Source: Geomicrobium halophilum
GTDB lineage: Bacteria; Bacillota; Bacilli; Bacillales; Marinococcaceae
Direction of reading: 5' to 3'
Assembly: GCF_014207655.1 (NCBI RefSeq)
Contig: NZ_JACHHJ010000001.1
Span: forward strand, 1,426,001-1,490,000
DNA length: 64,000 bases
This document shows positions 1 to 64,000 of the stretch, piece by piece; positions within the stretch are counted from its first letter, which is position 1; every line of letters begins with the position of its first letter. The position numbers were made by a program, and so were the translations under genes. The notes under the pieces were generated by a model. That model did not search any database. It saw only the letters and a list, made by a program, of their open reading frames with translations, and was not told the origin of the DNA.

Positions 1-672
1 TCGTGTGCTTTCATCAATATCTTTTATGATACGTGCCGGTGTTCCAGCCACAACTTTATTTTCTGGTACATCTTCAGTCACCACGGCGCCAGCAGCAATG
101 ACCGAACCTTTTCCGACGGTAACCCCTTCAAGAACTACGCAATTTGCCCCCATTACAACGTTGTCTTCAATGATTACCGGTTTAGCAGATGGCGGCTCAA
201 TAACGCCTGCTAAGACTGAACCTGCGCCGATATGACAATTATTTCCTACGGTTGCTCGTCCACCTAGAACGGCGTTCATATCAATCATCGTGTTTTCTCC
301 AACAACTGAGCCAATGTTAATCATCGCACCCATCATGATAACAGCATTTTTCCCGATCTCAACACGATCACGAATCACGGCACCCGGTTCTATACGAGCT
401 GGAATGTTTTTCATGTCTACGAGAGGAACAGCAGAATTACGGCGGTCATTCTCGACCACGAAATCTTCTACTTTGTCTTCATGCTTATCGAGAACTTGTT
501 CAATTTCACTCCACTCCCCGAAAAGCACTGCTGTATCACCAAACGGAAACACCTTCGTATTCGCTCCAAAATCAAGCGAAGAAATGTCTCCTTTTATATG
601 TACCTTCACAGGTGTTGATTTTTCACTATTTGAGATAAACTGTACAATCTCATTTCCATCCATCATTTCCAT
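1..672 (-). CDS. dapH: Tetrahydrodipicolinate N-acetyltransferase, 3' end outside window
   Basis: Acetylates tetrahydrodipicolinate in the acetyl branch of the diaminopimelate/lysine pathway, feeding peptidoglycan and spore dipicolinate. Reading leftwards from ATG at 672 there are 224 open codons with no stop before the edge; the family is about 236 residues, so only a dozen C-terminal residues are missing. The second half shows left-handed beta-helix hexapeptide repeats (for example [12 protein letters not shown] and [14 protein letters not shown]), and the N-terminal part matches DapH rather than other acyltransferases. An AGGAGG-like site lies just upstream of the ATG. It lies downstream of the MscS-type channel gene, recalling the ykuQ-ykuT neighbourhood of B. 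subtilis, where dapL usually follows. Confidence 0.93.
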
Positions 673-957
673 ATGGTTGGCCTCCTTCTAACATCTTTTC
701 TTTAATCTATACATTTTATAGCCTACCATAGTCTATGTTGGAAGGAAAGGATGAAGTCAGTATCATCGAGGATTAAGCGCTCTTTCAGGTAGTATTGGAA
801 AATGAAAGGCCCGTTTGATTTATGCATTCTTAATTTCTCCATCAATGTCAGTAAAGGGGCGAATTTCAACCCCTATATTGACCGTTAAAATCACTTCTAA
901 ACGAGCGATCCCGTACCACTTCAAAGCGATACGGGATGATTTGTAGAATGAAGCCAA

Positions 958-1172
958 TTGTTCAAGAGGATGTTCAAAAGGTTCGGGAAAAATAACCGTC
1001 GTATCTCTTTTTCGTCTTGCTTCTGTCCCCTCAGTATGAAACCATGTCCTCGAAAAAGAACCACTTTTTCTTCGTGCGAAGAGTCGCTTGCGAGGAAGCG
1101 TCATGGTGACACTAGCGATTCATTCTCATACTCAGTGGGGCGCTAGAAGCGCCATGAGTATTTTTGTCCTCA
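958..1172 (-). repeat. Dispersed intergenic repeat family A, copy 1
   Basis: The reverse complement of this stretch matches the copy at 36961-37300, including a shared block CACTGAGTATGAGAATGAAT and the block reading GGTTCTTTTTCGAGGA, ending in TTTTGAACATC. The left end on the + strand carries GTTCAAAAGG. The 94-codon reverse frame running through it (820-1104) is not supported by any recognisable family. It sits between dapH and the MscS gene. Other copies are at 6550, 11312, 18770, 36961, 47618 and 55745. Confidence 0.75.
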
Positions 1173-1182
1173 CGTTCTATAC

Positions 1183-2292
1183 CTATTTGGGAACCTCTGA
1201 ACCTTCTTCTCCGGAAGATTTCTGAAGCTGATTGTCCTGCTGCATATAAAGATCACGACCTGGCAAGGCGAGGGAAACATTCTCTTCTTCAAGAATTTCT
1301 AATACACGGAGGTTCATTTCCTCTTTCAAACGTAACCATTCAGACCAGGACGTTGTATTTGTAAAATAGTAAAGCATTAAATCCAGCCCTGATTCTTTAA
1401 ACTCGCGTATATGGACTTCAATCTCATCAGGGTGTACGTGAGGATGCTCCTCTAATTCCTGTTGGACCCGTTGTGAGACCCGACGCAACTGACTAACAGG
1501 TGTATTATAACGCAAGCTAATTTCAAAAGAGATTTGCCTTTTATTCATTAGCGACCAATTCGTAATCGCTTCGTGAGCAATGGTGGAGTTAGGAACGGTG
1601 ACCAGGCCTTCAGCGAACGTACGAACTTGGGTACTCCGAAAAGATATATCCTCAACAATGCCTTCCACCGTGGGCGTTTCGATCCAATCCCCTCGTTTGA
1701 AAGGCCTCTCGGTCACAATGATAATCCCGCCGAAAAAATTCGCAATCGTGTCTTGCGCCGCCAAAGCAAACGCTAGACCGCCAAGCCCTAGACCAGCAAT
1801 AAATCCGTTAATATCATAATTCCATTCCATTGCGATCACTGTAAACATAAGCACAATTATGAGACCCCGAAGAATCCTTGACGTAAACGGAATCAACATA
1901 CTGTCCTCATCACCATCAATTTTTCTGCCAAGTCGCTTAAATAAATCAGAGGACGTTCCTGAGAAATTAAAGAATCCCCAACCGAAAAAAATAATGATGA
2001 AGGTACGTAAAATCCGGTGAGTCACACTCATGAAATCTGCAGGTGGATGCAGATAAAGGATGGCAAAATAAAAACCGATCACCACTAATAACATTCGCAT
2101 CGGTTTTTCGAAAGCAAATAGGAAATTTGATAAAAACTCACTTTTTCTTTTCTTAGAAAAAAAGGTTATAAGTGCAAAAATATACCGGGTAAAAATTTTT
2201 CGTACGATCAAAAAGAATAAAACAATCAAAGCTGCGATCACATAACGCAGCCAAGGCCAAGTCTCCAGCCATCCATAATACCAATCAACCAA
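1183..2292 (-). CDS. Mechanosensitive channel, MscS family (YkuT-like)
   Basis: A small-conductance mechanosensitive channel that would release solutes on hypo-osmotic shock. About 370 residues: N-terminal membrane helices over roughly residues 15-180, the pore-lining Gly/Ala-rich TM3 (GFIAGLGLGGLAFALAAQ), then the conserved cytoplasmic beta-domain entry (NFFGGIIIVTERPFKRGDWI) and an alpha/beta C-terminal domain ending in a charged tail. Start: the first in-frame ATG (2298) has only one base between it and GGAGG, while TTG at 2292 has seven, so TTG is preferred. It is followed by repeat copy A1 and dapH on the same strand; ykuT and dapH are also near neighbours in B. subtilis. Confidence 0.88.
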   Translation of the reverse strand: MVDWYYGWLETWPWLRYVIAALIVLFFLIVRKIFTRYIFALITFFSKKRKSEFLSNFLFAFEKPMRMLLVVIGFYFAILYLHPPADFMSVTHRILRTFIIIFFGWGFFNFSGTSSDLFKRLGRKIDGDEDSMLIPFTSRILRGLIIVLMFTVIAMEWNYDINGFIAGLGLGGLAFALAAQDTIANFFGGIIIVTERPFKRGDWIETPTVEGIVEDISFRSTQVRTFAEGLVTVPNSTIAHEAITNWSLMNKRQISFEISLRYNTPVSQLRRVSQRVQQELEEHPHVHPDEIEVHIREFKESGLDLMLYYFTNTTSWSEWLRLKEEMNLRVLEILEEENVSLALPGRDLYMQQDNQLQKSSGEEGSEVPK

Positions 2293-2460
2293 CGTCATCC
2301 CTCCGAGTTTTTAATTCCATACCTCCAGTTTCCTGGTTACATACTAACATGATGAGACACAAAGGGCTAAGATCTCAATGATTCGATCACTAAATACCCT
2401 ACATCACATAGACATAGGGTGGAGTATATCAAATATAAAAAAGTTTCGTTTATTCATAAT

Positions 2461-3228
2461 TTAAATGGCAGATGGAATTCTCGCGGAGTCATGATTACTC
2501 CTTACAAACTGAAGCAACTGCTGAATCTCTTCAGCATCTAAGAGTTCATGCCATGTTCCTTGACGAATAGCAAGAGCACGGCGAATGACCTCTGAATAAG
2601 GCCACTGTTTAAGGGCCCATTTTGTACCCCTTGTTTTGGATGTAAGCACACCTGTTTCTTTAAAACACCATGTACGACAAGCATTCATCACAGCTTCATG
2701 TCCATAAGGGTCATAATATGGATGAAAAATGTGACTGTTATGCCAACGCAATGACCCTTTCATCGCTTCTTCAAGCCAAGGTTTTGGAATACTGCCAAAT
2801 ACCTCTTCTTTTGCTCGGCCTGTCAGAGTCTTACCGGATTGTACGTTAATGGCAAAGTCCATCAATAATCCTTCGTCCATCTCTTCTTCTTTAACCTTGT
2901 CATCGATATCTTGACCAGTCAAAAGCGCAAATTCATATGAGAGTAGCGAATGTGGTTGTGCTGCTTCCTGTTCTAGTACCACGTAAAATTCCAAACCTGC
3001 TCCTGGTGAAGGCAACGTTTGATGAGATAGGTTTTTAGCAAGGGCCCTCTTCTCTGATTCCTTAAGTGGTCGTTTTACGATACAAAGCACATCGATATCG
3101 CTTATCTTCTCGTTAAAGTCACCGAGTACCGTCGAACCACACAAGTAAAGCCCAACCAAACGATCTTCCAATACAGAATTTACGACTTCCGTAAGTTGAT
3201 ACAAATAATCATCAATCTGGTCATCCAT
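2461..3228 (-). CDS. Nucleotidyltransferase, AadA/aminoglycoside adenylyltransferase-like
   Basis: 255 residues. The N-terminal Pol-beta-type nucleotidyltransferase signature is intact: GS at residues 31-32 followed by a DxD pair at 44 and 46 (STVLGDFNEKISDIDVL). The rest resembles the C-terminal DUF4111 domain of ANT(9)/ANT(3'') streptomycin-spectinomycin adenylyltransferases, with a TWCFKETGVLTSK segment and a KWAL helix. Many chromosomal homologues in Bacillaceae are not proven resistance determinants, so the substrate is open. The purine-rich GGGGGAAA upstream of the ATG is somewhat distant. It is a single gene with no obvious operon partner. Confidence 0.8.
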   Translation of the reverse strand: MDDQIDDYLYQLTEVVNSVLEDRLVGLYLCGSTVLGDFNEKISDIDVLCIVKRPLKESEKRALAKNLSHQTLPSPGAGLEFYVVLEQEAAQPHSLLSYEFALLTGQDIDDKVKEEEMDEGLLMDFAINVQSGKTLTGRAKEEVFGSIPKPWLEEAMKGSLRWHNSHIFHPYYDPYGHEAVMNACRTWCFKETGVLTSKTRGTKWALKQWPYSEVIRRALAIRQGTWHELLDAEEIQQLLQFVRSNHDSARIPSAI

Positions 3229-3936
3229 GATGAGCCATTTCCCCCATCCATTATTGATCTGATGAAAAATCTATATATTATTATATTAGCTGATTCATGC
3301 GAACGATGCAATGGGAGATACTTGGCATTTACATTTATATTGAGCACGTAAACATTGTCAGCCGCAGTGTCCTTACGATTTAAAATTTATTAGAAAACTT
3401 GGCTTTTCGCCAAGCTTTTATGGCAGAATCCTTACCTGCTAAAAAAAAGCAGGCAAATGCCTGCTCAAAATCCGTTCAATTTAGGAGGAATTTACCACAT
3501 GTCTCTTTGGTGCTGGAGGCTGGAGGTTTGATCACGTAAAGCTGACTTTTTCAAAACGGTTGATGGTAAGCTTTACACAATATCTTATGAATAAAATTTG
3601 CAGCCCTTGTAATGGATCAACCTATGTTAGAAAAACTTGGCTTATCCCTACGATAATGGAGTAGGAGACGGTGACTCTCAGACAGTGTCCCCAGAACATA
3701 TTCGTTAGTTTTCCGTGAATATGTTCTCCGTTCTTGAAACGCTCGCGTGTTGCAGATATTACGATGACGGATAATTGCTTTATCAATGATCTGTAACCAG
3801 CGGTTACCCGAGGAAATATAGAAACGTCATTTCTATTACTTAATGCACATACGTGCTCTCCATGACCTTCTTCATTTAATCTGTCTTCAGCTGACGACTA
3901 CATCGACTTCCTGACACACATAGGGTACAACTAGAA
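3229..3936. other. 708-bp intergenic stretch with hairpins and a 10-codon ORF
   Basis: No gene of normal size is supported. It holds repeat B copy 1 (3386-3417), a GCAGGC/GCCTGC hairpin (about 3449-3464), a strong TTTAGGAGGA site followed by an ATG and a ten-codon frame (3499-3531, MSLWCWRLEV), and a partial repeat-B copy near 3628-3650. The remainder, about 3660-3930, shows nothing recognisable. Confidence 0.5.
3386..3417. repeat. Repeat family B copy 1, terminator-shaped hairpin
   Basis: Hairpin AACTTGGC-TTTTC-GCCAAGCTT with flanking TTAGAAA and TTTTAT, essentially identical to the copy at 47178-47212 and similar to 3628-3650 and 30465-30509. The T-rich flank on each strand would let it act as an intrinsic terminator in either direction. 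The genes on its left (nucleotidyltransferase, minus) and right (Asp/Arg-run protein, minus) both read leftwards. Confidence 0.65.
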
Positions 3937-3963
3937 AAGTACGGGCGACACTCGCCCGTACTT
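3937..3963 (-). terminator. Intrinsic terminator of the Asp/Arg-run gene
   Basis: Eleven-base stem AAGTACGGGCG / CGCCCGTACTT with a five-base loop, followed on the minus strand by TTTTCTAG. It lies 20 bp past the stop codon of the 3983-4255 gene. Confidence 0.8.
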
Positions 3964-3982
3964 CCACTCATCTATTAACAAT

Positions 3983-4255
3983 CTAATCGAAATAACATTT
4001 AAACCTTTTACGATCGTCATCATCATCTCTACGGCGACGACGGCGACGACGATCGGAACATCCACAATCGTGGTCGTCTCTGCGGCGCTTCCTTCTCCGA
4101 CCTCTCCGGCAATCTCGATCATCATCGTCGTCATCGTCATCATCATTTACAAAACGACACTTACACTCAATACGATCGAAATCAAAGTCATCATCATCAT
4201 CACGGCGACTGTAGAAATCAAACATCCGATCCCATTTTTCATAATAATAACCCAT
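3983..4255 (-). CDS. Low-complexity Asp-run/Arg-run protein, unknown function
   Basis: 90 residues, not recognised as a named family. It opens with an aromatic segment (MGYYYEKWDRMFDFYSRR), then alternates acidic and basic blocks: five Asp, an ECKC pair, nine consecutive Asp, an Arg/Lys block, DDHDCGC, eight consecutive Arg, five Asp and KRFKCYFD. Cys occurs as CKC, CGC and single residues. AAGGAGA lies upstream of the ATG and a clean terminator lies 20 bp past the stop, so it looks like a real monocistronic gene rather than a chance frame. Charge-segregated proteins with Tyr and Cys are common among Bacillales spore coat or crust components and among metal- or polymer-binding proteins; either role is inference. 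The GAT/GAC and CGA/CGT repeats make it prone to length variation. Confidence 0.72.
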   Translation of the reverse strand: MGYYYEKWDRMFDFYSRRDDDDDFDFDRIECKCRFVNDDDDDDDDDRDCRRGRRRKRRRDDHDCGCSDRRRRRRRRDDDDDRKRFKCYFD

Positions 4256-4479
4256 GTCAATCTCTCCTTTTCATATTAAAATCATCTTACACTAAATCAT
4301 ATGTAAAAAACGTACATGCTTGTAATGGAGGTACCTATGAAGCTATAAAAATCGTTATAAGTCTATTAATGGGATCGTTCTTTGAGCAAAGTTCACCCTC
4401 GATGGCTTTTCAGAAATGATTTCTTACATCTCCTCATATTCCAAGCATTTAATGCTTACATATAAGAGAGGTGATCCTC

Positions 4480-5250
4480 TTGAAAACGACACTCGATGCA
4501 TTTCTCAGTCAGCAACCAAATTGGGTTTTTTTTATTACCGGTCTCATAATTATCATTGGAGTAATCACCATCTTCATTTTAATTGGCCGTGCAGCGATTA
4601 AATATACGGAAAAAATTGATAAAGAGCTTGGGTTTCAAAAAATTCAGCAAGATCTGCACGAAACCAAATATCAAGCAGCTATTCACCAAGATATCTCCCT
4701 TCAAACGATTAATGCCCTTAGTAACGCCGAACGTTTTCTTGAACAACTTCAGCATGCCCGGATTGATTCGGTACAAGTAGAAGATAATCTAGAAACCTAT
4801 GAAAATTTAATGATTCGTGTCGTTAATGCTCTTAGTTCAGATATTAAGTTTCACCCTGGGGAACAGCATCGATGTGCGGTCTGGATTGAGGAATCTGACC
4901 AGCTTGTTTACTTTACTGGCAGCAATTCCTTTGATGGCCGTCATGAAGCTCGCGTTCTTTCTCTGAATGAAACCATCCCAGGCCGCTGCTTTCGTAAAAA
5001 AGAAACTCAACTCGTTCAGGATGTAAGTACTGATGTAGATGGCTCACCCCATAACGGATCTTATGGTGCCATCCTTTGCATTCCACTTTCGGAATGGGGC
5101 GTACTCACCGTTGATGCCCATCGTTCTTTTAAAGAAGAGGTCACGCATATCTGTCACCTTTATGCCCGATTTGTCGATCTCGCATTCTTTGAATATAGTC
5201 AAATGCTTGATGACGGCTACTTTGATCAACATTTCCGGGAAGGAGAATAA
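4480..5250 (+). CDS. Membrane-anchored coiled-coil protein with GAF-like domain
   Basis: 256 residues from TTG 4480, chosen because GAGGTGA sits five bases upstream; the in-frame GTG at 4471 lies inside that site. One transmembrane helix (about residues 15-38, FFITGLIIIIGVITIFILIG), a helical linker to about 100, then an alpha/beta region ending EWGVLTVDAHRSF...LYARFVDLAFFEYSQ that resembles a GAF sensor domain; AILCIPL and LTVD are typical GAF strands. It has no kinase or output domain, so a partner would be needed for signalling. The small basic gene at 5274 follows by 23 bp and shares its terminator. Confidence 0.72.
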   Translation: MKTTLDAFLSQQPNWVFFITGLIIIIGVITIFILIGRAAIKYTEKIDKELGFQKIQQDLHETKYQAAIHQDISLQTINALSNAERFLEQLQHARIDSVQVEDNLETYENLMIRVVNALSSDIKFHPGEQHRCAVWIEESDQLVYFTGSNSFDGRHEARVLSLNETIPGRCFRKKETQLVQDVSTDVDGSPHNGSYGAILCIPLSEWGVLTVDAHRSFKEEVTHICHLYARFVDLAFFEYSQMLDDGYFDQHFREGE

Positions 5251-5273
5251 ACTACAAATGGGAGGGGATGAAA

Positions 5274-5450
5274 ATGAGGGGGAAAGAAACCTTAAGAAAA
5301 GCTGCGGCAAAATCAGCTAAAAAACGTGGCATTCTTTCTAATCGAAACTACGAGCAATGGCTGAAAAACCAAACTAACCCTCATGTTGCCGGAGCAAAAC
5401 AAACAAATGTCGCCTCACGTGCCAAGAAAGCACTTTTAAAACGGGCGTGA
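5274..5450 (+). CDS. Small basic protein, unknown function
   Basis: 58 residues, strongly basic (KTL/KK/RAKKALLKRA), no Cys, no membrane segment. ATG at 5274 has GGAGG eight bases upstream; the ATG at 5268 is too close to it. It is co-directional with the GAF gene (23-bp gap) and followed 11 bp later by a bidirectional terminator, so the two probably form an operon. No family recognised; nucleic-acid or ribosome binding is a guess from charge only. Confidence 0.6.
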   Translation: MRGKETLRKAAAKSAKKRGILSNRNYEQWLKNQTNPHVAGAKQTNVASRAKKALLKRA

Positions 5451-5461
5451 AATTCAACATT

Positions 5462-5508
5462 AAAAAAGGCACTGTTTTCCATGAAACTAGGAAAACAGTG
5501 CCTTTTTT
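5462..5508. terminator. Bidirectional intrinsic terminator
   Basis: Perfect 19-bp inverted repeat AAAAAAGGCACTGTTTTCC with a nine-base loop; A-run and T-run flanks serve the plus-strand GAF/basic-protein pair and the minus-strand ribU gene that converge here. Confidence 0.92.
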
Positions 5509-5513
5509 CTCTA

Positions 5514-6125
5514 TTAATTTTGTTTCATTTTTAAGTGATTTGCTGATCTCCTTTGAAAATCTGTACCAAGAGATCCTGGCTGCAACAACGGATATAATTT
5601 TAAGAACAACGGTACGAACAACAGGGATATAAATACACCTTTTACGATGTTGAAAGGTAAAATACCTACCAGCGTGGTATACCATAATGCTTGGCCGCTT
5701 AGTTCCCACCCGATTAACCAGGAATAGGCAGGCAAGAAAATCAAATAGTTTAAAAGAGCCATAGTAACAGCCATAAACACGGTTGCGATCCCTAATCCAG
5801 CAATCAATCCTTTTATAGTTTGAAAGTGTCGGTATACATAAGCAACAGGCAAAACGAATAAAATACTAGCCATAAAGTTAGAAACCATTCCAATTGGATC
5901 TCCGGCGCCTGTAGCGAAAAGGGTATACAGTAGGATCTTAATCCCTGCAACTGCAATTCCAGCTATCGGTGAAAATAACAATGCCGCAAATAATACCGGT
6001 AATTCACTGAAATCGATACTTAGAAAAGAAAATACCGGATATGGAATACTAATAAACATTAGCGCTGCTGCCATCGCACCGAGTACAGCATAAATCACCA
6101 TTCGAAATGTTTTCGTATTTCTCAT
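5514..6125 (-). CDS. ribU: Riboflavin ECF transporter S component RibU
   Basis: 203-residue hydrophobic protein with about six membrane helices (VIYAVLGAMAAALMFISIPY, LPVLFAALLFSPIAGIAVAG and others). It is the substrate-binding S component of an energy-coupling factor transporter that takes up riboflavin with a shared EcfAA'T module encoded elsewhere. The family call rests on the hydrophobic pattern and on the FMN riboswitch directly upstream, which fits riboflavin specificity. Start ATG 6125 has GGGAGG ten bases upstream; the longer frame to 6197 runs into leader RNA. The 3' end abuts the terminator at 5462-5508. Confidence 0.88.
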   Translation of the reverse strand: MRNTKTFRMVIYAVLGAMAAALMFISIPYPVFSFLSIDFSELPVLFAALLFSPIAGIAVAGIKILLYTLFATGAGDPIGMVSNFMASILFVLPVAYVYRHFQTIKGLIAGLGIATVFMAVTMALLNYLIFLPAYSWLIGWELSGQALWYTTLVGILPFNIVKGVFISLLFVPLFLKLYPLLQPGSLGTDFQRRSANHLKMKQN

Positions 6126-6309
6126 CGTATATGCGTCCTCCCGTTCTTCGGTCCACAAAAAGAACGAAAACGCAGAGCCTGCCCTATCACCATACAAATA
6201 CCCCTAAGCAAGCGCTCAGGGGCATAGTTAACGAAGGGAATCCTGCATAGGAAATTAAACATCCCCATGCCATTGACGTCGATCCGTCAATACGGAATAT
6301 TCTCTGCAA

Positions 6310-6437
6310 TCTTCTCCCATCCAGACTTTACTGTCGGTTCCGGAATCACACCAGATCCACCGCTCGCGCGGGTCACGGACTCGTCGTCATTTTGGACGCA
6401 TCACCGTCGGTCGGGAATTTCACCCTGCCCCGAAGAT
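6310..6437 (-). promoter_or_regulatory. FMN riboswitch (RFN element)
   Basis: On the minus strand this stretch carries conserved RFN blocks in order: TTCGGGGCAGGGTGAAAT, CCGACCGACGGT, GTCCGTGACCCG, GGTGGATCTGGTG and CCGACAGTAAAGTCTGGATG. FMN binding would lower ribU expression. A CCCCTGAGCG-type hairpin at about 6203-6225 lies between aptamer and gene and may be part of the expression platform, though its T-run is poor. Confidence 0.95.
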
Positions 6438-6549
6438 TATAATATAATTTTTACGATCTGTATTGGCACCAATACTTTAAGATCTTTAACGTATAATACC
6501 ATCTTGTATGAATAAACGCAAGGTATAATGTTGATTTTTGTTATTAAAA

Positions 6550-6646
6550 GTACGTATTCAAAAAGGAAGACAACAAGAGCCGAGTAGGTCGAGAAGACGT
6601 AGCTTCGAGCATACCTGCTCGCCTCGTGATGTATACGGCGTAAGGG
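6550..6646 (+). repeat. Dispersed repeat family A, copy 2
   Basis: Starts TACGTATTCAAAAAGGAAGA followed by CAACAAGAGCCGAGTAGG and TCGAGAAGACGTAGC, matching the left part of copies at 11312 and 36961. It abuts the cyclase stop codon, and only the left half of the element is clear. Confidence 0.7.
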
Positions 6647-7171
6647 CTACCTCTCGTTCAACAGCGCGATCGCACGTACCGGCGACCCATCACCATTATT
6701 GATTGTTAACGGGAGACCAAAAAAAGTAAACGGTTCACCCAAAGGTATGTTCTCTAATGATACCAAATCTGTATACGTTACGATTTCTTGTTTTAGTAAA
6801 TTCCACTCAAGTTCTTCACTTAACATCCCTCCAACAAAAGGAGGCTGGACAGAACAGATTTTTTCAAATTTATCCATATTGACCTCTTCATTAAAAAATA
6901 AACCGGTGTTTTCGGGAAAATTGATGGATGCATCGACCCGCATCGCTTTCCCGCAAAATTGTGTGAGCCCAATCTCATCTATCGATTGTTTCCCCTGATG
7001 CATGTGGGAAAAAGCATCCACATGGGTGCCCGTATGGGAACCAAATGCTAAAGATCTTACTTCGAAGCCATCTTCTTCTATTGTGGAGTTAAGACTAATG
7101 TTAACCGGTGGATCACCTGAATAAACCTCCATTCCATCGATGATCGGCATCGTTAAATCAATAATTTTCAC
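6647..7171 (-). CDS. Cyclase family protein (kynurenine formamidase-like metal hydrolase)
   Basis: 174 residues with the family metal-binding signature HTGTHVDAFSH (consensus HxGTHxDxxxH) near residue 46 and a second conserved GLPLTINNGDGSPVRAIAL C-terminal region. Members are Mn/Zn-dependent amidohydrolases such as arylformamidases and bacterial isatin hydrolases; the substrate cannot be read from sequence. Full-length relatives are often 200-220 residues, so this is a short version. Start is GTG 7171, with AAGGAG eleven bases upstream. No pathway partner lies next to it. Confidence 0.82.
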   Translation of the reverse strand: MKIIDLTMPIIDGMEVYSGDPPVNISLNSTIEEDGFEVRSLAFGSHTGTHVDAFSHMHQGKQSIDEIGLTQFCGKAMRVDASINFPENTGLFFNEEVNMDKFEKICSVQPPFVGGMLSEELEWNLLKQEIVTYTDLVSLENIPLGEPFTFFGLPLTINNGDGSPVRAIALLNER

Positions 7172-7335
7172 GGTTCAACATCTCCTTCAGTAACCTGTAA
7201 TTATTCGGGGGAGTGAAAGTTATTCTTAAATGATCGATAATAGCAGATCACTTCGTGGGGAGACACGTCCTTTTTGTATCATTGTCCTCTCTTTTAATGA
7301 TATACTATAGGAAAGAAGTGCAAGGAGGACCATCC

Positions 7336-7659
7336 ATGGAGGAAATCAATCCATCCATTTCACCTCAGCCTGAAAAAAAACCGGCGCACCCCCATTCACC
7401 TGCTGAGAAAGAGCGTATCCAAAATCGTCTGCGCAGGGTTGAAGGACAGATTCGTGGTTTACAGCAAATGGTAGAAGATGATCGTTATTGTGTTGATATT
7501 CTTGTCCAGATCACGGCTGTCCAGTCGGCTTTGAAAAAGGTCGGCTATTCGTTGCTTGAACACCATGCCAAAACGTGCGTCGTCCATGATGTTAAAAATG
7601 GAAAAGAAGACGAAAGCATAGAAGAACTCCTAAAGGTTATTCAGCAATATGCAAAATAG
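7336..7659 (+). CDS. csoR: Copper-sensing transcriptional repressor CsoR
   Basis: 107 residues, all-helical CsoR/RcnR family. The Cu(I) ligands are visible as C52, H77 and C81, with the 25- and 4-residue spacing of B. subtilis CsoR (C45/H70/C74). Start ATG 7336 follows AAGGAGGACC. It releases operators when copper binds, derepressing copA and copZ; palindromes fitting a CsoR site lie in the copA promoter (10261-10277) and upstream of the Cys-rich copper protein gene (10969-10985). It is convergent with the copA unit, sharing the terminator region at 7662-7690. Confidence 0.95.
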   Translation: MEEINPSISPQPEKKPAHPHSPAEKERIQNRLRRVEGQIRGLQQMVEDDRYCVDILVQITAVQSALKKVGYSLLEHHAKTCVVHDVKNGKEDESIEELLKVIQQYAK

Positions 7660-7661
7660 AG

Positions 7662-7690
7662 AAAAACTGCCATAACGGCAGCTTTTCTTT
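7662..7690 (+). terminator. Terminator between csoR and the copA unit
   Basis: Stem AAAA-CTGCC / GGCAG-CTTTT followed by CTTTC on the + strand; the reverse strand also reads a T-rich tail. The minus-strand microprotein stop codon begins at the next base. Confidence 0.75.
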
Positions 7691-7789
7691 CTACATGATC
7701 CCTGTAAAGCTGTAATAACCGATAATAACAAGCGCAAGATAAACAACAGCTGTGCCTGCCCACGTCATTACTCGTTTTGATTGTAGCAT
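7691..7789 (-). CDS. 32-residue single-pass membrane microprotein downstream of copA
   Basis: The frame from ATG 7789 reads MLQSKRVMTWAGTAVV then YLALVIIGYYSFTGIM and stops at TAG 7691. One hydrophobic helix covers about residues 9-28. GGGGAGG inside the copA 3' end lies about nine bases upstream, and the ATG is four bases past the copA stop, so translation is probably coupled. The frame ends exactly at the terminator. No family recognised; a copper-ATPase-associated small subunit or regulator is inference from position. Confidence 0.68.
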   Translation of the reverse strand: MLQSKRVMTWAGTAVVYLALVIIGYYSFTGIM

Positions 7790-7793
7790 CGAA

Positions 7794-10220
7794 CTATGCC
7801 TCCCCTATTTCACTAACGTTCATTTTCTGTAAGCGTAAAGCATTAGTGACAACGGATAAGGAGCTAAAAGCCATTGCAGCACCAGCCACCCATGGGGCTA
7901 ATAAACCGACAGCCGCAAAGGGGATCGCTGCTGTATTATAAACAAAGGCGAAGAACAGGTTTTGCTTAATGTTTCGCATCGTTTTTTGACTCATAAGCAC
8001 AGCATCTGCCACGCTGTTTAAATCTCCGCGCATTAACGTAATATCCGCCGCTTCAATAGCTACGTCAGTACCTGTTCCAATCGCCATACCTATATCAGCC
8101 GTAGCAAGGGCGGGCGCATCATTAATGCCATCTCCGACCATCGCTACTTTCTTGCCGTGACCTTGAAGCTTTTGAACTTCAGCTCCCTTTTCTTCCGGTA
8201 TCACTTCAGCAAGTACATGTTTAATCCCCACTTCACTGGCAATCGCTTCCGCTGTTTTCTGGTTATCTCCGGTCATCATTAGTACTTCCATACCGTTCTT
8301 TTGCAGACGTTGAATGGCACGGGCAGAGGTTTCTTTTACCGTATCTGCCACAGCGAGTACGCCCGCGTACACCCTATCAATGGCCACAAGCATAGCCGTT
8401 TTACCTTCGCTCTCCCATTTCTCTTTACGATCAAGAGCTACGGAAACTTCAATGTTATTATTGGTAAGAAATTGCTGCGTCCCGATCAGAATTTCCCGGC
8501 CCTTGACATGGGCTCGAATACCCTTACCAGGTACCGCTTCAAATGTTTCAGCATTCGGAACCGGAATCCCTTTCGCAGTAACACCATCGACAAGTGCTCG
8601 CGCCAATGGATGCTCAGATTGATTTTCAGCTGCGGCTACCAGAGATAAAAACGTATACTCATCTAACTGTTCAGCGTATACGTTTGTCAACGCTGGCTTG
8701 CCTTCTGTGATCGTTCCGGTTTTATCAAGGACGATAGTGTCCACATTTTGGGCGCTTTCCAAATATTCCCCTCCTTTGAAGAGAACCCCGATTTCTGCAG
8801 ATCGACCCGACCCTGCCATAATTGACGTTGGTGTTGCCAAGCCAAGTGCGCACGGACATGCAATAACGAGAATCGATATCGTTGGAATAAGTGCACTGCC
8901 AAGCTCCCCTGGGGTCACCAAGAAATACCAAGTGAGGAATGTAAGTGCTGCAAACACGATCACAATTGGAACAAATACGCTGGATACTTTATCAACAGAA
9001 CGTTGAATGTGCGCTTTTGACCCCTGAGCATCTTCTACGACTTTAACAATTTGTGCCAACGCCGTTTCCTTTCCAACTTTTGTTGCTTTCATTATGATGG
9101 ATCCGTTTTTATTAAGGGTGGCCCCAGTAACAGTGTCACCGATTTGTTTATCAATCGGCACACCCTCTCCGGTCAGCATGGATTCATCAACGGCAGAACT
9201 TCCTTCAACAATCTCACCATCCACCGGTATCTTTTCGCCTGGCCTTACTCGAATATGATCATCTACTTTGACATCTTCAATAGCGACTTCTATTTCTTTA
9301 CCACCGCGAAGCACGGTCGCAGTTTTCGCTTGCAAGTTTAGGAGTTTATTTATCGCTTGCGAAGTCCGGCCTTTGGCCCGGGCTTCAAACAGTTTTCCTA
9401 ACACGATCAAGGTAATAATAATCGCCGCTGTTTCAAAATATAAATCGGCCATCGCTTCTCCTGAAGCCATCCATTCAATACCAAGATAAATGCTATAAAA
9501 ATAAGCAGCAGACGTTCCAAGTGCCACGAGTACATCCATATTCGCACTTTTATTGAGTAATGCTTTATATGCACCCCGATAAAATTGCCAGCCGACCACA
9601 AATTGGACCGGTGTTGCGAGCGCGAGTTGCACCCATGGATTCATGAAAAGTTCGGGGATCCATATCCATTGGGTAAATTCAAAATGTGTGACCATACTCC
9701 AAAGGAGTGGGAGAGTAAGAATACTTGAGAAAATGAACTTTCCGGTTTGTTGTTCAACTGCTTTGTCTTTTTCTTCTTCAGCCGTTGAACGATCCGTTTT
9801 TTCATAAAGTTGGTAACCTATTTGATCGATGGCTGACTCCATATCAGAGATGGATACTGCATTGTGGTCATATGTCACCGTTGCCGTTTCCAGGGCAAAG
9901 TTCACATTCGCCTCACTGACACCGGAAAGGCGATTGAGTTTCTTTTCCACCCGGTTTGCACAAGCGGCACAAGTCATTCCGCTCACAGCAAATTCTCCTT
10001 TATCATGAACGACATGATATCCCAAGGATTCAATTTTTTCTTCAAATTGGGAGACATCGGTAACCTCTGGATCATAACTGACCCGGGTCTTTTCAGAAGC
10101 AAGGTTGACATTGGCATCTTCAACGCCTTCCATCTTCTTTAGACCCTTTTCAATACGAACAGCACAAGCCGCACAAGTCATCCCAGAAATTTGCAAGCTT
10201 GCTTCATCCTGCTTGCTCAT
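7794..10220 (-). CDS. copA: Copper-exporting P1B-type ATPase CopA
   Basis: 808 residues from ATG 10220 (GGAGG six bases upstream; the adjacent ATG 10223 is too close). Two N-terminal heavy-metal domains with CAAC ligands at residues 16-19 and 84-87, eight membrane helices, the Cu(I) channel motif CPCALG, phosphorylation motif DKTGTITEG, the SEHPLARAL segment of the nucleotide domain, [14 protein letters not shown], and a C-terminal [10 protein letters not shown]...NALRL helix pair. It pumps cytosolic Cu(I) out. Its own promoter carries a CsoR-like palindrome; copZ, its likely copper donor, is transcribed separately upstream on the same strand. Confidence 0.97.
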
Positions 10221-10252
10221 CATCTCCCTCCTTCCTATGATTTTCTACTTCC

Positions 10253-10281
10253 ATTATATTATACCCATAAGGGGTATTCAA
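10253..10281 (-). promoter_or_regulatory. copA promoter with CsoR-like operator
   Basis: Minus strand TTGAAT (10276-10281), 17-bp spacer, TATAAT (10253-10258). The spacer is occupied by the palindrome ATACCCCTTATGGGTAT (10261-10277), matching the TACCC-N-GGGTA form of CsoR operators, so bound repressor would block RNA polymerase. Confidence 0.82.
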
Positions 10282-10310
10282 GCATTTAGATTCATGATCT
10301 ACCCATTAAA

Positions 10311-10340
10311 AAAGGAAGATCCCTAAAAAGGGCCTTCCTC
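10311..10340 (-). terminator. copZ terminator
   Basis: GGAAG and GGG arms pair across an A-rich loop, and on the minus strand the stem is followed by TTTTTTAA. It separates copZ from the copA promoter. Confidence 0.75.
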
Positions 10341-10352
10341 TTCTTTCAGTAG

Positions 10353-10559
10353 TTACACAACATCATATCCTTGATCTTCAATGGTTTCTACAATTTCTTC
10401 ATGCGTTACACCGCTTTGATCGTACTTCACCATGACCGTTCCTTGGTCAAGGTTTACCGTTACTTCAGAAACACCGTTCAATTCACCGACATTTCCTTCA
10501 ACAGCGGAAACGCAATGGGCACATGACATCCCTTTTACATTTATAGTCTCTTGTTCCAA
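10353..10559 (-). CDS. copZ: Copper chaperone CopZ
   Basis: 68-residue ferredoxin-like HMA domain that carries Cu(I) to CopA. The metal site is MSCAHC with Cys 13 and 16. The start is TTG 10559: GGAGGTGA lies five bases upstream, and the resulting N-terminus (MEQETINVKGMSC) aligns with B. subtilis CopZ, whereas the ATG further up precedes the ribosome site. It follows the Cys-rich copper protein gene by 63 bp, so both probably use the promoter near 10970. Confidence 0.95.
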   Translation of the reverse strand: MEQETINVKGMSCAHCVSAVEGNVGELNGVSEVTVNLDQGTVMVKYDQSGVTHEEIVETIEDQGYDVV

Positions 10560-10622
10560 TAGAGTCACCTCCATGTCCACTATTATACCGCTATTAAGAG
10601 AAAATCGTTAAGGATCCGCTCA

Positions 10623-10946
10623 TTAGACAGCCATTTTTCTACACATCTCAGCACATTCGCGACATGCTTCTGCACACTGTTGACAATGCTCTTCCTCATG
10701 TTTTTCACATTCTTTCGCACATGCTTCACAAATCTCCGCACAAAGAGAGCAAGTTTGCTCTGCGAACGGACTATTTCTTGATAGCGCATTCGCAGTGTAT
10801 GCACAAATCTCAGCACATTCACGATCGATCCGAATGCATTCTGCCATATGCCCAACATGTTCCTCTTGCAAACACGCATCAAAACAACGGTTACAAGCCT
10901 GCATACATTCTAGACAAGCATCGATACATTCTTGATAGGTATTCAT
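10623..10946 (-). CDS. Four-helix-bundle copper-binding protein (DUF326/Csp-type)
   Basis: 107 residues with about 20 Cys, arranged CxxxC/CxxC along amphipathic helices (ECIDACLECMQACNRC, CSLCAEICEACAKECEKH, CQQCAEACRECAEMC). Such Cys-lined four-helix bundles (Csp family) store many Cu(I) ions. No signal peptide, so cytosolic like Csp3. A CsoR-like palindrome lies 23 bp upstream of the start codon and copZ follows, consistent with copper buffering in the CsoR regulon. Confidence 0.9.
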   Translation of the reverse strand: MNTYQECIDACLECMQACNRCFDACLQEEHVGHMAECIRIDRECAEICAYTANALSRNSPFAEQTCSLCAEICEACAKECEKHEEEHCQQCAEACRECAEMCRKMAV

Positions 10947-10968
10947 AAAATAACCTCCTCGCTCACAT

Positions 10969-10985
10969 CATACCCGGTATAGGTA
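10969..10985 (-). promoter_or_regulatory. Probable CsoR operator of the csp-copZ unit
   Basis: ATACCTATACCGGGTAT on the minus strand, a palindrome related to the copA operator. No convincing -35/-10 pair at canonical spacing was found around it. Confidence 0.55.
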
Positions 10986-10996
10986 TATGAAAAACA

Positions 10997-11227
10997 TCAA
11001 AAACTCATAAACAAACGTTCTTCTTCATTTAACCCGCACGTCCCACATTGAATTCGATAAGTTGGACCCTTATAAGGAATATGAAAAGGATCTAGTTGAT
11101 GCTGATCAAACTCTTGTACAACCTCTCCGCTTTCGGGGTTTAATTTAACTGCCTGTGGTGATTGCTCCATGATATGAAAACGTGAACGATTGGTTTTACA
11201 CCGTGGACAAACATACGTTTTTGCCAT
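10997..11227 (-). CDS. Small zinc-ribbon protein, unknown function
   Basis: 76 residues with two CxxC knuckles, CPRC near residue 8 and CGTC near residue 61, a typical zinc ribbon. AGGAGGGATC precedes ATG 11227. The 23-bp space to the csp operator suggests it ends just before that promoter and is not part of the copper unit. No named family recognised. Confidence 0.72.
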   Translation of the reverse strand: MAKTYVCPRCKTNRSRFHIMEQSPQAVKLNPESGEVVQEFDQHQLDPFHIPYKGPTYRIQCGTCGLNEEERLFMSF

Positions 11228-11311
11228 GAGTGATCCCTCCTGTTTTCCCTCATGTTTCCCCCATCTATATATTTTATCCAGACAAAAACGTCAAGGTCCA
11301 AGGTCCTTTAA

Positions 11312-11506
11312 GTTCGTGTTCAAAAAGAAGGACAACAAGAGCCGAGAAGTTTTAGAAAATGCTAGCTTATCGCCAAATCTAGATTTTCTTATGCTCTGAA
11401 GGGCAAGGTAGCCGTCTCGAGCCCCCTGCTTGCATCACAAAAGCATTCACTTCTCACGAAGGAAAAGGGGGTTTCTTTTTTGAGGACGTTTTCCGGACTT
11501 TTTTGC
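11312..11506 (+). repeat. Dispersed repeat family A, copy 3
   Basis: Begins GTTCGTGTTCAAAAAGAAGG, contains AAGAGCCGAGAAGTTTTAGA, TATGCTCTGAAGGGCAAGG, CCGTCTCGAGCCCCCTGCTT and CTTCTCACGAAGGAAAAG, and ends near TTCCGGACTTTTTTG. The interior closely matches the inverted copy at 18770-18975; both ends resemble copy 36961. Confidence 0.78.
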
Positions 11507-11515
11507 CACCTCTCT

Positions 11516-11629
11516 TTAATCAGGATCTACTTCATTAACCTCACCCTCATCCGGTAATTCTTCCTCACCAGGTGAACAAGCCGTGACGAACACTACCGCC
11601 ATCGCAAGAAACAGCAATTGCTTTTTCAT
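11516..11629 (-). CDS. 37-residue lipoprotein
   Basis: The frame from ATG 11629 reads MKKQLLFLAMAVVFVTACSP followed by a short acidic tail (GEEELPDEGEVNEVDPD). The basic start, hydrophobic core and VTAC lipobox (Cys 18) make a complete signal peptide II; the mature part is only about 20 acidic residues. A GGCGGTGAGGG purine-rich site precedes the start. It could be an intact mini-lipoprotein or the remnant of a longer one. It lies between repeat copy 3 and tRNA-Val. Confidence 0.65.
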   Translation of the reverse strand: MKKQLLFLAMAVVFVTACSPGEEELPDEGEVNEVDPD

Positions 11630-11757
11630 TGACCCTCACCGCCTTTTAAAGAAAGCATGTTCATAGATAACATCCCCTTTACTAAGCATACCTATCCGAT
11701 CAAACTTCATTAAGCTGCCTTTATCTATTCATTGAGATAAAAACTCAAAGAAAATCA

Positions 11758-11787
11758 TTGACATTCAATAGAAACATGCGTTATGAT
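11758..11787 (+). promoter_or_regulatory. Promoter of the tRNA-Val gene
   Basis: TTGACA, 18-bp spacer, TATGAT; the predicted start is about 15 bases before the mature tRNA 5' end. Confidence 0.75.
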
Positions 11788-11808
11788 TTTTATGTTGTTG
11801 AACAAAAG

Positions 11809-11884
11809 GTTCCGTTAGCTCAGTTGGGAGAGCGCTACCTTGACAGGGTAGAGGTCGCTGGTTCGAGCCCAGCACGGGACACCA
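11809..11884 (+). tRNA. tRNA-Val (GAC anticodon)
   Basis: 76 nt with encoded CCA. The acceptor stem GTTCCGT pairs with ACGGGAC; the anticodon arm CTACCTTGACAGGGTAG shows GAC in the loop; the T arm GGTTCGAGCCC is canonical. The sequence resembles B. subtilis tRNA-Val(GAC). A degraded recombinase gene begins about 125 bp past its 3' end, fitting a tRNA-targeting integrative element. Confidence 0.95.
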
Positions 11885-12009
11885 TTCCTTTATGACGGTA
11901 CTTACAGCGTTTCACTAAACGGAAAGCTACCTCTACCCTACCGCTAGGGTAGAAGTCACGACTCGTCTTCCTATTCGGCTCCTGACCGAATGAAAGGGGG
12001 CGAATTTTT

Positions 12010-13009
12010 ATGCGCAAAAATAAACGAACGCCGAAATTATACCGCACAAAGTATAACGACGAAGCTAAGCGGCCGCAGTGAAAATTAAGCGAGTTGCTTG
12101 ATATTTATGTTTTCGCGAAAAGTTCGGAGGACTGGCAACGTCGACGCTTGATAACAAGAAACGATATGTCAAGCAACTGATCGACTATTTCGGCGACATA
12201 ACAACGGATAACATTTCGCTCGATGACGCACGCGCTTATGTTCATTATCTTCAACACGAACACGTTCGCTTCGAAAACAACTGGTATGTCGCTGATAGCC
12301 GCAAAACGAAGGGCCACGGTGTGAAAAGCGTCAACACGCACTTGCGCATCATTAAGGCGATGTTTGCATGGCTTGACGAAGAAAAATACATTGCTTACAA
12401 CCCCTTTCAAAAGATCAAAAAGATTAAAGAACCGCAAGACGTTGTGAAAACGATAACGATTGACCAAGTGCGGCGGTTGATTAAAGAACCAGACGGACGT
12501 ATAACGGCTTTCGTGACGCCGTTCTCATGACGTTGCTTATCGATTCCAGCTTGCGTGTTTCGGAAGCATCAACATTGAAATAAAGAATATTGACTACGCG
12601 ACATGTTCGATTTATGTTCCGGCAGCAATCGCAAAAAACGGCGCCGCATCGTTACGTGCCGTTTAATAACAAAACAAGTAAGCTGTTGCGAGAGTTAGCC
12701 GCGGAAGTCGAAGACTTCGAAGTGCCGCACCTGTTCACGACAATCTACGGCAACAAATTGGACAAGTCCCGTTTTTCCCAAAAAATGAAAGAGTACGCCC
12801 AAGTAGCAGGCATTACGGACGCCACGGTAACGCCACATGTGCTTCGCCATACGGTTGCGGTTAACTACCTCATACAAGACGGCGACATTATGTCCTTGCG
12901 GCAAATTCTCGGCCATACGTCGCTGTCAATGGTTCAACGCTATACAGTCATGGCAGGGCCACACTTGCGAGAGCAGCACGACAAATATTCCCCTGCTTCG
13001 CTGATTTAA
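12010..13009 (+). pseudogene. Frameshifted tyrosine recombinase (integrase)
   Basis: Pieces of one integrase lie in at least three frames. A core-binding-domain segment (NKKRYVKQLIDYFGDITTDN) joins the frame of 12321-12530, then the first catalytic box LLIDSSLRVSEASTL continues in another frame, and the C-terminal part (12590-13009) carries PHVLRHTVAVNYL, LGHTS and the Tyr box MVQRYTVM. Several single-base slips and an in-frame stop mean no active enzyme. It lies next to tRNA-Val on the same strand, the usual layout for an element inserted into a tRNA 3' end. No duplicated tRNA end was found further right in the window. Confidence 0.85.
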
Positions 13010-13011
13010 CG

Positions 13012-13043
13012 AAAGCCCGGCACTGTTCGTGTCGGGCGTTTGT
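13012..13043 (+). terminator. Terminator after the recombinase remnant
   Basis: Stem AAGCCCGGCAC / GTGTCGGGCGTT with a TGTTC loop, followed by TGTTATG; moderate T-run. Confidence 0.6.
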
Positions 13044-13055
13044 TATGTTATGCCG

Positions 13056-13367
13056 TTATTGTTCCAATTCGATTTCCGTTTCGATGCTTTCGCCAAGATC
13101 GTTTAATTCGTCATCGTGCAGTGCGTCGAACCGTAATTCTACGATTTCAACTTCATCGGCCGTGGAATTTTCTAGCATGTAAATGGACGTGCCTTGTTTC
13201 TCCACTTGGCCCAAAAATTGGCCCTCAATACGTTCGCTTGCCATCATTTCCGGCTCCAACTGCTCGCCCGTGTCCGTTATCATGGTTGCTTGCGACGGGT
13301 AAAACGAAATGTCGTCCTCGCTTGCGTTCTCTACCGTCATGTCTACCTGGATATACTCAGCTTCCAT
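13056..13367 (-). pseudogene. DUF4352-type domain, N-terminally truncated
   Basis: 103 residues starting abruptly inside an immunoglobulin-like DUF4352 domain: MEAEYIQVDMTVENAS is normally preceded by a lipoprotein signal, linker and first strands. The remaining strands (SFYPSQATMITDTGEQLEPE, IEGQFLGQVEKQG) look intact. ATG 13367 overlaps the stop of the HIRAN gene as TAATG, and base composition changes here from AT-rich to about 48% GC, as if a junction had cut off the 5' half. It may still be translated by coupling, but a signal-less version is probably non-functional. Confidence 0.62.
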
Positions 13368-14314
13368 TAGCGTAAGTTATTTTCCTTATTAGCAAGTTCT
13401 TCCGCTCGATTTAAACGCTCTTTAAACTTCATTAATTTAGGGGATACATCAGAACGATGTGTATTTGACTCTAGTTTTTCAAATAATGATATAGCCTGTT
13501 TTAAGACTCTTACTTCTTCTTGATATTGTTTTCTTTTTCGGTAAATAATAGCTAATCGATCGTAAGGAAAATTACCTTCAAATTTTTCTAGAACATTAGC
13601 TTCATAAAATTCAATTGCATTATCAATGTATCCTTCTTTCTCTAATTTTTTACCATCTAAATTCCTATCAACGGAATCATCTGGTACCTTAATGCTTTTA
13701 TTATAAGATTTTCCTTCCACCTTTTTGTTATTTTTTTCGCTCCATATGTCCATTCTAAATCCAATACCTTTTTCATCAGTTGGATAGTATATAGTTTTAA
13801 TTGTTGCATTCAATGTATTATAGTTGGAGAGTTGCTTAGTATATTTACCAGGAACATAGCCTAAAAAAATAGTTTGTTCATTTCCATTTATTGTGCAAAT
13901 CCCATTAACTTTAATAGCATTTTTATCATAAGAATTATCCGGTTCTTTTTCTAGCTCTAGGTATATATTTTCACTAATCGCAAATTTCAAAGCGTCTTTT
14001 TTTCTCCTTTGTATACCTGCAATTGGAACAAACTCAAGGACTTTTTTAGGTGTTCCTTTTGGTTGAGGTGGATTTACACGAACCATATTTTCCAAATCGT
14101 CACTGAGTCTATATGCTTCATTAATTTTTCTCTTGCTTGGATCATCAATAGTGGCAACCTTAGGGAATAGTTGACCTTTGCTTAATTTATCAACTTTTTT
14201 ACTATACTGTTTATCACCTGCATTTTTTGTTTTAATGTTTGGTTTTTGCGATCTCATATGTTTAATTTCTTGTTCTTGTGAAGTTGAAAACATTTTTTTT
14301 AATAAATTAATCAT
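13367..14314 (-). CDS. HIRAN-domain protein with C-terminal TPR-like helices
   Basis: 315 residues from ATG 14314, which has AAGGGAG upstream; the longer frame to 14407 lacks a ribosome site. A Lys-rich N-terminal region (1-80) precedes a HIRAN domain at about 97-165, with its marks VPIAGIQRRKK, LELEKEPDNSYDKNAIKV and LGYVPGKYTKQL. HIRAN domains bind DNA ends or stalled forks in helicases and also occur alone in mobile-element proteins. The C-terminal part (about 230-300) has helical repeats like tetratricopeptides (EKEGYIDNAIEFYEANVLEK). Composition is clearly more AT-rich than the chromosome around it. Function unknown; it lies 222 bp downstream of the membrane gene on the same strand. Confidence 0.78.
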   Translation of the reverse strand: MINLLKKMFSTSQEQEIKHMRSQKPNIKTKNAGDKQYSKKVDKLSKGQLFPKVATIDDPSKRKINEAYRLSDDLENMVRVNPPQPKGTPKKVLEFVPIAGIQRRKKDALKFAISENIYLELEKEPDNSYDKNAIKVNGICTINGNEQTIFLGYVPGKYTKQLSNYNTLNATIKTIYYPTDEKGIGFRMDIWSEKNNKKVEGKSYNKSIKVPDDSVDRNLDGKKLEKEGYIDNAIEFYEANVLEKFEGNFPYDRLAIIYRKRKQYQEEVRVLKQAISLFEKLESNTHRSDVSPKLMKFKERLNRAEELANKENNLR

Positions 14315-14535
14315 GAATATAAGCTCCCTTATATTTTTTCTAGGGCCCTTGTACACAAAAAGGACACTTATACTAATTCCAAAATGGCTTGATTCAGAAG
14401 GACTCACTTATTCGCTTCACATACTCAATTTGGGTTATTCACCCGAAATTGCTTCTTGAATTTTGTGAACCGCTTACAATTCATTTTCAGCATTAAATAG
14501 GAACTATCTTATCTAAGTAAAAAGAAAAGCGCGCA

Positions 14536-15258
14536 TTAACTTTCATATTCACTTGGAAAGAGCTCTTTTCTAATTATTAACTTCAGATCAGTTTTCATTG
14601 AATCAATATCTTCAATTAGTTCTGCACTAGATATCACATCTCCACCAGCCCTTATCTTATCTTCAAGGTGATCTGGGTCGTAACTTAGCCATAATTGCCA
14701 TATTTTTTGTAAAAGATCACTTCCACTTTTTTCAATATCCTTAGATAAATAGAGAATCTTAAAATAAAAATAATTATTTGCCTCAATAATTTTTTCTTCT
14801 GCCTTATTATAATTAATTCTTTGCGATATTTTATCTAGATAAATCTTAGCTTGCTTTTTGTCATTGGTATTATTCCATAAACCTCGAATAAGTTCCCTAT
14901 CCTTAGCTATAATTTGTTTATCGTGCATCTCTGATTCAATCTCTTGAGCGTTCAAACTTTCAAAATCTAATTTCCCTCGTTGGAACCCTCTTAAACCTTG
15001 AACTGCCCCATTACATATTTCAATTAATTTGAAGAGCTCAGGATAACATTCATGTTTTTTAACTGTATATAATTCAAAATTTGTAAGCAGTTTATTTTGT
15101 TCTCCCTTTACTTCTTCAGTTAGTTCAGTAATTCTCCGAATGTCTTGTTTAGTAGCTAAATTTTCCCCCTTCTTTTTCATGAAGCTCGGAAGAAAATTCC
15201 CAATTATTAAACCGATCATTAAATACAGTAAGGAGTATAGATCAGTTTCCATTTTCAT
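14536..15258 (-). CDS. Membrane-anchored coiled-coil protein of accessory elements
   Basis: About 240 residues. One N-terminal transmembrane helix (LYSLLYLMIGLIIGNFLPSF), a KKKGENLATKQDI motif seen in many bacterial accessory-island proteins of unknown role, then long helices. There are no catalytic motifs. The start is uncertain (GTG 15261, ATG 15258 or ATG 15252), with only a weak GGAATTGGG upstream. AT-rich like the HIRAN gene; both are probably cargo of the same acquired segment. Confidence 0.65.
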   Translation of the reverse strand: MKMETDLYSLLYLMIGLIIGNFLPSFMKKKGENLATKQDIRRITELTEEVKGEQNKLLTNFELYTVKKHECYPELFKLIEICNGAVQGLRGFQRGKLDFESLNAQEIESEMHDKQIIAKDRELIRGLWNNTNDKKQAKIYLDKISQRINYNKAEEKIIEANNYFYFKILYLSKDIEKSGSDLLQKIWQLWLSYDPDHLEDKIRAGGDVISSAELIEDIDSMKTDLKLIIRKELFPSEYES

Positions 15259-15261
15259 CAC

Positions 15262-15883
15262 CCAATTCCAGATATTTTTATTCCATATAATAGCCTGTTA
15301 ATGAATAAACTGATGGAAATTTATTCATTATCTTTATTATAAATGAAACAACTTTATTTTCGCACCTTTTCTATGAAACAGTTTAGATTTACTTCAGTTT
15401 TTCCACCTTTGCTTTTACATTTGTCAAATGAACACGCTCGCCTACGTTTAACCATGGCAGGTAATTCGTTGACTTAGACTTCGGTTTAGAAAATTTTGTC
15501 GGAAAATTGCGGGCGCCTTTCAGAGCGCATATGTTCGTATAACCCCGGGGTGTTCGCCCCAATCGTTCGCACAAAATTATGTTCGCTATTTTCGAATCAT
15601 ACAAACGGAAGAACTCACTTAGCTATCGAACGAACAGCGCGGCAAGGTCGGCATGATCGCAACTTAACGTATAAGTGGCGCCGCCTTGACGTCGTTGAAT
15701 AATTAAATCTATTCTATCCGGCCGTCGTTTTTGTTGCGATACATGGCAACGTGCTACGTGTCTAAAAGTCTTAACTTTTGAACGTTATAAAACAGTCCTT
15801 ATATCGGCCTTAATTTCGTTTAGAAGTTAGTCTATAATCTAAAAGTACAAAAGATAGTTAACTTATAGACGGAGGTGTAACGA
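15262..15883. other. 622-bp spacer with an inverted repeat before the resolvase
   Basis: No gene is firmly supported. A 71-codon minus frame at 15389-15604 has no family and no convincing ribosome site, although its C-terminal part (LPWLNVGERVHLTNVKAKVE) could be a gene remnant. At 15830-15870 an inverted pair GTCTATAA / TTATAGAC flanks the resolvase start region and includes a TATAAT; this could be promoter plus resolvase-binding site. Confidence 0.4.
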
Positions 15884-16458
15884 ATGATCATAGGTTATGC
15901 GAGAGTGTCAACGACTGGACAAGACTATGAGACACAAAAAGAGATACTTGAACAGGAAGGCTGCGAAAGAATATTCGTGGAGAAGGTAACGGGAACCAGC
16001 ACGGCACAACGGACACTACTTGTGGAAATGCTAAAATTTGCCAGTCCGGGTGATACCGTGATCGTAACGAAAATTGATCGCTTGGCCAGTTCCATTATCG
16101 ACTTAAATAAAATCGTCAACCAGCTTGCGGAAAATGGCATTAGTGTTCGCTTTGTCAGTGATAACATGACGTTTATAGGACGGACGACGCAAACAGCTTG
16201 CAGACGCTTCTATTCAACGTGCTAGGTAGCTTTGCTCAGTTTGAACGTGACTTGATCGTAGAGCATACAACGAAAGGGCGTGAACGCGCAAAGAAGCAAG
16301 GTAAGCGTATGGGTCGGCCATCAAAGCCGGAAAAGGACGTCAAGCAAGCGCTAAAGCTGTATCAGGAACGGGGAACAAACGGCATGAGCGTGGCGGATAT
16401 AGTGAAAGCGACAGGCGTGCCGAAGTCTACCTTGTATCATAAAACGAAGCAAACGTAA
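15884..16458 (+). pseudogene. Serine resolvase/invertase with a frameshift
   Basis: The first 113 codons give a normal catalytic domain (IGYARVSTTGQD with the nucleophilic Ser, KIDRLASS). Near 16180 the frame slips; the continuation DDANSLQTLLFNVLGSFAQF, ERDLIVEHTTKGRERAKKQG and a C-terminal helix-turn-helix (GMSVADIVKATGVPKSTLYH) is in another frame through 16458. One base change would restore a roughly 190-residue Tn3/Hin-type recombinase. GGAGG precedes ATG 15884. Unless the slip is a sequencing error, the enzyme is inactive. Confidence 0.85.
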
Positions 16459-16657
16459 GGCAGACGACAGCTGGCGCAAGCGTAGGAGAAAAGCGAATAT
16501 CATTCAGGGTCGATGTATGCGGGGCGGCGTCGCCGTGATCGCGACGACCAATGAACATAAAAAAATAATTCGGCAGTACACGTCAACATTACGTATACCA
16601 CCGCAATTGTAAATCAATGTAATCTATACGTTAACATTTGTGTCGAGTTTCCTCATT

Positions 16658-17107
16658 TTATTTCATCATAAAAAGGAATACTGTATCTTCCACATCAAGC
16701 TTCTCTTTTTTGTAGCCTTTATAACCAAGCTTTTCATAGAGCGCAATATTCTTTGTGGAACGACTTCCAGTAAACAACTTATAAGTCACACCTTTAAACT
16801 GTTTTTCGATTCCTTCCATTAGCTTTTGAGCGATCCCACGATTCCTATATTCAGGGTGGACCATGAGTTTATTTATGAAACATTCACCATCTTTCTCATA
16901 GGCCCGAACCGAACCAACGATTCTTCCTTCTTCTACATATTTCAACACAATGTTGTCCTCGAAAGATTGTTCCGCGGTAGCTAAATCCTCTTTAAGCGGC
17001 ATAATGTTGTAATTATTATAGATTTCAGCTTCACTCACATAGGCGAGCTTTTGTAATGATAAAATTTCACTCACATCTTGCTTCTGAGCGCGTTCAATCA
17101 TTGCCAT
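16658..17107 (-). CDS. GNAT-family N-acetyltransferase
   Basis: 149 residues with the GNAT fold: motif A FINKLMVHPEYRNRGIAQKLM holds the R/Q-x-x-G-x-G/A acetyl-CoA loop (RNRGIA), and the C-terminal SRSTKNIALYEKLGYKGYKKEK is motif B. The ATG at 17107 follows AGGAGGT. Substrate unknown. It is a single gene just outside the recombinase-bearing segment and divergent from the USP unit. Confidence 0.88.
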   Translation of the reverse strand: MAMIERAQKQDVSEILSLQKLAYVSEAEIYNNYNIMPLKEDLATAEQSFEDNIVLKYVEEGRIVGSVRAYEKDGECFINKLMVHPEYRNRGIAQKLMEGIEKQFKGVTYKLFTGSRSTKNIALYEKLGYKGYKKEKLDVEDTVFLFMMK

Positions 17108-17327
17108 AATGACCTCCTATCTAATTTCTCCGTTTGGTAGTAGCGCTCCGTTTCATTCCATTCATTCCATTACGGAAAAAAGAGTATCACATGACCTCCA
17201 TATTTTAAAATGAATAAAACTTCACAGGTTGGAATATTTTGCAGATCTAGGTTTTTCTTCATGATATAAAGTTATTCGACTGTTCATCACTAGGAGCTGT
17301 AACAGCTTTTTTGGTGTTAATACCTTC

Positions 17328-17356
17328 TTCATTGGTAGCCTAAATTATGGTATTAT
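17328..17356 (+). promoter_or_regulatory. Probable promoter of the USP leader
   Basis: TTCATT, 17-bp spacer, TATTAT (17351-17356). A small CAGCTT hairpin with a T-run at about 17293-17311 would insulate it from upstream transcription. Confidence 0.5.
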
Positions 17357-17363
17357 AAGATCT

Positions 17364-17605
17364 ACTCCCAGCAGCCAAAAAGTATGACCGGTGACATTTC
17401 GCCATCGTGGATACTAAGGGATGGCTGTATTGGCTTTGCGTTGTTATTATTTATGTAATTAAAAATGTTGCTCAACAAAAAGAAAATTACAAAAACAGAT
17501 TGACACCCAAAAATCTCAGGTGTTATTTTTATTGTAGAAAAGTGTTTAGTTGTATGAATGAGCCAATAAGAAGATCGTTTGCTACTCTTCTTGTTGGCTT
17601 TTTTT
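17364..17605 (+). promoter_or_regulatory. Structured leader ending in an intrinsic terminator, upstream of USP
   Basis: About 240 nt between promoter and gene. The 5' part (17371-17436) can nest CAGCCA/TGGCTG around AGTAT/ATACT with a GGTGACATTTCGCCATC apex. The 3' end is a strong terminator (17560-17605): GAGCCAATAAGAAGA pairs with TCTTCTTGTTGGCT and runs into seven T. The gene starts 50 bp later with its own ribosome site. This is the layout of an attenuated or riboswitch-controlled gene, but the aptamer does not match a class I can recall, and the 68-codon frame across it (17407-17613) has no family. Confidence 0.45.
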
Positions 17606-17654
17606 CTCGCTGAAATTTACAAAACGCCATTGAAGATGAGAAGGAGGAACTAAA

Positions 17655-18155
17655 CTGTCTGATTACCAGAAAATCCTCGTATGCGTAGATTGTGAAGGGG
17701 CCTCATTTGATACTTTTGATCAGGCTTGCACATTTGCCATTACCCAAAATGCAAAACTGTATATCGCAACAGTTGTTGATCCGAAACCTTATGCCACCAT
17801 ACAAAGATTCGACCGTAAGATAGTGAAACGTACCGAAGAAGAAGCTCACGAAACGCTGATAAAATACCAACGAAGAGCAATAGACAAAGGCCTTACCAAC
17901 ACTGAAACCATTTTTGAGACCGGGTCCCCTAGTATAAAAATCACTCAGCATATTGTTCCCAATTATAACATTGACCTTGTTATGATTGGAGCTAACCAAG
18001 GAAACAAAGTGGAGCGGATCTTGGTAGGAAGTGTATCCGATGCAATTATTAAATCAGCCTCATGTGATGTAATTACGGTCAGAAGCGCAGATATCGATCA
18101 TAAGGCGAAAAACAATTTATTTATAAGAAGTAATAAAAATACTCATGAAGGATGA
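17655..18155 (+). CDS. Universal stress protein, UspA family, CTG start
   Basis: 166 residues if translation begins at CTG 17655, eight bases after AAGGAGGA; the next in-frame start, GTG 17823, would delete the first beta-strand and part of the nucleotide fold. The N-terminus reads SDYQKILVCVDCEG, the classic Usp opening, and the C-terminal GANQGNKVERILVGSVS followed by CDVITVR matches the G-2X-G-9X-G(S/T) ATP loop except that the second Gly is one position late. Usp proteins bind ATP or AMP and aid survival under starvation or osmotic stress. Single gene, apparently controlled by the leader at 17364-17605. Confidence 0.82.
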   Translation: MSDYQKILVCVDCEGASFDTFDQACTFAITQNAKLYIATVVDPKPYATIQRFDRKIVKRTEEEAHETLIKYQRRAIDKGLTNTETIFETGSPSIKITQHIVPNYNIDLVMIGANQGNKVERILVGSVSDAIIKSASCDVITVRSADIDHKAKNNLFIRSNKNTHEG

Positions 18156-18486
18156 TAATTTACAGTTGGAAACAAACTTGAATAGCTCTTGCGAACATTC
18201 AATTTTTCTAATTATAAAATTAATAAATAATCCGAATTGACAAGATTGGAAAGTGACCCCTGGCTTTGACGTCCGGGGCGACAAAATGTTGATGATAGTC
18301 GTTCTTTGTAGGTACCTTTGCTATACCGCTTGTACATCTGGATCAAGGGTTGTATGAATGTAAAATCCCGGCGCTCTTCGGTCGACTTTGATTATTTCTT
18401 CTTTTCTTTCTCTACCCATCTTTTTCATGCACTTCTGTATAAGTATTTTCACTCAACGGAGAGCGTTTGATCATGTTGCAAAAAAA
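18156..18486. other. Intergenic stretch without recognisable content
   Basis: 331 bp after the USP gene. No frame with a plausible ribosome site, no family match and no strong hairpin seen. Confidence 0.5.
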
Positions 18487-18508
18487 TTAAAAAGCCGACA
18501 AGGCTTTT
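18487..18508 (-). terminator. Terminator of the 39-codon gene
   Basis: AAAAAGCC / GGCTTTTT stem with a short loop, followed on the minus strand by AATTTTTTT; it begins at the stop codon of the small frame. Confidence 0.75.
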
Positions 18509-18627
18509 TAAAATAATGGTAACCGTTGCATATTACCTTTTTTATTTTTAAAATACCACCGTCCACTATTTGAATGCTTGTACACCTCTACTCCACAAAT
18601 CGTAAGCTTATGAATATAGTTAAACAT
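18508..18627 (-). CDS. Possible 39-residue protein
   Basis: Frame MFNYIHKLTICGVEVYKHSN then SGRWYFKNKKGNMQRLPLF, starting at ATG 18627 with GAAGGGAGCAAGGG upstream and ending directly in an intrinsic terminator. Basic and aromatic, no membrane segment. The ribosome site plus terminator support a transcribed mini-gene; no family is recognised and the pattern may not be conserved. Confidence 0.5.
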   Translation of the reverse strand: MFNYIHKLTICGVEVYKHSNSGRWYFKNKKGNMQRLPLF

Positions 18628-18769
18628 AACCCTTGCTCCCTTCTGATTTAGGTAACCTGAATCTTACCCTTTATATCAAGATTTTGTTTTTCTTAAATGA
18701 TATGCGTGAACAAGGCCGGTAATGACTCTAATCTTACTTTGCCTCACCTAATCGAAACATATACATCTT

Positions 18770-18975
18770 TCGAAACGCTTACGAGCAGCCAGCTGGCGCT
18801 TTGCTCTTCGGAAAAGAAACTCACTTTTCCTTCGTGAGAAGGGAATGCTATCGTGGTTCAAGCAGGGTACTCGAGACGGGTTTCCTTGCACTCCAGAGCA
18901 TAAAAATCTAGACTCGCCATTTTGGGGATAAGCTAACCTTTTCTAAAACTTCTTGGCTCTTTTTGCCCCTCTTAT
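18770..18975 (-). repeat. Dispersed repeat family A, copy 4
   Basis: Inverted relative to copy 3: the reverse strand reads AAGAGCCAAGAAGTTTTAGA, TTATGCTCTGGAGTGCAAGG, CCGTCTCGAGTACCCTGCTT and CTTCTCACGAAGGAAAAG in the same order. The outer GTGTTCAA end has decayed. Confidence 0.78.
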
Positions 18976-19051
18976 CAATTCATATGAAAAGATTTTAATG
19001 CATCTAACGAGGCATGGTGTAAAAATTGAGTAGTTCCCGCTAGGGAACTAC

Positions 19052-20119
19052 CTACTCATAAGCCTCCTCTTCACTTTCCTTTTTTCTAAACACCCTAATT
19101 ACTTCTCCAGCAATGACAAATAACGGAACAGCGATTAACAAGCCGATAAAACCGGCGAATTCATACCCTATCAATAACGCAAGCAAAATCAAGAGGGGAT
19201 GAAGGTGTGCACTTTTCCCCATGATATAGGGAGATAAGACGTTACTTTCCAGTTGCTGAACAATAGTAATGGCAATCACCGTAAATAAAACCGTTTCCCA
19301 GGATATTGTAATCGCTACAATCACGGCTGGGACTGCCCCTATGTAAGGTCCCACATAAGGAATTAAATCCATCAGTCCCATGAAGATACCAAGGATCATC
19401 GGATAAGGAACCTGTACGATCCATAAAGCCAGGATCGAAAGAATACCGACGCATAGAGAGACAACGAGCTGGCCGCGAATATAGAAGCCGAGTGCATGAT
19501 CAACGGCTTGCGCCAGTTTTTTCCCTTGTTCACGCCATCGCTTGGGAGTGATATACACTAAAGCTTTTTCAAATGCTTGCAAATCCTTTAGCAAATAAAA
19601 AGTTAAAAAGGGAAGTAAAAATAACATGACAATGGCTTCCATAATCGCCGGCCACTGTTCTAATACCCCTTCTAGCATTTCCTCACCATTTGTCTGTAGT
19701 TGCGACACTCCTTTTTCTGCCTGATCATGAAGGATGGGCGGTAAGGAATCAATTTGGCGGTGGAGCGTTAGCCAGCCATTCTCAAAGGTTTGTAACCACT
19801 CCGGCCATTCATTCACAAACGAAATATATTGACGCATAAGAATAGGAGCAGACTCGATCAAAGCCCAGGCTCCTCCACCAAAAAACATCACATAGATCAG
19901 CAAAACGGAAAGCGCCCGCGGGACTCCTTTTCGCTGTAAGAAATCAATCACCGGGTGAAGAAGATACGCGAACAATCCAGCGAGAAGAAACGGAAGCATA
20001 ATTTTCCCTAAACTAGAAAGAAATGGCTTCCAAACAGGTGCAAGTAAATATATGAAGTATATACATGCCAAGAGAACGAGTACAAAAAGAAAACGAAGCA
20101 ACCATGGGCGTGTTTTCAT
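19052..20119 (-). CDS. AI-2E family transporter (YrrI-like)
   Basis: 355-residue polytopic protein with about eight helices, including PFLLAGLFAYLLHPVIDFLQ, the family-typical PYPMILGIFMGLMDLIPYVGP and the conserved QQLESNVLSPYIMGKSAHLHP. The family (PF01594) includes a proposed autoinducer-2 exporter and Na+/H+ antiporters; the substrate here is unknown. The start is ATG 20119, placed after GGAGGTAAGC; the frame extending to 20131 overlaps that site. B. subtilis yrrI is near the same recD2-yrrB-mnmA group. Confidence 0.9.
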   Translation of the reverse strand: MKTRPWLLRFLFVLVLLACIYFIYLLAPVWKPFLSSLGKIMLPFLLAGLFAYLLHPVIDFLQRKGVPRALSVLLIYVMFFGGGAWALIESAPILMRQYISFVNEWPEWLQTFENGWLTLHRQIDSLPPILHDQAEKGVSQLQTNGEEMLEGVLEQWPAIMEAIVMLFLLPFLTFYLLKDLQAFEKALVYITPKRWREQGKKLAQAVDHALGFYIRGQLVVSLCVGILSILALWIVQVPYPMILGIFMGLMDLIPYVGPYIGAVPAVIVAITISWETVLFTVIAITIVQQLESNVLSPYIMGKSAHLHPLLILLALLIGYEFAGFIGLLIAVPLFVIAGEVIRVFRKKESEEEAYE

Positions 20120-20397
20120 GCTTACCTCCACATAGAATTTCTAAATGATATTCCAAAAACCCGGAACAAAAGAGGAGCGGTCATAGCCAACGTTTGGTAG
20201 GTCTTCAGCAAACATCAACATAACCATAACAAACGGACGCCCTCGACTTCACGACGATAGCGCCTATGTCTTTTCGCCTGACGACTCAGTTTATTCCACC
20301 TTGTTTACGTACCATTAGCATTTACCATTGGAGGGTTATTATCCAGGTTAAGCTTTTATTTTCCTTCTTCCGTTTTTGACGGCCTCTCTATAAACGA

Positions 20398-20425
20398 AAA
20401 AATCGCCCGGCTTGGGGCGATTTTT
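20398..20425 (-). terminator. Terminator after the yrzQ-like gene
   Basis: AAAAATCGCCC / GGGCGATTTTT stem with a six-base loop and continuing T/A runs. It lies 2 bp past the TAG of the small gene; the roughly 280 bp between here and yrrI hold nothing recognisable. Confidence 0.88.
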
Positions 20426-20427
20426 AG

Positions 20428-20598
20428 CTAGAAAGCGCGCTTATAGGCTTTTCGCAATTGCTTATAATACCGGTTTCTTTTAAGCTGGGACATGAGATTG
20501 CGCCTTGAACCATTTTGGGCACTCATCATATAAATTGCGGTACCTACGCTTCCAATCCCTGCGATCAGCAGTGATGATGCGGTAGCTTTGTTGTTCAT
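20428..20598 (-). CDS. YrzQ-like small protein (DUF3918)
   Basis: 56 residues: MNNKATASSLLIAGIGSVGT then a short second hydrophobic turn (AIYMMSAQNG) and a basic tail (RRNLMSQLKRNRYYKQLRKA). The Gly/Ala-rich N-terminal helix followed by Arg/Lys/Tyr residues is the DUF3918/YrzQ pattern of Bacillales. GGAGG lies upstream of ATG 20598. Position between yrrI and recD2 agrees with B. subtilis. Function unknown; probably peripheral to the membrane. Confidence 0.78.
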   Translation of the reverse strand: MNNKATASSLLIAGIGSVGTAIYMMSAQNGSRRNLMSQLKRNRYYKQLRKAYKRAF

Positions 20599-20622
20599 GA
20601 GCAATCCTCCGTTACACCATTA

Positions 20623-20841
20623 TCATCCTGACGCTTTTGGTATGAGCCCGGAATCCTGTAATTGCCGTTCCTCGCTGCTGAAGAGGTCGTCCAAGGAGCT
20701 TAGTGAGCCGTCTTCCTCCACTTGAAACACGGACATAACTTCTCCTTGAACATCAACTTCTAAACAACAACGCCAACAATAATATTGACTGCTCCCTATT
20801 TTTCCTAAGTCTTTAAAATGACAATTAGGGCAGTGAACCAT
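20623..20841 (-). CDS. Small zinc-ribbon protein near recD2
   Basis: 72 residues with CPNC (residues 4-7) and CWRC (about 22-25), forming a zinc ribbon, then an acidic tail with SSLDDLFSSEERQLQ. ATG 20841 is chosen because AGGAGGG lies five bases upstream; the frame to 20874 is an artefact. It may correspond to the small unnamed gene that many Bacillaceae carry downstream of recD2. Function unknown. Confidence 0.75.
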   Translation of the reverse strand: MVHCPNCHFKDLGKIGSSQYYCWRCCLEVDVQGEVMSVFQVEEDGSLSSLDDLFSSEERQLQDSGLIPKASG

Positions 20842-20923
20842 ATGGACCCTCCTGTGAAAAATTCCCTTTATCACAAGAATGGCCCAATCATTCCTTTGCT
20901 ATACATAAAAAGTGTCAGGATGA

Positions 20924-23212
20924 TTAGTATAACTCAGATTTATGACCTTCATGTTTGGAACTTGCTTCCTCTTCATCCGCCAGGCGTACATGCAAATGGG
21001 AATAACGGCTATTCTGATCATTATTATTCACGGCAATGTCAAACGCTCGCCTTTCACCAACCAAGACTAAAGAATCCCGAGCTCTTGTGACCGCAGTATA
21101 AAGCAAATTCCTTTTCAGCATGCGGTGGTATGACATAGATAAGGGTACAATGACGATAGGAAATTCACTTCCCTGTGCTTTATGAATAGAGCTGCAATAG
21201 GCAAGCATGATTTGTTTTAAGTCTTGTTTTTCGTAATTGACTTCAATGCCGTCAAAACTTACGACGACTTTTTCTTTGCTATCTTCGCTTTCTTTTTCTT
21301 TGAGGATGGCTACAATTTCTCCTCTATCCCCATTAAAGACATTATCTTCAGGGTTATTGACGAGTTGTAAAACAATATCTCCCTGGCGATAATTCACTTC
21401 TCCGTATTTTATGGAACGCTTACCTTGGGCCGGAGGATTAAACAGCTCCTGCAACATTTCGTTTAACAAATGGATTCCGCTCGGTCCTTTGTACATAGGC
21501 GCAAGGACTTGAATCTCCCGGGCCGTATACCCCTTGTTCATTGCTTTCTCACAGATCTGTTTGACCATATCCGTCATGTTCATTCCGTTACACGGGATAA
21601 AAGAACGATCAGGCTTCGGTTTTGTAAACTCCGCGGATAAATGTCCTTCTTTAAGTGCGTGCGCCAGGTCGATAATCGAAGAACCTTCGGCTTGGCGGTA
21701 AACCGCTGAAAGCGATACAGCCGGAACTGCCTGGGACCTGAGTAAGTCACCAAGCACTTGACCGGGGCCGACCGATGGCAGCTGATCTTCATCCCCGACG
21801 ATAACCACTTGCATATGAGAGGGAATCGCCTTGAACAATTGATTGGCGAGCCAAACATCAATCATCGAGGCCTCATCAACAATGAGTAATTCCCCGTCCA
21901 GTGGATTCTCTTCGTCATGTTCTAGATATTCCTCATCTTCGCCGCGCCATCCGAGCCATTTGTGGATCGTATACGCTGGCAGTCCGGTTGTCTCCGCCAT
22001 TCGTTTTGCTGCTCTCCCTGTTGGAGCGGCAAGCAGGACTGGAAGGTTTTTTTCTTTACGACTTGCCCACCCTCGTATGCGTTTAAACATCTCAACAATC
22101 GCACGAATGACCGTCGTTTTCCCTGTGCCCGGTCCACCTGTCAGAATCATGAGGGGAGACTTCAACGCAAGTTCCACCGCTTCTTTCTGACGATCGGCGT
22201 ATGTAATCTTAAATGCCTCCTCCATTTCCCCTAGCGTTTGCAGGAAAAGATCTTCAGAGAATGCTTCTTGATCTTTTGTGTCCATGATGCGTTGAATGCT
22301 GGTCGCTAATCCTTTTTCAGCAAAATAGAGCGAGAGCATGTAGCCACGGCCTTCTTGAACAGCAACGGCCCCTTCTTCGGCAAGCTTCAAGATGCTTTCC
22401 AGAAGCATCTCTTCGTTCACTTCCCGGCTTCGATAATTCAATAGTTGCAACGTTTCTTCGACCCATACATTTTCTGGCAAATACACATGGCCGACGCTTT
22501 GTGATATTTGAGAGAGAGAAAATAGCAAGCCGGATTTCAATCGTTTTTCAGAGGTTGCTTCAATTCCTAATTGCATGCCAAGTTCATCAGCTTTTTGAAA
22601 GCCGATACCTTCGATATCCTGGATGAGTTGATAAGGGTCTTTTTCTACAACTTGTAGCGTCTCACTTTCGTATTGCTGAATGATTTTCGTTGCCAATTCG
22701 GTGCCAAAACCATATGTAATCAAGCGGCTCATCACCCCCGCGAGCTCTTGTTCTTCCACTAATTGCTCGGCAAGCGTCTCCGCCTGTCTACGTTTAAGTT
22801 CAGGTACATTGGACAAACAGCTGGGGTCGTTAATAATTTTATCAATGGCGGAATCACCAAGGGTCTCGACAATTCGCGCGGCTGTCTTACGACCTATTCC
22901 TGGAAAGCGTTGACTCGATAAATATTGGATCAGCGCTGCACCGCCTCGGGGAATGTACTGTTCATAAAGTTCCATATTAAATTGTTGACCATAACGGGCA
23001 TGCTCACGGTAATGACCAAAAAATGTCAGCATTTCTCCTTCAGGCGGTGAAGGAAAATGACCCACAACAGCAATCGAAGGGGCATCTATGACTGGCGCTG
23101 CTTCATCAATGTCTACATTCAAAACGGTATACCCATTGGTTTCATTACGAAAAATCACGTGACTAACCGTTCCGGTAATCTTTGACATTGATGACTTCCA
23201 GTCTTCACTCAT
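20924..23212 (-). CDS. recD2: ATP-dependent 5'-3' DNA helicase RecD2
   Basis: 762 residues from ATG 23212 (GAGGAGG upstream; the longer frame overlaps yrrB). Order: N-terminal OB-like and HhH region (about 1-330), then SF1B motor motifs: motif I MILTGGPGTGKTT, Ia LAAPTGRAAKRM, II LLIVDEASMID, III VVIVGDEDQLPSVGPG, and C-terminal AYCSSIHKAQGSEF and LYTAVTRARDSLVLVG. RecD2 acts without RecBC in replication-fork maintenance and mismatch repair in Bacillus. It is co-transcribed after yrrB (22-bp gap). Confidence 0.97.
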   Translation of the reverse strand: MSEDWKSSMSKITGTVSHVIFRNETNGYTVLNVDIDEAAPVIDAPSIAVVGHFPSPPEGEMLTFFGHYREHARYGQQFNMELYEQYIPRGGAALIQYLSSQRFPGIGRKTAARIVETLGDSAIDKIINDPSCLSNVPELKRRQAETLAEQLVEEQELAGVMSRLITYGFGTELATKIIQQYESETLQVVEKDPYQLIQDIEGIGFQKADELGMQLGIEATSEKRLKSGLLFSLSQISQSVGHVYLPENVWVEETLQLLNYRSREVNEEMLLESILKLAEEGAVAVQEGRGYMLSLYFAEKGLATSIQRIMDTKDQEAFSEDLFLQTLGEMEEAFKITYADRQKEAVELALKSPLMILTGGPGTGKTTVIRAIVEMFKRIRGWASRKEKNLPVLLAAPTGRAAKRMAETTGLPAYTIHKWLGWRGEDEEYLEHDEENPLDGELLIVDEASMIDVWLANQLFKAIPSHMQVVIVGDEDQLPSVGPGQVLGDLLRSQAVPAVSLSAVYRQAEGSSIIDLAHALKEGHLSAEFTKPKPDRSFIPCNGMNMTDMVKQICEKAMNKGYTAREIQVLAPMYKGPSGIHLLNEMLQELFNPPAQGKRSIKYGEVNYRQGDIVLQLVNNPEDNVFNGDRGEIVAILKEKESEDSKEKVVVSFDGIEVNYEKQDLKQIMLAYCSSIHKAQGSEFPIVIVPLSMSYHRMLKRNLLYTAVTRARDSLVLVGERRAFDIAVNNNDQNSRYSHLHVRLADEEEASSKHEGHKSELY

Positions 23213-23234
23213 GCTTTCCCTCCTCATACAAAGG

Positions 23235-25023
<1,789 letters not shown>

Positions 25024-25028
25024 TCACC

Positions 25029-26189
25029 TCACTTTTGACCCAATACTTTCCGTTGTTTCTTTGTAATTTTAGCTATTTGCTTAGCAGTCTCGTCCATTTG
25101 CGCCTCGTTATTCCCATAACCCACACTGATGCGAATCGACGAACGGATACGTGGATCATTCTCCCCATACATTGCTGCTAATACATGGGAGGGCTGGAAG
25201 CTCCCTGCCGTACAGGCCGAACCACTAGACACTGCCACACCTTCAAGGTCCAGTTGAGCAAGGAGAGGTTCAGTCTGCGTACCTGGAAAATGAACATTAA
25301 TGATGTGCGGCAGTTTTTGTTCTTGGCTCCCATTCATTTCATAAGGAACCTTTTCAGCATCGAGAGCGGTCAATAGACGATGAATGAAACGTTTACAGGC
25401 TTGTGCCCGCTCTTCTTTTTCCTTTTGCAGCAATTGCACAGCCTCGCCAAAACCAACGATCGCGGGGACATTTTCTGTCCCCGGTCGCAAACGTCTTTCC
25501 TGTTCCCCGCCAAAAACGAGCGGATGGAGCGTCGTGTCTTTTTTTACGTACAAAAAGCCTGCTCCTTTCGGACCGTTGATCTTGTGAGCCGACCCAGTCA
25601 GCAAGTCAACATTTAGTTCTGCCACATCCACAGAGAGTGTTCCGAACGATTGTACAGCATCAGTATGAAAAAATGCCCCGTGTTCACGTAATTGATCACC
25701 AATATCAGCGATAGGTTGAATGGCACCCGTCTCATTGTTTCCGTGCATCACCGTCACTAAAATTGTATCTTCTCGAAGCGCATCAAGCAACGATTCCAAA
25801 CGCACAATCCCATCGGCTGTAACTGGTAAATAAGTGACCTCGAAACCTTCTCGTTCCAGTTGTGCGCATGCGTGCAAAACAGCATGGTGCTCTGTCTTTG
25901 TCGAAATCACATGGTTCCCCTCATGTCGACGGGCTCTAGCTGCACCTGTGATCGCTAGATTATCTGACTCTGTTCCTCCACTCGTGAAAACAATTTCTTC
26001 AGAACTGGCACCTATACTTTCAGCTACTGCTACCCTCGCAGCATCCACCGCCTGACGAGCCTGTCTCCCGTAACGGTGAATACTCGACGGATTCCCGGGG
26101 AACGTGCCGTCAAGATAGGGCTTCATCCTTTCCCAAACTTCTGGACGAACGGGCGTCGTCGCGGCATGATCCAAATAAATGCCTGTCAT
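25029..26189 (-). CDS. yrvO: Cysteine desulfurase YrvO
   Basis: 386 residues from ATG 26189 (AAGGGGGG upstream). PLP-dependent NifS/IscS class: YLDHAATTPVRPEV start, the H of TKTEHHAVL, the PLP-lysine segment TGSAHKINGPKGAGFLYV, and the persulfide Cys loop SSGSACTAGS. It donates sulfur to MnmA; the direct yrvO-mnmA pairing is the Bacillus dedicated tRNA-thiolation arrangement rather than a suf or isc operon. Confidence 0.96.
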   Translation of the reverse strand: MTGIYLDHAATTPVRPEVWERMKPYLDGTFPGNPSSIHRYGRQARQAVDAARVAVAESIGASSEEIVFTSGGTESDNLAITGAARARRHEGNHVISTKTEHHAVLHACAQLEREGFEVTYLPVTADGIVRLESLLDALREDTILVTVMHGNNETGAIQPIADIGDQLREHGAFFHTDAVQSFGTLSVDVAELNVDLLTGSAHKINGPKGAGFLYVKKDTTLHPLVFGGEQERRLRPGTENVPAIVGFGEAVQLLQKEKEERAQACKRFIHRLLTALDAEKVPYEMNGSQEQKLPHIINVHFPGTQTEPLLAQLDLEGVAVSSGSACTAGSFQPSHVLAAMYGENDPRIRSSIRISVGYGNNEAQMDETAKQIAKITKKQRKVLGQK

Positions 26190-26220
26190 GCAACCCCCCC
26201 TTTTTATTCGTGGACAAAAA

Positions 26221-26252
26221 GAGCCTAAGTGGGGTCCCATCCACTAAGGTTC
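26221..26252 (-). terminator. Attenuating terminator between cymR and yrvO
   Basis: Minus strand GAACCTTAGTGG pairs with CCACTTAGGCTC, followed by TTTTTG. It would let cymR be expressed more strongly than the downstream yrvO-mnmA-yrrB-recD2 genes. Confidence 0.8.
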
Positions 26253-26270
26253 TAACTTTAATCATCCTCT

Positions 26271-26690
26271 TTAAATGTAGAACATATAGTCTTCCAGATC
26301 AGCGGTCTCTTTATAATTCGCCAAGTCGTCCAGTGTCGTTGAATCAAGGACCTCCTTAACAGCATCTCTAATTTTAATCCAAAGATCACGCTTCGCCGGT
26401 TCTTCATCATCCAAAACCTCAACTGGACTGATCGGTCCTTCAAGAACACGGATGATGTCCCCTGCAGTAATTTCTTTTGGATCTGCCGCTAACATGTAAC
26501 CACCATAGGCTCCGCGGATACTTTTCACGAACATAGCATTTCGCAACGGCGCGATTAATTGCTCAAGATAATGTTCAGAGAGATCATAATCCTTTGCAAT
26601 TGATTTTAACGAAGTTGGACCCTCTCCATGCTTTTTAGCTAATGCCATCATAATGGTTAATCCATACCGGCCTTTTGTTGAAATTTTCAT
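26271..26690 (-). CDS. cymR: Cysteine metabolism repressor CymR (Rrf2 family)
   Basis: 139 residues from ATG 26690, with GAAGGG upstream. Winged-helix Rrf2 start MKISTKGRYGLTIMMALA, recognition region DLSEHYLEQLIAPLRNA, wing SIRGAYGGYML. No Fe-S Cys cluster, as in CymR and unlike IscR. With CysK it represses sulfur-uptake and cysteine genes when cysteine is plentiful. Location ahead of yrvO-mnmA and divergent from rarA is the conserved Bacillus context. Confidence 0.93.
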   Translation of the reverse strand: MKISTKGRYGLTIMMALAKKHGEGPTSLKSIAKDYDLSEHYLEQLIAPLRNAMFVKSIRGAYGGYMLAADPKEITAGDIIRVLEGPISPVEVLDDEEPAKRDLWIKIRDAVKEVLDSTTLDDLANYKETADLEDYMFYI

Positions 26691-26958
26691 TTTTTCCCTT
26701 CTTTCTAAGCAAACATTCAATTCTTCTTACCGTGTGTTCATGTATAAAATCAATCGTTCCAGCAACGATGAAAACATCTTTTACATAAACCGATTCAAAT
26801 GCCCCAATGGACACTCCCGAGATCCTCTCAAATGATGATAGGTGGCTCCTCCCATCCACTTGCGTGGAATGTAAAACATAGCGAATCGATCAGTATCCCC
26901 AGGTATTATACCATGTTGTCCTTTCCCTTTGAACACCTATGCATTCAAGACCAATCAC

Positions 26959-26987
26959 TTGTTGATCTAAAATGTCTTTGCTATGAT
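26959..26987 (+). promoter_or_regulatory. rarA promoter
   Basis: TTGTTG, exactly 17 bp, TATGAT, with rarA starting about 50 bp downstream. Confidence 0.7.
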
Positions 26988-27035
26988 GAACATTAATAAG
27001 AACGTGCATTCCCAATCTAATGAGGAGTTGAAAAT

Positions 27036-28322
27036 ATGAGTACATCACCACTCGCCTACAGTATGCGCCCAAGTACCATCGAAGAAGTATACGGTCAAGG
27101 CCACCTGTTAGGCGAAGGGGCACTCATTCGCAGGATGGTAGAGGCGAATAAGCTTCACCCCATGATTTTATATGGACCACCGGGAACAGGTAAAACTTCC
27201 TTAGCCATTGCTCTTGCTGGCAGTGCCAACATTCATTACCGGCTGCTAAACGCTGTCCAGCATCAAAAAAAAGACTTACAAATCGCAGCAGATGAAGCAA
27301 AGATGTACGGAAGATTAATCGTAATCCTTGATGAGTTTCACCGGCTTGATAAAAGCAAACAGGATTTCTTGCTGCCCCACTTGGAAAGCGGACAATTACT
27401 TGTCATCGGAGCGACCACTGCCAATCCTTATCATTCCATAAATCCTGCCATTCGCAGCCGTTGTCACGTATTCGAACTCTTCAAACCTGAATCGAAAGAT
27501 ATTCGACACATGCTTAAAGCTTCGCTTAAAGACAAGAACAAAGGCCTTGGCGAATACCGCACCCACGTGGATGATGATGCGCTTGAACATATCGCTACGT
27601 CTTCCGGGGGGGATATGAGGGCGGCATTAAATGCATTGGAACTCGCAGTCCTATCAACGCCGCCTGGAAATGACCAAATGATTCATATCGATCTATCTAT
27701 CGCTGAAACGTGTACCCAGAAGAAAAATTTCGATCATGATCATGATGGGGATCATCATTATGACGTTCTTTCTGCTTTTCAAAAATCAATCCGGGGAAGT
27801 GATGCGGATGCAGCCCTTCATTATTTGGCAAGATTAATTACCGTCGGCGATCTCACTAGTATAGCCCGCAGATTGCTCGTGATCGCATATGAAGATATCG
27901 GTCTTGCCAACCCGCAGGCCGGAGCGCGTACGCTCACTGCCATAGAATCAGCCGAGCGGCTAGGATTTCCCGAAGCCCGCATCCCCCTCGCGAATGCCGT
28001 TACCGAGCTAGCGCTCTCACCAAAATCGAACGCCGCGTATACCGCGATGGACAGCGCCCTTCAAGATATTCAAAGATACGGTTCGCCAGCGATACCTGCG
28101 CATATACGAGACAGTCATTACCAAGGAGCCAAACAATTAAACCGTGGCGTAGGGTACCTCTATCCCCATGATTACAAAGATGGGCTCATTCAACAGCAAT
28201 ACCTTCCTGATCCGCTTAAAGATCATCGATATTTGCGATTTAAAGGAAACAGTAAATTTGAACAAGCATTCCGAGAGGCACAAACAAAAATTAACCAGAA
28301 ATTAAAATCTGACAAACAATAG
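27036..28322 (+). CDS. rarA: Replication-associated recombination protein RarA (MgsA/YrvN)
   Basis: 428-residue AAA+ ATPase of the clamp-loader clade. Walker A GPPGTGKT at 47-54, Walker B VILDEF (D99/E100), sensor 1 GATTANP, and the C-terminal tetramerisation region with AYEDIGLANPQA and the PAHIRDSHYQGAKQL segment. It acts at stalled replication forks with SSB. Walker B has Phe-His (DEFH) where DEIH is usual. GAGGAG precedes ATG 27036. Divergent from cymR, as in B. subtilis. Confidence 0.96.
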   Translation: MSTSPLAYSMRPSTIEEVYGQGHLLGEGALIRRMVEANKLHPMILYGPPGTGKTSLAIALAGSANIHYRLLNAVQHQKKDLQIAADEAKMYGRLIVILDEFHRLDKSKQDFLLPHLESGQLLVIGATTANPYHSINPAIRSRCHVFELFKPESKDIRHMLKASLKDKNKGLGEYRTHVDDDALEHIATSSGGDMRAALNALELAVLSTPPGNDQMIHIDLSIAETCTQKKNFDHDHDGDHHYDVLSAFQKSIRGSDADAALHYLARLITVGDLTSIARRLLVIAYEDIGLANPQAGARTLTAIESAERLGFPEARIPLANAVTELALSPKSNAAYTAMDSALQDIQRYGSPAIPAHIRDSHYQGAKQLNRGVGYLYPHDYKDGLIQQQYLPDPLKDHRYLRFKGNSKFEQAFREAQTKINQKLKSDKQ

Positions 28323-28445
28323 CATGCTTCCCCAAACTTTCGTCCATTTACTTCTTTCTCTTTTTGGAAGTATAGAGATTATGAATATCGTCCATATTAA
28401 TACCAGAAACATAAACTATGAACCACAAGGGAAGAAGGGATAGAG

Positions 28446-29081
28446 ATGACGAAAGTCCGCCAGGATGCATGGTCTCATGAGGACGATGTTTTACTTGCAG
28501 ATACCGTATTAAAACACATAAAAGAAGGCAGTACCCAATTAAAAGCTTTTGAGGAAGTCGGCGACATTTTAAACCGGACGGCCGCTGCGTGCGGATTCCG
28601 TTGGAATGCAGTTGTACGAGACCGTTATGAAGGGCATGTCAGCGACGCAAAGCGTGAACGGAAAACCTTCCAACGTCAGAATGCTGCCAATGCTGTCAAA
28701 CGTACATTGGGCAAAAGTACTGATCAGCCTTCGCCTGCCGCCGACAACGGCAACAAATCAGAAGAAAGTACCGAAGACTTGCACCTCGAGCAGGTCATAT
28801 CCTATCTAGAAACTTTGAGAAATAGAACCGAAGATTCCGATAGGAACCACAAAAGAATGGCTTCATTGGAAGAAGAGAATCAACAACTTCAGACAACTGT
28901 ACAACAATGGCAAAAAAAGCATGAGGAATTGGAAAATGAATATCAATCCCTGTTATCTGTAATTAACCGTGCAAGAAAAATGATGTTTATGGACGAAACG
29001 AATCCGGAATCGTTCATGTCTTCTAATTTCCGGATGGACCAGGAAGGAAATCTCGAAAACATAAGCAAGGATTCAATGTAA
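28446..29081 (+). CDS. RsfA-family prespore transcriptional regulator
   Basis: 211 residues. The N-terminal Myb/SANT-like region ([20 protein letters not shown] through [15 protein letters not shown]) is the RsfA/YlbO signature; an acidic linker and a long coiled coil (about 130-180, [20 protein letters not shown]) follow. Paralogues in Bacillus modulate sigma-F or sigma-E-controlled spore genes; which one this matches is unclear. GAAGGGA precedes ATG 28446. It lies between rarA and tnrA, not a place I know for rsfA in B. subtilis. Confidence 0.85.
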
Positions 29082-29122
29082 ACATTCATCAGTGTTAGAT
29101 GATCTAACACTGATGAATGTTT
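29080..29122 (+). terminator. Perfect 20-bp inverted repeat after the rsfA-like gene
   Basis: AAACATTCATCAGTGTTAGA and its exact complement separated by TGA; it overlaps the stop codon of the gene. The tail TTATTGTT is only weakly T-rich, so it could also work as an RNA end or insulator just before the tnrA control region. Confidence 0.7.
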
Positions 29123-29124
29123 AT

Positions 29125-29175
29125 TGTTACATTTCCTTACATTATCGCCCGCTTTTCCCTATGCCTTGATATAAT
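29125..29175 (+). promoter_or_regulatory. tnrA promoter with GlnR/TnrA box
   Basis: TGTTACATTTCCTTACA (29125-29141) fits the TGTNAN7TNACA consensus exactly. TATAAT lies at 29170-29175 without a good -35, so transcription would start near 29182; the box centre is then about 49 bp upstream, the position used at TnrA-activated promoters. This implies autoregulation. Confidence 0.85.
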
Positions 29176-29199
29176 AAAGGTAACATGATCGAGGCGGGG

Positions 29200-29523
29200 A
29201 TGTTTGTGAATTACAAAAAAAAGAAACTCATCACAATAGGAGTCGTCTGTGAAATGACAGGATTAAGCGAAAGACAAATCCGCTACTATGAGGAAAGAGA
29301 GTTAATATTTCCAGATCGTTCAAAAGGCGGGACAAGGAAATATTCATTTTTTGACATTGAAAGACTGATGGACATCGCGGAAAAAATGGAGGATGGCATG
29401 CAGACGTTTGAAATTAAACGACTGGACAAGAAAAAAAATACTTCATTACGTGATCAAATGATTAAAGGACAGATAAACGCGCGCTTCGGGCAACAAAACG
29501 AAGCAAAAGGTCCTAACCGGTAA
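29200..29523 (+). CDS. tnrA: Nitrogen regulator TnrA (MerR family)
   Basis: 107 residues. The MerR winged helix matches TnrA closely: TGLSERQIRYYEERELIFPD, GTRKYSFFDIERLMDIAEKM, and the C-terminal RDQMIKGQINARF, the short tail that senses feedback-inhibited glutamine synthetase. Start ATG 29200 has GAGG five bases upstream; ATG 29185 would leave almost no leader given the -10 at 29170. TnrA activates and represses nitrogen genes during limitation. GlnR is the alternative, but GlnR is longer and lies next to glnA, which is absent here. Confidence 0.9.
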   Translation: MFVNYKKKKLITIGVVCEMTGLSERQIRYYEERELIFPDRSKGGTRKYSFFDIERLMDIAEKMEDGMQTFEIKRLDKKKNTSLRDQMIKGQINARFGQQNEAKGPNR

Positions 29524-29536
29524 TTTTCATCAAAAA

Positions 29537-29562
29537 AGGGCTTCCCGCTTAGGAAAGCCCTT
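29537..29562 (-). terminator. Shared terminator of 6S RNA and tnrA
   Basis: AAGGGCTT.CC / GG.AAGCCCTT stem; the minus strand continues with TTTTTTG, so it mainly stops transcription of the 6S RNA unit. On the + strand it follows tnrA by 14 bp but lacks a T-run. Confidence 0.75.
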
Positions 29563-29587
29563 ATGAATGTCTGTCTAGCGACTTCAA

Positions 29588-29773
29588 GAAGCCCCGTTGT
29601 GCCGTAAGTAATCACCAAGTTTTTCAAGCCTGCAATGGCAGGTGGGTGCCCTGTTCAACATTCCGTAAGTCCTTCGAACACGAGGCATTTACTTCCAGTT
29701 GAAACGTCAGGCTCCCTATCAAAAAGTGTTGGCTTTAAAACGTATAGTGGTATACGCACACTACAGGACTTCT
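29588..29773 (-). ncRNA. bsrA: 6S RNA (6S-1/BsrA type)
   Basis: The minus strand reads AAGTCCTGTAGTGTGCG at the 5' end, CAACACTTTTTGATAGGGAG, then ACGGAATGTTGAACAGGGC followed by ACCCACCTGCC, and CGGCACAACGGGGCTT at the 3' end. The two ends pair over about 14 positions to form the closing stem. These blocks match B. subtilis 6S-1 RNA, which is also near aspS. It sequesters sigma-A RNA polymerase in stationary phase and serves as a template for pRNA. Confidence 0.92.
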
Positions 29774-29783
29774 TATTGATGAA

Positions 29784-29812
29784 ATTATAGCACGATACAC
29801 GACCCTCTGCAA
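29784..29812 (-). promoter_or_regulatory. 6S RNA promoter
   Basis: Minus strand TTGCAG (29807-29812), 17-bp spacer, TATAAT (29784-29789); the predicted start lies within a few bases of the 6S 5' end. Confidence 0.85.
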
Positions 29813-29893
29813 GCCCCTCCTTTTACTTGTTTTTTTCATTTCCTTGTTTTTTCTCCTCATTGAGCGGGTATAATGAGCGCAGGAGGTTAGATT

Positions 29894-30184
29894 ATGGAGA
29901 ACAATTTATTAGCAACTCAGCCTATCACCCACATTGAACAAAAAATTGGAGCCATTGAAAAACATACGGTCAAATATGACACGGATATGCAATTATTTTA
30001 CGATCGCATTGATATTGATGGCCATAGCTACCCGATTGAAAAAGTATTTGACATTTCCTATCGTTATCAACCCAATGAAGTTGGGTTTCTCTATCTCCAT
30101 ACCGCCCAAGGCGTACGATCTTTTTTTATATCTTCTAATCCCGAGCCTTTTATCGCAGCATTTCGCGAAGTTGAACAAAAATAA
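29894..30184 (+). CDS. 96-residue conserved-looking protein, unknown function
   Basis: Mixed beta-strand pattern (MQLFYDRIDIDGHSYPIEKV, FLYLHTAQGVRSFFISSNPE) ending in one helix (FIAAFREVEQK), suggestive of a bacterial PH-like fold; that is inference. AGGAGG precedes ATG 29894 and a TATAAT (29869-29874) with TTGTTT upstream drives it, divergent from 6S RNA. No membrane segment, no Cys. Not recognised by name. Confidence 0.7.
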   Translation: MENNLLATQPITHIEQKIGAIEKHTVKYDTDMQLFYDRIDIDGHSYPIEKVFDISYRYQPNEVGFLYLHTAQGVRSFFISSNPEPFIAAFREVEQK

Positions 30185-30464
30185 CACTGATCGAACCAAG
30201 GAAGATGATGATATTTAGAAGAAAAGTATATTCCGTTAGGTGTAAATGACAAAAAGGACAAGAGTGGTGTAAGGGTTGGACAATCGAAGAGGTCTACTTT
30301 ACTTACACCAGTATCTCTCCATCAGCCATTTCCACCAATGATTGTTACAGCGACGATTCCCTCGTCATCATTTGGTGAACTATTCCTCCATGACAAGTCA
30401 TATTCCCATTTTCGATATTTGTGGTGTCATGAGTCGCCTATGGGGGCAATGGTTTCAGATAAAG
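30185..30464. other. 280-bp spacer, nothing recognised
   Basis: No supported frame or RNA between the 96-residue gene and the aspS terminator. In B. subtilis yrvM (tcdA) lies beside aspS; it is not here. Confidence 0.5.
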
Positions 30465-30509
30465 AAAAACTTGGCTTCCGCTAACTTCTTCTAGGCGGAG
30501 CCAAGTTTT
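30465..30509 (-). terminator. hisS-aspS operon terminator (repeat B relative)
   Basis: GAAAACTTGGCTCCGC pairs with GCGGAAGCCAAGTTTTTC around a 13-base loop; T-rich on the minus strand. The AACTTGGC stem is shared with hairpins at 3386 and 47178. Confidence 0.88.
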
Positions 30510-30515
30510 CTAATT

Positions 30516-32300
30516 TTAACGTCCAGATTGTTGTCTTGGGCTTAAATGCAATTCTTTCCATTGCTCTTGGCTGACCGGGCTTGGAGCTCCTGTTAATAAA
30601 TCACCGGCGCTTGCTGTTTTTGGAAAGGCAATCACTTCTCGAAGATTATCGACACCCGCGAGCAGCATGACAATTCGGTCCATACCTAGGGCAATTCCCC
30701 CATGTGGCGGTGCCCCATAGGAAAGAGCATCCATCAAGAAGCCAAATTGTTCTTTAGCCTCTTGCTCATTAAATCCAAGGGTCCGAAACATTTGCATTTG
30801 CAACTCAGGTTCATGAATACGTTGGGATCCTCCCCCGAGCTCATATCCATTCAGTACAAGGTCGTAGGCATGAGCGGTAACGTCTTCAGGCTCAGATTCA
30901 AGCTTTTCTACATCTTCAGCAACAGGCCGCGTGAATGGATGATGGAGGGATACATGGCGCCCTGAATCCTTGTCGTATTCAACGAGTGGAAAATCCGTCA
31001 CCCAAAGAAAATGAAAGGCCTCTTCCTCGATGAGCCCCAGTTCCTTCCCAAATTTCAAGCGTAAAGCACCTAATACATCAAAAACGACTTCCTGTACATC
31101 AGCAGCGAATAGGAGTAAATCGCCGCTTTCCCCATCCATCGCTTGAATGACATTTTCGTGTTCTTCATCGTCTAAAAACTTGGCAATCGGTCCTTTTAAT
31201 GTACGCTCTTCATCAACTTTAAGCCATGCCAGCCCTTTCGCACCGTAAATGGCAGCAAAATCAGCAAGGTCATCGATCTCTTTTCTCGACATCGCATCAC
31301 CCTGCCCTTTTGCATTTAACCCTTTCACGATTCCATTGTTTTCAAGCGCCTTTGTGAACACTTGAAAATTGCTGTTGACCACAATATCAGAAAGCTCCAC
31401 CAGTTCCATCCCAAAACGTGTATCGGGCTTGTCGGAACCATAACGGTGCATTGCTTCATGATATGTCATACGTGGAAATGGAGTGGAAATATCAAGATTG
31501 TGGCTCATTTTTAGCAACCGCGCCATCATTTCTTCAGTCATTGAAAATAATTCGTCACTGTCCATAAACGAAGCTTCAATGTCAATTTGTGTAAACTCAG
31601 GTTGACGATCGGCACGCAAATCCTCATCTCGGAAACAGCGAACGATTTGATAATACCTTTCAAAACCAGCGACCATAAACAGCTGCTTAAACAGTTGCGG
31701 AGATTGTGGAAGAGCGTAGAATTCATGCTCATGTACACGGCTGGGAACGAGATAATCTCTTGCACCTTCCGGCGTACTCTTTGTGAGCATCGGTGTTTCA
31801 GCTTCCATGAAGGAACGCTCGTTTAAAAAGTTCCGGACTTCCTGGGTAATGCGATGCCGCAACCAAAATATTTCCTGCATTTTCGGCCGTCGTAAATCAA
31901 GGAATCGGTTGGAGAGACGAACGTCCTCTGAAACATTTGCACTCTCTTCCATGGAAAACGGCGTCGGTTTTGATTTATTAAGAACAGTTATGTCCTCCAC
32001 TTGAACTTCAACTTTTCCGGTTGTGATCTTATCGTTGATCGTTTCTTCATCACGGCGAACGACTTTTCCGATTACATCTAGTACGAATTCATTACGAACA
32101 TCATTCGCGATGCTTAACGCTTCTTCATTAATTTCAGGGTTAAAAACAATTTGAACGATTCCGCTACGGTCACGAAGATCGATGAAGATAACCTGTCCTA
32201 AATCTCTTCTCGTCCTGGCCCAACCCTTTAAACGCACTTCTTGTCCAATCATGTCCTCTGTAATTTCGTTACAATAATGACTTCTTCCTAATTCTGACAT
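30516..32300 (-). CDS. aspS: Aspartyl-tRNA synthetase
   Basis: 594 residues, bacterial-type class II synthetase. Anticodon-binding OB fold ([20 protein letters not shown]), motif 2 ([24 protein letters not shown]), the bacterial GAD insertion (about 285-420) and motif 3 ([15 protein letters not shown]). It charges tRNA-Asp. AAAGGAG precedes ATG 32300; 16 bp after hisS and probably under the same T-box leader. Bacterial AspRS can be discriminating or not; that is not decidable from these motifs. Confidence 0.97.
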
Positions 32301-32316
32301 CCTTATTCTCCTTTGT

Positions 32317-33591
32317 TTACAACTTTTTCAACTGTTTGATGTGGCTAGCAAGCTTATTCATAGGAATGTTCTCTTCTTCTCCTGAAGACATATCCCGAAG
32401 TTTTACCATGCCACTTTCCAATTCTTCTTCACCGATAATCACCGTGTACGTTGCGTTCGAACGATCTGCGGACTTGAATTGAGCCTTTACCTTTTTACCT
32501 AAATAATCTTTATCTGCCGTAAGGCCCTCCGCTCGTAACTCTCTTAGTAAAGCCCCGCCTTTTTCAGCGGCCACATCCCCGACGGTTACAAGAAAAGCGT
32601 CAAGCCCCTGTTCAACAACCGGCAAAGCATTGCGAGCCTCTAGCGCCATTAACAAACGTTCAATACTTAACCCAAATCCAATTCCTGAAACGGACGGTCC
32701 GCCTAGCTCTTCAATCAACCCTTCATATCGTCCGCCTCCGGATAGTGTCGTAATTGAGCCGAATTCAGGCTCTTCGAGCATGATTTCAAACGATGTATTG
32801 GTGTAATAATCAAGTCCGCGCACGAGATTTGGGTCTATGACAAAGGGAATATCCATATCAGTGAGCAAGCGTTGTACCGTCTCAAAATAACGAGTGGATT
32901 CTTCATTTAAATAATCAAGAATGGCGGGCGCCGTTTCTTGTAACGGATGATCACGATCGATTTTACAGTCCAGAATTCGTAATGGATTTTGTTCGAGCCG
33001 CGCCTGACAATCCTCACAAAATTCATCAATGCGAGGGGAAAAATGTGCAATCAGTGCATCCTTGTGCGCCGTGCGACTTTCTCTATCACCCAAACTGTTA
33101 ATCACCAGTTTTAAGTTTTTCAATCCACATGCTTGATAAAAATCCATCGCCATGGCGATCACTTCAGCATCAATCGCCGGATCATCACTTCCGATCGCTT
33201 CAACCCCAAACTGATAAAATTGCCGCATCCGCCCTGACTCCGGGCGCTCATACCGAAACATTGGACCAAGATAATAGAGTTTCAACGGTTGTTGTGGCTG
33301 CCCGTGCAGCTTGTTTTCCACAAAAGAGCGGACGACTGGAGCCGTCCCTTCAGGTCGAAGTGTAATCAAACGTCCGCTTCGATCTTGAAACGTGTACATC
33401 TCCTTTTGCACAATATCTGTGCTTTCACCTACTCCGCGCTGAAACAGTTCAGTAGCCTCAAAGATCGGTGTACGGATTTCCTTATAATTATACTTGCGGC
33501 TGACATCCCTTGCGATTCCTTCAACATATTGCCATTTCGCCGCTTCCTCAGGCAAAATGTCCTGAGTTCCTCTCGGAATCTTAATGTTCAT
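32317..33591 (-). CDS. hisS: Histidyl-tRNA synthetase
   Basis: 424 residues from ATG 33591 (AGGAG ten bases upstream; GTG 33597 is an alternative). Class II motifs: [11 protein letters not shown], motif 2 [22 protein letters not shown], HisA box [14 protein letters not shown], motif 3 [15 protein letters not shown], and the C-terminal anticodon domain. First gene of the hisS-aspS pair, expressed from a T-box leader. Confidence 0.96.
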
Positions 33592-33644
33592 ATTCACGAC
33601 TCTCCTCATACATTTCCTATATTTCTTACTCTGCCTTTTTGGAC

Positions 33645-33925
33645 ACTAAAAAATCCCTCTGAACGAAACTCAGAGGGACGAGCGTACGCCCGCGGTGCCA
33701 CCCACATTGAAGTGATCTTTTTCGATCACTTCCGCTTACGACAGTTAACGCCTGTGTAACGTTTCGATCTAATGGCCGGGAGGCATTGGCAATGCAGCGT
33801 CCTACGTTCAATCGAAAACCTACGAAGTGTTTTTCCGCGAGATTGTACAGAAGGGCTCACAGCCACGGCGCCTTCCTCTCTGACTACAATGGGTCACGTA
33901 CTTTTCTTCATCCACGGTCTAATTT
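33645..33925 (-). promoter_or_regulatory. T-box riboswitch upstream of hisS-aspS
   Basis: The T-box sequence TGGGTGGCACCGCGGGC lies at about 33688-33704, the terminator (AAAAAATCCCTCTGA arm) at 33648-33680. Stem I shows AUGAAG/CUUCGU, an AGUA S-turn strand (33899-33902) opposite the loop GAAAAACA (33828-33835), and CGUGA/UCGCG above. Within that loop the register GAAA-AAC-A gives an Asn codon, while CAC (33827-33829) would be His, the codon expected from hisS. Uncharged cognate tRNA stabilises the antiterminator. Confidence 0.93.
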
Positions 33926-33991
33926 TATCCTGTTACTTTATCATACGAATCTACAGGCACGATGTCAACATCTGACTTTAATCCCTTTCAG

Positions 33992-34432
33992 TCAAGGGGT
34001 TTCAAGCATAAGTGTCACGGGGCCGTCATTGGTTAAATCCACTTGCATGTTCGCCCCAAATTGACCTGTCTCCACATGAACCCCGAGTTCGCGCAAATAG
34101 CGGTTAAAGTCCTCATAAAGCTTTTCAGCATGGTCAGGCTTGGCCGCTTCTACGAAACTGGGACGTCTGCCTTTTCTCGCATCACCGAAAAGGGTAAATT
34201 GGGAAATGGAAAGAACCGAACCCGAGACATCGAGCAAAGAAAGGTTCATTTTCCCTTCATTATCTTCGAAAAGCCGCAGATGAGCCACTTTTTCAGCAAG
34301 CCAGCGTGCCTCTTTTTCCGTGTCTTCATGGGTCACTCCGATAAAAACGACATATCCTTGTTCAATTTGACCGACACAAGCCTCGTTTACGTTCACTTCG
34401 GCTTGGTTACTACGTTGTATTAAAGCTTTCAA
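33992..34432 (-). CDS. dtd: D-aminoacyl-tRNA deacylase
   Basis: 146 residues. Catalytic signatures [17 protein letters not shown] and the cross-subunit [12 protein letters not shown] are complete. It removes D-amino acids (and glycine misattached to tRNA-Ala) from tRNA. Start TTG 34432 with AAAGGAG eight bases upstream. 42 bp after relA; the pair is conserved in Firmicutes. The B. subtilis lytH-like gene between dtd and hisS is absent. Confidence 0.96.
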
Positions 34433-34474
34433 TGTTGCAGCTCCTTTACTAGTCTAATGTCAGGTATACAAGGC

Positions 34475-36649
34475 TTATTGGAATACTCTGCGTACCGCGT
34501 AAATATCAGGCAGGCGTTTAATTTTTTCTACCACTTTTCGCAAGTGGGAAAGGTTGTTAATGGAAATGGTCATATCAATAACAGCCATTTTATTATTATC
34601 CGAACGACCGTTTACTGCGTTGATATTAGTTTTCGATTCAGCAACCACATTTAAAACTTCATTCAGGAGTCCTCGTCGATCATAACCGGTCACTTCAATA
34701 TCAACGTTATAACTTTTTGTTTTTCCTTGTTCTGGCTCCCATTCCACATCGATAAGACGGCTTTGGTTTTCGGGTGTATCCGCGACATTCGGGCAATCTG
34801 CACGATGGATCGATACTCCCCTGCCCTTCGTGATAAAACCACGAATCTCTTCACCAGGTACTGGATTACAACATTTTGAAAGACGAATCAGGAGGTTGTC
34901 CACGCCTTTCACGCGCACGCCCGTGCTGGAACGCCTCGTTCGCGCCGGAGTCGGTAGGTCCTTGATCGCTTCGGTAACTGTTTTCTTATCCAGATCTTTA
35001 TTTTCATTACGTTTTTTTTCGGTTAAGCGAGTCACCACTTGCTTTCCGGAAACTCCGTTATAACCAATGGCCGCAAACATATCTTCTTCAGCGCCAAAGC
35101 TGAATCTTGACGCAGCTTCTTGAAGGTTTTTCTCTGTAAGGATCTCTTTCGGATTAAAATCCTGGGCGCGTAATTCTTTCTCAATGATATCCCGCCCTTT
35201 TTGCACATTCTCTTCCCGACGTTCCTTTTTGAAAAACTGCTTGATTTTATTTTTTGCATGAGAACTCTGTGTAAGCTTCAACCAATCTTGCGACGGTCCG
35301 TAGGAATGCTTGGACGTCATCATGTCAACGATGTCACCAGTCTTCAATTGGTGATCAAGGGGAACCATTTTGCCATTCACTTTTGCGCCAATCGTCCGAT
35401 TTCCAATTTCTGTATGGATACGATAGGCAAAATCAATCGGAACCGATCCACGCGGCAATTCAATGACGTCTCCTTTAGGTGTAAAAACAAAAACCATATC
35501 TGAAAATAAATCAATTTTCAGTGACTCCATAAACTCTTGAGCATTCGAAGTATCGTTTTGCCACTCCAAAATCTCTCGGAACCAATCCAGGTTATCAATG
35601 GATTTCTGATTGTTTGTCTTACCTTCTTTGTATGCCCAATGCGCGGCAACCCCGTATTCGGCGACACGGTGCATCGCCTCGGACCGGATTTGTACTTCCA
35701 ATGGCTCGCCTTTAGGCCCAATCACTGTGGTATGAAGGGACTGATACATATTGGCTTTGGGCATGGCGATGTAGTCTTTAAATCTGCCGGGCATCGGTTT
35801 CCAACGGGTATGAATCACACCTAATATCGCATAACAATCTTTAATGCTATTCACAATGATTCTAACGGCTAGGAGGTCGTAGATTTCGTTGAACTGTTTT
35901 TTCTGGATCGTCATCTTTCGATAAATGCTGTAAATATGTTTCGGGCGACCGGAGATGTCCGCCTCAAGGTTCAACTCTTTTACACTTGCATCAATATCAT
36001 TAATTACTTTATCAATATATTGCTCGCGTTGCGCGCGTTTTTGCTTCATCAAATTTACAATTCGGTAATACTGTTGGGGATCAAGATAACGTAAGGCAAT
36101 GTCTTCCAGCTCCCATTTTATCGTGGAAATCCCAAGTCGGTGGGCCAGGGGAGCAAAGATTTCCAGCGTCTCTTTGGAAATGCGTCGTTGTTTTTCAGAG
36201 GGAAGATGCTTCAGCGTCCGCATATTGTGAAGGCGGTCCGCCAATTTAATCATGATGACGCGGATATCACGGGCCATAGCTACGACCATTTTTCGATGAT
36301 TTTCCGCTTGTTGTTCTGCTTTTGATTTATATTTAATCTTTTTCAACTTCGTTACGCCGTCCACGAGCATAGCGACTTCCTCGCCGAAAGACTCGCTCAA
36401 ATCGTCTACGGTCGTATCTGTATCTTCCACCACGTCATGAAGGAAAGCCCCCGCGATCGTAGCAGGTTCTAATTCAAGCTCGACTAAAACTTCCGCGACT
36501 TGAACAGGATGATGGATATACGGTTCTCCAGATTTACGATATTGCCCTTCATGGACCTTCTCAGCATAGAGGTAAGCACGTTCAAGAAAAGCAACCTGCT
36601 CTTCCGACATATACCTCCCAACTTTTTCCAATAATTGCTCTATTGTCAT
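34475..36649 (-). CDS. relA: Bifunctional (p)ppGpp synthetase/hydrolase Rel
   Basis: 724 residues. Order: HD hydrolase domain (about 45-150, HHPVQVAEVL, FLHDVVEDTDTT), synthetase domain (about 235-350) with RFKDYIAMPKANMYQSLHTT, TGS domain (about 390-450), helical/zinc-finger region (LSKCCNPVPGEEIRG) and C-terminal ACT domain. The RxKD motif (RFKD) marks the bifunctional Rel type rather than an EXDD-type RelA. Makes (p)ppGpp on starved ribosomes and hydrolyses it otherwise. AAGGGTG precedes ATG 36649. Confidence 0.97.
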   Translation of the reverse strand: MTIEQLLEKVGRYMSEEQVAFLERAYLYAEKVHEGQYRKSGEPYIHHPVQVAEVLVELELEPATIAGAFLHDVVEDTDTTVDDLSESFGEEVAMLVDGVTKLKKIKYKSKAEQQAENHRKMVVAMARDIRVIMIKLADRLHNMRTLKHLPSEKQRRISKETLEIFAPLAHRLGISTIKWELEDIALRYLDPQQYYRIVNLMKQKRAQREQYIDKVINDIDASVKELNLEADISGRPKHIYSIYRKMTIQKKQFNEIYDLLAVRIIVNSIKDCYAILGVIHTRWKPMPGRFKDYIAMPKANMYQSLHTTVIGPKGEPLEVQIRSEAMHRVAEYGVAAHWAYKEGKTNNQKSIDNLDWFREILEWQNDTSNAQEFMESLKIDLFSDMVFVFTPKGDVIELPRGSVPIDFAYRIHTEIGNRTIGAKVNGKMVPLDHQLKTGDIVDMMTSKHSYGPSQDWLKLTQSSHAKNKIKQFFKKERREENVQKGRDIIEKELRAQDFNPKEILTEKNLQEAASRFSFGAEEDMFAAIGYNGVSGKQVVTRLTEKKRNENKDLDKKTVTEAIKDLPTPARTRRSSTGVRVKGVDNLLIRLSKCCNPVPGEEIRGFITKGRGVSIHRADCPNVADTPENQSRLIDVEWEPEQGKTKSYNVDIEVTGYDRRGLLNEVLNVVAESKTNINAVNGRSDNNKMAVIDMTISINNLSHLRKVVEKIKRLPDIYAVRRVFQ

Positions 36650-36960
36650 GCAATCACCCTTCGTTCACTCGCAGTCTCTATTTTATCTATTATCAATAAA
36701 AATTCGACACCTGTAAAGTCCCTCGTTTTTCCGACCATGTCTGGGTGGTTCAAATCGTATAAGAGCCGATATTGGCAAAAATACTACAGCGAGGAAAGAA
36801 ACTGGGCTGGGCCGTTGTTGGCCCCCTAATTAGGTGTCCCTATCTCCAGTTGGGTCGTTATCACCAATTTATATCATTCTTGCTTCAAGTCGGGTCATTT
36901 GTCCCGCTTTTGGCAGCTCCACCTATCGAACTCTCCTAACCTGATTGTATAACTCTATAA
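36650..36960. other. 311-bp spacer upstream of relA
   Basis: Should hold the relA promoter; no clear -35/-10 pair chosen. No frame with support. Confidence 0.45.
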
Positions 36961-37300
36961 GTGCGTGTTCAAAAGGAAGACAAAAACAAATATGACACTT
37001 TGCAACACCCCACTGAGTATGAGAATGAATCCCTATGTCACCATCCCTTTCACAGAAAAGAGCCGAGGAAGTCGAGAAGAGCTTGAGCTTGCACCGCCGC
37101 GAAAGTATTCCCTTCTCACGAAGGAAAAGTAGGTTCCATTTCCGAGAAGCGGAGCGTACGCTGGCACCCCCTCAAGTGATTCTTCGCATGAATAAAAAGT
37201 GGTTCTTTTTCGAGGATATGGTTTTCATACGTGAGGACTTAGAAGCAAGACGACAAAGAGGTACGACGGTTATTTTTCCCAGACTTTTTGAACAACCTCG
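36961..37300 (+). repeat. Dispersed repeat family A, copy 5 (longest)
   Basis: About 340 bp between relA and apt. Opens GTGCGTGTTCAAAAGGAAGA, includes CACTGAGTATGAGAATGAAT, AAGAGCCGAGGAAGTCGAG, CTTCTCACGAAGGAAAAG and GGTTCTTTTTCGAGGA, and closes with GACGGTTATTTTTCCCAGAC then TTTTTGAACAAC. The ends form an inverted GTGTTCAAAA / TTTTTGAACA pair. It combines the blocks seen separately in copies 1 and 3. Confidence 0.82.
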
Positions 37301-37315
37301 ATAAACTAAAGAAAG

Positions 37316-37334
37316 AGCGCCTGTCCAGGCACCC
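37316..37334 (-). terminator. Terminator after apt
   Basis: Minus strand GTGCCTG-GA-CAGGCGC stem followed by TCTTTCTTT. Confidence 0.7.
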
Positions 37335-37850
37335 TTAATAATAAGTCATCAGCGAGAATACATCATAGTCTTGCAATTCCTCCCCACGGTCAATGTAGGC
37401 AAGTTCAATGAGAAATGCACAGCCTACGACGGCCCCACCGAGTTCTTCCACTAATTGAATCGTTGCTTCAATCGTACCGCCAGTTGCGAGGAGGTCATCA
37501 GTAATAATAACGCGATCACCGGGTTGAATGGCATCACTATGAATAGCAAGGCTCGCTTTCCCGTATTCCAGTCCGTAATGTGTTTCTACAACAGGTCGGG
37601 GCAGCTTCCCAGCTTTTCGTACGGGGACAAAACTTTTTTGCAATGTATAAGCGATCGGACAGCCAAGCACAAACCCCCGGGCCTCTGGACCTGCAATGAC
37701 ATTTGCATTTCGCGATTTAACATATTCAGCCAGGTCATCAATCGCCTGTTTATATACTTCCCCATTTTGCAAAAGAGGAGTAATATCTTTAAATTGCACC
37801 CCTTCAGTCGGGTAATCTTCTATAATCTTGATATGCTGTTTATAATCCAT
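37335..37850 (-). CDS. apt: Adenine phosphoribosyltransferase
   Basis: 171 residues. PRPP-binding motif [17 protein letters not shown] and the flexible [10 protein letters not shown] loop are intact. It salvages adenine to AMP. The start overlaps the 3' end of recJ by 11 bp, so the two are translationally coupled; relA lies downstream but is separated by repeat copy 5. Confidence 0.97.
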
Positions 37851-40182
37851 GCGCCATCACCTTTGCTCGGTTCTTTTCTGGGGACATACAGGCAAACAAA
37901 TAGGATTTTAGTTCTTGATACGTTGATAACATCAATGTTTGCTCGATCTCGCGTTTTTCCTCGTAATTAGAAAACGTCGGTGATGCTTGTAAGTCCTGTT
38001 TTAGCGGTTTGTTATTTAAAGAAATTTTTCCTTCTTGCATCGTAACAAATTCCAGTTCAATAAAAACTTGCAACATAAAATCGATCGTTTCAGATGACCA
38101 TCCTTGATAACGGGAGATGACAGGCTTGTGATCATGAATATGCAACGGCGAATACTTTCTGATATAAGCATACAACCATTTAAAAGCTTCGCGTGTTGGC
38201 TTCGTTGTAAAAAAGGCACTGTTTTTCTCCATAAATCCTGTGTAAACCGACCGAATATATGCCTCATTTTCTCGTAAGAATTGCTCAAGTTGAGACAAGT
38301 GGACGGGTAAATCAAATAAAAAAACATCTGTAGGTGCGGTTAACTGGCCTTCTAAAGCGAACAGAAGGTCGGATTCAGAAAAACCTGCCGTCAATGCATC
38401 TTTTTTATGTTTATCTTGAAAAACCACCACTTGAAGGGAACGTTCCGTCAAAGTGTAGAAATCTTTCCAGCCCCGAACATCAAACAACTGTCGTTCTGTA
38501 ACAGCAGCGTCTTTGATGACAAGCTGCGGTTTTTCATATCCTTTCCACTCATTAATTTCTAATTCTCCAACGAGATGGATATTGGCCTCATCATGGACGT
38601 AATCACTCATATGACCATAGCGGAAACCAATACATTCAAGCTTGGTGTCGTCTTCTCCTACGAGCAATTTCAAGTGATCTTTCTTACTTCCGATCTTTCG
38701 CTTTTGCCTAATCGGGGTACCTGAAATAACAACAAACGGTTTCGGGTTTCCAACACCAAAAGGCTCAAGCTGCCCGATTTCTCGGATTAAATCCAACGTT
38801 ACATCTTCTACGTTCACTTCAAGCTCAATATCGGTTTTTGGTACGAAATCTTCGGCCGCCACCGTTTTCTGAACTTCTTCGGCGAACACCGCTTGAAGCT
38901 TAGGGATATCTGATTCCTTGATGGACAATCCCGCGGCCATCTGGTGTCCACCGAAATGCTGAAAGAGCGAGCGATGGCGTGAAAGGGCGGCATACAAATC
39001 AAAGCCGCTGATGCTACGGGCTGAACCTTTGGCATTCCCATCATCATCAACCGAAATAACAATAGCAGGACGGTAAAACTTTTCCACAAGCCGCGAGGCG
39101 ACGATCCCCGTTACACCAGAGTTCCAGCCCTTTTTAGCAACGACAATTGCCCACGGTTCTTCTGCTCCGTCGGTTTGCAGTTGCGCGAGCGCTTCTTCTG
39201 ACATTTGTACAACTGTTTCCTGCCTCTCGCGATTATATCCATCGATGCTGTTCGCTAACGTTCTTGCTTCTTCAATATCTACCGATAGCAGTAATTGTAC
39301 CGCTGCATCCGCTGAGTCCATCCGTCCTGCAGCATTAAGGCGGGGACCGAACCCAAAGCCAACATCACCCGCTGAAAATGGCGGGTCGTTGATCCCGCAT
39401 AAATCCTTTAAGGCCTGTAACCCTGGACGATCAAGGAAACCAAGCCTATGTAAACCTGCTTTTGCGAAATATCGATTTTCATCCCTCAATGGCACAAGGT
39501 CACTAATTGTTCCTAAAGCCATAAGGTCGAGGCCCTCCTCGGGAAATTCACCGATCAAGGCATGAGCAAGTTTCCCTACCACGCCTACACCAGCCAACTC
39601 TTTAAAGGGATACATGCAATCCTTTCTCTTCGGATTGAGAATCGCGTAAGCATCCGGAAGTTCAGGCGGCACTTCGTGATGATCCGTAATAATGACGTCT
39701 AATCCAATTTCCTTGGCATAGTGAATGGGTTCATGAGCCGCAATCCCCGTGTCCACAGTAATCACGAGTGTACATCCTTCGTCATAAAGCCGCTGAAATG
39801 CTGCGTTATTCGGGCCGTACCCTTCGGTAAACCGATTCGGAACATACCAGGTATAAATCGCACCTAATTTGTCCAGAGTTTCGCACATAAGGGCGGTACT
39901 GGAGACACCATCCACATCGTAATCCCCGAAAACGGCGATTTTCTCTTTTCCTGAAATCGCCCGTGTTATGCGTTCTTCAGCTTGTCCAACATCGGCTAAT
40001 AAAAAAGGATCGTGCATTATGGTTTTATCGGGATACAAAAAAGTACGAGCGTCCTCTAGATTTGCATTTCCTCGACGGCAAAGCAGGTGAGCGGTACGTT
40101 CGGAAACTTCAAGGGCTTTTGCCAGCCCAGCCGCTTGTTGGTCCGTTTGTTGAACGTTCCATCTCGTTTTTGCATCTAACAT
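37840..40182 (-). CDS. recJ: Single-stranded-DNA-specific 5'-3' exonuclease RecJ
   Basis: 780 residues. DHH phosphoesterase motifs [32 protein letters not shown], and the DHHA1 region with [10 protein letters not shown], followed by an OB fold and the long C-terminal extension typical of Bacillales RecJ. It works with RecQ/RecS helicases in RecF-pathway recombination and repair. GGGGAGTG lies upstream of ATG 40182. Confidence 0.97.
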
Positions 40183-40248
40183 CGTATATGAACACTCCCC
40201 ACTTGCCTGTTCTTTTTATATAGAACCGCAAGTTCTACAACAATCACA

Positions 40249-40557
40249 CTACTTCCGCCGTGCTTCTGAGCCTTCTTCCTCGGCCTGTGGGTCGGGGTGG
40301 TCATTGAGTTGACGGCCCTCAACATTATTTTTCTTTAATCGACGTATCTCCTGCTGCAAACGATAGACTTTTAACATGCCTACACCGCCAATAACGAGTC
40401 CTCCCGCAAGTACAGACCCTAAAATAACAAGAATCAAGGGGATTTGTGTCGTACCAAATAAAAAGTTGACGGTGACGCTATCGACATTAATGACAGCAAA
40501 TATCGAGATCAGTAAGGCAGCGATTAGTCCAAGTATAAGCATCCATTGACCTTTCAT
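40249..40557 (-). CDS. LapA-domain membrane protein (YrvD-like)
   Basis: 102 residues: two transmembrane helices (MLILGLIAALLISIFAVINV and ILVILGSVLAGGLVIGGVGM) around the family motif SVTVNFLFG, then a charged cytoplasmic tail with a short coiled coil. LapA/DUF1049 proteins assist envelope assembly in Gram-negatives; the Bacillus role is unknown. Position before recJ matches B. subtilis yrvD. Confidence 0.88.
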   Translation of the reverse strand: MKGQWMLILGLIAALLISIFAVINVDSVTVNFLFGTTQIPLILVILGSVLAGGLVIGGVGMLKVYRLQQEIRRLKKNNVEGRQLNDHPDPQAEEEGSEARRK

Positions 40558-40578
40558 CTCTCTACCTCCACTTTCAAG

Positions 40579-41481
40579 TTACACATCATCCTGATACGGG
40601 TTCACATGCACAAGAACATTTCGGACCCGTTCCTCTTCCAACAACAAATGTTTGACGTCTGTCGCGATATCGTGACCCTTTCGTACACTAATTTCAGGGT
40701 CTACTACTATTTTAATATCAATGATCACATAATGTCCATGCTGGCGAGCGTGAAATTCATCAATTCCCAGTACGCCTTCGACCCCCAGCACTTTGTTTTT
40801 CATATCTTTCGTATCCTCATCATGTAACACATGATCAAGGGCATTGTGAATGGCTTCTTTCCCTAACCTCCAAGCCATGAGCATAACAAGTCCAGCCACG
40901 AATACCCCAGCGATCAAGTCACCATAAAGGAGCCACCCTACGTCAAAATAGGATCCAAGAAGCGAAGCCCCGACCCCTACAAGGGCAGCAAGTGATGAAA
41001 TTGCATCCGAACGATGATGCCAGGCATCGGTGACCATAGCATCGCTGTTATATCTTTTTCCTAGTCTTACTTTGTACCGGAACAGAAATTCTTTAACGAT
41101 AATTGAGGCCAGGATAACATAAAAAGCAACAACGCCTGGGGCTTCAGTATCTCCAGTCATATCTTGAATGGTACTGACAGCAATTTCTAAACCCACCATA
41201 AACAACAGCACACTAACAATAATGGCTGTAATCGATTCTGCCTTCCCATGACCATAGGGGTGGTCCTCGTCTGGCGGAAGTTCTGCAGCCCGAATGCCGA
41301 TGAGAACGGCGAAGGAAGTAACGACATCAGCCGCAGAGTGAGCAGCGTCTGCAATCAAGGCACGGCTGTTAGCCAAAAAGCCGAACACTCCCTTGACGAC
41401 AGCTAAAGCAATATTAACAATGATTCCTACCCAAGCGGCATGCCTTATTTTTTTATAGCGGATATCATCAGATTCAGTCAT
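40579..41481 (-). CDS. Cation diffusion facilitator transporter
   Basis: 300 residues with six membrane helices and a cytoplasmic ferredoxin-like domain. Metal-site pairs are visible: ADAAHSAADV in TM2 (HxxxD) and DAWHHRSDA in TM5 (HxxxD), plus HPYGHGKAES after TM2 and the C-terminal HARQHGHYVIIDIKI. Exchanges Zn, Mn, Fe or Co for protons; DAWHH resembles Mn/Fe-type members, but specificity is not assignable. Likely cotranscribed with the LapA-like gene (21-bp gap). Confidence 0.92.
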   Translation of the reverse strand: MTESDDIRYKKIRHAAWVGIIVNIALAVVKGVFGFLANSRALIADAAHSAADVVTSFAVLIGIRAAELPPDEDHPYGHGKAESITAIIVSVLLFMVGLEIAVSTIQDMTGDTEAPGVVAFYVILASIIVKEFLFRYKVRLGKRYNSDAMVTDAWHHRSDAISSLAALVGVGASLLGSYFDVGWLLYGDLIAGVFVAGLVMLMAWRLGKEAIHNALDHVLHDEDTKDMKNKVLGVEGVLGIDEFHARQHGHYVIIDIKIVVDPEISVRKGHDIATDVKHLLLEEERVRNVLVHVNPYQDDV

Positions 41482-41606
41482 ATTATCCCTGCCTATCTTT
41501 ATGTTCCGGGGCCTGCTGTTCCGTTATCCGGAAGGAAATCTTCTTACCATCCTATGTATGGGGATAAAATCCCCTCGTTCCAGAGATAACGAGGGGAGAA
41601 TATTCA

Positions 41607-42545
41607 CTAGCTTTCCTCTGCTTCAGAAACCGGTTTATTCCGTTCCTTTTCAATCACCTTATACTTCCATACGAGCCACAACTGTGCAGCAAAAAAGAGA
41701 GAGGAGTAGGTTCCAGCAATCATACCGATGACAATGGCAAAGGCAAATGAAGTGATCGCTTCACTTCCTAGCAGCCAAATCGCTACAGCTGCGAATAATA
41801 CGGTTATGACAGTATTAAGCGAGCGTGTAAGTGTCTGCAGTAAACTATTGTTTACGACCCCTGCCAGATGATCAAAGCTCGTAATCTCCTCTTCCTTCTT
41901 CACGTTTTCACGGATCCGATCAAAGGTGACAATCGTATCGTTAATCGAGTACCCGACGACGGTCAGTACAGCCGCAATAAATGGAATATTTATTTCTAAT
42001 TGTAGCAGGCTGAACACAGAAATAACCAAAAACGCATCGTACAAAAGAGCAGTTATAGCAGCAAGCCCGTATAAAAATTCAAAACGGATAGCAACGTAAA
42101 TGACAATGCCAAGCGCAGCTAATCCGGTGGCAATTAAGGCATTGATCGCTAGCTCCCTACCAATTTGAGGGGAAACGGTACTTACGTTTGGCTCTGAGCC
42201 AAAGACATCTTCAAAATGCCCTTGAATATCTGTCACTTCCCCTTCTTCAAGGAAACCGATAAACTGCGCGGAGGCCTGTTCATTATTTTCACCTGCGAGC
42301 GTGATATCATCCGGTTCAAGGCCAACGACTGCAAATTCATTTTCAATTTCTTCTTCTGTGAGCGGTTCCTCAGACATGAAATCGACGCGTGTACCACTTT
42401 CAAAGTCAATGCCGAGGTTAAGTCCCATGGTTGAGAGTAAAATTGCACCGGCAAGCACGACCGCAATCGTAAAGACAAAATATTTCTTTCGGTGCTTGAT
42501 AAGATCAATATTTTTTTTAGCCATATTAAAGTCCACGGCGAACAT
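41607..42545 (-). CDS. secF: Protein translocase subunit SecF
   Basis: 312 residues. TM1 followed by GIDFESGTRVDF, an extracytoplasmic domain, then five helices with TVVGYSINDTIVTFDRIREN and RSLNTVITVLFA. SecF and SecD use the proton-motive force to finish preprotein export. GGAG lies four bases before ATG 42545, inside secD; the genes overlap by about 20 bp in different frames. B. subtilis has one fused SecDF, so this is the split form. Confidence 0.95.
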   Translation of the reverse strand: MFAVDFNMAKKNIDLIKHRKKYFVFTIAVVLAGAILLSTMGLNLGIDFESGTRVDFMSEEPLTEEEIENEFAVVGLEPDDITLAGENNEQASAQFIGFLEEGEVTDIQGHFEDVFGSEPNVSTVSPQIGRELAINALIATGLAALGIVIYVAIRFEFLYGLAAITALLYDAFLVISVFSLLQLEINIPFIAAVLTVVGYSINDTIVTFDRIRENVKKEEEITSFDHLAGVVNNSLLQTLTRSLNTVITVLFAAVAIWLLGSEAITSFAFAIVIGMIAGTYSSLFFAAQLWLVWKYKVIEKERNKPVSEAEES

Positions 42546-43830
42546 CACGCTCCTTTACGCCAAACAACCAGTATTTCCGATTTAAGGAACGGCTGTTAAT
42601 CCATAGTCCAAGTAAGAGGCGTGAGCCGTATACAGCAGTGATGAAGCTGGTTAAAATGCTGACAATGAGCATGACGGCAAATCCCTGGACCGCGCTTGTG
42701 CCGAAGTAAAATAAAACAGCAGCGGCGATAATCGTCGTGACATTGGCATCGATAATCGTCCCCAGCGCCCGACGGCTTCCTGCTTTATATGCTGATTTCA
42801 TTGATTTTCCATCTTTTAACTCTTCCTTGATGCGTTCGTACGTCAGAATGTTCGCATCCACAGCCATGCCGACCCCGAGAATTAAAGCGGCGATACCCGG
42901 CAAGGTTAGAACTCCTTGAATGGAATTAAAGAGAATCATAACAAGATAAATGTATACGCTCAGTGTGATGGCAGCGATCACACCCATAAACCGATAATAA
43001 GCCATCATGTATAAAAGAATTAGAGAAACCCCAACGAGTCCTGCAAATAACGTCTCTTCCAAAGCTTGCTCCCCTAGTGATGCCCCGACAGCGTTGGAGT
43101 ATACTTCTTCAATTTGCACAGGGAGAGAGCCGGCATTCAGTACCTCTGCCAAAAACTCGGCTTCTTCAAGAGTGAAGCCTCCTTGAATGGTTACGGTATC
43201 CGTATATAAAGGTTCATTCACACTTGGGGCTGATAGAAAAGCTGGGTCCGCTTCACCAATTTCGTCATAGAAAGCATGTTCTTCTTCCTCGTAATCAAGC
43301 CAAATCACAAGGGAATTTTCAGGTGGCGGGTTCGTGTAGAGTTCTTCGGTAATTTCTCCGAATTCCTGACCATCCTGCAGCGTTAATTGTACAATCGGCT
43401 GATTTTGTTCATCAAAGACCGCACTGGCGCCTCCTTGCTCAAGGTCTTCTCCTGAAAGCATTAAATTATCATCGACATCCCGAAACGAAAGTTCTGCTTC
43501 AGTTGAGAGAAGCTCACGTGCTTCCTCCTGATCTTCAACCCCGGGGAGCTGTACGCGAATACGGTCTTCCCCTTCAACGGTTATCGACGGTTCCGAAACC
43601 CCTAATACATCCACCCTTTGATTAAGGGCTGAGGCAGTGGCCTGTATATCATTCTCAGTGAGTTCCTGCCCATCTTCAGGCTGCAGCTCATAAAGAACCT
43701 CGAATCCTCCTTGCAAATCAAGGCCAAGGTTTGTACTGCGAGCGACATCAAATGCCGTTTGCGAAATCAGGATGCCTACAGCAATAATAATGGCGAAAAA
43801 TGCACCGATCCTTCCCCATTTTTTTCCCAT
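42526..43830 (-). CDS. secD: Protein translocase subunit SecD
   Basis: 434 residues. TM1 then LGLDLQGGFEVLYEL, the periplasmic-type P1 domain (about 35-250), and the C-terminal five-helix block with GVGMAVDANILTYERIKEEL and IDANVTTIIAAAVLFYFG. The tail FGVKERDVRRGL overlaps the secF start. Transcribed secD then secF; comN lies upstream on the same strand. Confidence 0.96.
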   Translation of the reverse strand: MGKKWGRIGAFFAIIIAVGILISQTAFDVARSTNLGLDLQGGFEVLYELQPEDGQELTENDIQATASALNQRVDVLGVSEPSITVEGEDRIRVQLPGVEDQEEARELLSTEAELSFRDVDDNLMLSGEDLEQGGASAVFDEQNQPIVQLTLQDGQEFGEITEELYTNPPPENSLVIWLDYEEEEHAFYDEIGEADPAFLSAPSVNEPLYTDTVTIQGGFTLEEAEFLAEVLNAGSLPVQIEEVYSNAVGASLGEQALEETLFAGLVGVSLILLYMMAYYRFMGVIAAITLSVYIYLVMILFNSIQGVLTLPGIAALILGVGMAVDANILTYERIKEELKDGKSMKSAYKAGSRRALGTIIDANVTTIIAAAVLFYFGTSAVQGFAVMLIVSILTSFITAVYGSRLLLGLWINSRSLNRKYWLFGVKERDVRRGL

Positions 43831-43924
43831 ATTATGTTCCTCCTTCAGTTACCGCCTAGCTCTACATCCAATTACCGTTCTTATGACAGAATACGAAAAT
43901 TATACGGAAGGGACTTTTTTCATG

Positions 43925-44236
43925 TCAATGTCGGAGAATGTCTTCCAGTAAACCTTCTAATGGATCTTCGGTATCCTTTGACCAGCCTCCAATCCCTTTA
44001 TACGCATTTACGGTCTGTTCATTCATGAAATCAGTCACAGAGAGACGCATCAATATATTCACCAATCGATAGAAAGGCACGAATTCCGTTTCTTTTTGCA
44101 GCTTTTGCAGTCCCAAATTCCAAATATCCTCTTTTGTAACTTCTTCATGATCGAGTAAATGAAATTCATCACGCTTTAGTTCGAGTATCGGTTCCACATC
44201 ACTTTTCCATACTTCAAATTGTTGTGGATTTGTCAT
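43925..44236 (-). CDS. comN: Post-transcriptional regulator ComN
   Basis: 103 residues from ATG 44236 with GAGGGAA upstream. Small helical protein with the ComN/YrzD pattern (WKSDVEPILELKRDEFHLL, VTKEDIWNLGLQKLQKETEF, RLVNILMRLSVTDFMN). In B. subtilis ComN affects comE mRNA localisation and competence, and its gene lies between secDF and spoVB exactly as here. Confidence 0.9.
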   Translation of the reverse strand: MTNPQQFEVWKSDVEPILELKRDEFHLLDHEEVTKEDIWNLGLQKLQKETEFVPFYRLVNILMRLSVTDFMNEQTVNAYKGIGGWSKDTEDPLEGLLEDILRH

Positions 44237-44399
44237 TGAATTCCCTCGCTTTTTAATACACAGGAATGCGCTTTTATTATGTATCTTTCCGTACCTTTTC
44301 AACATCCTCTTTTTGTATTGCTTGTCATGCTTGACCCAACTTGCTGCATAGTTATCTATTGGCGGACAAGTGCCCCATTACTTAGGAAGGAGGACGGGT

Positions 44400-45953
44400 A
44401 TGACCAGACAGACGTTTTTCGCCGGCGCTCTCATGCTCATCGCAGCAGGCTTAATTACCCGAATCCTCGGATTCATCAATAAAATTGTCGTCGCACGCAT
44501 TATGGGTTCAGAAGGAATGGGGCTCTATATGATGGCCGTACCTTCACTTTTGCTTATCATTACACTTACGCAGCTTGGCCTTCCGGTCGCGATCTCCAAA
44601 TTGATCGCTGAAGCTGAAGCTCATGGAGAGCATGAACGAAAAAAAAGAATTCTTATTGTTTCCCTGATCCTTACCGGTAGCTTAAGCATTGTTTTGACAA
44701 CAGCGATGATCGCGTTTGCTCCCCTTCTTGCCAGTTTCCTTTTGACTGATACACGTGCGATTTATCCCTTAATGGCAATTATCCCCATCGTACCTATCGT
44801 TGCATTATCTGCAGTTATGAGGGGTTATTTTCAGGGGATGCAAAACATGCGCCCCATCGCATATTCCCAAGTCATTGAGCAAGTGGTACGCATTGCCCTC
44901 GTTGCCTTTTGTACAACCATCTTTTTACCTTTTGGTGTTGAATTTGCAGCCGCAGGTGCAATGATCTCTGTCGTAGCCGGTGAGCTCGTTTCTTTGCTCT
45001 ATGTCTTTTACGTCTTTAAAAATAAAAAAACCATGCGTATTCGCAAAAACTTTTTCTCCGCCCTTGAAGGCGGAAAGCGTACACTCAAAGATTTAATGGC
45101 CATTGCACTTCCAACAACTGGAAGCCGGCTGGTCGGTTCTGTCTCCCAATTTCTTGAACCTATTATCGTTGCCCAAAGCCTGGCAATCGCCGGAGTAGCA
45201 ACGGTTACTGCGACAAGCCAATACGGTGAATTAGTCGGATTTGTCGTCCCTCTCTTGTTCTTGCCTGCATTTATTACACAAGGGTTATCCGTGTCACTGG
45301 TCCCAGCCATTAGCGAAGCTCATAGTAAAGGTGACTACGGCATGATTCAACGACGGCTGCAACAAACAACAAAAATTGCCTTGCTGTCAGGAGGCATTTC
45401 TGTTGTCATCTTGTACGTATTTGCTGTCCCGCTGCTAACACTTATGTACGAGGCACCACAAGCGGCCGTTTATTTAAAAGTCATCGCACCCTTTTGCATC
45501 TTTTTGTATTTTCAAATGCCGCTACAATCTGTATTACAAGCGCTCAACTTAGCAAAAGCTGCGATGTTTAACAGTCTCATCGGGGCAGTCGTTAAAATGT
45601 CAGCCATCGCCTTTCTCGCTTCCCGTCCGGAACTTGGCATTATGGGTGCAGCCCTTGCCATCTGTGCAAGCATCATGCTTGTCACGCTTCTGCATTTTAT
45701 TAGCGTGTCACGGGCGGTTGGTTTTACGTTAAATGTTAAAGACTGGAGCGGCACATTACTCGTCACCATTTTAACCGCAGGTGTAGCAACGCTTGCATTT
45801 CGTACGTTTATCACCGCTGAGCAAATGCTTACAGGTACGTTGATCAGCCTTACCATTACCGTTGTTAGTTACTTCGTCGGCTTGTTTGTATTCCGATTAC
45901 TTCATATTAAGAATATCAGTCGAATCCCAATCCTTCAATCTTTCTTTCGATAG
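44400..45953 (+). CDS. spoVB: Stage V sporulation protein B (polysaccharide flippase family)
   Basis: 517 residues from ATG 44400 (AGGAGG upstream), 12-14 membrane helices. Opening GALMLIAAGLITRILGFINK with VVARIMGSEGMGLYMMAVP is typical of SpoVB in the MOP/PST flippase superfamily. Needed for spore cortex peptidoglycan, probably lipid II-related transport. It converges with the DUF421 gene: the last 19 bp of the two genes overlap tail to tail with no room for a terminator. Confidence 0.95.
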   Translation: MTRQTFFAGALMLIAAGLITRILGFINKIVVARIMGSEGMGLYMMAVPSLLLIITLTQLGLPVAISKLIAEAEAHGEHERKKRILIVSLILTGSLSIVLTTAMIAFAPLLASFLLTDTRAIYPLMAIIPIVPIVALSAVMRGYFQGMQNMRPIAYSQVIEQVVRIALVAFCTTIFLPFGVEFAAAGAMISVVAGELVSLLYVFYVFKNKKTMRIRKNFFSALEGGKRTLKDLMAIALPTTGSRLVGSVSQFLEPIIVAQSLAIAGVATVTATSQYGELVGFVVPLLFLPAFITQGLSVSLVPAISEAHSKGDYGMIQRRLQQTTKIALLSGGISVVILYVFAVPLLTLMYEAPQAAVYLKVIAPFCIFLYFQMPLQSVLQALNLAKAAMFNSLIGAVVKMSAIAFLASRPELGIMGAALAICASIMLVTLLHFISVSRAVGFTLNVKDWSGTLLVTILTAGVATLAFRTFITAEQMLTGTLISLTITVVSYFVGLFVFRLLHIKNISRIPILQSFFR

Positions 45954-46594
45954 TTCGTCTCCTTTTCATCAATGATTAGGGTACCATTTTTTTTCCCCGT
46001 GCACAGGGCAACGTCTTTAACGTCTGAATACCCACGGGCTTGTAGTTTAGCAATCAGCCACTCCGCATCTTTATCGATACGTTGTAGATGGTCATGTTGA
46101 ATGACTCCATCAATGATAAATGGAAACGGATAGACAACTTCACCGGCATTCGTTTCCTTTTTAATCACAGAGAGGTCGCCGGATGGCTCAAGAACGGCAA
46201 ACTCTATTTCGGAAAAATTACTAATGCTTTGCTTACGCAGCTGTAACAACAGATCATCGAAATTGTACCGCTGCTGGCGCATCGCTTTTTCATCAATCTT
46301 CCCATTTTCAATGATCATGGTCGGCTCCCCGTCTAGGCAATCACGGAGACGGTCACTTTTCAGTGACACATAAGCTAGAAAAATTTGGGTGCAGGCCAGT
46401 ACAACAATCGGTAATACCCCTTTTATCAAGGATTGTTCATCGATTGCCATAACAGCAAATTCAGCAATCATAATCGAGACGATAAAATCGAGGAGCGAAA
46501 GTTCACCAACTTCCCGCTTCCCCATAATCCGCAGTGAAACTAAAAGGAAAAAATAGAAAAAAAGCGTTCGCCACGCCAGTTCAAATAACTCCAT
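45935..46594 (-). CDS. DUF421 membrane protein (YrbG-like)
   Basis: 219 residues: three N-terminal helices and the motif FFLLVSLRIMGKREVGELSL with DFIVSIMIAEFAVMAI, then two cytoplasmic YetF-type domains (SDRLRDCLDGEPTMIIENGK, DDLLLQLRKQSI). YetF/DUF421 proteins recur in spore formers; function is unclear, with reports linking relatives to spore-membrane proteins such as SpoVA-associated channels. Neighbours spoVB and yrzE match B. subtilis yrbG. Confidence 0.9.
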   Translation of the reverse strand: MELFELAWRTLFFYFFLLVSLRIMGKREVGELSLLDFIVSIMIAEFAVMAIDEQSLIKGVLPIVVLACTQIFLAYVSLKSDRLRDCLDGEPTMIIENGKIDEKAMRQQRYNFDDLLLQLRKQSISNFSEIEFAVLEPSGDLSVIKKETNAGEVVYPFPFIIDGVIQHDHLQRIDKDAEWLIAKLQARGYSDVKDVALCTGKKNGTLIIDEKETNYRKKD

Positions 46595-46796
46595 GCCCTC
46601 ACCCCGTTGCTCCTTATCATTCCCAGATCAAGACACTAGCATTACGAAAGTTCGTAAACGGGGAGGGACGTAAACGATAGCGGCTGAACGGGGGATGCCC
46701 CGTAAGAAGCCCATTCAATGATTTTCTTAAGTCTCCTAGTCTAGATGCTTGTTTTAAACATATGCTTTACCAATATGACGAAAAGGGGGAGTTCTT

Positions 46797-47174
46797 ATGG
46801 AATCAAGGCTCATCAAAGCATTTGTCATCTCATGTATCACGATGCTTACACTTGTATTATTTTCAGGATTGACACTGGCCACCATTTTACGTTTCAGCTC
46901 CCTGAGTGAACTATCCATTTCAGGGATCACCATTGGTACAACAGTTGCTATCACTTTTATCGGCGGAATCACAGCCGGCCTGAAATCACGTTCAAGGGGG
47001 TGGCTAGCTGGATTATTGGCCGGTATTGCTTTTGCATTCATTGCGGCTGCATTGCAGTATCTAGGCTACGGTGTTCAAGTAACCCTAAGTCAGATCCTCG
47101 TCTTCATCGGCAGCATCTTTAGCGCTTCATTTGGAGGCATGCTTGGCGTCTCGCTCTTTGGTTCGACGCGTTAG
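46797..47174 (+). CDS. TIGR04086-family membrane protein (YrzE-like)
   Basis: 125 residues, four helices (VISCITMLTLVLFSGLTLAT, IGTTVAITFIGGITAGLKSR, GLLAGIAFAFIAAALQYL, FIGSIFSASFGGMLGVSLFG). GGGGGAG precedes ATG 46797. Family of sporulating Firmicutes with unknown function, located between yajC and yrbG in B. subtilis as well. Confidence 0.88.
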   Translation: MESRLIKAFVISCITMLTLVLFSGLTLATILRFSSLSELSISGITIGTTVAITFIGGITAGLKSRSRGWLAGLLAGIAFAFIAAALQYLGYGVQVTLSQILVFIGSIFSASFGGMLGVSLFGSTR

Positions 47175-47177
47175 TTT

Positions 47178-47212
47178 TCTCTTTAGAAAACTTGGCTTTT
47201 CGCCAAGCTTTT
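47178..47212 (+). repeat. Repeat family B copy, terminator of the yrzE-like gene
   Basis: AACTTGGC-TTTTC-GCCAAGCTT hairpin, nearly identical over about 32 bp to 3386-3417. It follows the stop codon by four bases and runs into TTTTAT. Confidence 0.8.
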
Positions 47213-47268
47213 ATAGTGAAAGCCTTGGTTGCACTTATGCAGGTAAGAAATTTAATTTCTTACCTGCC

Positions 47269-47320
47269 AAAAAAGACCGGAGTAAAGGGTATATTATAAC
47301 CCCTGCCTCCGGTCTTTTCT
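47269..47320 (-). terminator. yajC terminator and neighbouring hairpin
   Basis: AAAAAAGACCGGAG pairs with CTCCGGTCTTTTCT; on the minus strand the T-run follows. Just left, GCAGGTAAGAAA / TTTCTTACCTGC (47239-47267) forms a second perfect stem. Confidence 0.85.
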
Positions 47321-47325
47321 ATGCT

Positions 47326-47580
47326 CTAATTTTGATTGACAACTTCCCGCACAGCTGAACGGTCATACGTAAGCTTACGGTTTTCATTCACGAGCAAGAT
47401 CACTTTATCTTCATCAAGTGCATCAATCGTCCCGTGCAAACCGCCAATCGTAATCACGTCATCCCCTTTTTGGAGGTTCGCGTGCATTTCACGAATCTGC
47501 TTTTGCCGCTTCTGCTGCGGTCGAATAAGTAAAAAGTAAACGATCGCAAACATGAGCACTAACATAATAATTGCTTCCAT
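47326..47580 (-). CDS. yajC: Preprotein translocase subunit YajC
   Basis: 84 residues: one N-terminal helix (MLVLMFAIVYFLLIRPQQKR) and a conserved cytoplasmic part (GDDVITIGGLHGTIDALDED). Accessory to SecDF. GAAAGGGGTG precedes ATG 47580. Separated from tgt by repeat copy 6 instead of the usual short spacer. Confidence 0.95.
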   Translation of the reverse strand: MEAIIMLVLMFAIVYFLLIRPQQKRQKQIREMHANLQKGDDVITIGGLHGTIDALDEDKVILLVNENRKLTYDRSAVREVVNQN

Positions 47581-47617
47581 GTTGTATACACCCCTTTCTC
47601 ATCACTATAAGTAAGAT

Positions 47618-47770
47618 GATGTTCAAAAATCCCGGGAAAATAGCGGTCGTGTTTCTTCGTCGGAAGGAAGTCGGCTATAATCGTTACCTCCTGCGCGCCG
47701 CACGTATGAACCATACGCTGGTGCCCGAAGACGGATCGGCTCTTTTACCCTTACTTGAACACGTACTAAA
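47618..47770 (-). repeat. Dispersed repeat family A, copy 6
   Basis: The minus strand opens TACGTGTTCAAGTAAGGGTA, continues AAAAGAGCCGATCC, and closes CGACCGCTATTTTCCCGGGA then TTTTTGAACATC, the same ends as copy 5 but with a shorter, diverged interior (about 150 bp). It lies inside the queA-tgt-yajC gene string. Confidence 0.72.
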
Positions 47771-47778
47771 AAGTGTTG

Positions 47779-49967
<2,189 letters not shown>

Positions 49968-49973
49968 ATTATT

Positions 49974-50192
49974 TTACCTAAACCTTCCCATTATAAAAAA
50001 GATAAGAGACAAAACAACGCTCAAGATAATACATGTAACAATCGGGAAGTAAATCGTCGTACTTCCGCTTTTAAACAGAATATCACCTGGCAAGCGTCCG
50101 ATTGGCAAAAACCTACCTCCCACTTGCCAAATCAAGCCAATGACAATAAGAACGACACCTGTAATCATCAACCATCTTGGGATTTCAGCCAT
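49974..50192 (-). CDS. DUF2905 membrane protein
   Basis: 72 residues from ATG 50192 (GGAGG upstream), two helices ([20 protein letters not shown] and [18 protein letters not shown]) around [19 protein letters not shown], the family signature. It overlaps the ruvB 3' end by 8 bp. Function unknown; between ruvB and queA in many bacteria. Confidence 0.9.
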
Positions 50193-51198
50193 TGGTATCC
50201 TCCGATCTGGTCCACCCAAAGTGTTCGTATGCTGAAGGTGCAACGACCCGCCCACGAGGCGTTCGTTGTAGGAAACCGATTTGCAAAAGATACGGTTCAT
50301 AGACATCTTCAATCGTTTCAGATTCCTCACCGACTACTGCCGCCATCGTATCAATGCCGACTGGACCGCCGGAAAACTTCTCAACCAGAGTCTCCAACAG
50401 CCTATGATCAATGTGATCAAGGCCGAGCCGATCCACTTGCAAATGCCCCAGAGCTTCTTCTGCTTCTTGAAAGGATACCGTTTCTGCCCCATTTACTTGC
50501 GCAAAATCACGTACGCGCCGGAGCAAACGATTGGCGATCCGAGGTGTTCCACGCGCACGCCTGGCCACCTCATACGACGCTTCCTCGTCGATCTCCATCG
50601 ACAGGTATTCACCCGTCCGAGCCACAATAGCTGCCAGCTCATCAAGCTTATAAAAATCTAATCGGCTCATAACACCGAAACGGTCACGCAGCGGTGCGCT
50701 TAGCATGCCAGCGCGAGTGGTAGCACCGACGAGCGTAAAAGGCGGCAAATCAAGACGAACTGATTTCGCCCCTGACCCCTTTCCAATCACAATATCGATA
50801 CAAAAATCTTCCATAGCTGGATACAATACCTCTTCCACCGGACGCTGCAGGCGATGGATTTCATCAACAAATAGGACGTCTCCAGGTTCGAGCGTGGTCA
50901 GGATCGTTGCCAAATCTCCCGGCCGCTCAATCGCCGGGCCCGATGTAGTTCTTAAATTCACATTCATCTCATGAGCGATAATTGTTGCAAGTGTCGTCTT
51001 ACCAAGTCCGGGCGGTCCGTAAAGCAAAACATGATCAAGACTTTCTTCTCTCATTTTCGCTGCTTCAATAAACACATGTAGGTTTCGCTTCACTTGTTCT
51101 TGCCCAATATAATGGGAAAGCGCCAACGGACGTATTCCTTCTTCTCCAGTGACCTCTTCTTCCGATAAGCGTTCCTGGGATATTAACCGTTCGTCCAC
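50185..51198 (-). CDS. ruvB: Holliday junction helicase RuvB
   Basis: 337-residue AAA+ motor. Walker A GPPGLGKT (61-68), Walker B VDEIH (D112/E113), sensor GATTRAGML, arginine-finger region LRDRFGV, and the C-terminal winged helix ([17 protein letters not shown]). Drives branch migration with RuvA, encoded 11 bp upstream. GTG start after GGAGG. Confidence 0.97.
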
Positions 51199-51209
51199 AA
51201 GATCCCTCC

Positions 51210-51812
51210 TTAACGCTCAACCATCAAACGTAATGCACGTCTGACATACTCATCAGCCTCAAGTTCTTCGTGCTTTAATTCTTTCTCGCATTTTCCAATT
51301 TCTTTTTCACCGTAACCGAGAGCCCGCAAAGCTTCCATCGCTTCCTGCAGTGCCCCCTGCTTCTCCAGTGACAATGGTTGTGATGGAATCACTTCAGATT
51401 CATTTGAAACCATCACATCGAGCTTGCCTTTCAAATCGAGGATCATCTGCCGCGCCGTCTTCTTTCCGATTCCCGGAAATTTCACCAATACTGATTCATC
51501 TTCTTCCTCGATAGCCTGCACGACAACGGCTGCATTCCCTTCAGCAAGTATGGCAAGCCCCCCTTTAGGACCGATACCTGCCACCTGCAGAAGGCGTGTA
51601 AAAAGCTCCCGTTCCTCCCGCGTCGCGAAACCGTATAGCCGAAGGACATCTTCGCGGACATGCTGATACGTGTATACAACTGTTTCTTTTGCCTCATTCG
51701 TATCATAAATAAACGGATTGGCACAATAAATTAAATAACCAACCCCGTTTACATCCAGTGTTATCGACTCATGATCCCTGTAAACGACTTGACCCCTTAA
51801 CCTCTCAATCAC
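51210..51812 (-). CDS. ruvA: Holliday junction-binding protein RuvA
   Basis: 200 residues from GTG 51812: AGAGGGG lies eight bases upstream and [18 protein letters not shown] aligns with the usual RuvA start; the frame to 51848 reads through the ribosome site. OB fold (1-60), two HhH motifs ([19 protein letters not shown] and [19 protein letters not shown]) and domain III, which contacts RuvB ([19 protein letters not shown]). bofC, which precedes ruvA in B. subtilis, is missing. Confidence 0.95.
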
Positions 51813-51941
51813 ACATATTTCCCCTCTTTCAAAAAACCTTTCCTCCATTTTAACATATGCAACGGGGGGTATACGATCATTTGTTTGGAGGAATTGTTAT
51901 TGCTTGGAGCCGGGTCGATCTGCGGGGGGACTCTCACCCAC

Positions 51942-52679
51942 TTACCCTGCTTGGATCTCCCCATTGTGGTAGACATCCTGGACATCATCGTTGTCTTCGA
52001 GCATGTCAATAAGTCTTTCCACCTTATTTGCATCTTCACCTTCGACTGCTGAGGTTGTGCTCGGTATCATCGTCTGTTCACTTGAATCAATCGGGTAACC
52101 GCCCTTTTCGAGTTCGCTTCTAACTTCTTCCAACTCAACCGGCGAGGTCCAAATCAGATAATACTCCTGTTCTGATTGAACATCGTCAGCCCCTGCGTCG
52201 ATGGCTTCTAGCATGACTGCTTCCTCATCATCTTCATGTAACTTGTTCTTTTCCAAAACAATGAGTCCTTTATCTGTAAATAGAAAAGAAACACAGCCAT
52301 CTTCCCCAAGATTACCGCCGTTTCTGGAAAAAATATAACGAATATCCGCAGCTGTACGATTACGGTTATCGGTTAGAGCTTTTACGAATACGGCAACGCC
52401 ACCGGGGCCATAGCCTTCGTAACTCATTTCCTCATAACTCACCCCGTCAGTGTCACCGCTCGCCCTTTTGATGGTTCGTTCTATATTATCAGAGGGAATA
52501 TTTGCTGCCTTCGCCTTTTGTATGGCTAAACGCAGGCGAAGATTCGAAGCCGGATCATCGCCGCTTTCTCGAACAGCAGCAAAAATTTCTTTAGATATTT
52601 TTGTAAATATTTTCGCGCGCTTAGAATCCTGAGCTTCTTTGCGGCGTTTTATGTTATGCCATTTTGAATGACCTGCCAT
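51942..52679 (-). CDS. yebC: YebC/PmpR-family regulator
   Basis: 245 residues from ATG 52679 (GGAGGTGA upstream). AGHSKWHNIKRRKEAQD start, KAKAANIPSDNIERTIKRA, YEGYGPGGVAVFVKALTDNR and GCVSFLFTDKG are YebC family blocks. Once taken as DNA-binding regulators; recent work assigns some members to rescue of ribosomes on polyproline stretches. Not in an operon with ruvA: about 130 bp of non-coding sequence lies between them. Confidence 0.93.
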   Translation of the reverse strand: MAGHSKWHNIKRRKEAQDSKRAKIFTKISKEIFAAVRESGDDPASNLRLRLAIQKAKAANIPSDNIERTIKRASGDTDGVSYEEMSYEGYGPGGVAVFVKALTDNRNRTAADIRYIFSRNGGNLGEDGCVSFLFTDKGLIVLEKNKLHEDDEEAVMLEAIDAGADDVQSEQEYYLIWTSPVELEEVRSELEKGGYPIDSSEQTMIPSTTSAVEGEDANKVERLIDMLEDNDDVQDVYHNGEIQAG

Positions 52680-52766
52680 AAAAACTGTCACCTCCAGTAT
52701 GTAAATATATCATGTCAAATCATAATTCTCCAGAATTTTGGATAGTTAAGGTCTTTCCACCATCAC

Positions 52767-52797
52767 AAAAAAGAGGCCTTTATTGGCCCCTTTTTTG
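52767..52797 (-). terminator. coxA terminator
   Basis: AAAAAAGAGGCC / GGCCCCTTTTTT stem, T-run on the minus strand. Confidence 0.85.
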
Positions 52798-53610
52798 CTA
52801 TCGACTACGTTCGAATGGACGTTGGGCAGCATCTCCCAAGTCTTCAATCATATCGGTGAGCGTTTGTTCTGTTTCTTCTAAAGCATTGCCGGTTCCCTCA
52901 GCCAAATCGTTTTGGATGTTCCCTAGCTCTTCAAAGTTATCTTCATCATCTGTGACGAATACTTCTTTATCAGCATCCATCTCATCTTCAATTTCTTGTT
53001 CAATGTGCTGGATCGTATCGTCAGTATCGTCACCATTCGTTTGAATACCGACAACAACATGCTGATCATCAACAACAACGTGACTGTTGTCTACGTTATC
53101 CATATCATTGACCTCTTCTTCAATCTTGCTAGCTAGCTCCTGAGCTTCATTATCGTCGTTTTGGTTGTTTGCATTCAGTTGACCGTGATCGTTTTGCATG
53201 CCAGCATTACCATTGTTACCTGCATTGCCTGTTTCATAACGATCACCGCGTTGGAAATTTGCATCACGCTCTTGATCGGTATACATATTTCCGTCTGCGA
53301 CATCACGCGGGTTGTTATAATAAAAAGATCCTTGACCATCGTTCAGGTTACGCGTTCCATCACCTTGACCCTGCTGGTTCACTTGGTTGCCACGATCTGT
53401 CCGGTCATCGACAGTAAACATGTCTGTAATCGGACCTTCACCACGATCCCCACGCTCATTGTCCCAAGCTGCTTGTTGTTGGTTATCTACTTGATTCATC
53501 CCTGTATTTCCACCGTTGGGTCCAGCAGCATTATCGTCTGCTGTTCCACAACCTGCTAAACCTGCTGTAATAATTGAAAAAGCGGTCACTGATAGTGCCA
53601 TCTTCTTCAT
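52798..53610 (-). CDS. coxA: Sporulation lipoprotein, CoxA/YhcN-YlaJ family
   Basis: 270 residues: signal peptide with lipobox LAGC (Cys about 21), an Asn/Gly/Gln-rich linker (roughly 25-160), then a YhcN/YlaJ domain (about 160-250: LASKIEEEVNDMDNVDNSHV, VVVGIQTNGDDTDD). CoxA (YrbB) is a cortex-associated spore protein encoded after safA in B. subtilis, the same order as here. The acidic, low-complexity linker is longer than usual. Confidence 0.88.
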   Translation of the reverse strand: MKKMALSVTAFSIITAGLAGCGTADDNAAGPNGGNTGMNQVDNQQQAAWDNERGDRGEGPITDMFTVDDRTDRGNQVNQQGQGDGTRNLNDGQGSFYYNNPRDVADGNMYTDQERDANFQRGDRYETGNAGNNGNAGMQNDHGQLNANNQNDDNEAQELASKIEEEVNDMDNVDNSHVVVDDQHVVVGIQTNGDDTDDTIQHIEQEIEDEMDADKEVFVTDDEDNFEELGNIQNDLAEGTGNALEETEQTLTDMIEDLGDAAQRPFERSR

Positions 53611-53667
53611 AAATTAAATCCCCCCTTCACACTTTAAGTTGTGAAGAAAAGGGGATTGTTACACCTG

Positions 53668-54729
53668 TCATTTAGAGGAAGGGTCACCAGTTTGCTTACT
53701 TTGACCTTCGCTGTGATTTCGGGGTCTTGATGGCCGATAATAAGAATGTTCCTCCGTCGCTGGTTCATAATAAGGAACCGGCGGATAAAAGCTGTAGGGA
53801 TCCGTCATAGGCGCTGCCATTGGCGGTGGAGCTGGAGCAGCATATGATGGATATGTTGGCATTGGGTATTGTACCGGTATAAATTGTTCTTCCATACCCG
53901 TTTGCCTTAATCCGCCGCCGTACCCCTGGGAATGGAAAAATTGGTCATACCCTTCCTGATAATAGCCTTGCTGAGCAGGATCGTTCATAGGATACCCTTG
54001 CGGCGATGGCATTCCATTGTACGGTTGTGGATAAACTGGAACCATACAATACTGCATGAGCTGCGGCGGCATGGATTGCGAACATGGTTGCTGCGGTGTG
54101 TATGGTGAATGCTGTGGCTGCTTATCAAAATTCTTGTTTCCACACTTTGGACATGGTTTTTGTAGTTTAGGTTTTTCCATTGGTTTTTTCTTATATACCG
54201 GTTTTTCTATTTCCTTTTCCTTTGGCTTCTCTTTCTTTTCCTCATACTTTTCCGGTGCAGGTTTTTGAATTTTCGGCGGGAGCTCCATTTTTTCTTTTTT
54301 CGGTTTTTCCGGTATTTCTTTCTTATATTCCTTTTTTTTAGGCGGTTTCGGTTTTTCTGGAACCTCGGGTTTCTTCGGTACTTCCATTACCGGCATCTGC
54401 TTCGGAGGAGGTTTTATTGTATGTTCTTTTTTTGGTTTTTGCGATTCTTTCGGTTTTTCAGGCATTTCCTTCTTCGGCTTCGGCGGCTCTGCGGGCTTAT
54501 ATTCAGGTTTTTCTTTCTTCGGAACTTCTTTGGTTTCTTTTGGACCTTCCTTTTTGATTTCTTTTTTCACGCTTTCTTTTTTGGCTGGAATTTTGATTTT
54601 CATTCCCGGCATAATCATTTCCGGGTCTGCTAAATGGGAGTTTGTCGCTTTTAATTCCTCGAAATCAACATCATATTTTTTGGAAAGGTTCCATAAGGTA
54701 TCGCCTTTTTGAACAATATGAATTTTCAT
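53668..54729 (-). CDS. safA: Spore coat morphogenetic protein SafA (LysM)
   Basis: 353 residues from ATG 54729 (GGAGG ten bases upstream). One N-terminal LysM domain (residues 2-45, HIVQKGDTLWNLSKKYDVDF, MIMPGMKIKIP), a long Lys/Pro/Glu-rich segment (about 50-200, repeated PEKPK/PKKE units), a CPKCGNKNF motif, then a Pro/Gln/Tyr/Met-rich tail like coat-directed SafA regions. LysM binds cortex peptidoglycan and the rest recruits inner-coat proteins. The Lys/Pro block is unusually extensive. Confidence 0.9.
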   Translation of the reverse strand: MKIHIVQKGDTLWNLSKKYDVDFEELKATNSHLADPEMIMPGMKIKIPAKKESVKKEIKKEGPKETKEVPKKEKPEYKPAEPPKPKKEMPEKPKESQKPKKEHTIKPPPKQMPVMEVPKKPEVPEKPKPPKKKEYKKEIPEKPKKEKMELPPKIQKPAPEKYEEKKEKPKEKEIEKPVYKKKPMEKPKLQKPCPKCGNKNFDKQPQHSPYTPQQPCSQSMPPQLMQYCMVPVYPQPYNGMPSPQGYPMNDPAQQGYYQEGYDQFFHSQGYGGGLRQTGMEEQFIPVQYPMPTYPSYAAPAPPPMAAPMTDPYSFYPPVPYYEPATEEHSYYRPSRPRNHSEGQSKQTGDPSSK

Positions 54730-54845
54730 GTTTACCCATCCCTCCTGTACACATGGTTTTACCATTATCCGCTAACCGTATTGCATCCAATACAAGATAT
54801 GCGCCGAAACTGGCAAGTATTCATGTGAAGAGGAATGGGGTTACA

Positions 54846-55718
54846 TTATACTGTGTATTCCTTTTGTTCTTCATAAATCACCGCTGAAGGGTAAGTACCG
54901 AGCACACGAGTTTTACAACCGATCGCCTTCATTTCTTCTAAAGCACCAGGCAATAATACTTTATCATACGCATGGTCAATATCGATGATGAAGAAGTAAT
55001 GACCAATTCCCGTTTTCATCGGCCTTGATTCAATCTTTGACAGGTTAAGTTTACGCCAGGAAAACGCTGACAACACCTGATGAAGAGCTCCAGGATAATC
55101 AGATGGCAGCGTCACAACGATCGTGGTTTTTTCTTGTCTTGACTGTTCAAGTTCAAATCGTTCTTCCTTAGAAGAAAGCAAAACAAAACGAGTATGATTG
55201 TTAGGAAAGTCATGGATGTTCTCAGCCACGATTTGTAACCCATATTTTTGAGCCGCTAATTCGTTCGCTATAACGCCACGCTTTAGGCTTGGGTCTTCCG
55301 ATACTTCCTTTGCCGCTTGTGCGGTTGATGTCGCATATACCCACTGTGCTTCTGAAAACTGTTCCATTAAGTATTCATGGCATTGCGCAATAGCTTGAGG
55401 GTGCGAATACACAGCCTCCAATGCTTGCAGATCAGAGGCATTATCCTCATGGACGAGCAAATGCTGGGCAATCGGAATTGCTAACTCTGCCACAATCGGA
55501 AGATTATGCTTGTGTACAAGGTAATCGAGTGTAATATTAACCGATCCTTCAATCGCATTTTCCAATGGGACAATGGCGCCATCAACTTCTTGATTGTCGA
55601 GGGCTTGCAAACAACTTGGAATATCTTTATAGGGGATCCGCGTGGATTCATTTAAAAATGTAACAGCGGCTAGCTCAGTGAAGGTCCCTTTTGGGCCTAA
55701 GTAGGCAACTTTTTTCAT
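54846..55718 (-). CDS. pheA: Prephenate dehydratase
   Basis: 290 residues. Catalytic domain AYLGPKGTFTELAAVTF...NHTRFVLLS (TRF motif) followed by an ACT domain with the Phe-binding LSKIESRPMKTGIGHYFFII. Converts prephenate to phenylpyruvate; feedback-inhibited by Phe. Downstream of pheB in the obg-pheB-pheA string; repeat copy 7 lies in the 97-bp gap. Confidence 0.96.
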   Translation of the reverse strand: MKKVAYLGPKGTFTELAAVTFLNESTRIPYKDIPSCLQALDNQEVDGAIVPLENAIEGSVNITLDYLVHKHNLPIVAELAIPIAQHLLVHEDNASDLQALEAVYSHPQAIAQCHEYLMEQFSEAQWVYATSTAQAAKEVSEDPSLKRGVIANELAAQKYGLQIVAENIHDFPNNHTRFVLLSSKEERFELEQSRQEKTTIVVTLPSDYPGALHQVLSAFSWRKLNLSKIESRPMKTGIGHYFFIIDIDHAYDKVLLPGALEEMKAIGCKTRVLGTYPSAVIYEEQKEYTV

Positions 55719-55744
55719 CGTTCGTCACTCTTTCGCTATAAATA

Positions 55745-55800
55745 TGTGTTCATAAAGGAGGAAAAAAGGAGCCGAGTAGCAGTTTCAAGCCTGAGGTTTC
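55745..55800 (+). repeat. Dispersed repeat family A, short copy 7
   Basis: TATGTGTTCATAAAGGAGG, then AAAAAAGGAGCCGAGTAGC and TTTCAAGCC: only the left end of the element, diverged, between pheB and pheA. Confidence 0.55.
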
Positions 55801-55815
55801 TCAGACTTCTATCCT

Positions 55816-56292
55816 CTATAGCTCATCTTTATTTTTTGCGGACCCTGTTCCTGATCCGATCAGTTCTACTTTCTCTACAGCTTGCATCTCTTTAATTCTT
55901 CGCATGAGTTTTTGTACTTCTACGTTCACCATTGTAGTATCAACGGTGAGCGTGACGTTCGCTCTTCCCTGTAAAGGAATGGTTTGATTAATCGTGAGAA
56001 CATTTGACTGCGTATCAGCAACCACCCTTAATAGCTCCGACAAAGCGCCGGATTTATCTATTAGATGAATGGAAAGAGTAATGATTTGTGCCTGAATCAT
56101 CGTATGAAACGGCAAGATCGCATCTTTGTATTTATAAAAAGCACTGCGGCTAAGCCCAACTTCCTGAACCGCATCACCGACCGTCGTTACAGTTCCGTTA
56201 TCTAATAGACGTTTGGCGTCTAACGTTTTTTGCATCGCTTCTGTTAGCATATCTTCACGCACGAGAAAAAAATGATCGACTTGATCTGTCAA
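55816..56292 (-). CDS. pheB: ACT-domain protein PheB (UPF0735)
   Basis: 158 residues: an N-terminal winged-helix-like part (MLTEAMQKTLDAKRLLDNGT, GLSRSAFYKYKDAI) and a C-terminal ACT domain (IDKSGALSELLRVVADTQSN). Historically called a chorismate mutase, now viewed as an aromatic amino-acid-responsive regulator of uncertain target. Conserved between obg and pheA. Confidence 0.92.
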   Translation of the reverse strand: MTDQVDHFFLVREDMLTEAMQKTLDAKRLLDNGTVTTVGDAVQEVGLSRSAFYKYKDAILPFHTMIQAQIITLSIHLIDKSGALSELLRVVADTQSNVLTINQTIPLQGRANVTLTVDTTMVNVEVQKLMRRIKEMQAVEKVELIGSGTGSAKNKDEL

Positions 56293-56325
56293 CTATACCA
56301 CCCCACTTACGAAGTCTTACATTCC

Positions 56326-57606
56326 TTACTCCATAAATTCGAATTCAATACCGAGTAATCGGATGGTATCTCCGTCTTTAGCGCCGCGCTCCCGCAAAGC
56401 AGCATCAACCCCCATTTTACGTAAAGTGCGTGAAAACCTTTCCGCTGATTCTCGGCGGCTCAAATCAAGCATTCGTACGCGTCTTTCTAGTGGTTCACCA
56501 TATAAAACGAATGCGCCGTCGTCATCTCTTGTAATTTCAAATTCCTTTTCTTTTTCATACCGATACACAGCTCGAGATTCATCTTCATCTATATCTTCGG
56601 TTATTGGCTCTGGTTCTGGAGCTTCATCTAAGCGATCGGCCACGTTTCGGATTAACGAATCCAACCCTTGCTTGGTGTGGGTGGATACACGTTCAATACG
56701 TTCACCAATATTGGTTTCTAATTTTTGTATGAGCTCCTCGCTGCCCGGCATATCAATCTTATTTGCGACGATAAGCTGTGGCCGATCTTTTAACGCTTCG
56801 TTATACTTTTCCAATTCACGATTAATCGTTACGTAGTCCTCATAAGGATCACGTCCACTCATCCCCGATACATCCAGCATATGAACGAGTATACGTGTCC
56901 GTTCAATGTGACGGAGAAATCGATGACCCAGACCGACTCCTTCATGAGCTCCTTCAATGATTCCCGGTAAATCAGCCATAACGAAGCTCCTGCCGTCTTC
57001 AGAGGCAACGACACCTAAATTTGGATCAATGGTTGTAAATGGATAATCAGCGATTTTAGGCTTGGCCGCTGTTGCTACAGATAAAAATGTTGACTTCCCG
57101 ACACTTGGGAAACCGATGATCCCTACATCTGCCAGCAATTTCAGCTCTAGGGTAACCTCCAATTCGACTCCCGGCTCCCCATTTTCCGCATGTTCTGGTG
57201 CCGGATTTGCAGGTGTGGCAAAGCGTTTATTCCCGCGGCCACCCCGCCCGCCTTTGGCCAGGAGCTTTTCTTCTTTATGTTCAACTAAATCTGCAATCAC
57301 TTTTCCGCTTTTTTTATCTTTAATCACCGTACCTGGAGGGACAGTAACAATCAAAGGGTCTGCACCTTTTCCATGCTGCCCCTTCGGCCGGCCGTTTTCT
57401 CCATGCTTGGCTCTAAAATGATGTTGATAGCGAAAATCCATGAGCGTCCGTGTACCTTCATCAACTCGAAAAATAACGTCGCCGCCTTTTCCACCATCCC
57501 CACCGGCAGGACCTCCGTCAGGGACAAATTTTTCCCGGCGATAGGCAACCATGCCATTGCCGCCGTCTCCTGATTTCACAAATATATTCACATAATCGAT
57601 AAACAT
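56326..57606 (-). CDS. obg: GTPase Obg/CgtA
   Basis: 426 residues. Glycine-rich Obg fold (1-158, [20 protein letters not shown]), G domain with G1 [10 protein letters not shown]3 [13 protein letters not shown] and G4 NKID, and a C-terminal OCT domain. Needed for 50S ribosome maturation and for sporulation initiation. In B. subtilis rplU-rpmA and spo0B lie directly upstream; here the upstream neighbour is hemY. Confidence 0.97.
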
Positions 57607-57886
57607 CTATTTACACCCCTCAATCAGCATACACATCAAACTCAATATTCGCAGGCTATTACATCTCTTTATTGTACCACATATTAAAGAATTGAACCTC
57701 TCACGACTGACGCAAGTGTAAATCGCTGAATCTTCGCTCGATTTCCGAATTTAAGTGGAATCGAACGACATGCTGGAAATCATAAAATGAAATACACCAC
57801 CGCTCGCCATCCATTTGTCATCAAGCATGTTAGCTTACACGAACGATTACAGTGGAAAGACGCCTGCCCCCGTTTGACAAGCGTCT
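57607..57886. other. 280-bp junction between the obg and hem blocks
   Basis: No gene. It contains the hemY terminator stem AAGACGC / GCGTCTT (57857-57887) and presumably the obg promoter. Two gene strings that are far apart in B. subtilis meet here. Confidence 0.6.
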
Positions 57887-59275
57887 TCATTGAAGGGCTT
57901 TAACTGCGACTTCCTGGCCTTGTCGGACGCAATCCGGAAGCCCGATCCCTTTATAAAAGGCCCCCGCTATATACACCCCTGGGTATTCTTTGGAAAGGGC
58001 AGATTCCCAATCAGCGACCCGTGTTTGATGGCCAACGGTATACTTCGGCATTGCATTTTGCCATCGGGTTACATTTGTAAAGAGGGGTTCTTCTCGAATC
58101 TCCAAAAAAGACCTTACATCCCTAAGAGTTTGTCCTACAATTTCTTCATCACTTTTGGAGACAATATCGTCATTTCCCGGACGCCCAACAAAACAGCGTA
58201 AAAGTGCATGCCCTTCTGGAACCATGTTTGGCCATTTTTTATGCACAAGTGTCACAGCTTTTAAGACAGCATCATTTCCTTTAGGAATAAGAAAACCCGT
58301 CCCTTCGATACGATCCGCAAGGGCAGAGGATTTTAACGCAATGGCCACTGTAGCAATGGATGCGCCAGGCAGCGACTTCATCTCTTCACGTGCTGAAAAG
58401 GAAGGGAGGACGTTTGCTGTAATCTCATGGGGCATGGTGAGTATCACACGGTCGGCTTCTTTGTTTGTTCCATCTGCAAATTGTAGGTTATATCCGTTTT
58501 CAAGTGGAGTCAATTCAAGAAGCTGTTTCTGTTTATGAATCGAACCTTCTCGCGCTTTTTTTTCTAATTCATCGACAATGACAGACAGCCCACCCTTAAA
58601 CGTACGAAAAAGGCCTGATTTTTGTCCGGTGCCGGCTGATTGTTTTCGCTGTTTGGCCATTGACCTGGAACCAAGAATCAAACTGCGATGCTTTTTGCCC
58701 ATATAGCTAAATTGCGGAAAGGTCGACTCTAGGCTCAACTCATTCATCTCACCGGCATACATCCCGGATAAAAGAGGTTCGAGAACCCGATCAACGAGTT
58801 CGTCTCCAAACCGTTTACGAAAAAAAAGACCAAGAGATTCATCGTTTCCTTCTGTTCGTTTGTCAGGCAACCATAGGTCTGCAGAAGCCCGTAATTTCCC
58901 CGAATTTGAAAGGAGCGAGGAGCGGAGAAAAGGCCTTACTCTAGTAGGAATCCCCATTACAGAGCCTTCAGGGATGGGATGAAAATCCCCGTTATTCACG
59001 ATAAAGGCTTTTCCAGTTTCATTTTTTACCAATTGATCTTCCAACCCTAATTCCTGAGCGAGAGAAAGCATTTCAGGCTTTCGGGCTAGAAACGAATCCG
59101 GACCACGTTCAATGGTGAATCCCTCACGATGCAAGGTTTCAATTTTACCACCGAGTTTTGAATCTGCTTCAAAGAGTTCAGCCTCTATATTCATCCCGTT
59201 CACTGCCCGTTGTTTTTCAAGTTCATGAAAAGCTGATAGCCCAGTAATTCCTCCCCCGATAATCGCAACTTTCAT
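57887..59275 (-). CDS. hemY: Coproporphyrinogen III oxidase (HemY/CgoX)
   Basis: 462 residues, FAD enzyme. Dinucleotide motif [17 protein letters not shown] at the N-terminus, [18 protein letters not shown], and the C-terminal [20 protein letters not shown]. In Gram-positives HemY makes coproporphyrin III in the coproporphyrin-dependent heme branch. It overlaps hemH by 4 bp, so the pair is translationally coupled. Confidence 0.95.
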
Positions 59276-60204
59276 GTCCGATCCATCTCTAATTGTTTAA
59301 AAATCGCGTCAGCCAACCCTTGAATAAATAATGGTTGGGTATTGGGCATTTCCGGGCGTTCATAGTTAACACCAAGATCATCGGTGACATCTTTACATTC
59401 AATGTCATTGTCATATAATACTTCGAGATGATCCGAAACGAATCCAACAGGGCAATAAATAAAGGTTTCATAGCCATGTTTCTCATAAAGCGCGCGTGTT
59501 AAATCCTGGACGTCAGGTCCGAGCCATTTATCTGCTGTATTCCCTTCACTCTGCCAGCCAGTCTCATAATTTTCCACGTCAGCCGCTTCCGCAATGAGCT
59601 TTGCCGTTTCCTCGAGCTGTTCAACATATGGATCGTTATCGACGAGAATTTTTTCCGGTAAGCTATGGGCAGAAAAAATCACCACTGAGTCCTCTTGGCT
59701 ATGATGTGAAAATATCTCCTTCAATTGATCGCTCCAAAACTGTAAAAACTTCGGCTCCCGATACCAACTGTCTACAGCATAGATCGTTGGTCCATCGATT
59801 TCTTCAGATTTTTCAATTGCACGCCCATTATAAGATTTTACACTAAAAGTTGAATAATGAGGCGCTAAAACGATTGACACCGCCTCTTCGATACCATCGG
59901 CTTTCATTTGCTCCACAGCATCCTCAATAAAAGGGTCGATATGTTTGAGGCCAAGATATGCTTTGAACTCTATATCCACGGCGCGTTCATTCAACTGATC
60001 TTCCAGAGCCTGCTTCTGTTCTTCGGTAATACGTGCAAGCGGTGAAATTCCGCCAATAGCCTTATAACGGCCGATTAAATCATCCAAGGCTTCTTGACTG
60101 GGCTTACGGCCATGGCGAATGTGTGTATAGTAAGGTTCAACCTCATCTAAACTTCGCGGCGTTCCATAGGCCATCACTAATAACCCCATTTTTGTTTTAG
60201 CCAT
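59272..60204 (-). CDS. hemH: Coproporphyrin ferrochelatase (HemH/CpfC)
   Basis: 310 residues. Metal-insertion residues visible as the His of [13 protein letters not shown] and the Glu of [15 protein letters not shown], equivalent to H183 and E264 of B. subtilis. Inserts Fe(II) into coproporphyrin III. AAGGAGG precedes ATG 60204, 14 bp after hemE. HemQ, the last enzyme of the branch, is not in the window. Confidence 0.96.
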
Positions 60205-60218
60205 GTCGGTATTCCTCC

Positions 60219-61259
60219 TTAATTCGTGGCAGAGTATTCGTGGACGAAGGCGGTTAATCGTTTCAAGGTCTCAGGTTGAATACTAGGGGTGACTCCATGT
60301 CCCAAATTAAAAATAAAGGCCGGGTCATCTTTTGTCTCATCAAGAATCTGCTTCGTCCGAGCTTCAATAACATCCCAGGGTGCATGCAGAATGGCTGGGT
60401 CAAGATTTCCCTGCAATGCTTTCGTAATTCCAAGTTCACGGGCCTCGGTTACAGAGGTCCGCCAGTCCAATCCAATGACATCGAGATCAAGATCATCCCA
60501 CTCCAAGAGGAGATGGCGGGCACCAACACCAAACATAATTAATGGTACACCCTCGTCTCGGAGGGCTGAAAAGATCTTTTTCATCGCCGGCTTTACAAAT
60601 ACCCGATAATCGGATGCATTCAATGCCCCTACCCAGGAATCGAAAATCTGAATCGCTTGTGAACCGGCGGCAATCTGCGCTTTCGTATAACTAATCGTCA
60701 TATCCGCCAATCTGTCCATCAAGGTCATCCACGTTTTTTGGTCTCCATACATCATTGCTTTCGTATTCTCGTAATTTTTCGAGGGACCGCCTTCCACCAT
60801 ATAACTGGCCAATGTGAATGGTGCCCCCGCAAAAGATATTAAGGGCACACTCAACTGTGTGCGCAACAACCGAATCGTGTCGAGAACATGAGCCACATGA
60901 TCATTAGGTTGAAGTTCCCCCAACTGTTCAACGTCTTTTAAGGTTCGAAAAGGCTGGTCAATCACTGGGCCGATGCCTGGTTTGATTTCAACATCCACGC
61001 CAAGCGGCGGCAATGGCGTCATAATATCCTTGTACAAAATCGCCGCATCGTTATTATATTGTTCCACCGGTAACCTCGTCACATAAGCACATAGCTCCGG
61101 GTCGTGAGTGATCTCAAAAAGGGAGTACTTCTCTTTTAACGCGCGATACTCAGGCTGAGAACGTCCGGCCTGCCTCATATACCATACAGGTTTCTCACGT
61201 CCCCCTTCCCCCCGTGCTGCTCGAAGTAAGCGATTGTTAAATGTCGTCAACGTAAACAT
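60219..61259 (-). CDS. hemE: Uroporphyrinogen decarboxylase
   Basis: 346 residues. [20 protein letters not shown]-terminal signature, the central [17 protein letters not shown] and NLGHGVTPS near the end. Removes four acetate carboxyls from uroporphyrinogen III. First gene of hemE-hemH-hemY. ATG 61259 has AAAGG directly abutting it; TTG three codons later has better spacing, so the exact start is open. Confidence 0.95.
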
Positions 61260-62233
61260 CCTTTCAGGTAAACCCTAAATAAATAACTCATCTTACCGAT
61301 TTAAACAATCATTCTTATGTACAGAGTTTATATTAGCATGTCCAATTGCATAGGCAAATCAACAAGGGTAAAAAATATTCCTCCCCCTTTTTACCATAAA
61401 GAAGAGCGAATGTCTTGTATCACTATTTCGGTTGTCCGATCGTTCATAAAATCGTAGAAAACCAATGACCATCGCCCATTTATTTTATAACTTTTGGCCT
61501 TCCCATTTATCTACCGGCCTCTGTGCCCTCTGTGTTTTCTTGGGTGACATGTATAGGAGAATATTCCCCATATGTTTCAGAAGAAATATATTTCAATGAA
61601 GGCTTTGAACATTAACAAAGCAAAATGAATAAATCCCTTTCATGTAATTGTATCTAGAAGGGAAATCTTCGAATTAGAATGCAAAACGGATGGTTTGATT
61701 CTCGTTTTTCACAATATCCCGAACGTAAGGGCGAAGCGAATCATTATCGATTGGGAAGCGCTTCGACCATCTCAGCACAGATGAACGAGCGACCCGTACC
61801 GGAGAAGATGTGAAAAGGGGAATACCGGCTCTCACGAATGAAGGAATCCAATTAGCTTCAGAAAGTGAAGAGTCAACCTAAAACGATCAATAAGAAGACC
61901 GTTACTATCGAAAAATCCCACAAAGCCATCATGGGAAGGTATCATCGCTGCAGGATAGAGGCAACCGCTGAAATGTTGAACCCCTGTCCGACGAGCCTTA
62001 CCTCCTTCAGCACTAACTCGGAAACAAGTGACCCAGAATAGCCAAACGAGTTTCATCACAGTGAATAAGTAAAAAGAACTTTAATCATGCTGGCACCAAC
62101 AGTTCAACGATCGCTGTAACTATGAAGAACAAGGAGCTGTTATCATTTCACAAGTCAAATTTCGAAGGAATTGACTGTGAATGTAATTTTCGTTTTAAAA
62201 ATGACTCTAAAATCCAAGTCATCTCACTCAGGA
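61260..62233. other. 974-bp intergenic stretch with possible gene remnants
   Basis: Two short coding-like frames meet in it without a usable start: 61679-61813 (MQNGWFDSRFSQYPERKGEA) and, one frame over, an open stretch about 61736-61882 ending DVKRGIPALTNEGIQLASES. They may be a frameshifted, decayed small gene. A minus frame at 61832-62059 also lacks support. The first 300 bp should contain the hemE promoter; none is clear. Confidence 0.4.
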
Positions 62234-63088
62234 TCATTGAAGATACTCCCCCTGATCCGGCATCGCTATTGTATCAAATTCCTGAACGAGTGTTTGCAGG
62301 CCATCCTTCAGTTCCTTGCCAAACATCGGCATACCATGACCGGGAATTAGCATTTCTGGGCTTAAATGATTAAGCTTTTCAGCGGATTTTTTTGCTTCTT
62401 CCCAGTCTGTAGTAAAATATCGGGGTGGGCCTTGGACTTCTTGTGTTTGCGTGAGCACCTTGTAAAGTTCGTCTTGTTTTACAGTGATGACAGCATCCCC
62501 TGAAATCAAGAGACGATCTCTTTCTCTAAAAAGAGATATATGACCAGGTGCATGCCCAGGGGTATGCACCCATGTCCATTCACTTAAGAATGGCACCCCT
62601 CCGTTCTCAGGCAATTCTTGCACGGCGTCGCCCAGTTGAATCGATTCATTTGGGAATGACCTGGAAACCTTGGCCACAAGTCCGCCTTCCACACCAGGGT
62701 CTGGTTCAGGATAATCTTTTTCCCCCGTTAAATAAGGAATCTCTAAGGAATGAGCAAAAACCGGAACCTGCCATTCATCAGCCAATTCCGCTACTGCCCC
62801 TACATGATCAAAATGCCCATGCGTAAGGATGATCGCTTGCGGCGGTTGAACCTCATTGAATTCCTTTTCTAGTGAACCAATTAAATCATCTCTACACTTT
62901 GGCATACCAGTGTCTATTAATACCCAATTGCGCGTAACATCCCCGATCATACATACGTTTACAATCTGAATCGTTAAGCAGTGAACATCGGTCGTCACCT
63001 GTTCAATTACGCCGTTATTTTTAGATGTCATCGGGAGTATGAGTCCATTGGGTCCATGATTCTCTTGTTCTTGTTCTTGTTCTTTCAT
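62234..63088 (-). CDS. MBL-fold metallo-hydrolase
   Basis: 284 residues from ATG 63088 (GAGGAG upstream; the frame to 63199 runs into the PBP terminator). Two-metal beta-lactamase fold: VLIDTGMP, THGHFDHVGAV (HxHxDH), VHTPGHAPGHISL, LLISGDAV and the final LIPGHG. Resembles the glyoxalase II/YflN-like thiol-ester and lactone hydrolases; substrate unknown. The N-terminus has a run of EQEQEQE. Single gene behind the PBP gene. Confidence 0.9.
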   Translation of the reverse strand: MKEQEQEQENHGPNGLILPMTSKNNGVIEQVTTDVHCLTIQIVNVCMIGDVTRNWVLIDTGMPKCRDDLIGSLEKEFNEVQPPQAIILTHGHFDHVGAVAELADEWQVPVFAHSLEIPYLTGEKDYPEPDPGVEGGLVAKVSRSFPNESIQLGDAVQELPENGGVPFLSEWTWVHTPGHAPGHISLFRERDRLLISGDAVITVKQDELYKVLTQTQEVQGPPRYFTTDWEEAKKSAEKLNHLSPEMLIPGHGMPMFGKELKDGLQTLVQEFDTIAMPDQGEYLQ

Positions 63089-63156
63089 AAGCCCAACTCC
63101 TCGCTTTATATGATCAGTTTTATTCTTTCTAATCCCGTTGAAATTATGTAATCGGA

Positions 63157-63194
63157 AAAAGCCCCCAGACTTCAATGGGAGTCCAGGGGCTTTT
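63157..63194 (-). terminator. Terminator of the penicillin-binding protein gene
   Basis: Minus strand AAAAGCCCCTGGAC pairs with GTCTGGGGGCTTTTT. Confidence 0.88.
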
Positions 63195-63205
63195 CGCATA
63201 GTATA

Positions 63206-64000
63206 TTAAAACCATGACATCATTTCCACATCAGCGATGTTCGAAGGCTCTCCTTCCTGTCCGGTTTGAGGGTTAAGAGGCACAACCATATAATCATTAA
63301 GAGAAAACATGTTAGCCCCAGTCACGGTGTACGATCCTTCTCCCTCTACTTCGTCAATTTTATTAGCTTCGTCACCATTCACTTCATAGACGTTGTATAC
63401 GAGGCGCTCATCATCAGCTTCTGTCCAATTAAGTTCCACATTTATAAACCCTTCACCTTGAAGCGTTAGCCCCGCTGAAAGGTCATCAACTGTCGCTAAT
63501 TGCACTGGCGGCTCTAAATCTTCAACCCCTTCTGGTTTTTGAAAAGCAATTGCTTCCTGATCTACGTTCGCCGTGTTTAAGATATCTTTAAACATACTCG
63601 TCGGATAGGAGCTCCCACCTTCTAAATAATCCTCTTCAGTGGTTTGATCATGACCCATCCAGAGAGCCCCTGTATATTGCGGTGTATATCCGACAAACCA
63701 GGCATCTCGGTTTCCACCTTCAACTTGTTCAAAACCAGTCGTTCCTGTTTTACCTGCAAGCGCATGGTCGGTATCGCCAGCTTGACCTGTCCCTTCATCG
63801 ACAACGTCTTCAAGCATACGGGTCATGTACCAAGCCTCCTGCTCTTCTAACAACTTTTCTTGATTCTCTTCATGGACGTACAGCTCCCTGCCGTCAGTAC
63901 TCTCTATCTTTGAGATAAAGTAAGGTTCAGATTTTACGCCTTCATTGGCAAAAGTGGTATACGCCTCGGCCATTTCTAACGGCGAAACACCTTCAGAAAG
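63206..64000 (-). CDS. Class A penicillin-binding protein, C-terminal part
   Basis: 265 codons open to the window edge; the N-terminal membrane anchor, glycosyltransferase and most of the transpeptidase are outside. Visible are GVSPLEMAEAYTTFANEG, the transpeptidase KTGTTG box (ALAGKTGTTGFE), DAWFVGYTPQYTGALWMGHD and, after the catalytic domain, a roughly 85-residue beta-rich C-terminal module like a fibronectin type III domain. In B. subtilis pbpF lies directly upstream of hemEHY, and this gene is in the same place, so it may be the pbpF counterpart. Confidence 0.9.
   Translation of the reverse strand, partial: LSEGVSPLEMAEAYTTFANEGVKSEPYFISKIESTDGRELYVHEENQEKLLEEQEAWYMTRMLEDVVDEGTGQAGDTDHALAGKTGTTGFEQVEGGNRDAWFVGYTPQYTGALWMGHDQTTEEDYLEGGSSYPTSMFKDILNTANVDQEAIAFQKPEGVEDLEPPVQLATVDDLSAGLTLQGEGFINVELNWTEADDERLVYNVYEVNGDEANKIDEVEGEGSYTVTGANMFSLNDYMVVPLNPQTGQEGEPSNIADVEMMSWF

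Follow-up and report, generated by a model that had tools for sequence, protein, structure and literature searches.

The window, a stretch of 64,000 nucleotides of Geomicrobium halophilum DNA, contains an odd Asp- and Arg-rich open reading frame that is a genuine conserved gene of salt-loving spore formers. On sequence grounds, it belongs to a hitherto unnamed family of proteins from halophilic spore-forming Bacillales that are small (61–90 residues), highly charged and rich in cysteine. With a probability that we put a little above even, the gene would belong to a late mother-cell family of the spore-coat type, read from a sigma-K-type promoter, the product of which acts as a disordered glue of balanced charge that cysteines hold in place. 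The parts of this reading differ in strength: late-sporulation expression is likely, a place for the product in the spore coat is rather probable, and the glue picture is tentative. A small coat building block is the most likely identity because the control region looks like those of late spore-making genes.

The gene and its immediate expression signals were delimited as follows.

3983–4255, minus strand: coding sequence of the Cys-rich protein with Asp and Arg runs, 90 residues (from the open reading frame list, homology, codon-position changes and composition)
4263–4269, minus strand: ribosome binding site AAGGAGA, 7 nt 5' of the ATG (from the sequence and its relatives)
3930–3963, minus strand: intrinsic terminator, a hairpin with a T-rich tail 19 nt 3' of the stop codon (from the sequence and folding)

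The protein has an aromatic N-terminus (MGYYYEKWD), Asp runs of 5, 9 and 5 residues, a basic RRRKRRR block, an Arg run of 8, and six cysteines that include two CxC pairs (CKC and CGC). Among the 145 ATG-initiated open reading frames of at least 60 residues in the window it is the only one with such runs or with more than 50% Asp, Glu, Lys and Arg, and none of 1780 simulated open reading frames was more than 50% charged. The codons of the runs are mixed (GAT and GAC; CGT, CGC and AGA) and do not form a single pure triplet repeat; the tandem arrays in the gene are only short, of triplets or nonamers, with a best score of 45. The terminator hairpin (AAGTACGGGCGA-GTG-TCGCCCGTACTT) was absent from the list produced by a simple terminator scan, and the segment folds at -22.2 kcal/mol, beating all of 200 shuffles (z -4.68). 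An earlier note on this DNA had described the frame, its Asp runs, Arg blocks and Cys pairs and its aromatic N-terminus without naming a strand, and had argued for expression from the AAGGAGA motif and a dedicated terminator. These elements are all present on the minus strand, and the gene is real and looks expressed. The plus-strand frame across 3983–4255 is open, yet we rejected it because the third positions of the minus frame change most and because the start, ribosome site and terminator suit the minus strand.

Nine further genomes from this taxonomic family have a counterpart at the same locus (one decayed, one frameshifted and one short). A first protein search of 61 genomes gave its clearest matches beyond the G. 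halophilum genome in G003, G016 and G022. Of these, G003 is Natribacillus halophilus DSM 21771, the NCBI taxonomy of which suits the earlier note's expectation of relatives in the Bacillaceae; G016 and G022, together with G009 and G026, belong to one genus, which we take to be Salicibibacter. In all five relatives the small gene lies divergent from a membrane-protein gene with weak GAF similarity and adjoins an AadA-like nucleotidyltransferase gene. The corresponding neighbours in the window are given below.

4471–5250, plus strand: divergent membrane protein with weak GAF similarity (under Pfam cut-offs), starting at GTG 4471 or TTG 4480
2461–3228, minus strand: AadA-like nucleotidyltransferase (over Pfam cut-offs), which serves as a locus marker in relatives

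The nucleotidyltransferase is far below the NCBIfam cut-offs for resistance genes (60.4 against 193 bits), and there are no known coat genes among the neighbours. Close orthologues of the GAF-like gene (E below 1e-80) are present in 7 of 29 genomes of the taxonomic family, G. halophilum included, and in each of the seven the small gene or a remnant of it lies divergent to that gene. In the seventh, G025, the member was found by its place, having been overlooked by the first profile. A six-row profile gave full-length, stop-free matches in G021 (E 1.4), G015 (E 6.5) and G006 (E 8.6) that are insignificant alone. The members in these three genomes adjoin the same nucleotidyltransferase gene, and those of G006 and G015 score E 1.2e-4 with a profile of paralogues, which at E 5 did not report the G021 member. 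Relatives carry a ribosome site of the AAAGGGGA or AAAGGAGA type at the position matching that of the window gene, and terminators were found 3' of the orthologues. All seven genomes with the GAF-like gene also encode, directly 3' of it, a small basic protein of 56–60 residues (5268–5450, plus strand, in the window) that has no Pfam match and an NCBIfam match below cut-off.

The family is under purifying selection. In each of ten codon-aligned pairs, changes are most numerous at third codon positions, which account for 47–61% of them (21, 21 and 41 changes at the three positions in the G000–G003 pair), counts that carry some bias toward the minus frame because the pairs were aligned as minus-frame proteins. 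The ratio dN/dS is 0.12–0.35 in the seven pairs with computable dS (three of the ten were not computable) and about 0.30 for G000–G003. The orthologues of G003 and G022 are full length, that of G016 has a frameshift close to its end (73 residues), that of G009 is short, with a stop at 65 residues, and that of G026 is decayed. Because copies have decayed there, the gene may be dispensable in some relatives. The earlier note held that stops or out-of-frame changes in close relatives would count against a functional gene. Such damage was found in one genus, as one decayed, one frameshifted and one short copy, but the frame is intact in the fourth copy of that genus and in five further genomes.

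Upstream of the gene, a six-locus alignment revealed a near-invariant DNA block about 45–85 nt 5' of the ATG. Two control boxes, and a hairpin that follows the second, were located in the window.

4295–4337, minus strand: control box comprising TAGGT (4333–4337, GerE-like core), AC (4322–4323), 18 nt and CATATGATT (4295–4303, sigma-K-like -10), from alignment and pattern searches
3581–3624, minus strand: second control box (TAGGT-N9-AC-N19-CATAAGATA) with no notable open reading frame behind it, from a pattern search
3447–3466, minus strand: terminator-like hairpin with a T run, after the second box, from a terminator scan and folding

All 17 members, which comprise seven paralogues and ten orthologous loci (one with a decayed gene), carry the pattern TAGGT-N9-AC-N18/19-CATA. 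Five of them were found by the motif and are excluded as a test; the other 12 form about four diverged groups whose relatives are not independent of one another. Its geometry is fixed: TAGGT starts exactly 14 nt before AC in every member, and the spacer from AC to CATA is 18 nt in 14 members and 19 nt in G021, G015 and G006. No site was found in the other loci examined, 346,740 bases in total, which partly overlap and from which family loci were removed by hand, and simulated sequence yields about 0.1 site per 64 kb, counting both strands. When searched in 29 genomes with up to two mismatches, the 17-base pattern occurs at 48 places, against 20 for the reversed pattern. All eight zero-mismatch places precede a family member or a decayed copy, as do four of the seven one-mismatch places; among the 33 two-mismatch places, 11 were read and none precedes a family gene. 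One of the two-mismatch places, L115, has CATAAAGTA and no family reading frame behind it. No wider regulon emerged in the G. halophilum genome, where the window site was alone in the first pattern search and other sites numbered two at three mismatches and three at two mismatches; the two-mismatch sites L105 and L119 were read and are not family genes.

By comparison of motifs, the box looks like a promoter for sigma-K accompanied by a GerE-like element. The sigma-K -10 element is CATANNNTA, and the core of the GerE consensus is TRGGY, a consensus that we did not find in print. The full CATANNNTA, as part of CATAAAGTA, occurs in five of seven paralogues and at none of the ten orthologous loci, all of which lack its last A (nine have T and G016 has G). 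Readings as sigma-A, sigma-E or sigma-G promoters fit worse when compared by eye with the respective consensus sequences. For sigma-K promoters, PMC517825 gives element lengths and a gap of 14–16 nt. According to a passage of PMC4750369, SigK-dependent bclB has CATATAATT and bclA has CAC-N16-CATATGTTA, so that the family spacer of 18–19 nt is two or three nt longer than the 16 given there. PMC5595907 describes GerE as needed for transcription of outer-coat genes in B. subtilis. In the G. halophilum genome, SpoIVA is over its cut-off, and a gene for a small PF00196 protein next to an sdhB-like gene was read as gerE. All ten member-bearing genomes are positive for spoIVA, which is weak evidence because 23 of the 29 genomes are positive; no member was detected in the thirteen other spoIVA-positive genomes.

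The same region could belong to a gene that is linked to sporulation but is read by another sigma factor, or the product of which acts outside the coat (in the mother-cell cytoplasm, cortex or forespore), the box then serving a different regulator. The orthologues' -10 does fall short of a full sigma-K match, the spacer is long, and the divergent neighbour is a membrane protein and not a coat gene. We nevertheless consider this explanation improbable, given that five paralogues have the complete CATANNNTA at the same place and that the other sigma factors give the poorer fits. Of the four roles that the earlier note had proposed, spore layers is the best, given an upstream region that is conserved and resembles promoters active late in sporulation. 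Its scaffolds for minerals, polyphosphate or nucleic acid are unsupported, and the evidence speaks neither for nor against them.

The second box and the hairpin after it are separated by about 110 nt free of notable open reading frames (3440–3624, minus strand), and the sequence of the hairpin is close to that of the terminator that follows the orthologue in G009, G022 and G026. This second box is likely to be either what remains of another family gene or the promoter of a short RNA. A CCTCC-type motif is conserved between gene and terminator at the orthologue loci L003, L004, L017 and L018 and lies at about 3470–3510 in the window; on the other strand it reads as a strong ribosome site, with a short ATG-initiated frame following it.

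The family extends beyond the locus. An unlinked G022 paralogue (L074) was found with the six-row profile (E 3.6e-4), and the promoter pattern found five more, one in G003 and two each in G009 and G026, with one of the G009 proteins identical to one of the G026 proteins. Searching with a profile built from five paralogues, of which the motif had supplied four, led to a further but weak G022 copy, L163 (E 0.023), and to a broken G022 copy. Five of the weak matches to this profile were read: two are pieces of the one broken copy, one is L163 and two are chance. The same profile search found no paralogue in the G. halophilum genome. Members share a frame in which a WD close to the N-terminus is followed by CxC, CGC and a hydrophobic strand at the C-terminus, except that L163 is without the WD start and that the strand is lost in G016 and G009; G021, G015 and G006 align CGC where other members have the first CxC. 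Mean column identity is 36% in a twelve-member alignment, and linkage of the group therefore rests also on the common promoter and, for orthologues, on position. In G021, G015, G006 and G025 the family gene is followed by another gene for a small Cys-rich protein (MGKSRHHWNGCSC... or MNQSRHYWTGCSC...; L070 1784–2032, L037 2814–3032), the hydrophobic C-terminal end of which is similar to the family's.

Across the order, two profile searches yielded no convincing match beyond the family's own members. The first search of 397 genomes matched 9, comprising two members and seven weak matches (E 5e-4 to 0.047; stops in five of the seven). A second search of 397 genomes matched 38, comprising three members (G003, G006 and G015) and 35 weak matches (E 0.005 to 0.49), of which nine were read and none is a member. 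Because the first profile overlooked the members in G025, G021, G015 and G006, absence of the family elsewhere is unproven. The window protein and the twelve members scanned stay below the cut-offs of all Pfam and NCBIfam models, and a five-row orthologue profile (A3) gave no PDB match at E 1. Among the papers listed for the two genus names no title concerns the family, which has no searchable name. A low-complexity reading frame that is easily dismissed as noise turns out to belong to a multi-gene family with a recognizable control element. Protein searches in halophilic spore formers are weakened by low complexity, and the box TAGGT-N9-AC-N18-CATA, which found five family genes without a protein query, may find more there.

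Net charge (Lys and Arg against Asp and Glu) is -3 to +3 in 12 of 13 scored members, with 37–67% of residues charged, and +10 in L163 (G022_p2). The scored set omits the decayed G026 gene, one paralogue whose protein is identical to a scored one, and G015 and G006, both nearly the same as G021; members are related, and we therefore attach no probability to the count. The window protein has a net charge of -2, with 60 of its 90 residues charged. Its charges are segregated into blocks to a degree reached by none of 2000 shuffles, the corresponding numbers being 32 and 47 of 2000 for G003 and G022. The earlier note's description of the protein as charge-segregated is thus strongly borne out in the window genome and modestly in two orthologues, but does not extend to the other ten members, in which segregation is not significant. 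Charge balance is the commoner family trait, and the long runs are a local exaggeration, because segregation is clear in the window protein alone.

In relatives, Glu replaces Asp and more Lys or His replaces Arg, the long Asp and Arg runs being specific to the window lineage. Together with the decay in G026, the frameshift in G016, the short G009 form and the adjoining promoter-like relic without a gene, this specificity could mean that function is being lost in the window lineage, with runs grown by slippage and little constraint left. We regard such a loss as very unlikely. The frame, start, ribosome site, promoter and terminator of the window gene are intact, the net charge is close to zero despite so many charged residues, the run codons are mixed and the G000–G003 dN/dS is as low as stated above.

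CxC and CGC are retained in the six best-aligned orthologues, and the G003, G016, G022 and G009 copies have CGCxxC and 5–11 His. A small protein that binds or buffers Zn, Cu or a similar metal, and that is possibly spore-associated too, would find its ligands in CxC, CGCxxC and His runs, with the acidic blocks as a low-affinity sink. The CxC ... CxCxxC spacing in the copies from these four genomes is like that of the zinc fold of GFA, or S-(hydroxymethyl)glutathione synthase, one member matches the GFA zinc-enzyme family over that stretch, and 3–7 kb from the gene is a cluster of copper genes that includes one for a DUF326 protein of the copper-storage type. However, the Pfam match is below cut-off (15.6 against 24.3 bits, E 0.017) and concerns one of 12 members, and family members are without the rest of the enzyme. 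The window protein itself has one His and is missing the final Cys of CGCxxC, and no metal-regulator box was recognized upstream. We judge this metal-binding explanation unlikely.

Several known coat proteins bear on the coat reading. CotC has an MGYY start and a high content of Tyr, Lys and Asp, and it is not known to have CxC pairs or Arg runs. The window protein is small, like CotC and CotU, and its start resembles that of CotC; DYDYDYD stretches occur in four relatives. The coat and exosporium proteins CotY, CotZ and ExsY are Cys-rich, as the family is, and they are larger and hydrophobic, with a charge unlike the family's. Family members gave no match to coat families in Pfam or NCBIfam. 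Assembly data for CotC and CotU of B. subtilis are given in a section of PMC3785510, and a passage of PMC4750369 describes ExsY as sigma-K-controlled and as a homologue of the Cys-rich CotY and CotZ. CotG and CotG-like coat proteins are described, in an excerpt of PMC9765600, as low-complexity, highly charged, disordered and made during sporulation, with little shared primary sequence. The window family is likewise low-complexity and highly charged, its members share little primary sequence, and they are probably disordered and made during sporulation. Unlike CotG (47% Lys, Arg and His, 6% Asp and Glu, central tandem repeats), the window protein is near-equal in acid and base and has CxC pairs, and it shows neither such a repeat module nor the mostly positive charge that define CotG-like proteins. 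Provided that the coat assignment holds, the family would be like CotG- or CotC-type coat proteins in kind. AlphaFold models are of low confidence (mean pLDDT 50.8 and 38.5), which fits disorder and proves nothing.

If the coat reading is correct, transcription would occur in the mother cell during late sporulation, driven by the sigma-K-type promoter with its GerE-like box, and the product would be built into the spore coat or crust. Acidic and basic stretches would attract one another and other coat proteins, causing the chains to condense at the spore surface, where disulfides or bound metal at the CxC and CGC pairs could then fix the layer. A more far-reaching proposal, which we put forward as speculative and rather unlikely, is that the members are polyampholytes of the spore surface, selected for net charge and Cys spacing over residue identity, so that Asp and Glu, or Arg and Lys or His, may be swapped while acid equals base. 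The window member would then be an extreme block form, self-condensing (coacervate-like) and cross-linked through CxC, that adapts coat assembly to salt. The family offers a natural test of how far charge balance without fixed sequence suffices for coat-protein assembly.

Some further features of the window are recorded here. The copper cluster spans 7255–10946 (CsoR-, CopA- and CopZ-like by reading of the open reading frames) and includes the Cys-rich DUF326 protein at 10623–10946, which matches the Csp1 copper-storage model below cut-off. A repeated intergenic hairpin, TTAGAAAACTTGGCTTTTCGCCAAGCTTTTAT, occurs on the plus strand at 3390 and 47183 and in L017 at about 357–391, with a partial copy at 3627, and from its sequence looks like a dispersed palindromic element. 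On the minus strand, Rfam models place an FMN riboswitch at 6305–6441, a 6S RNA at 29587–29772 and a T-box leader at 33671–33923.
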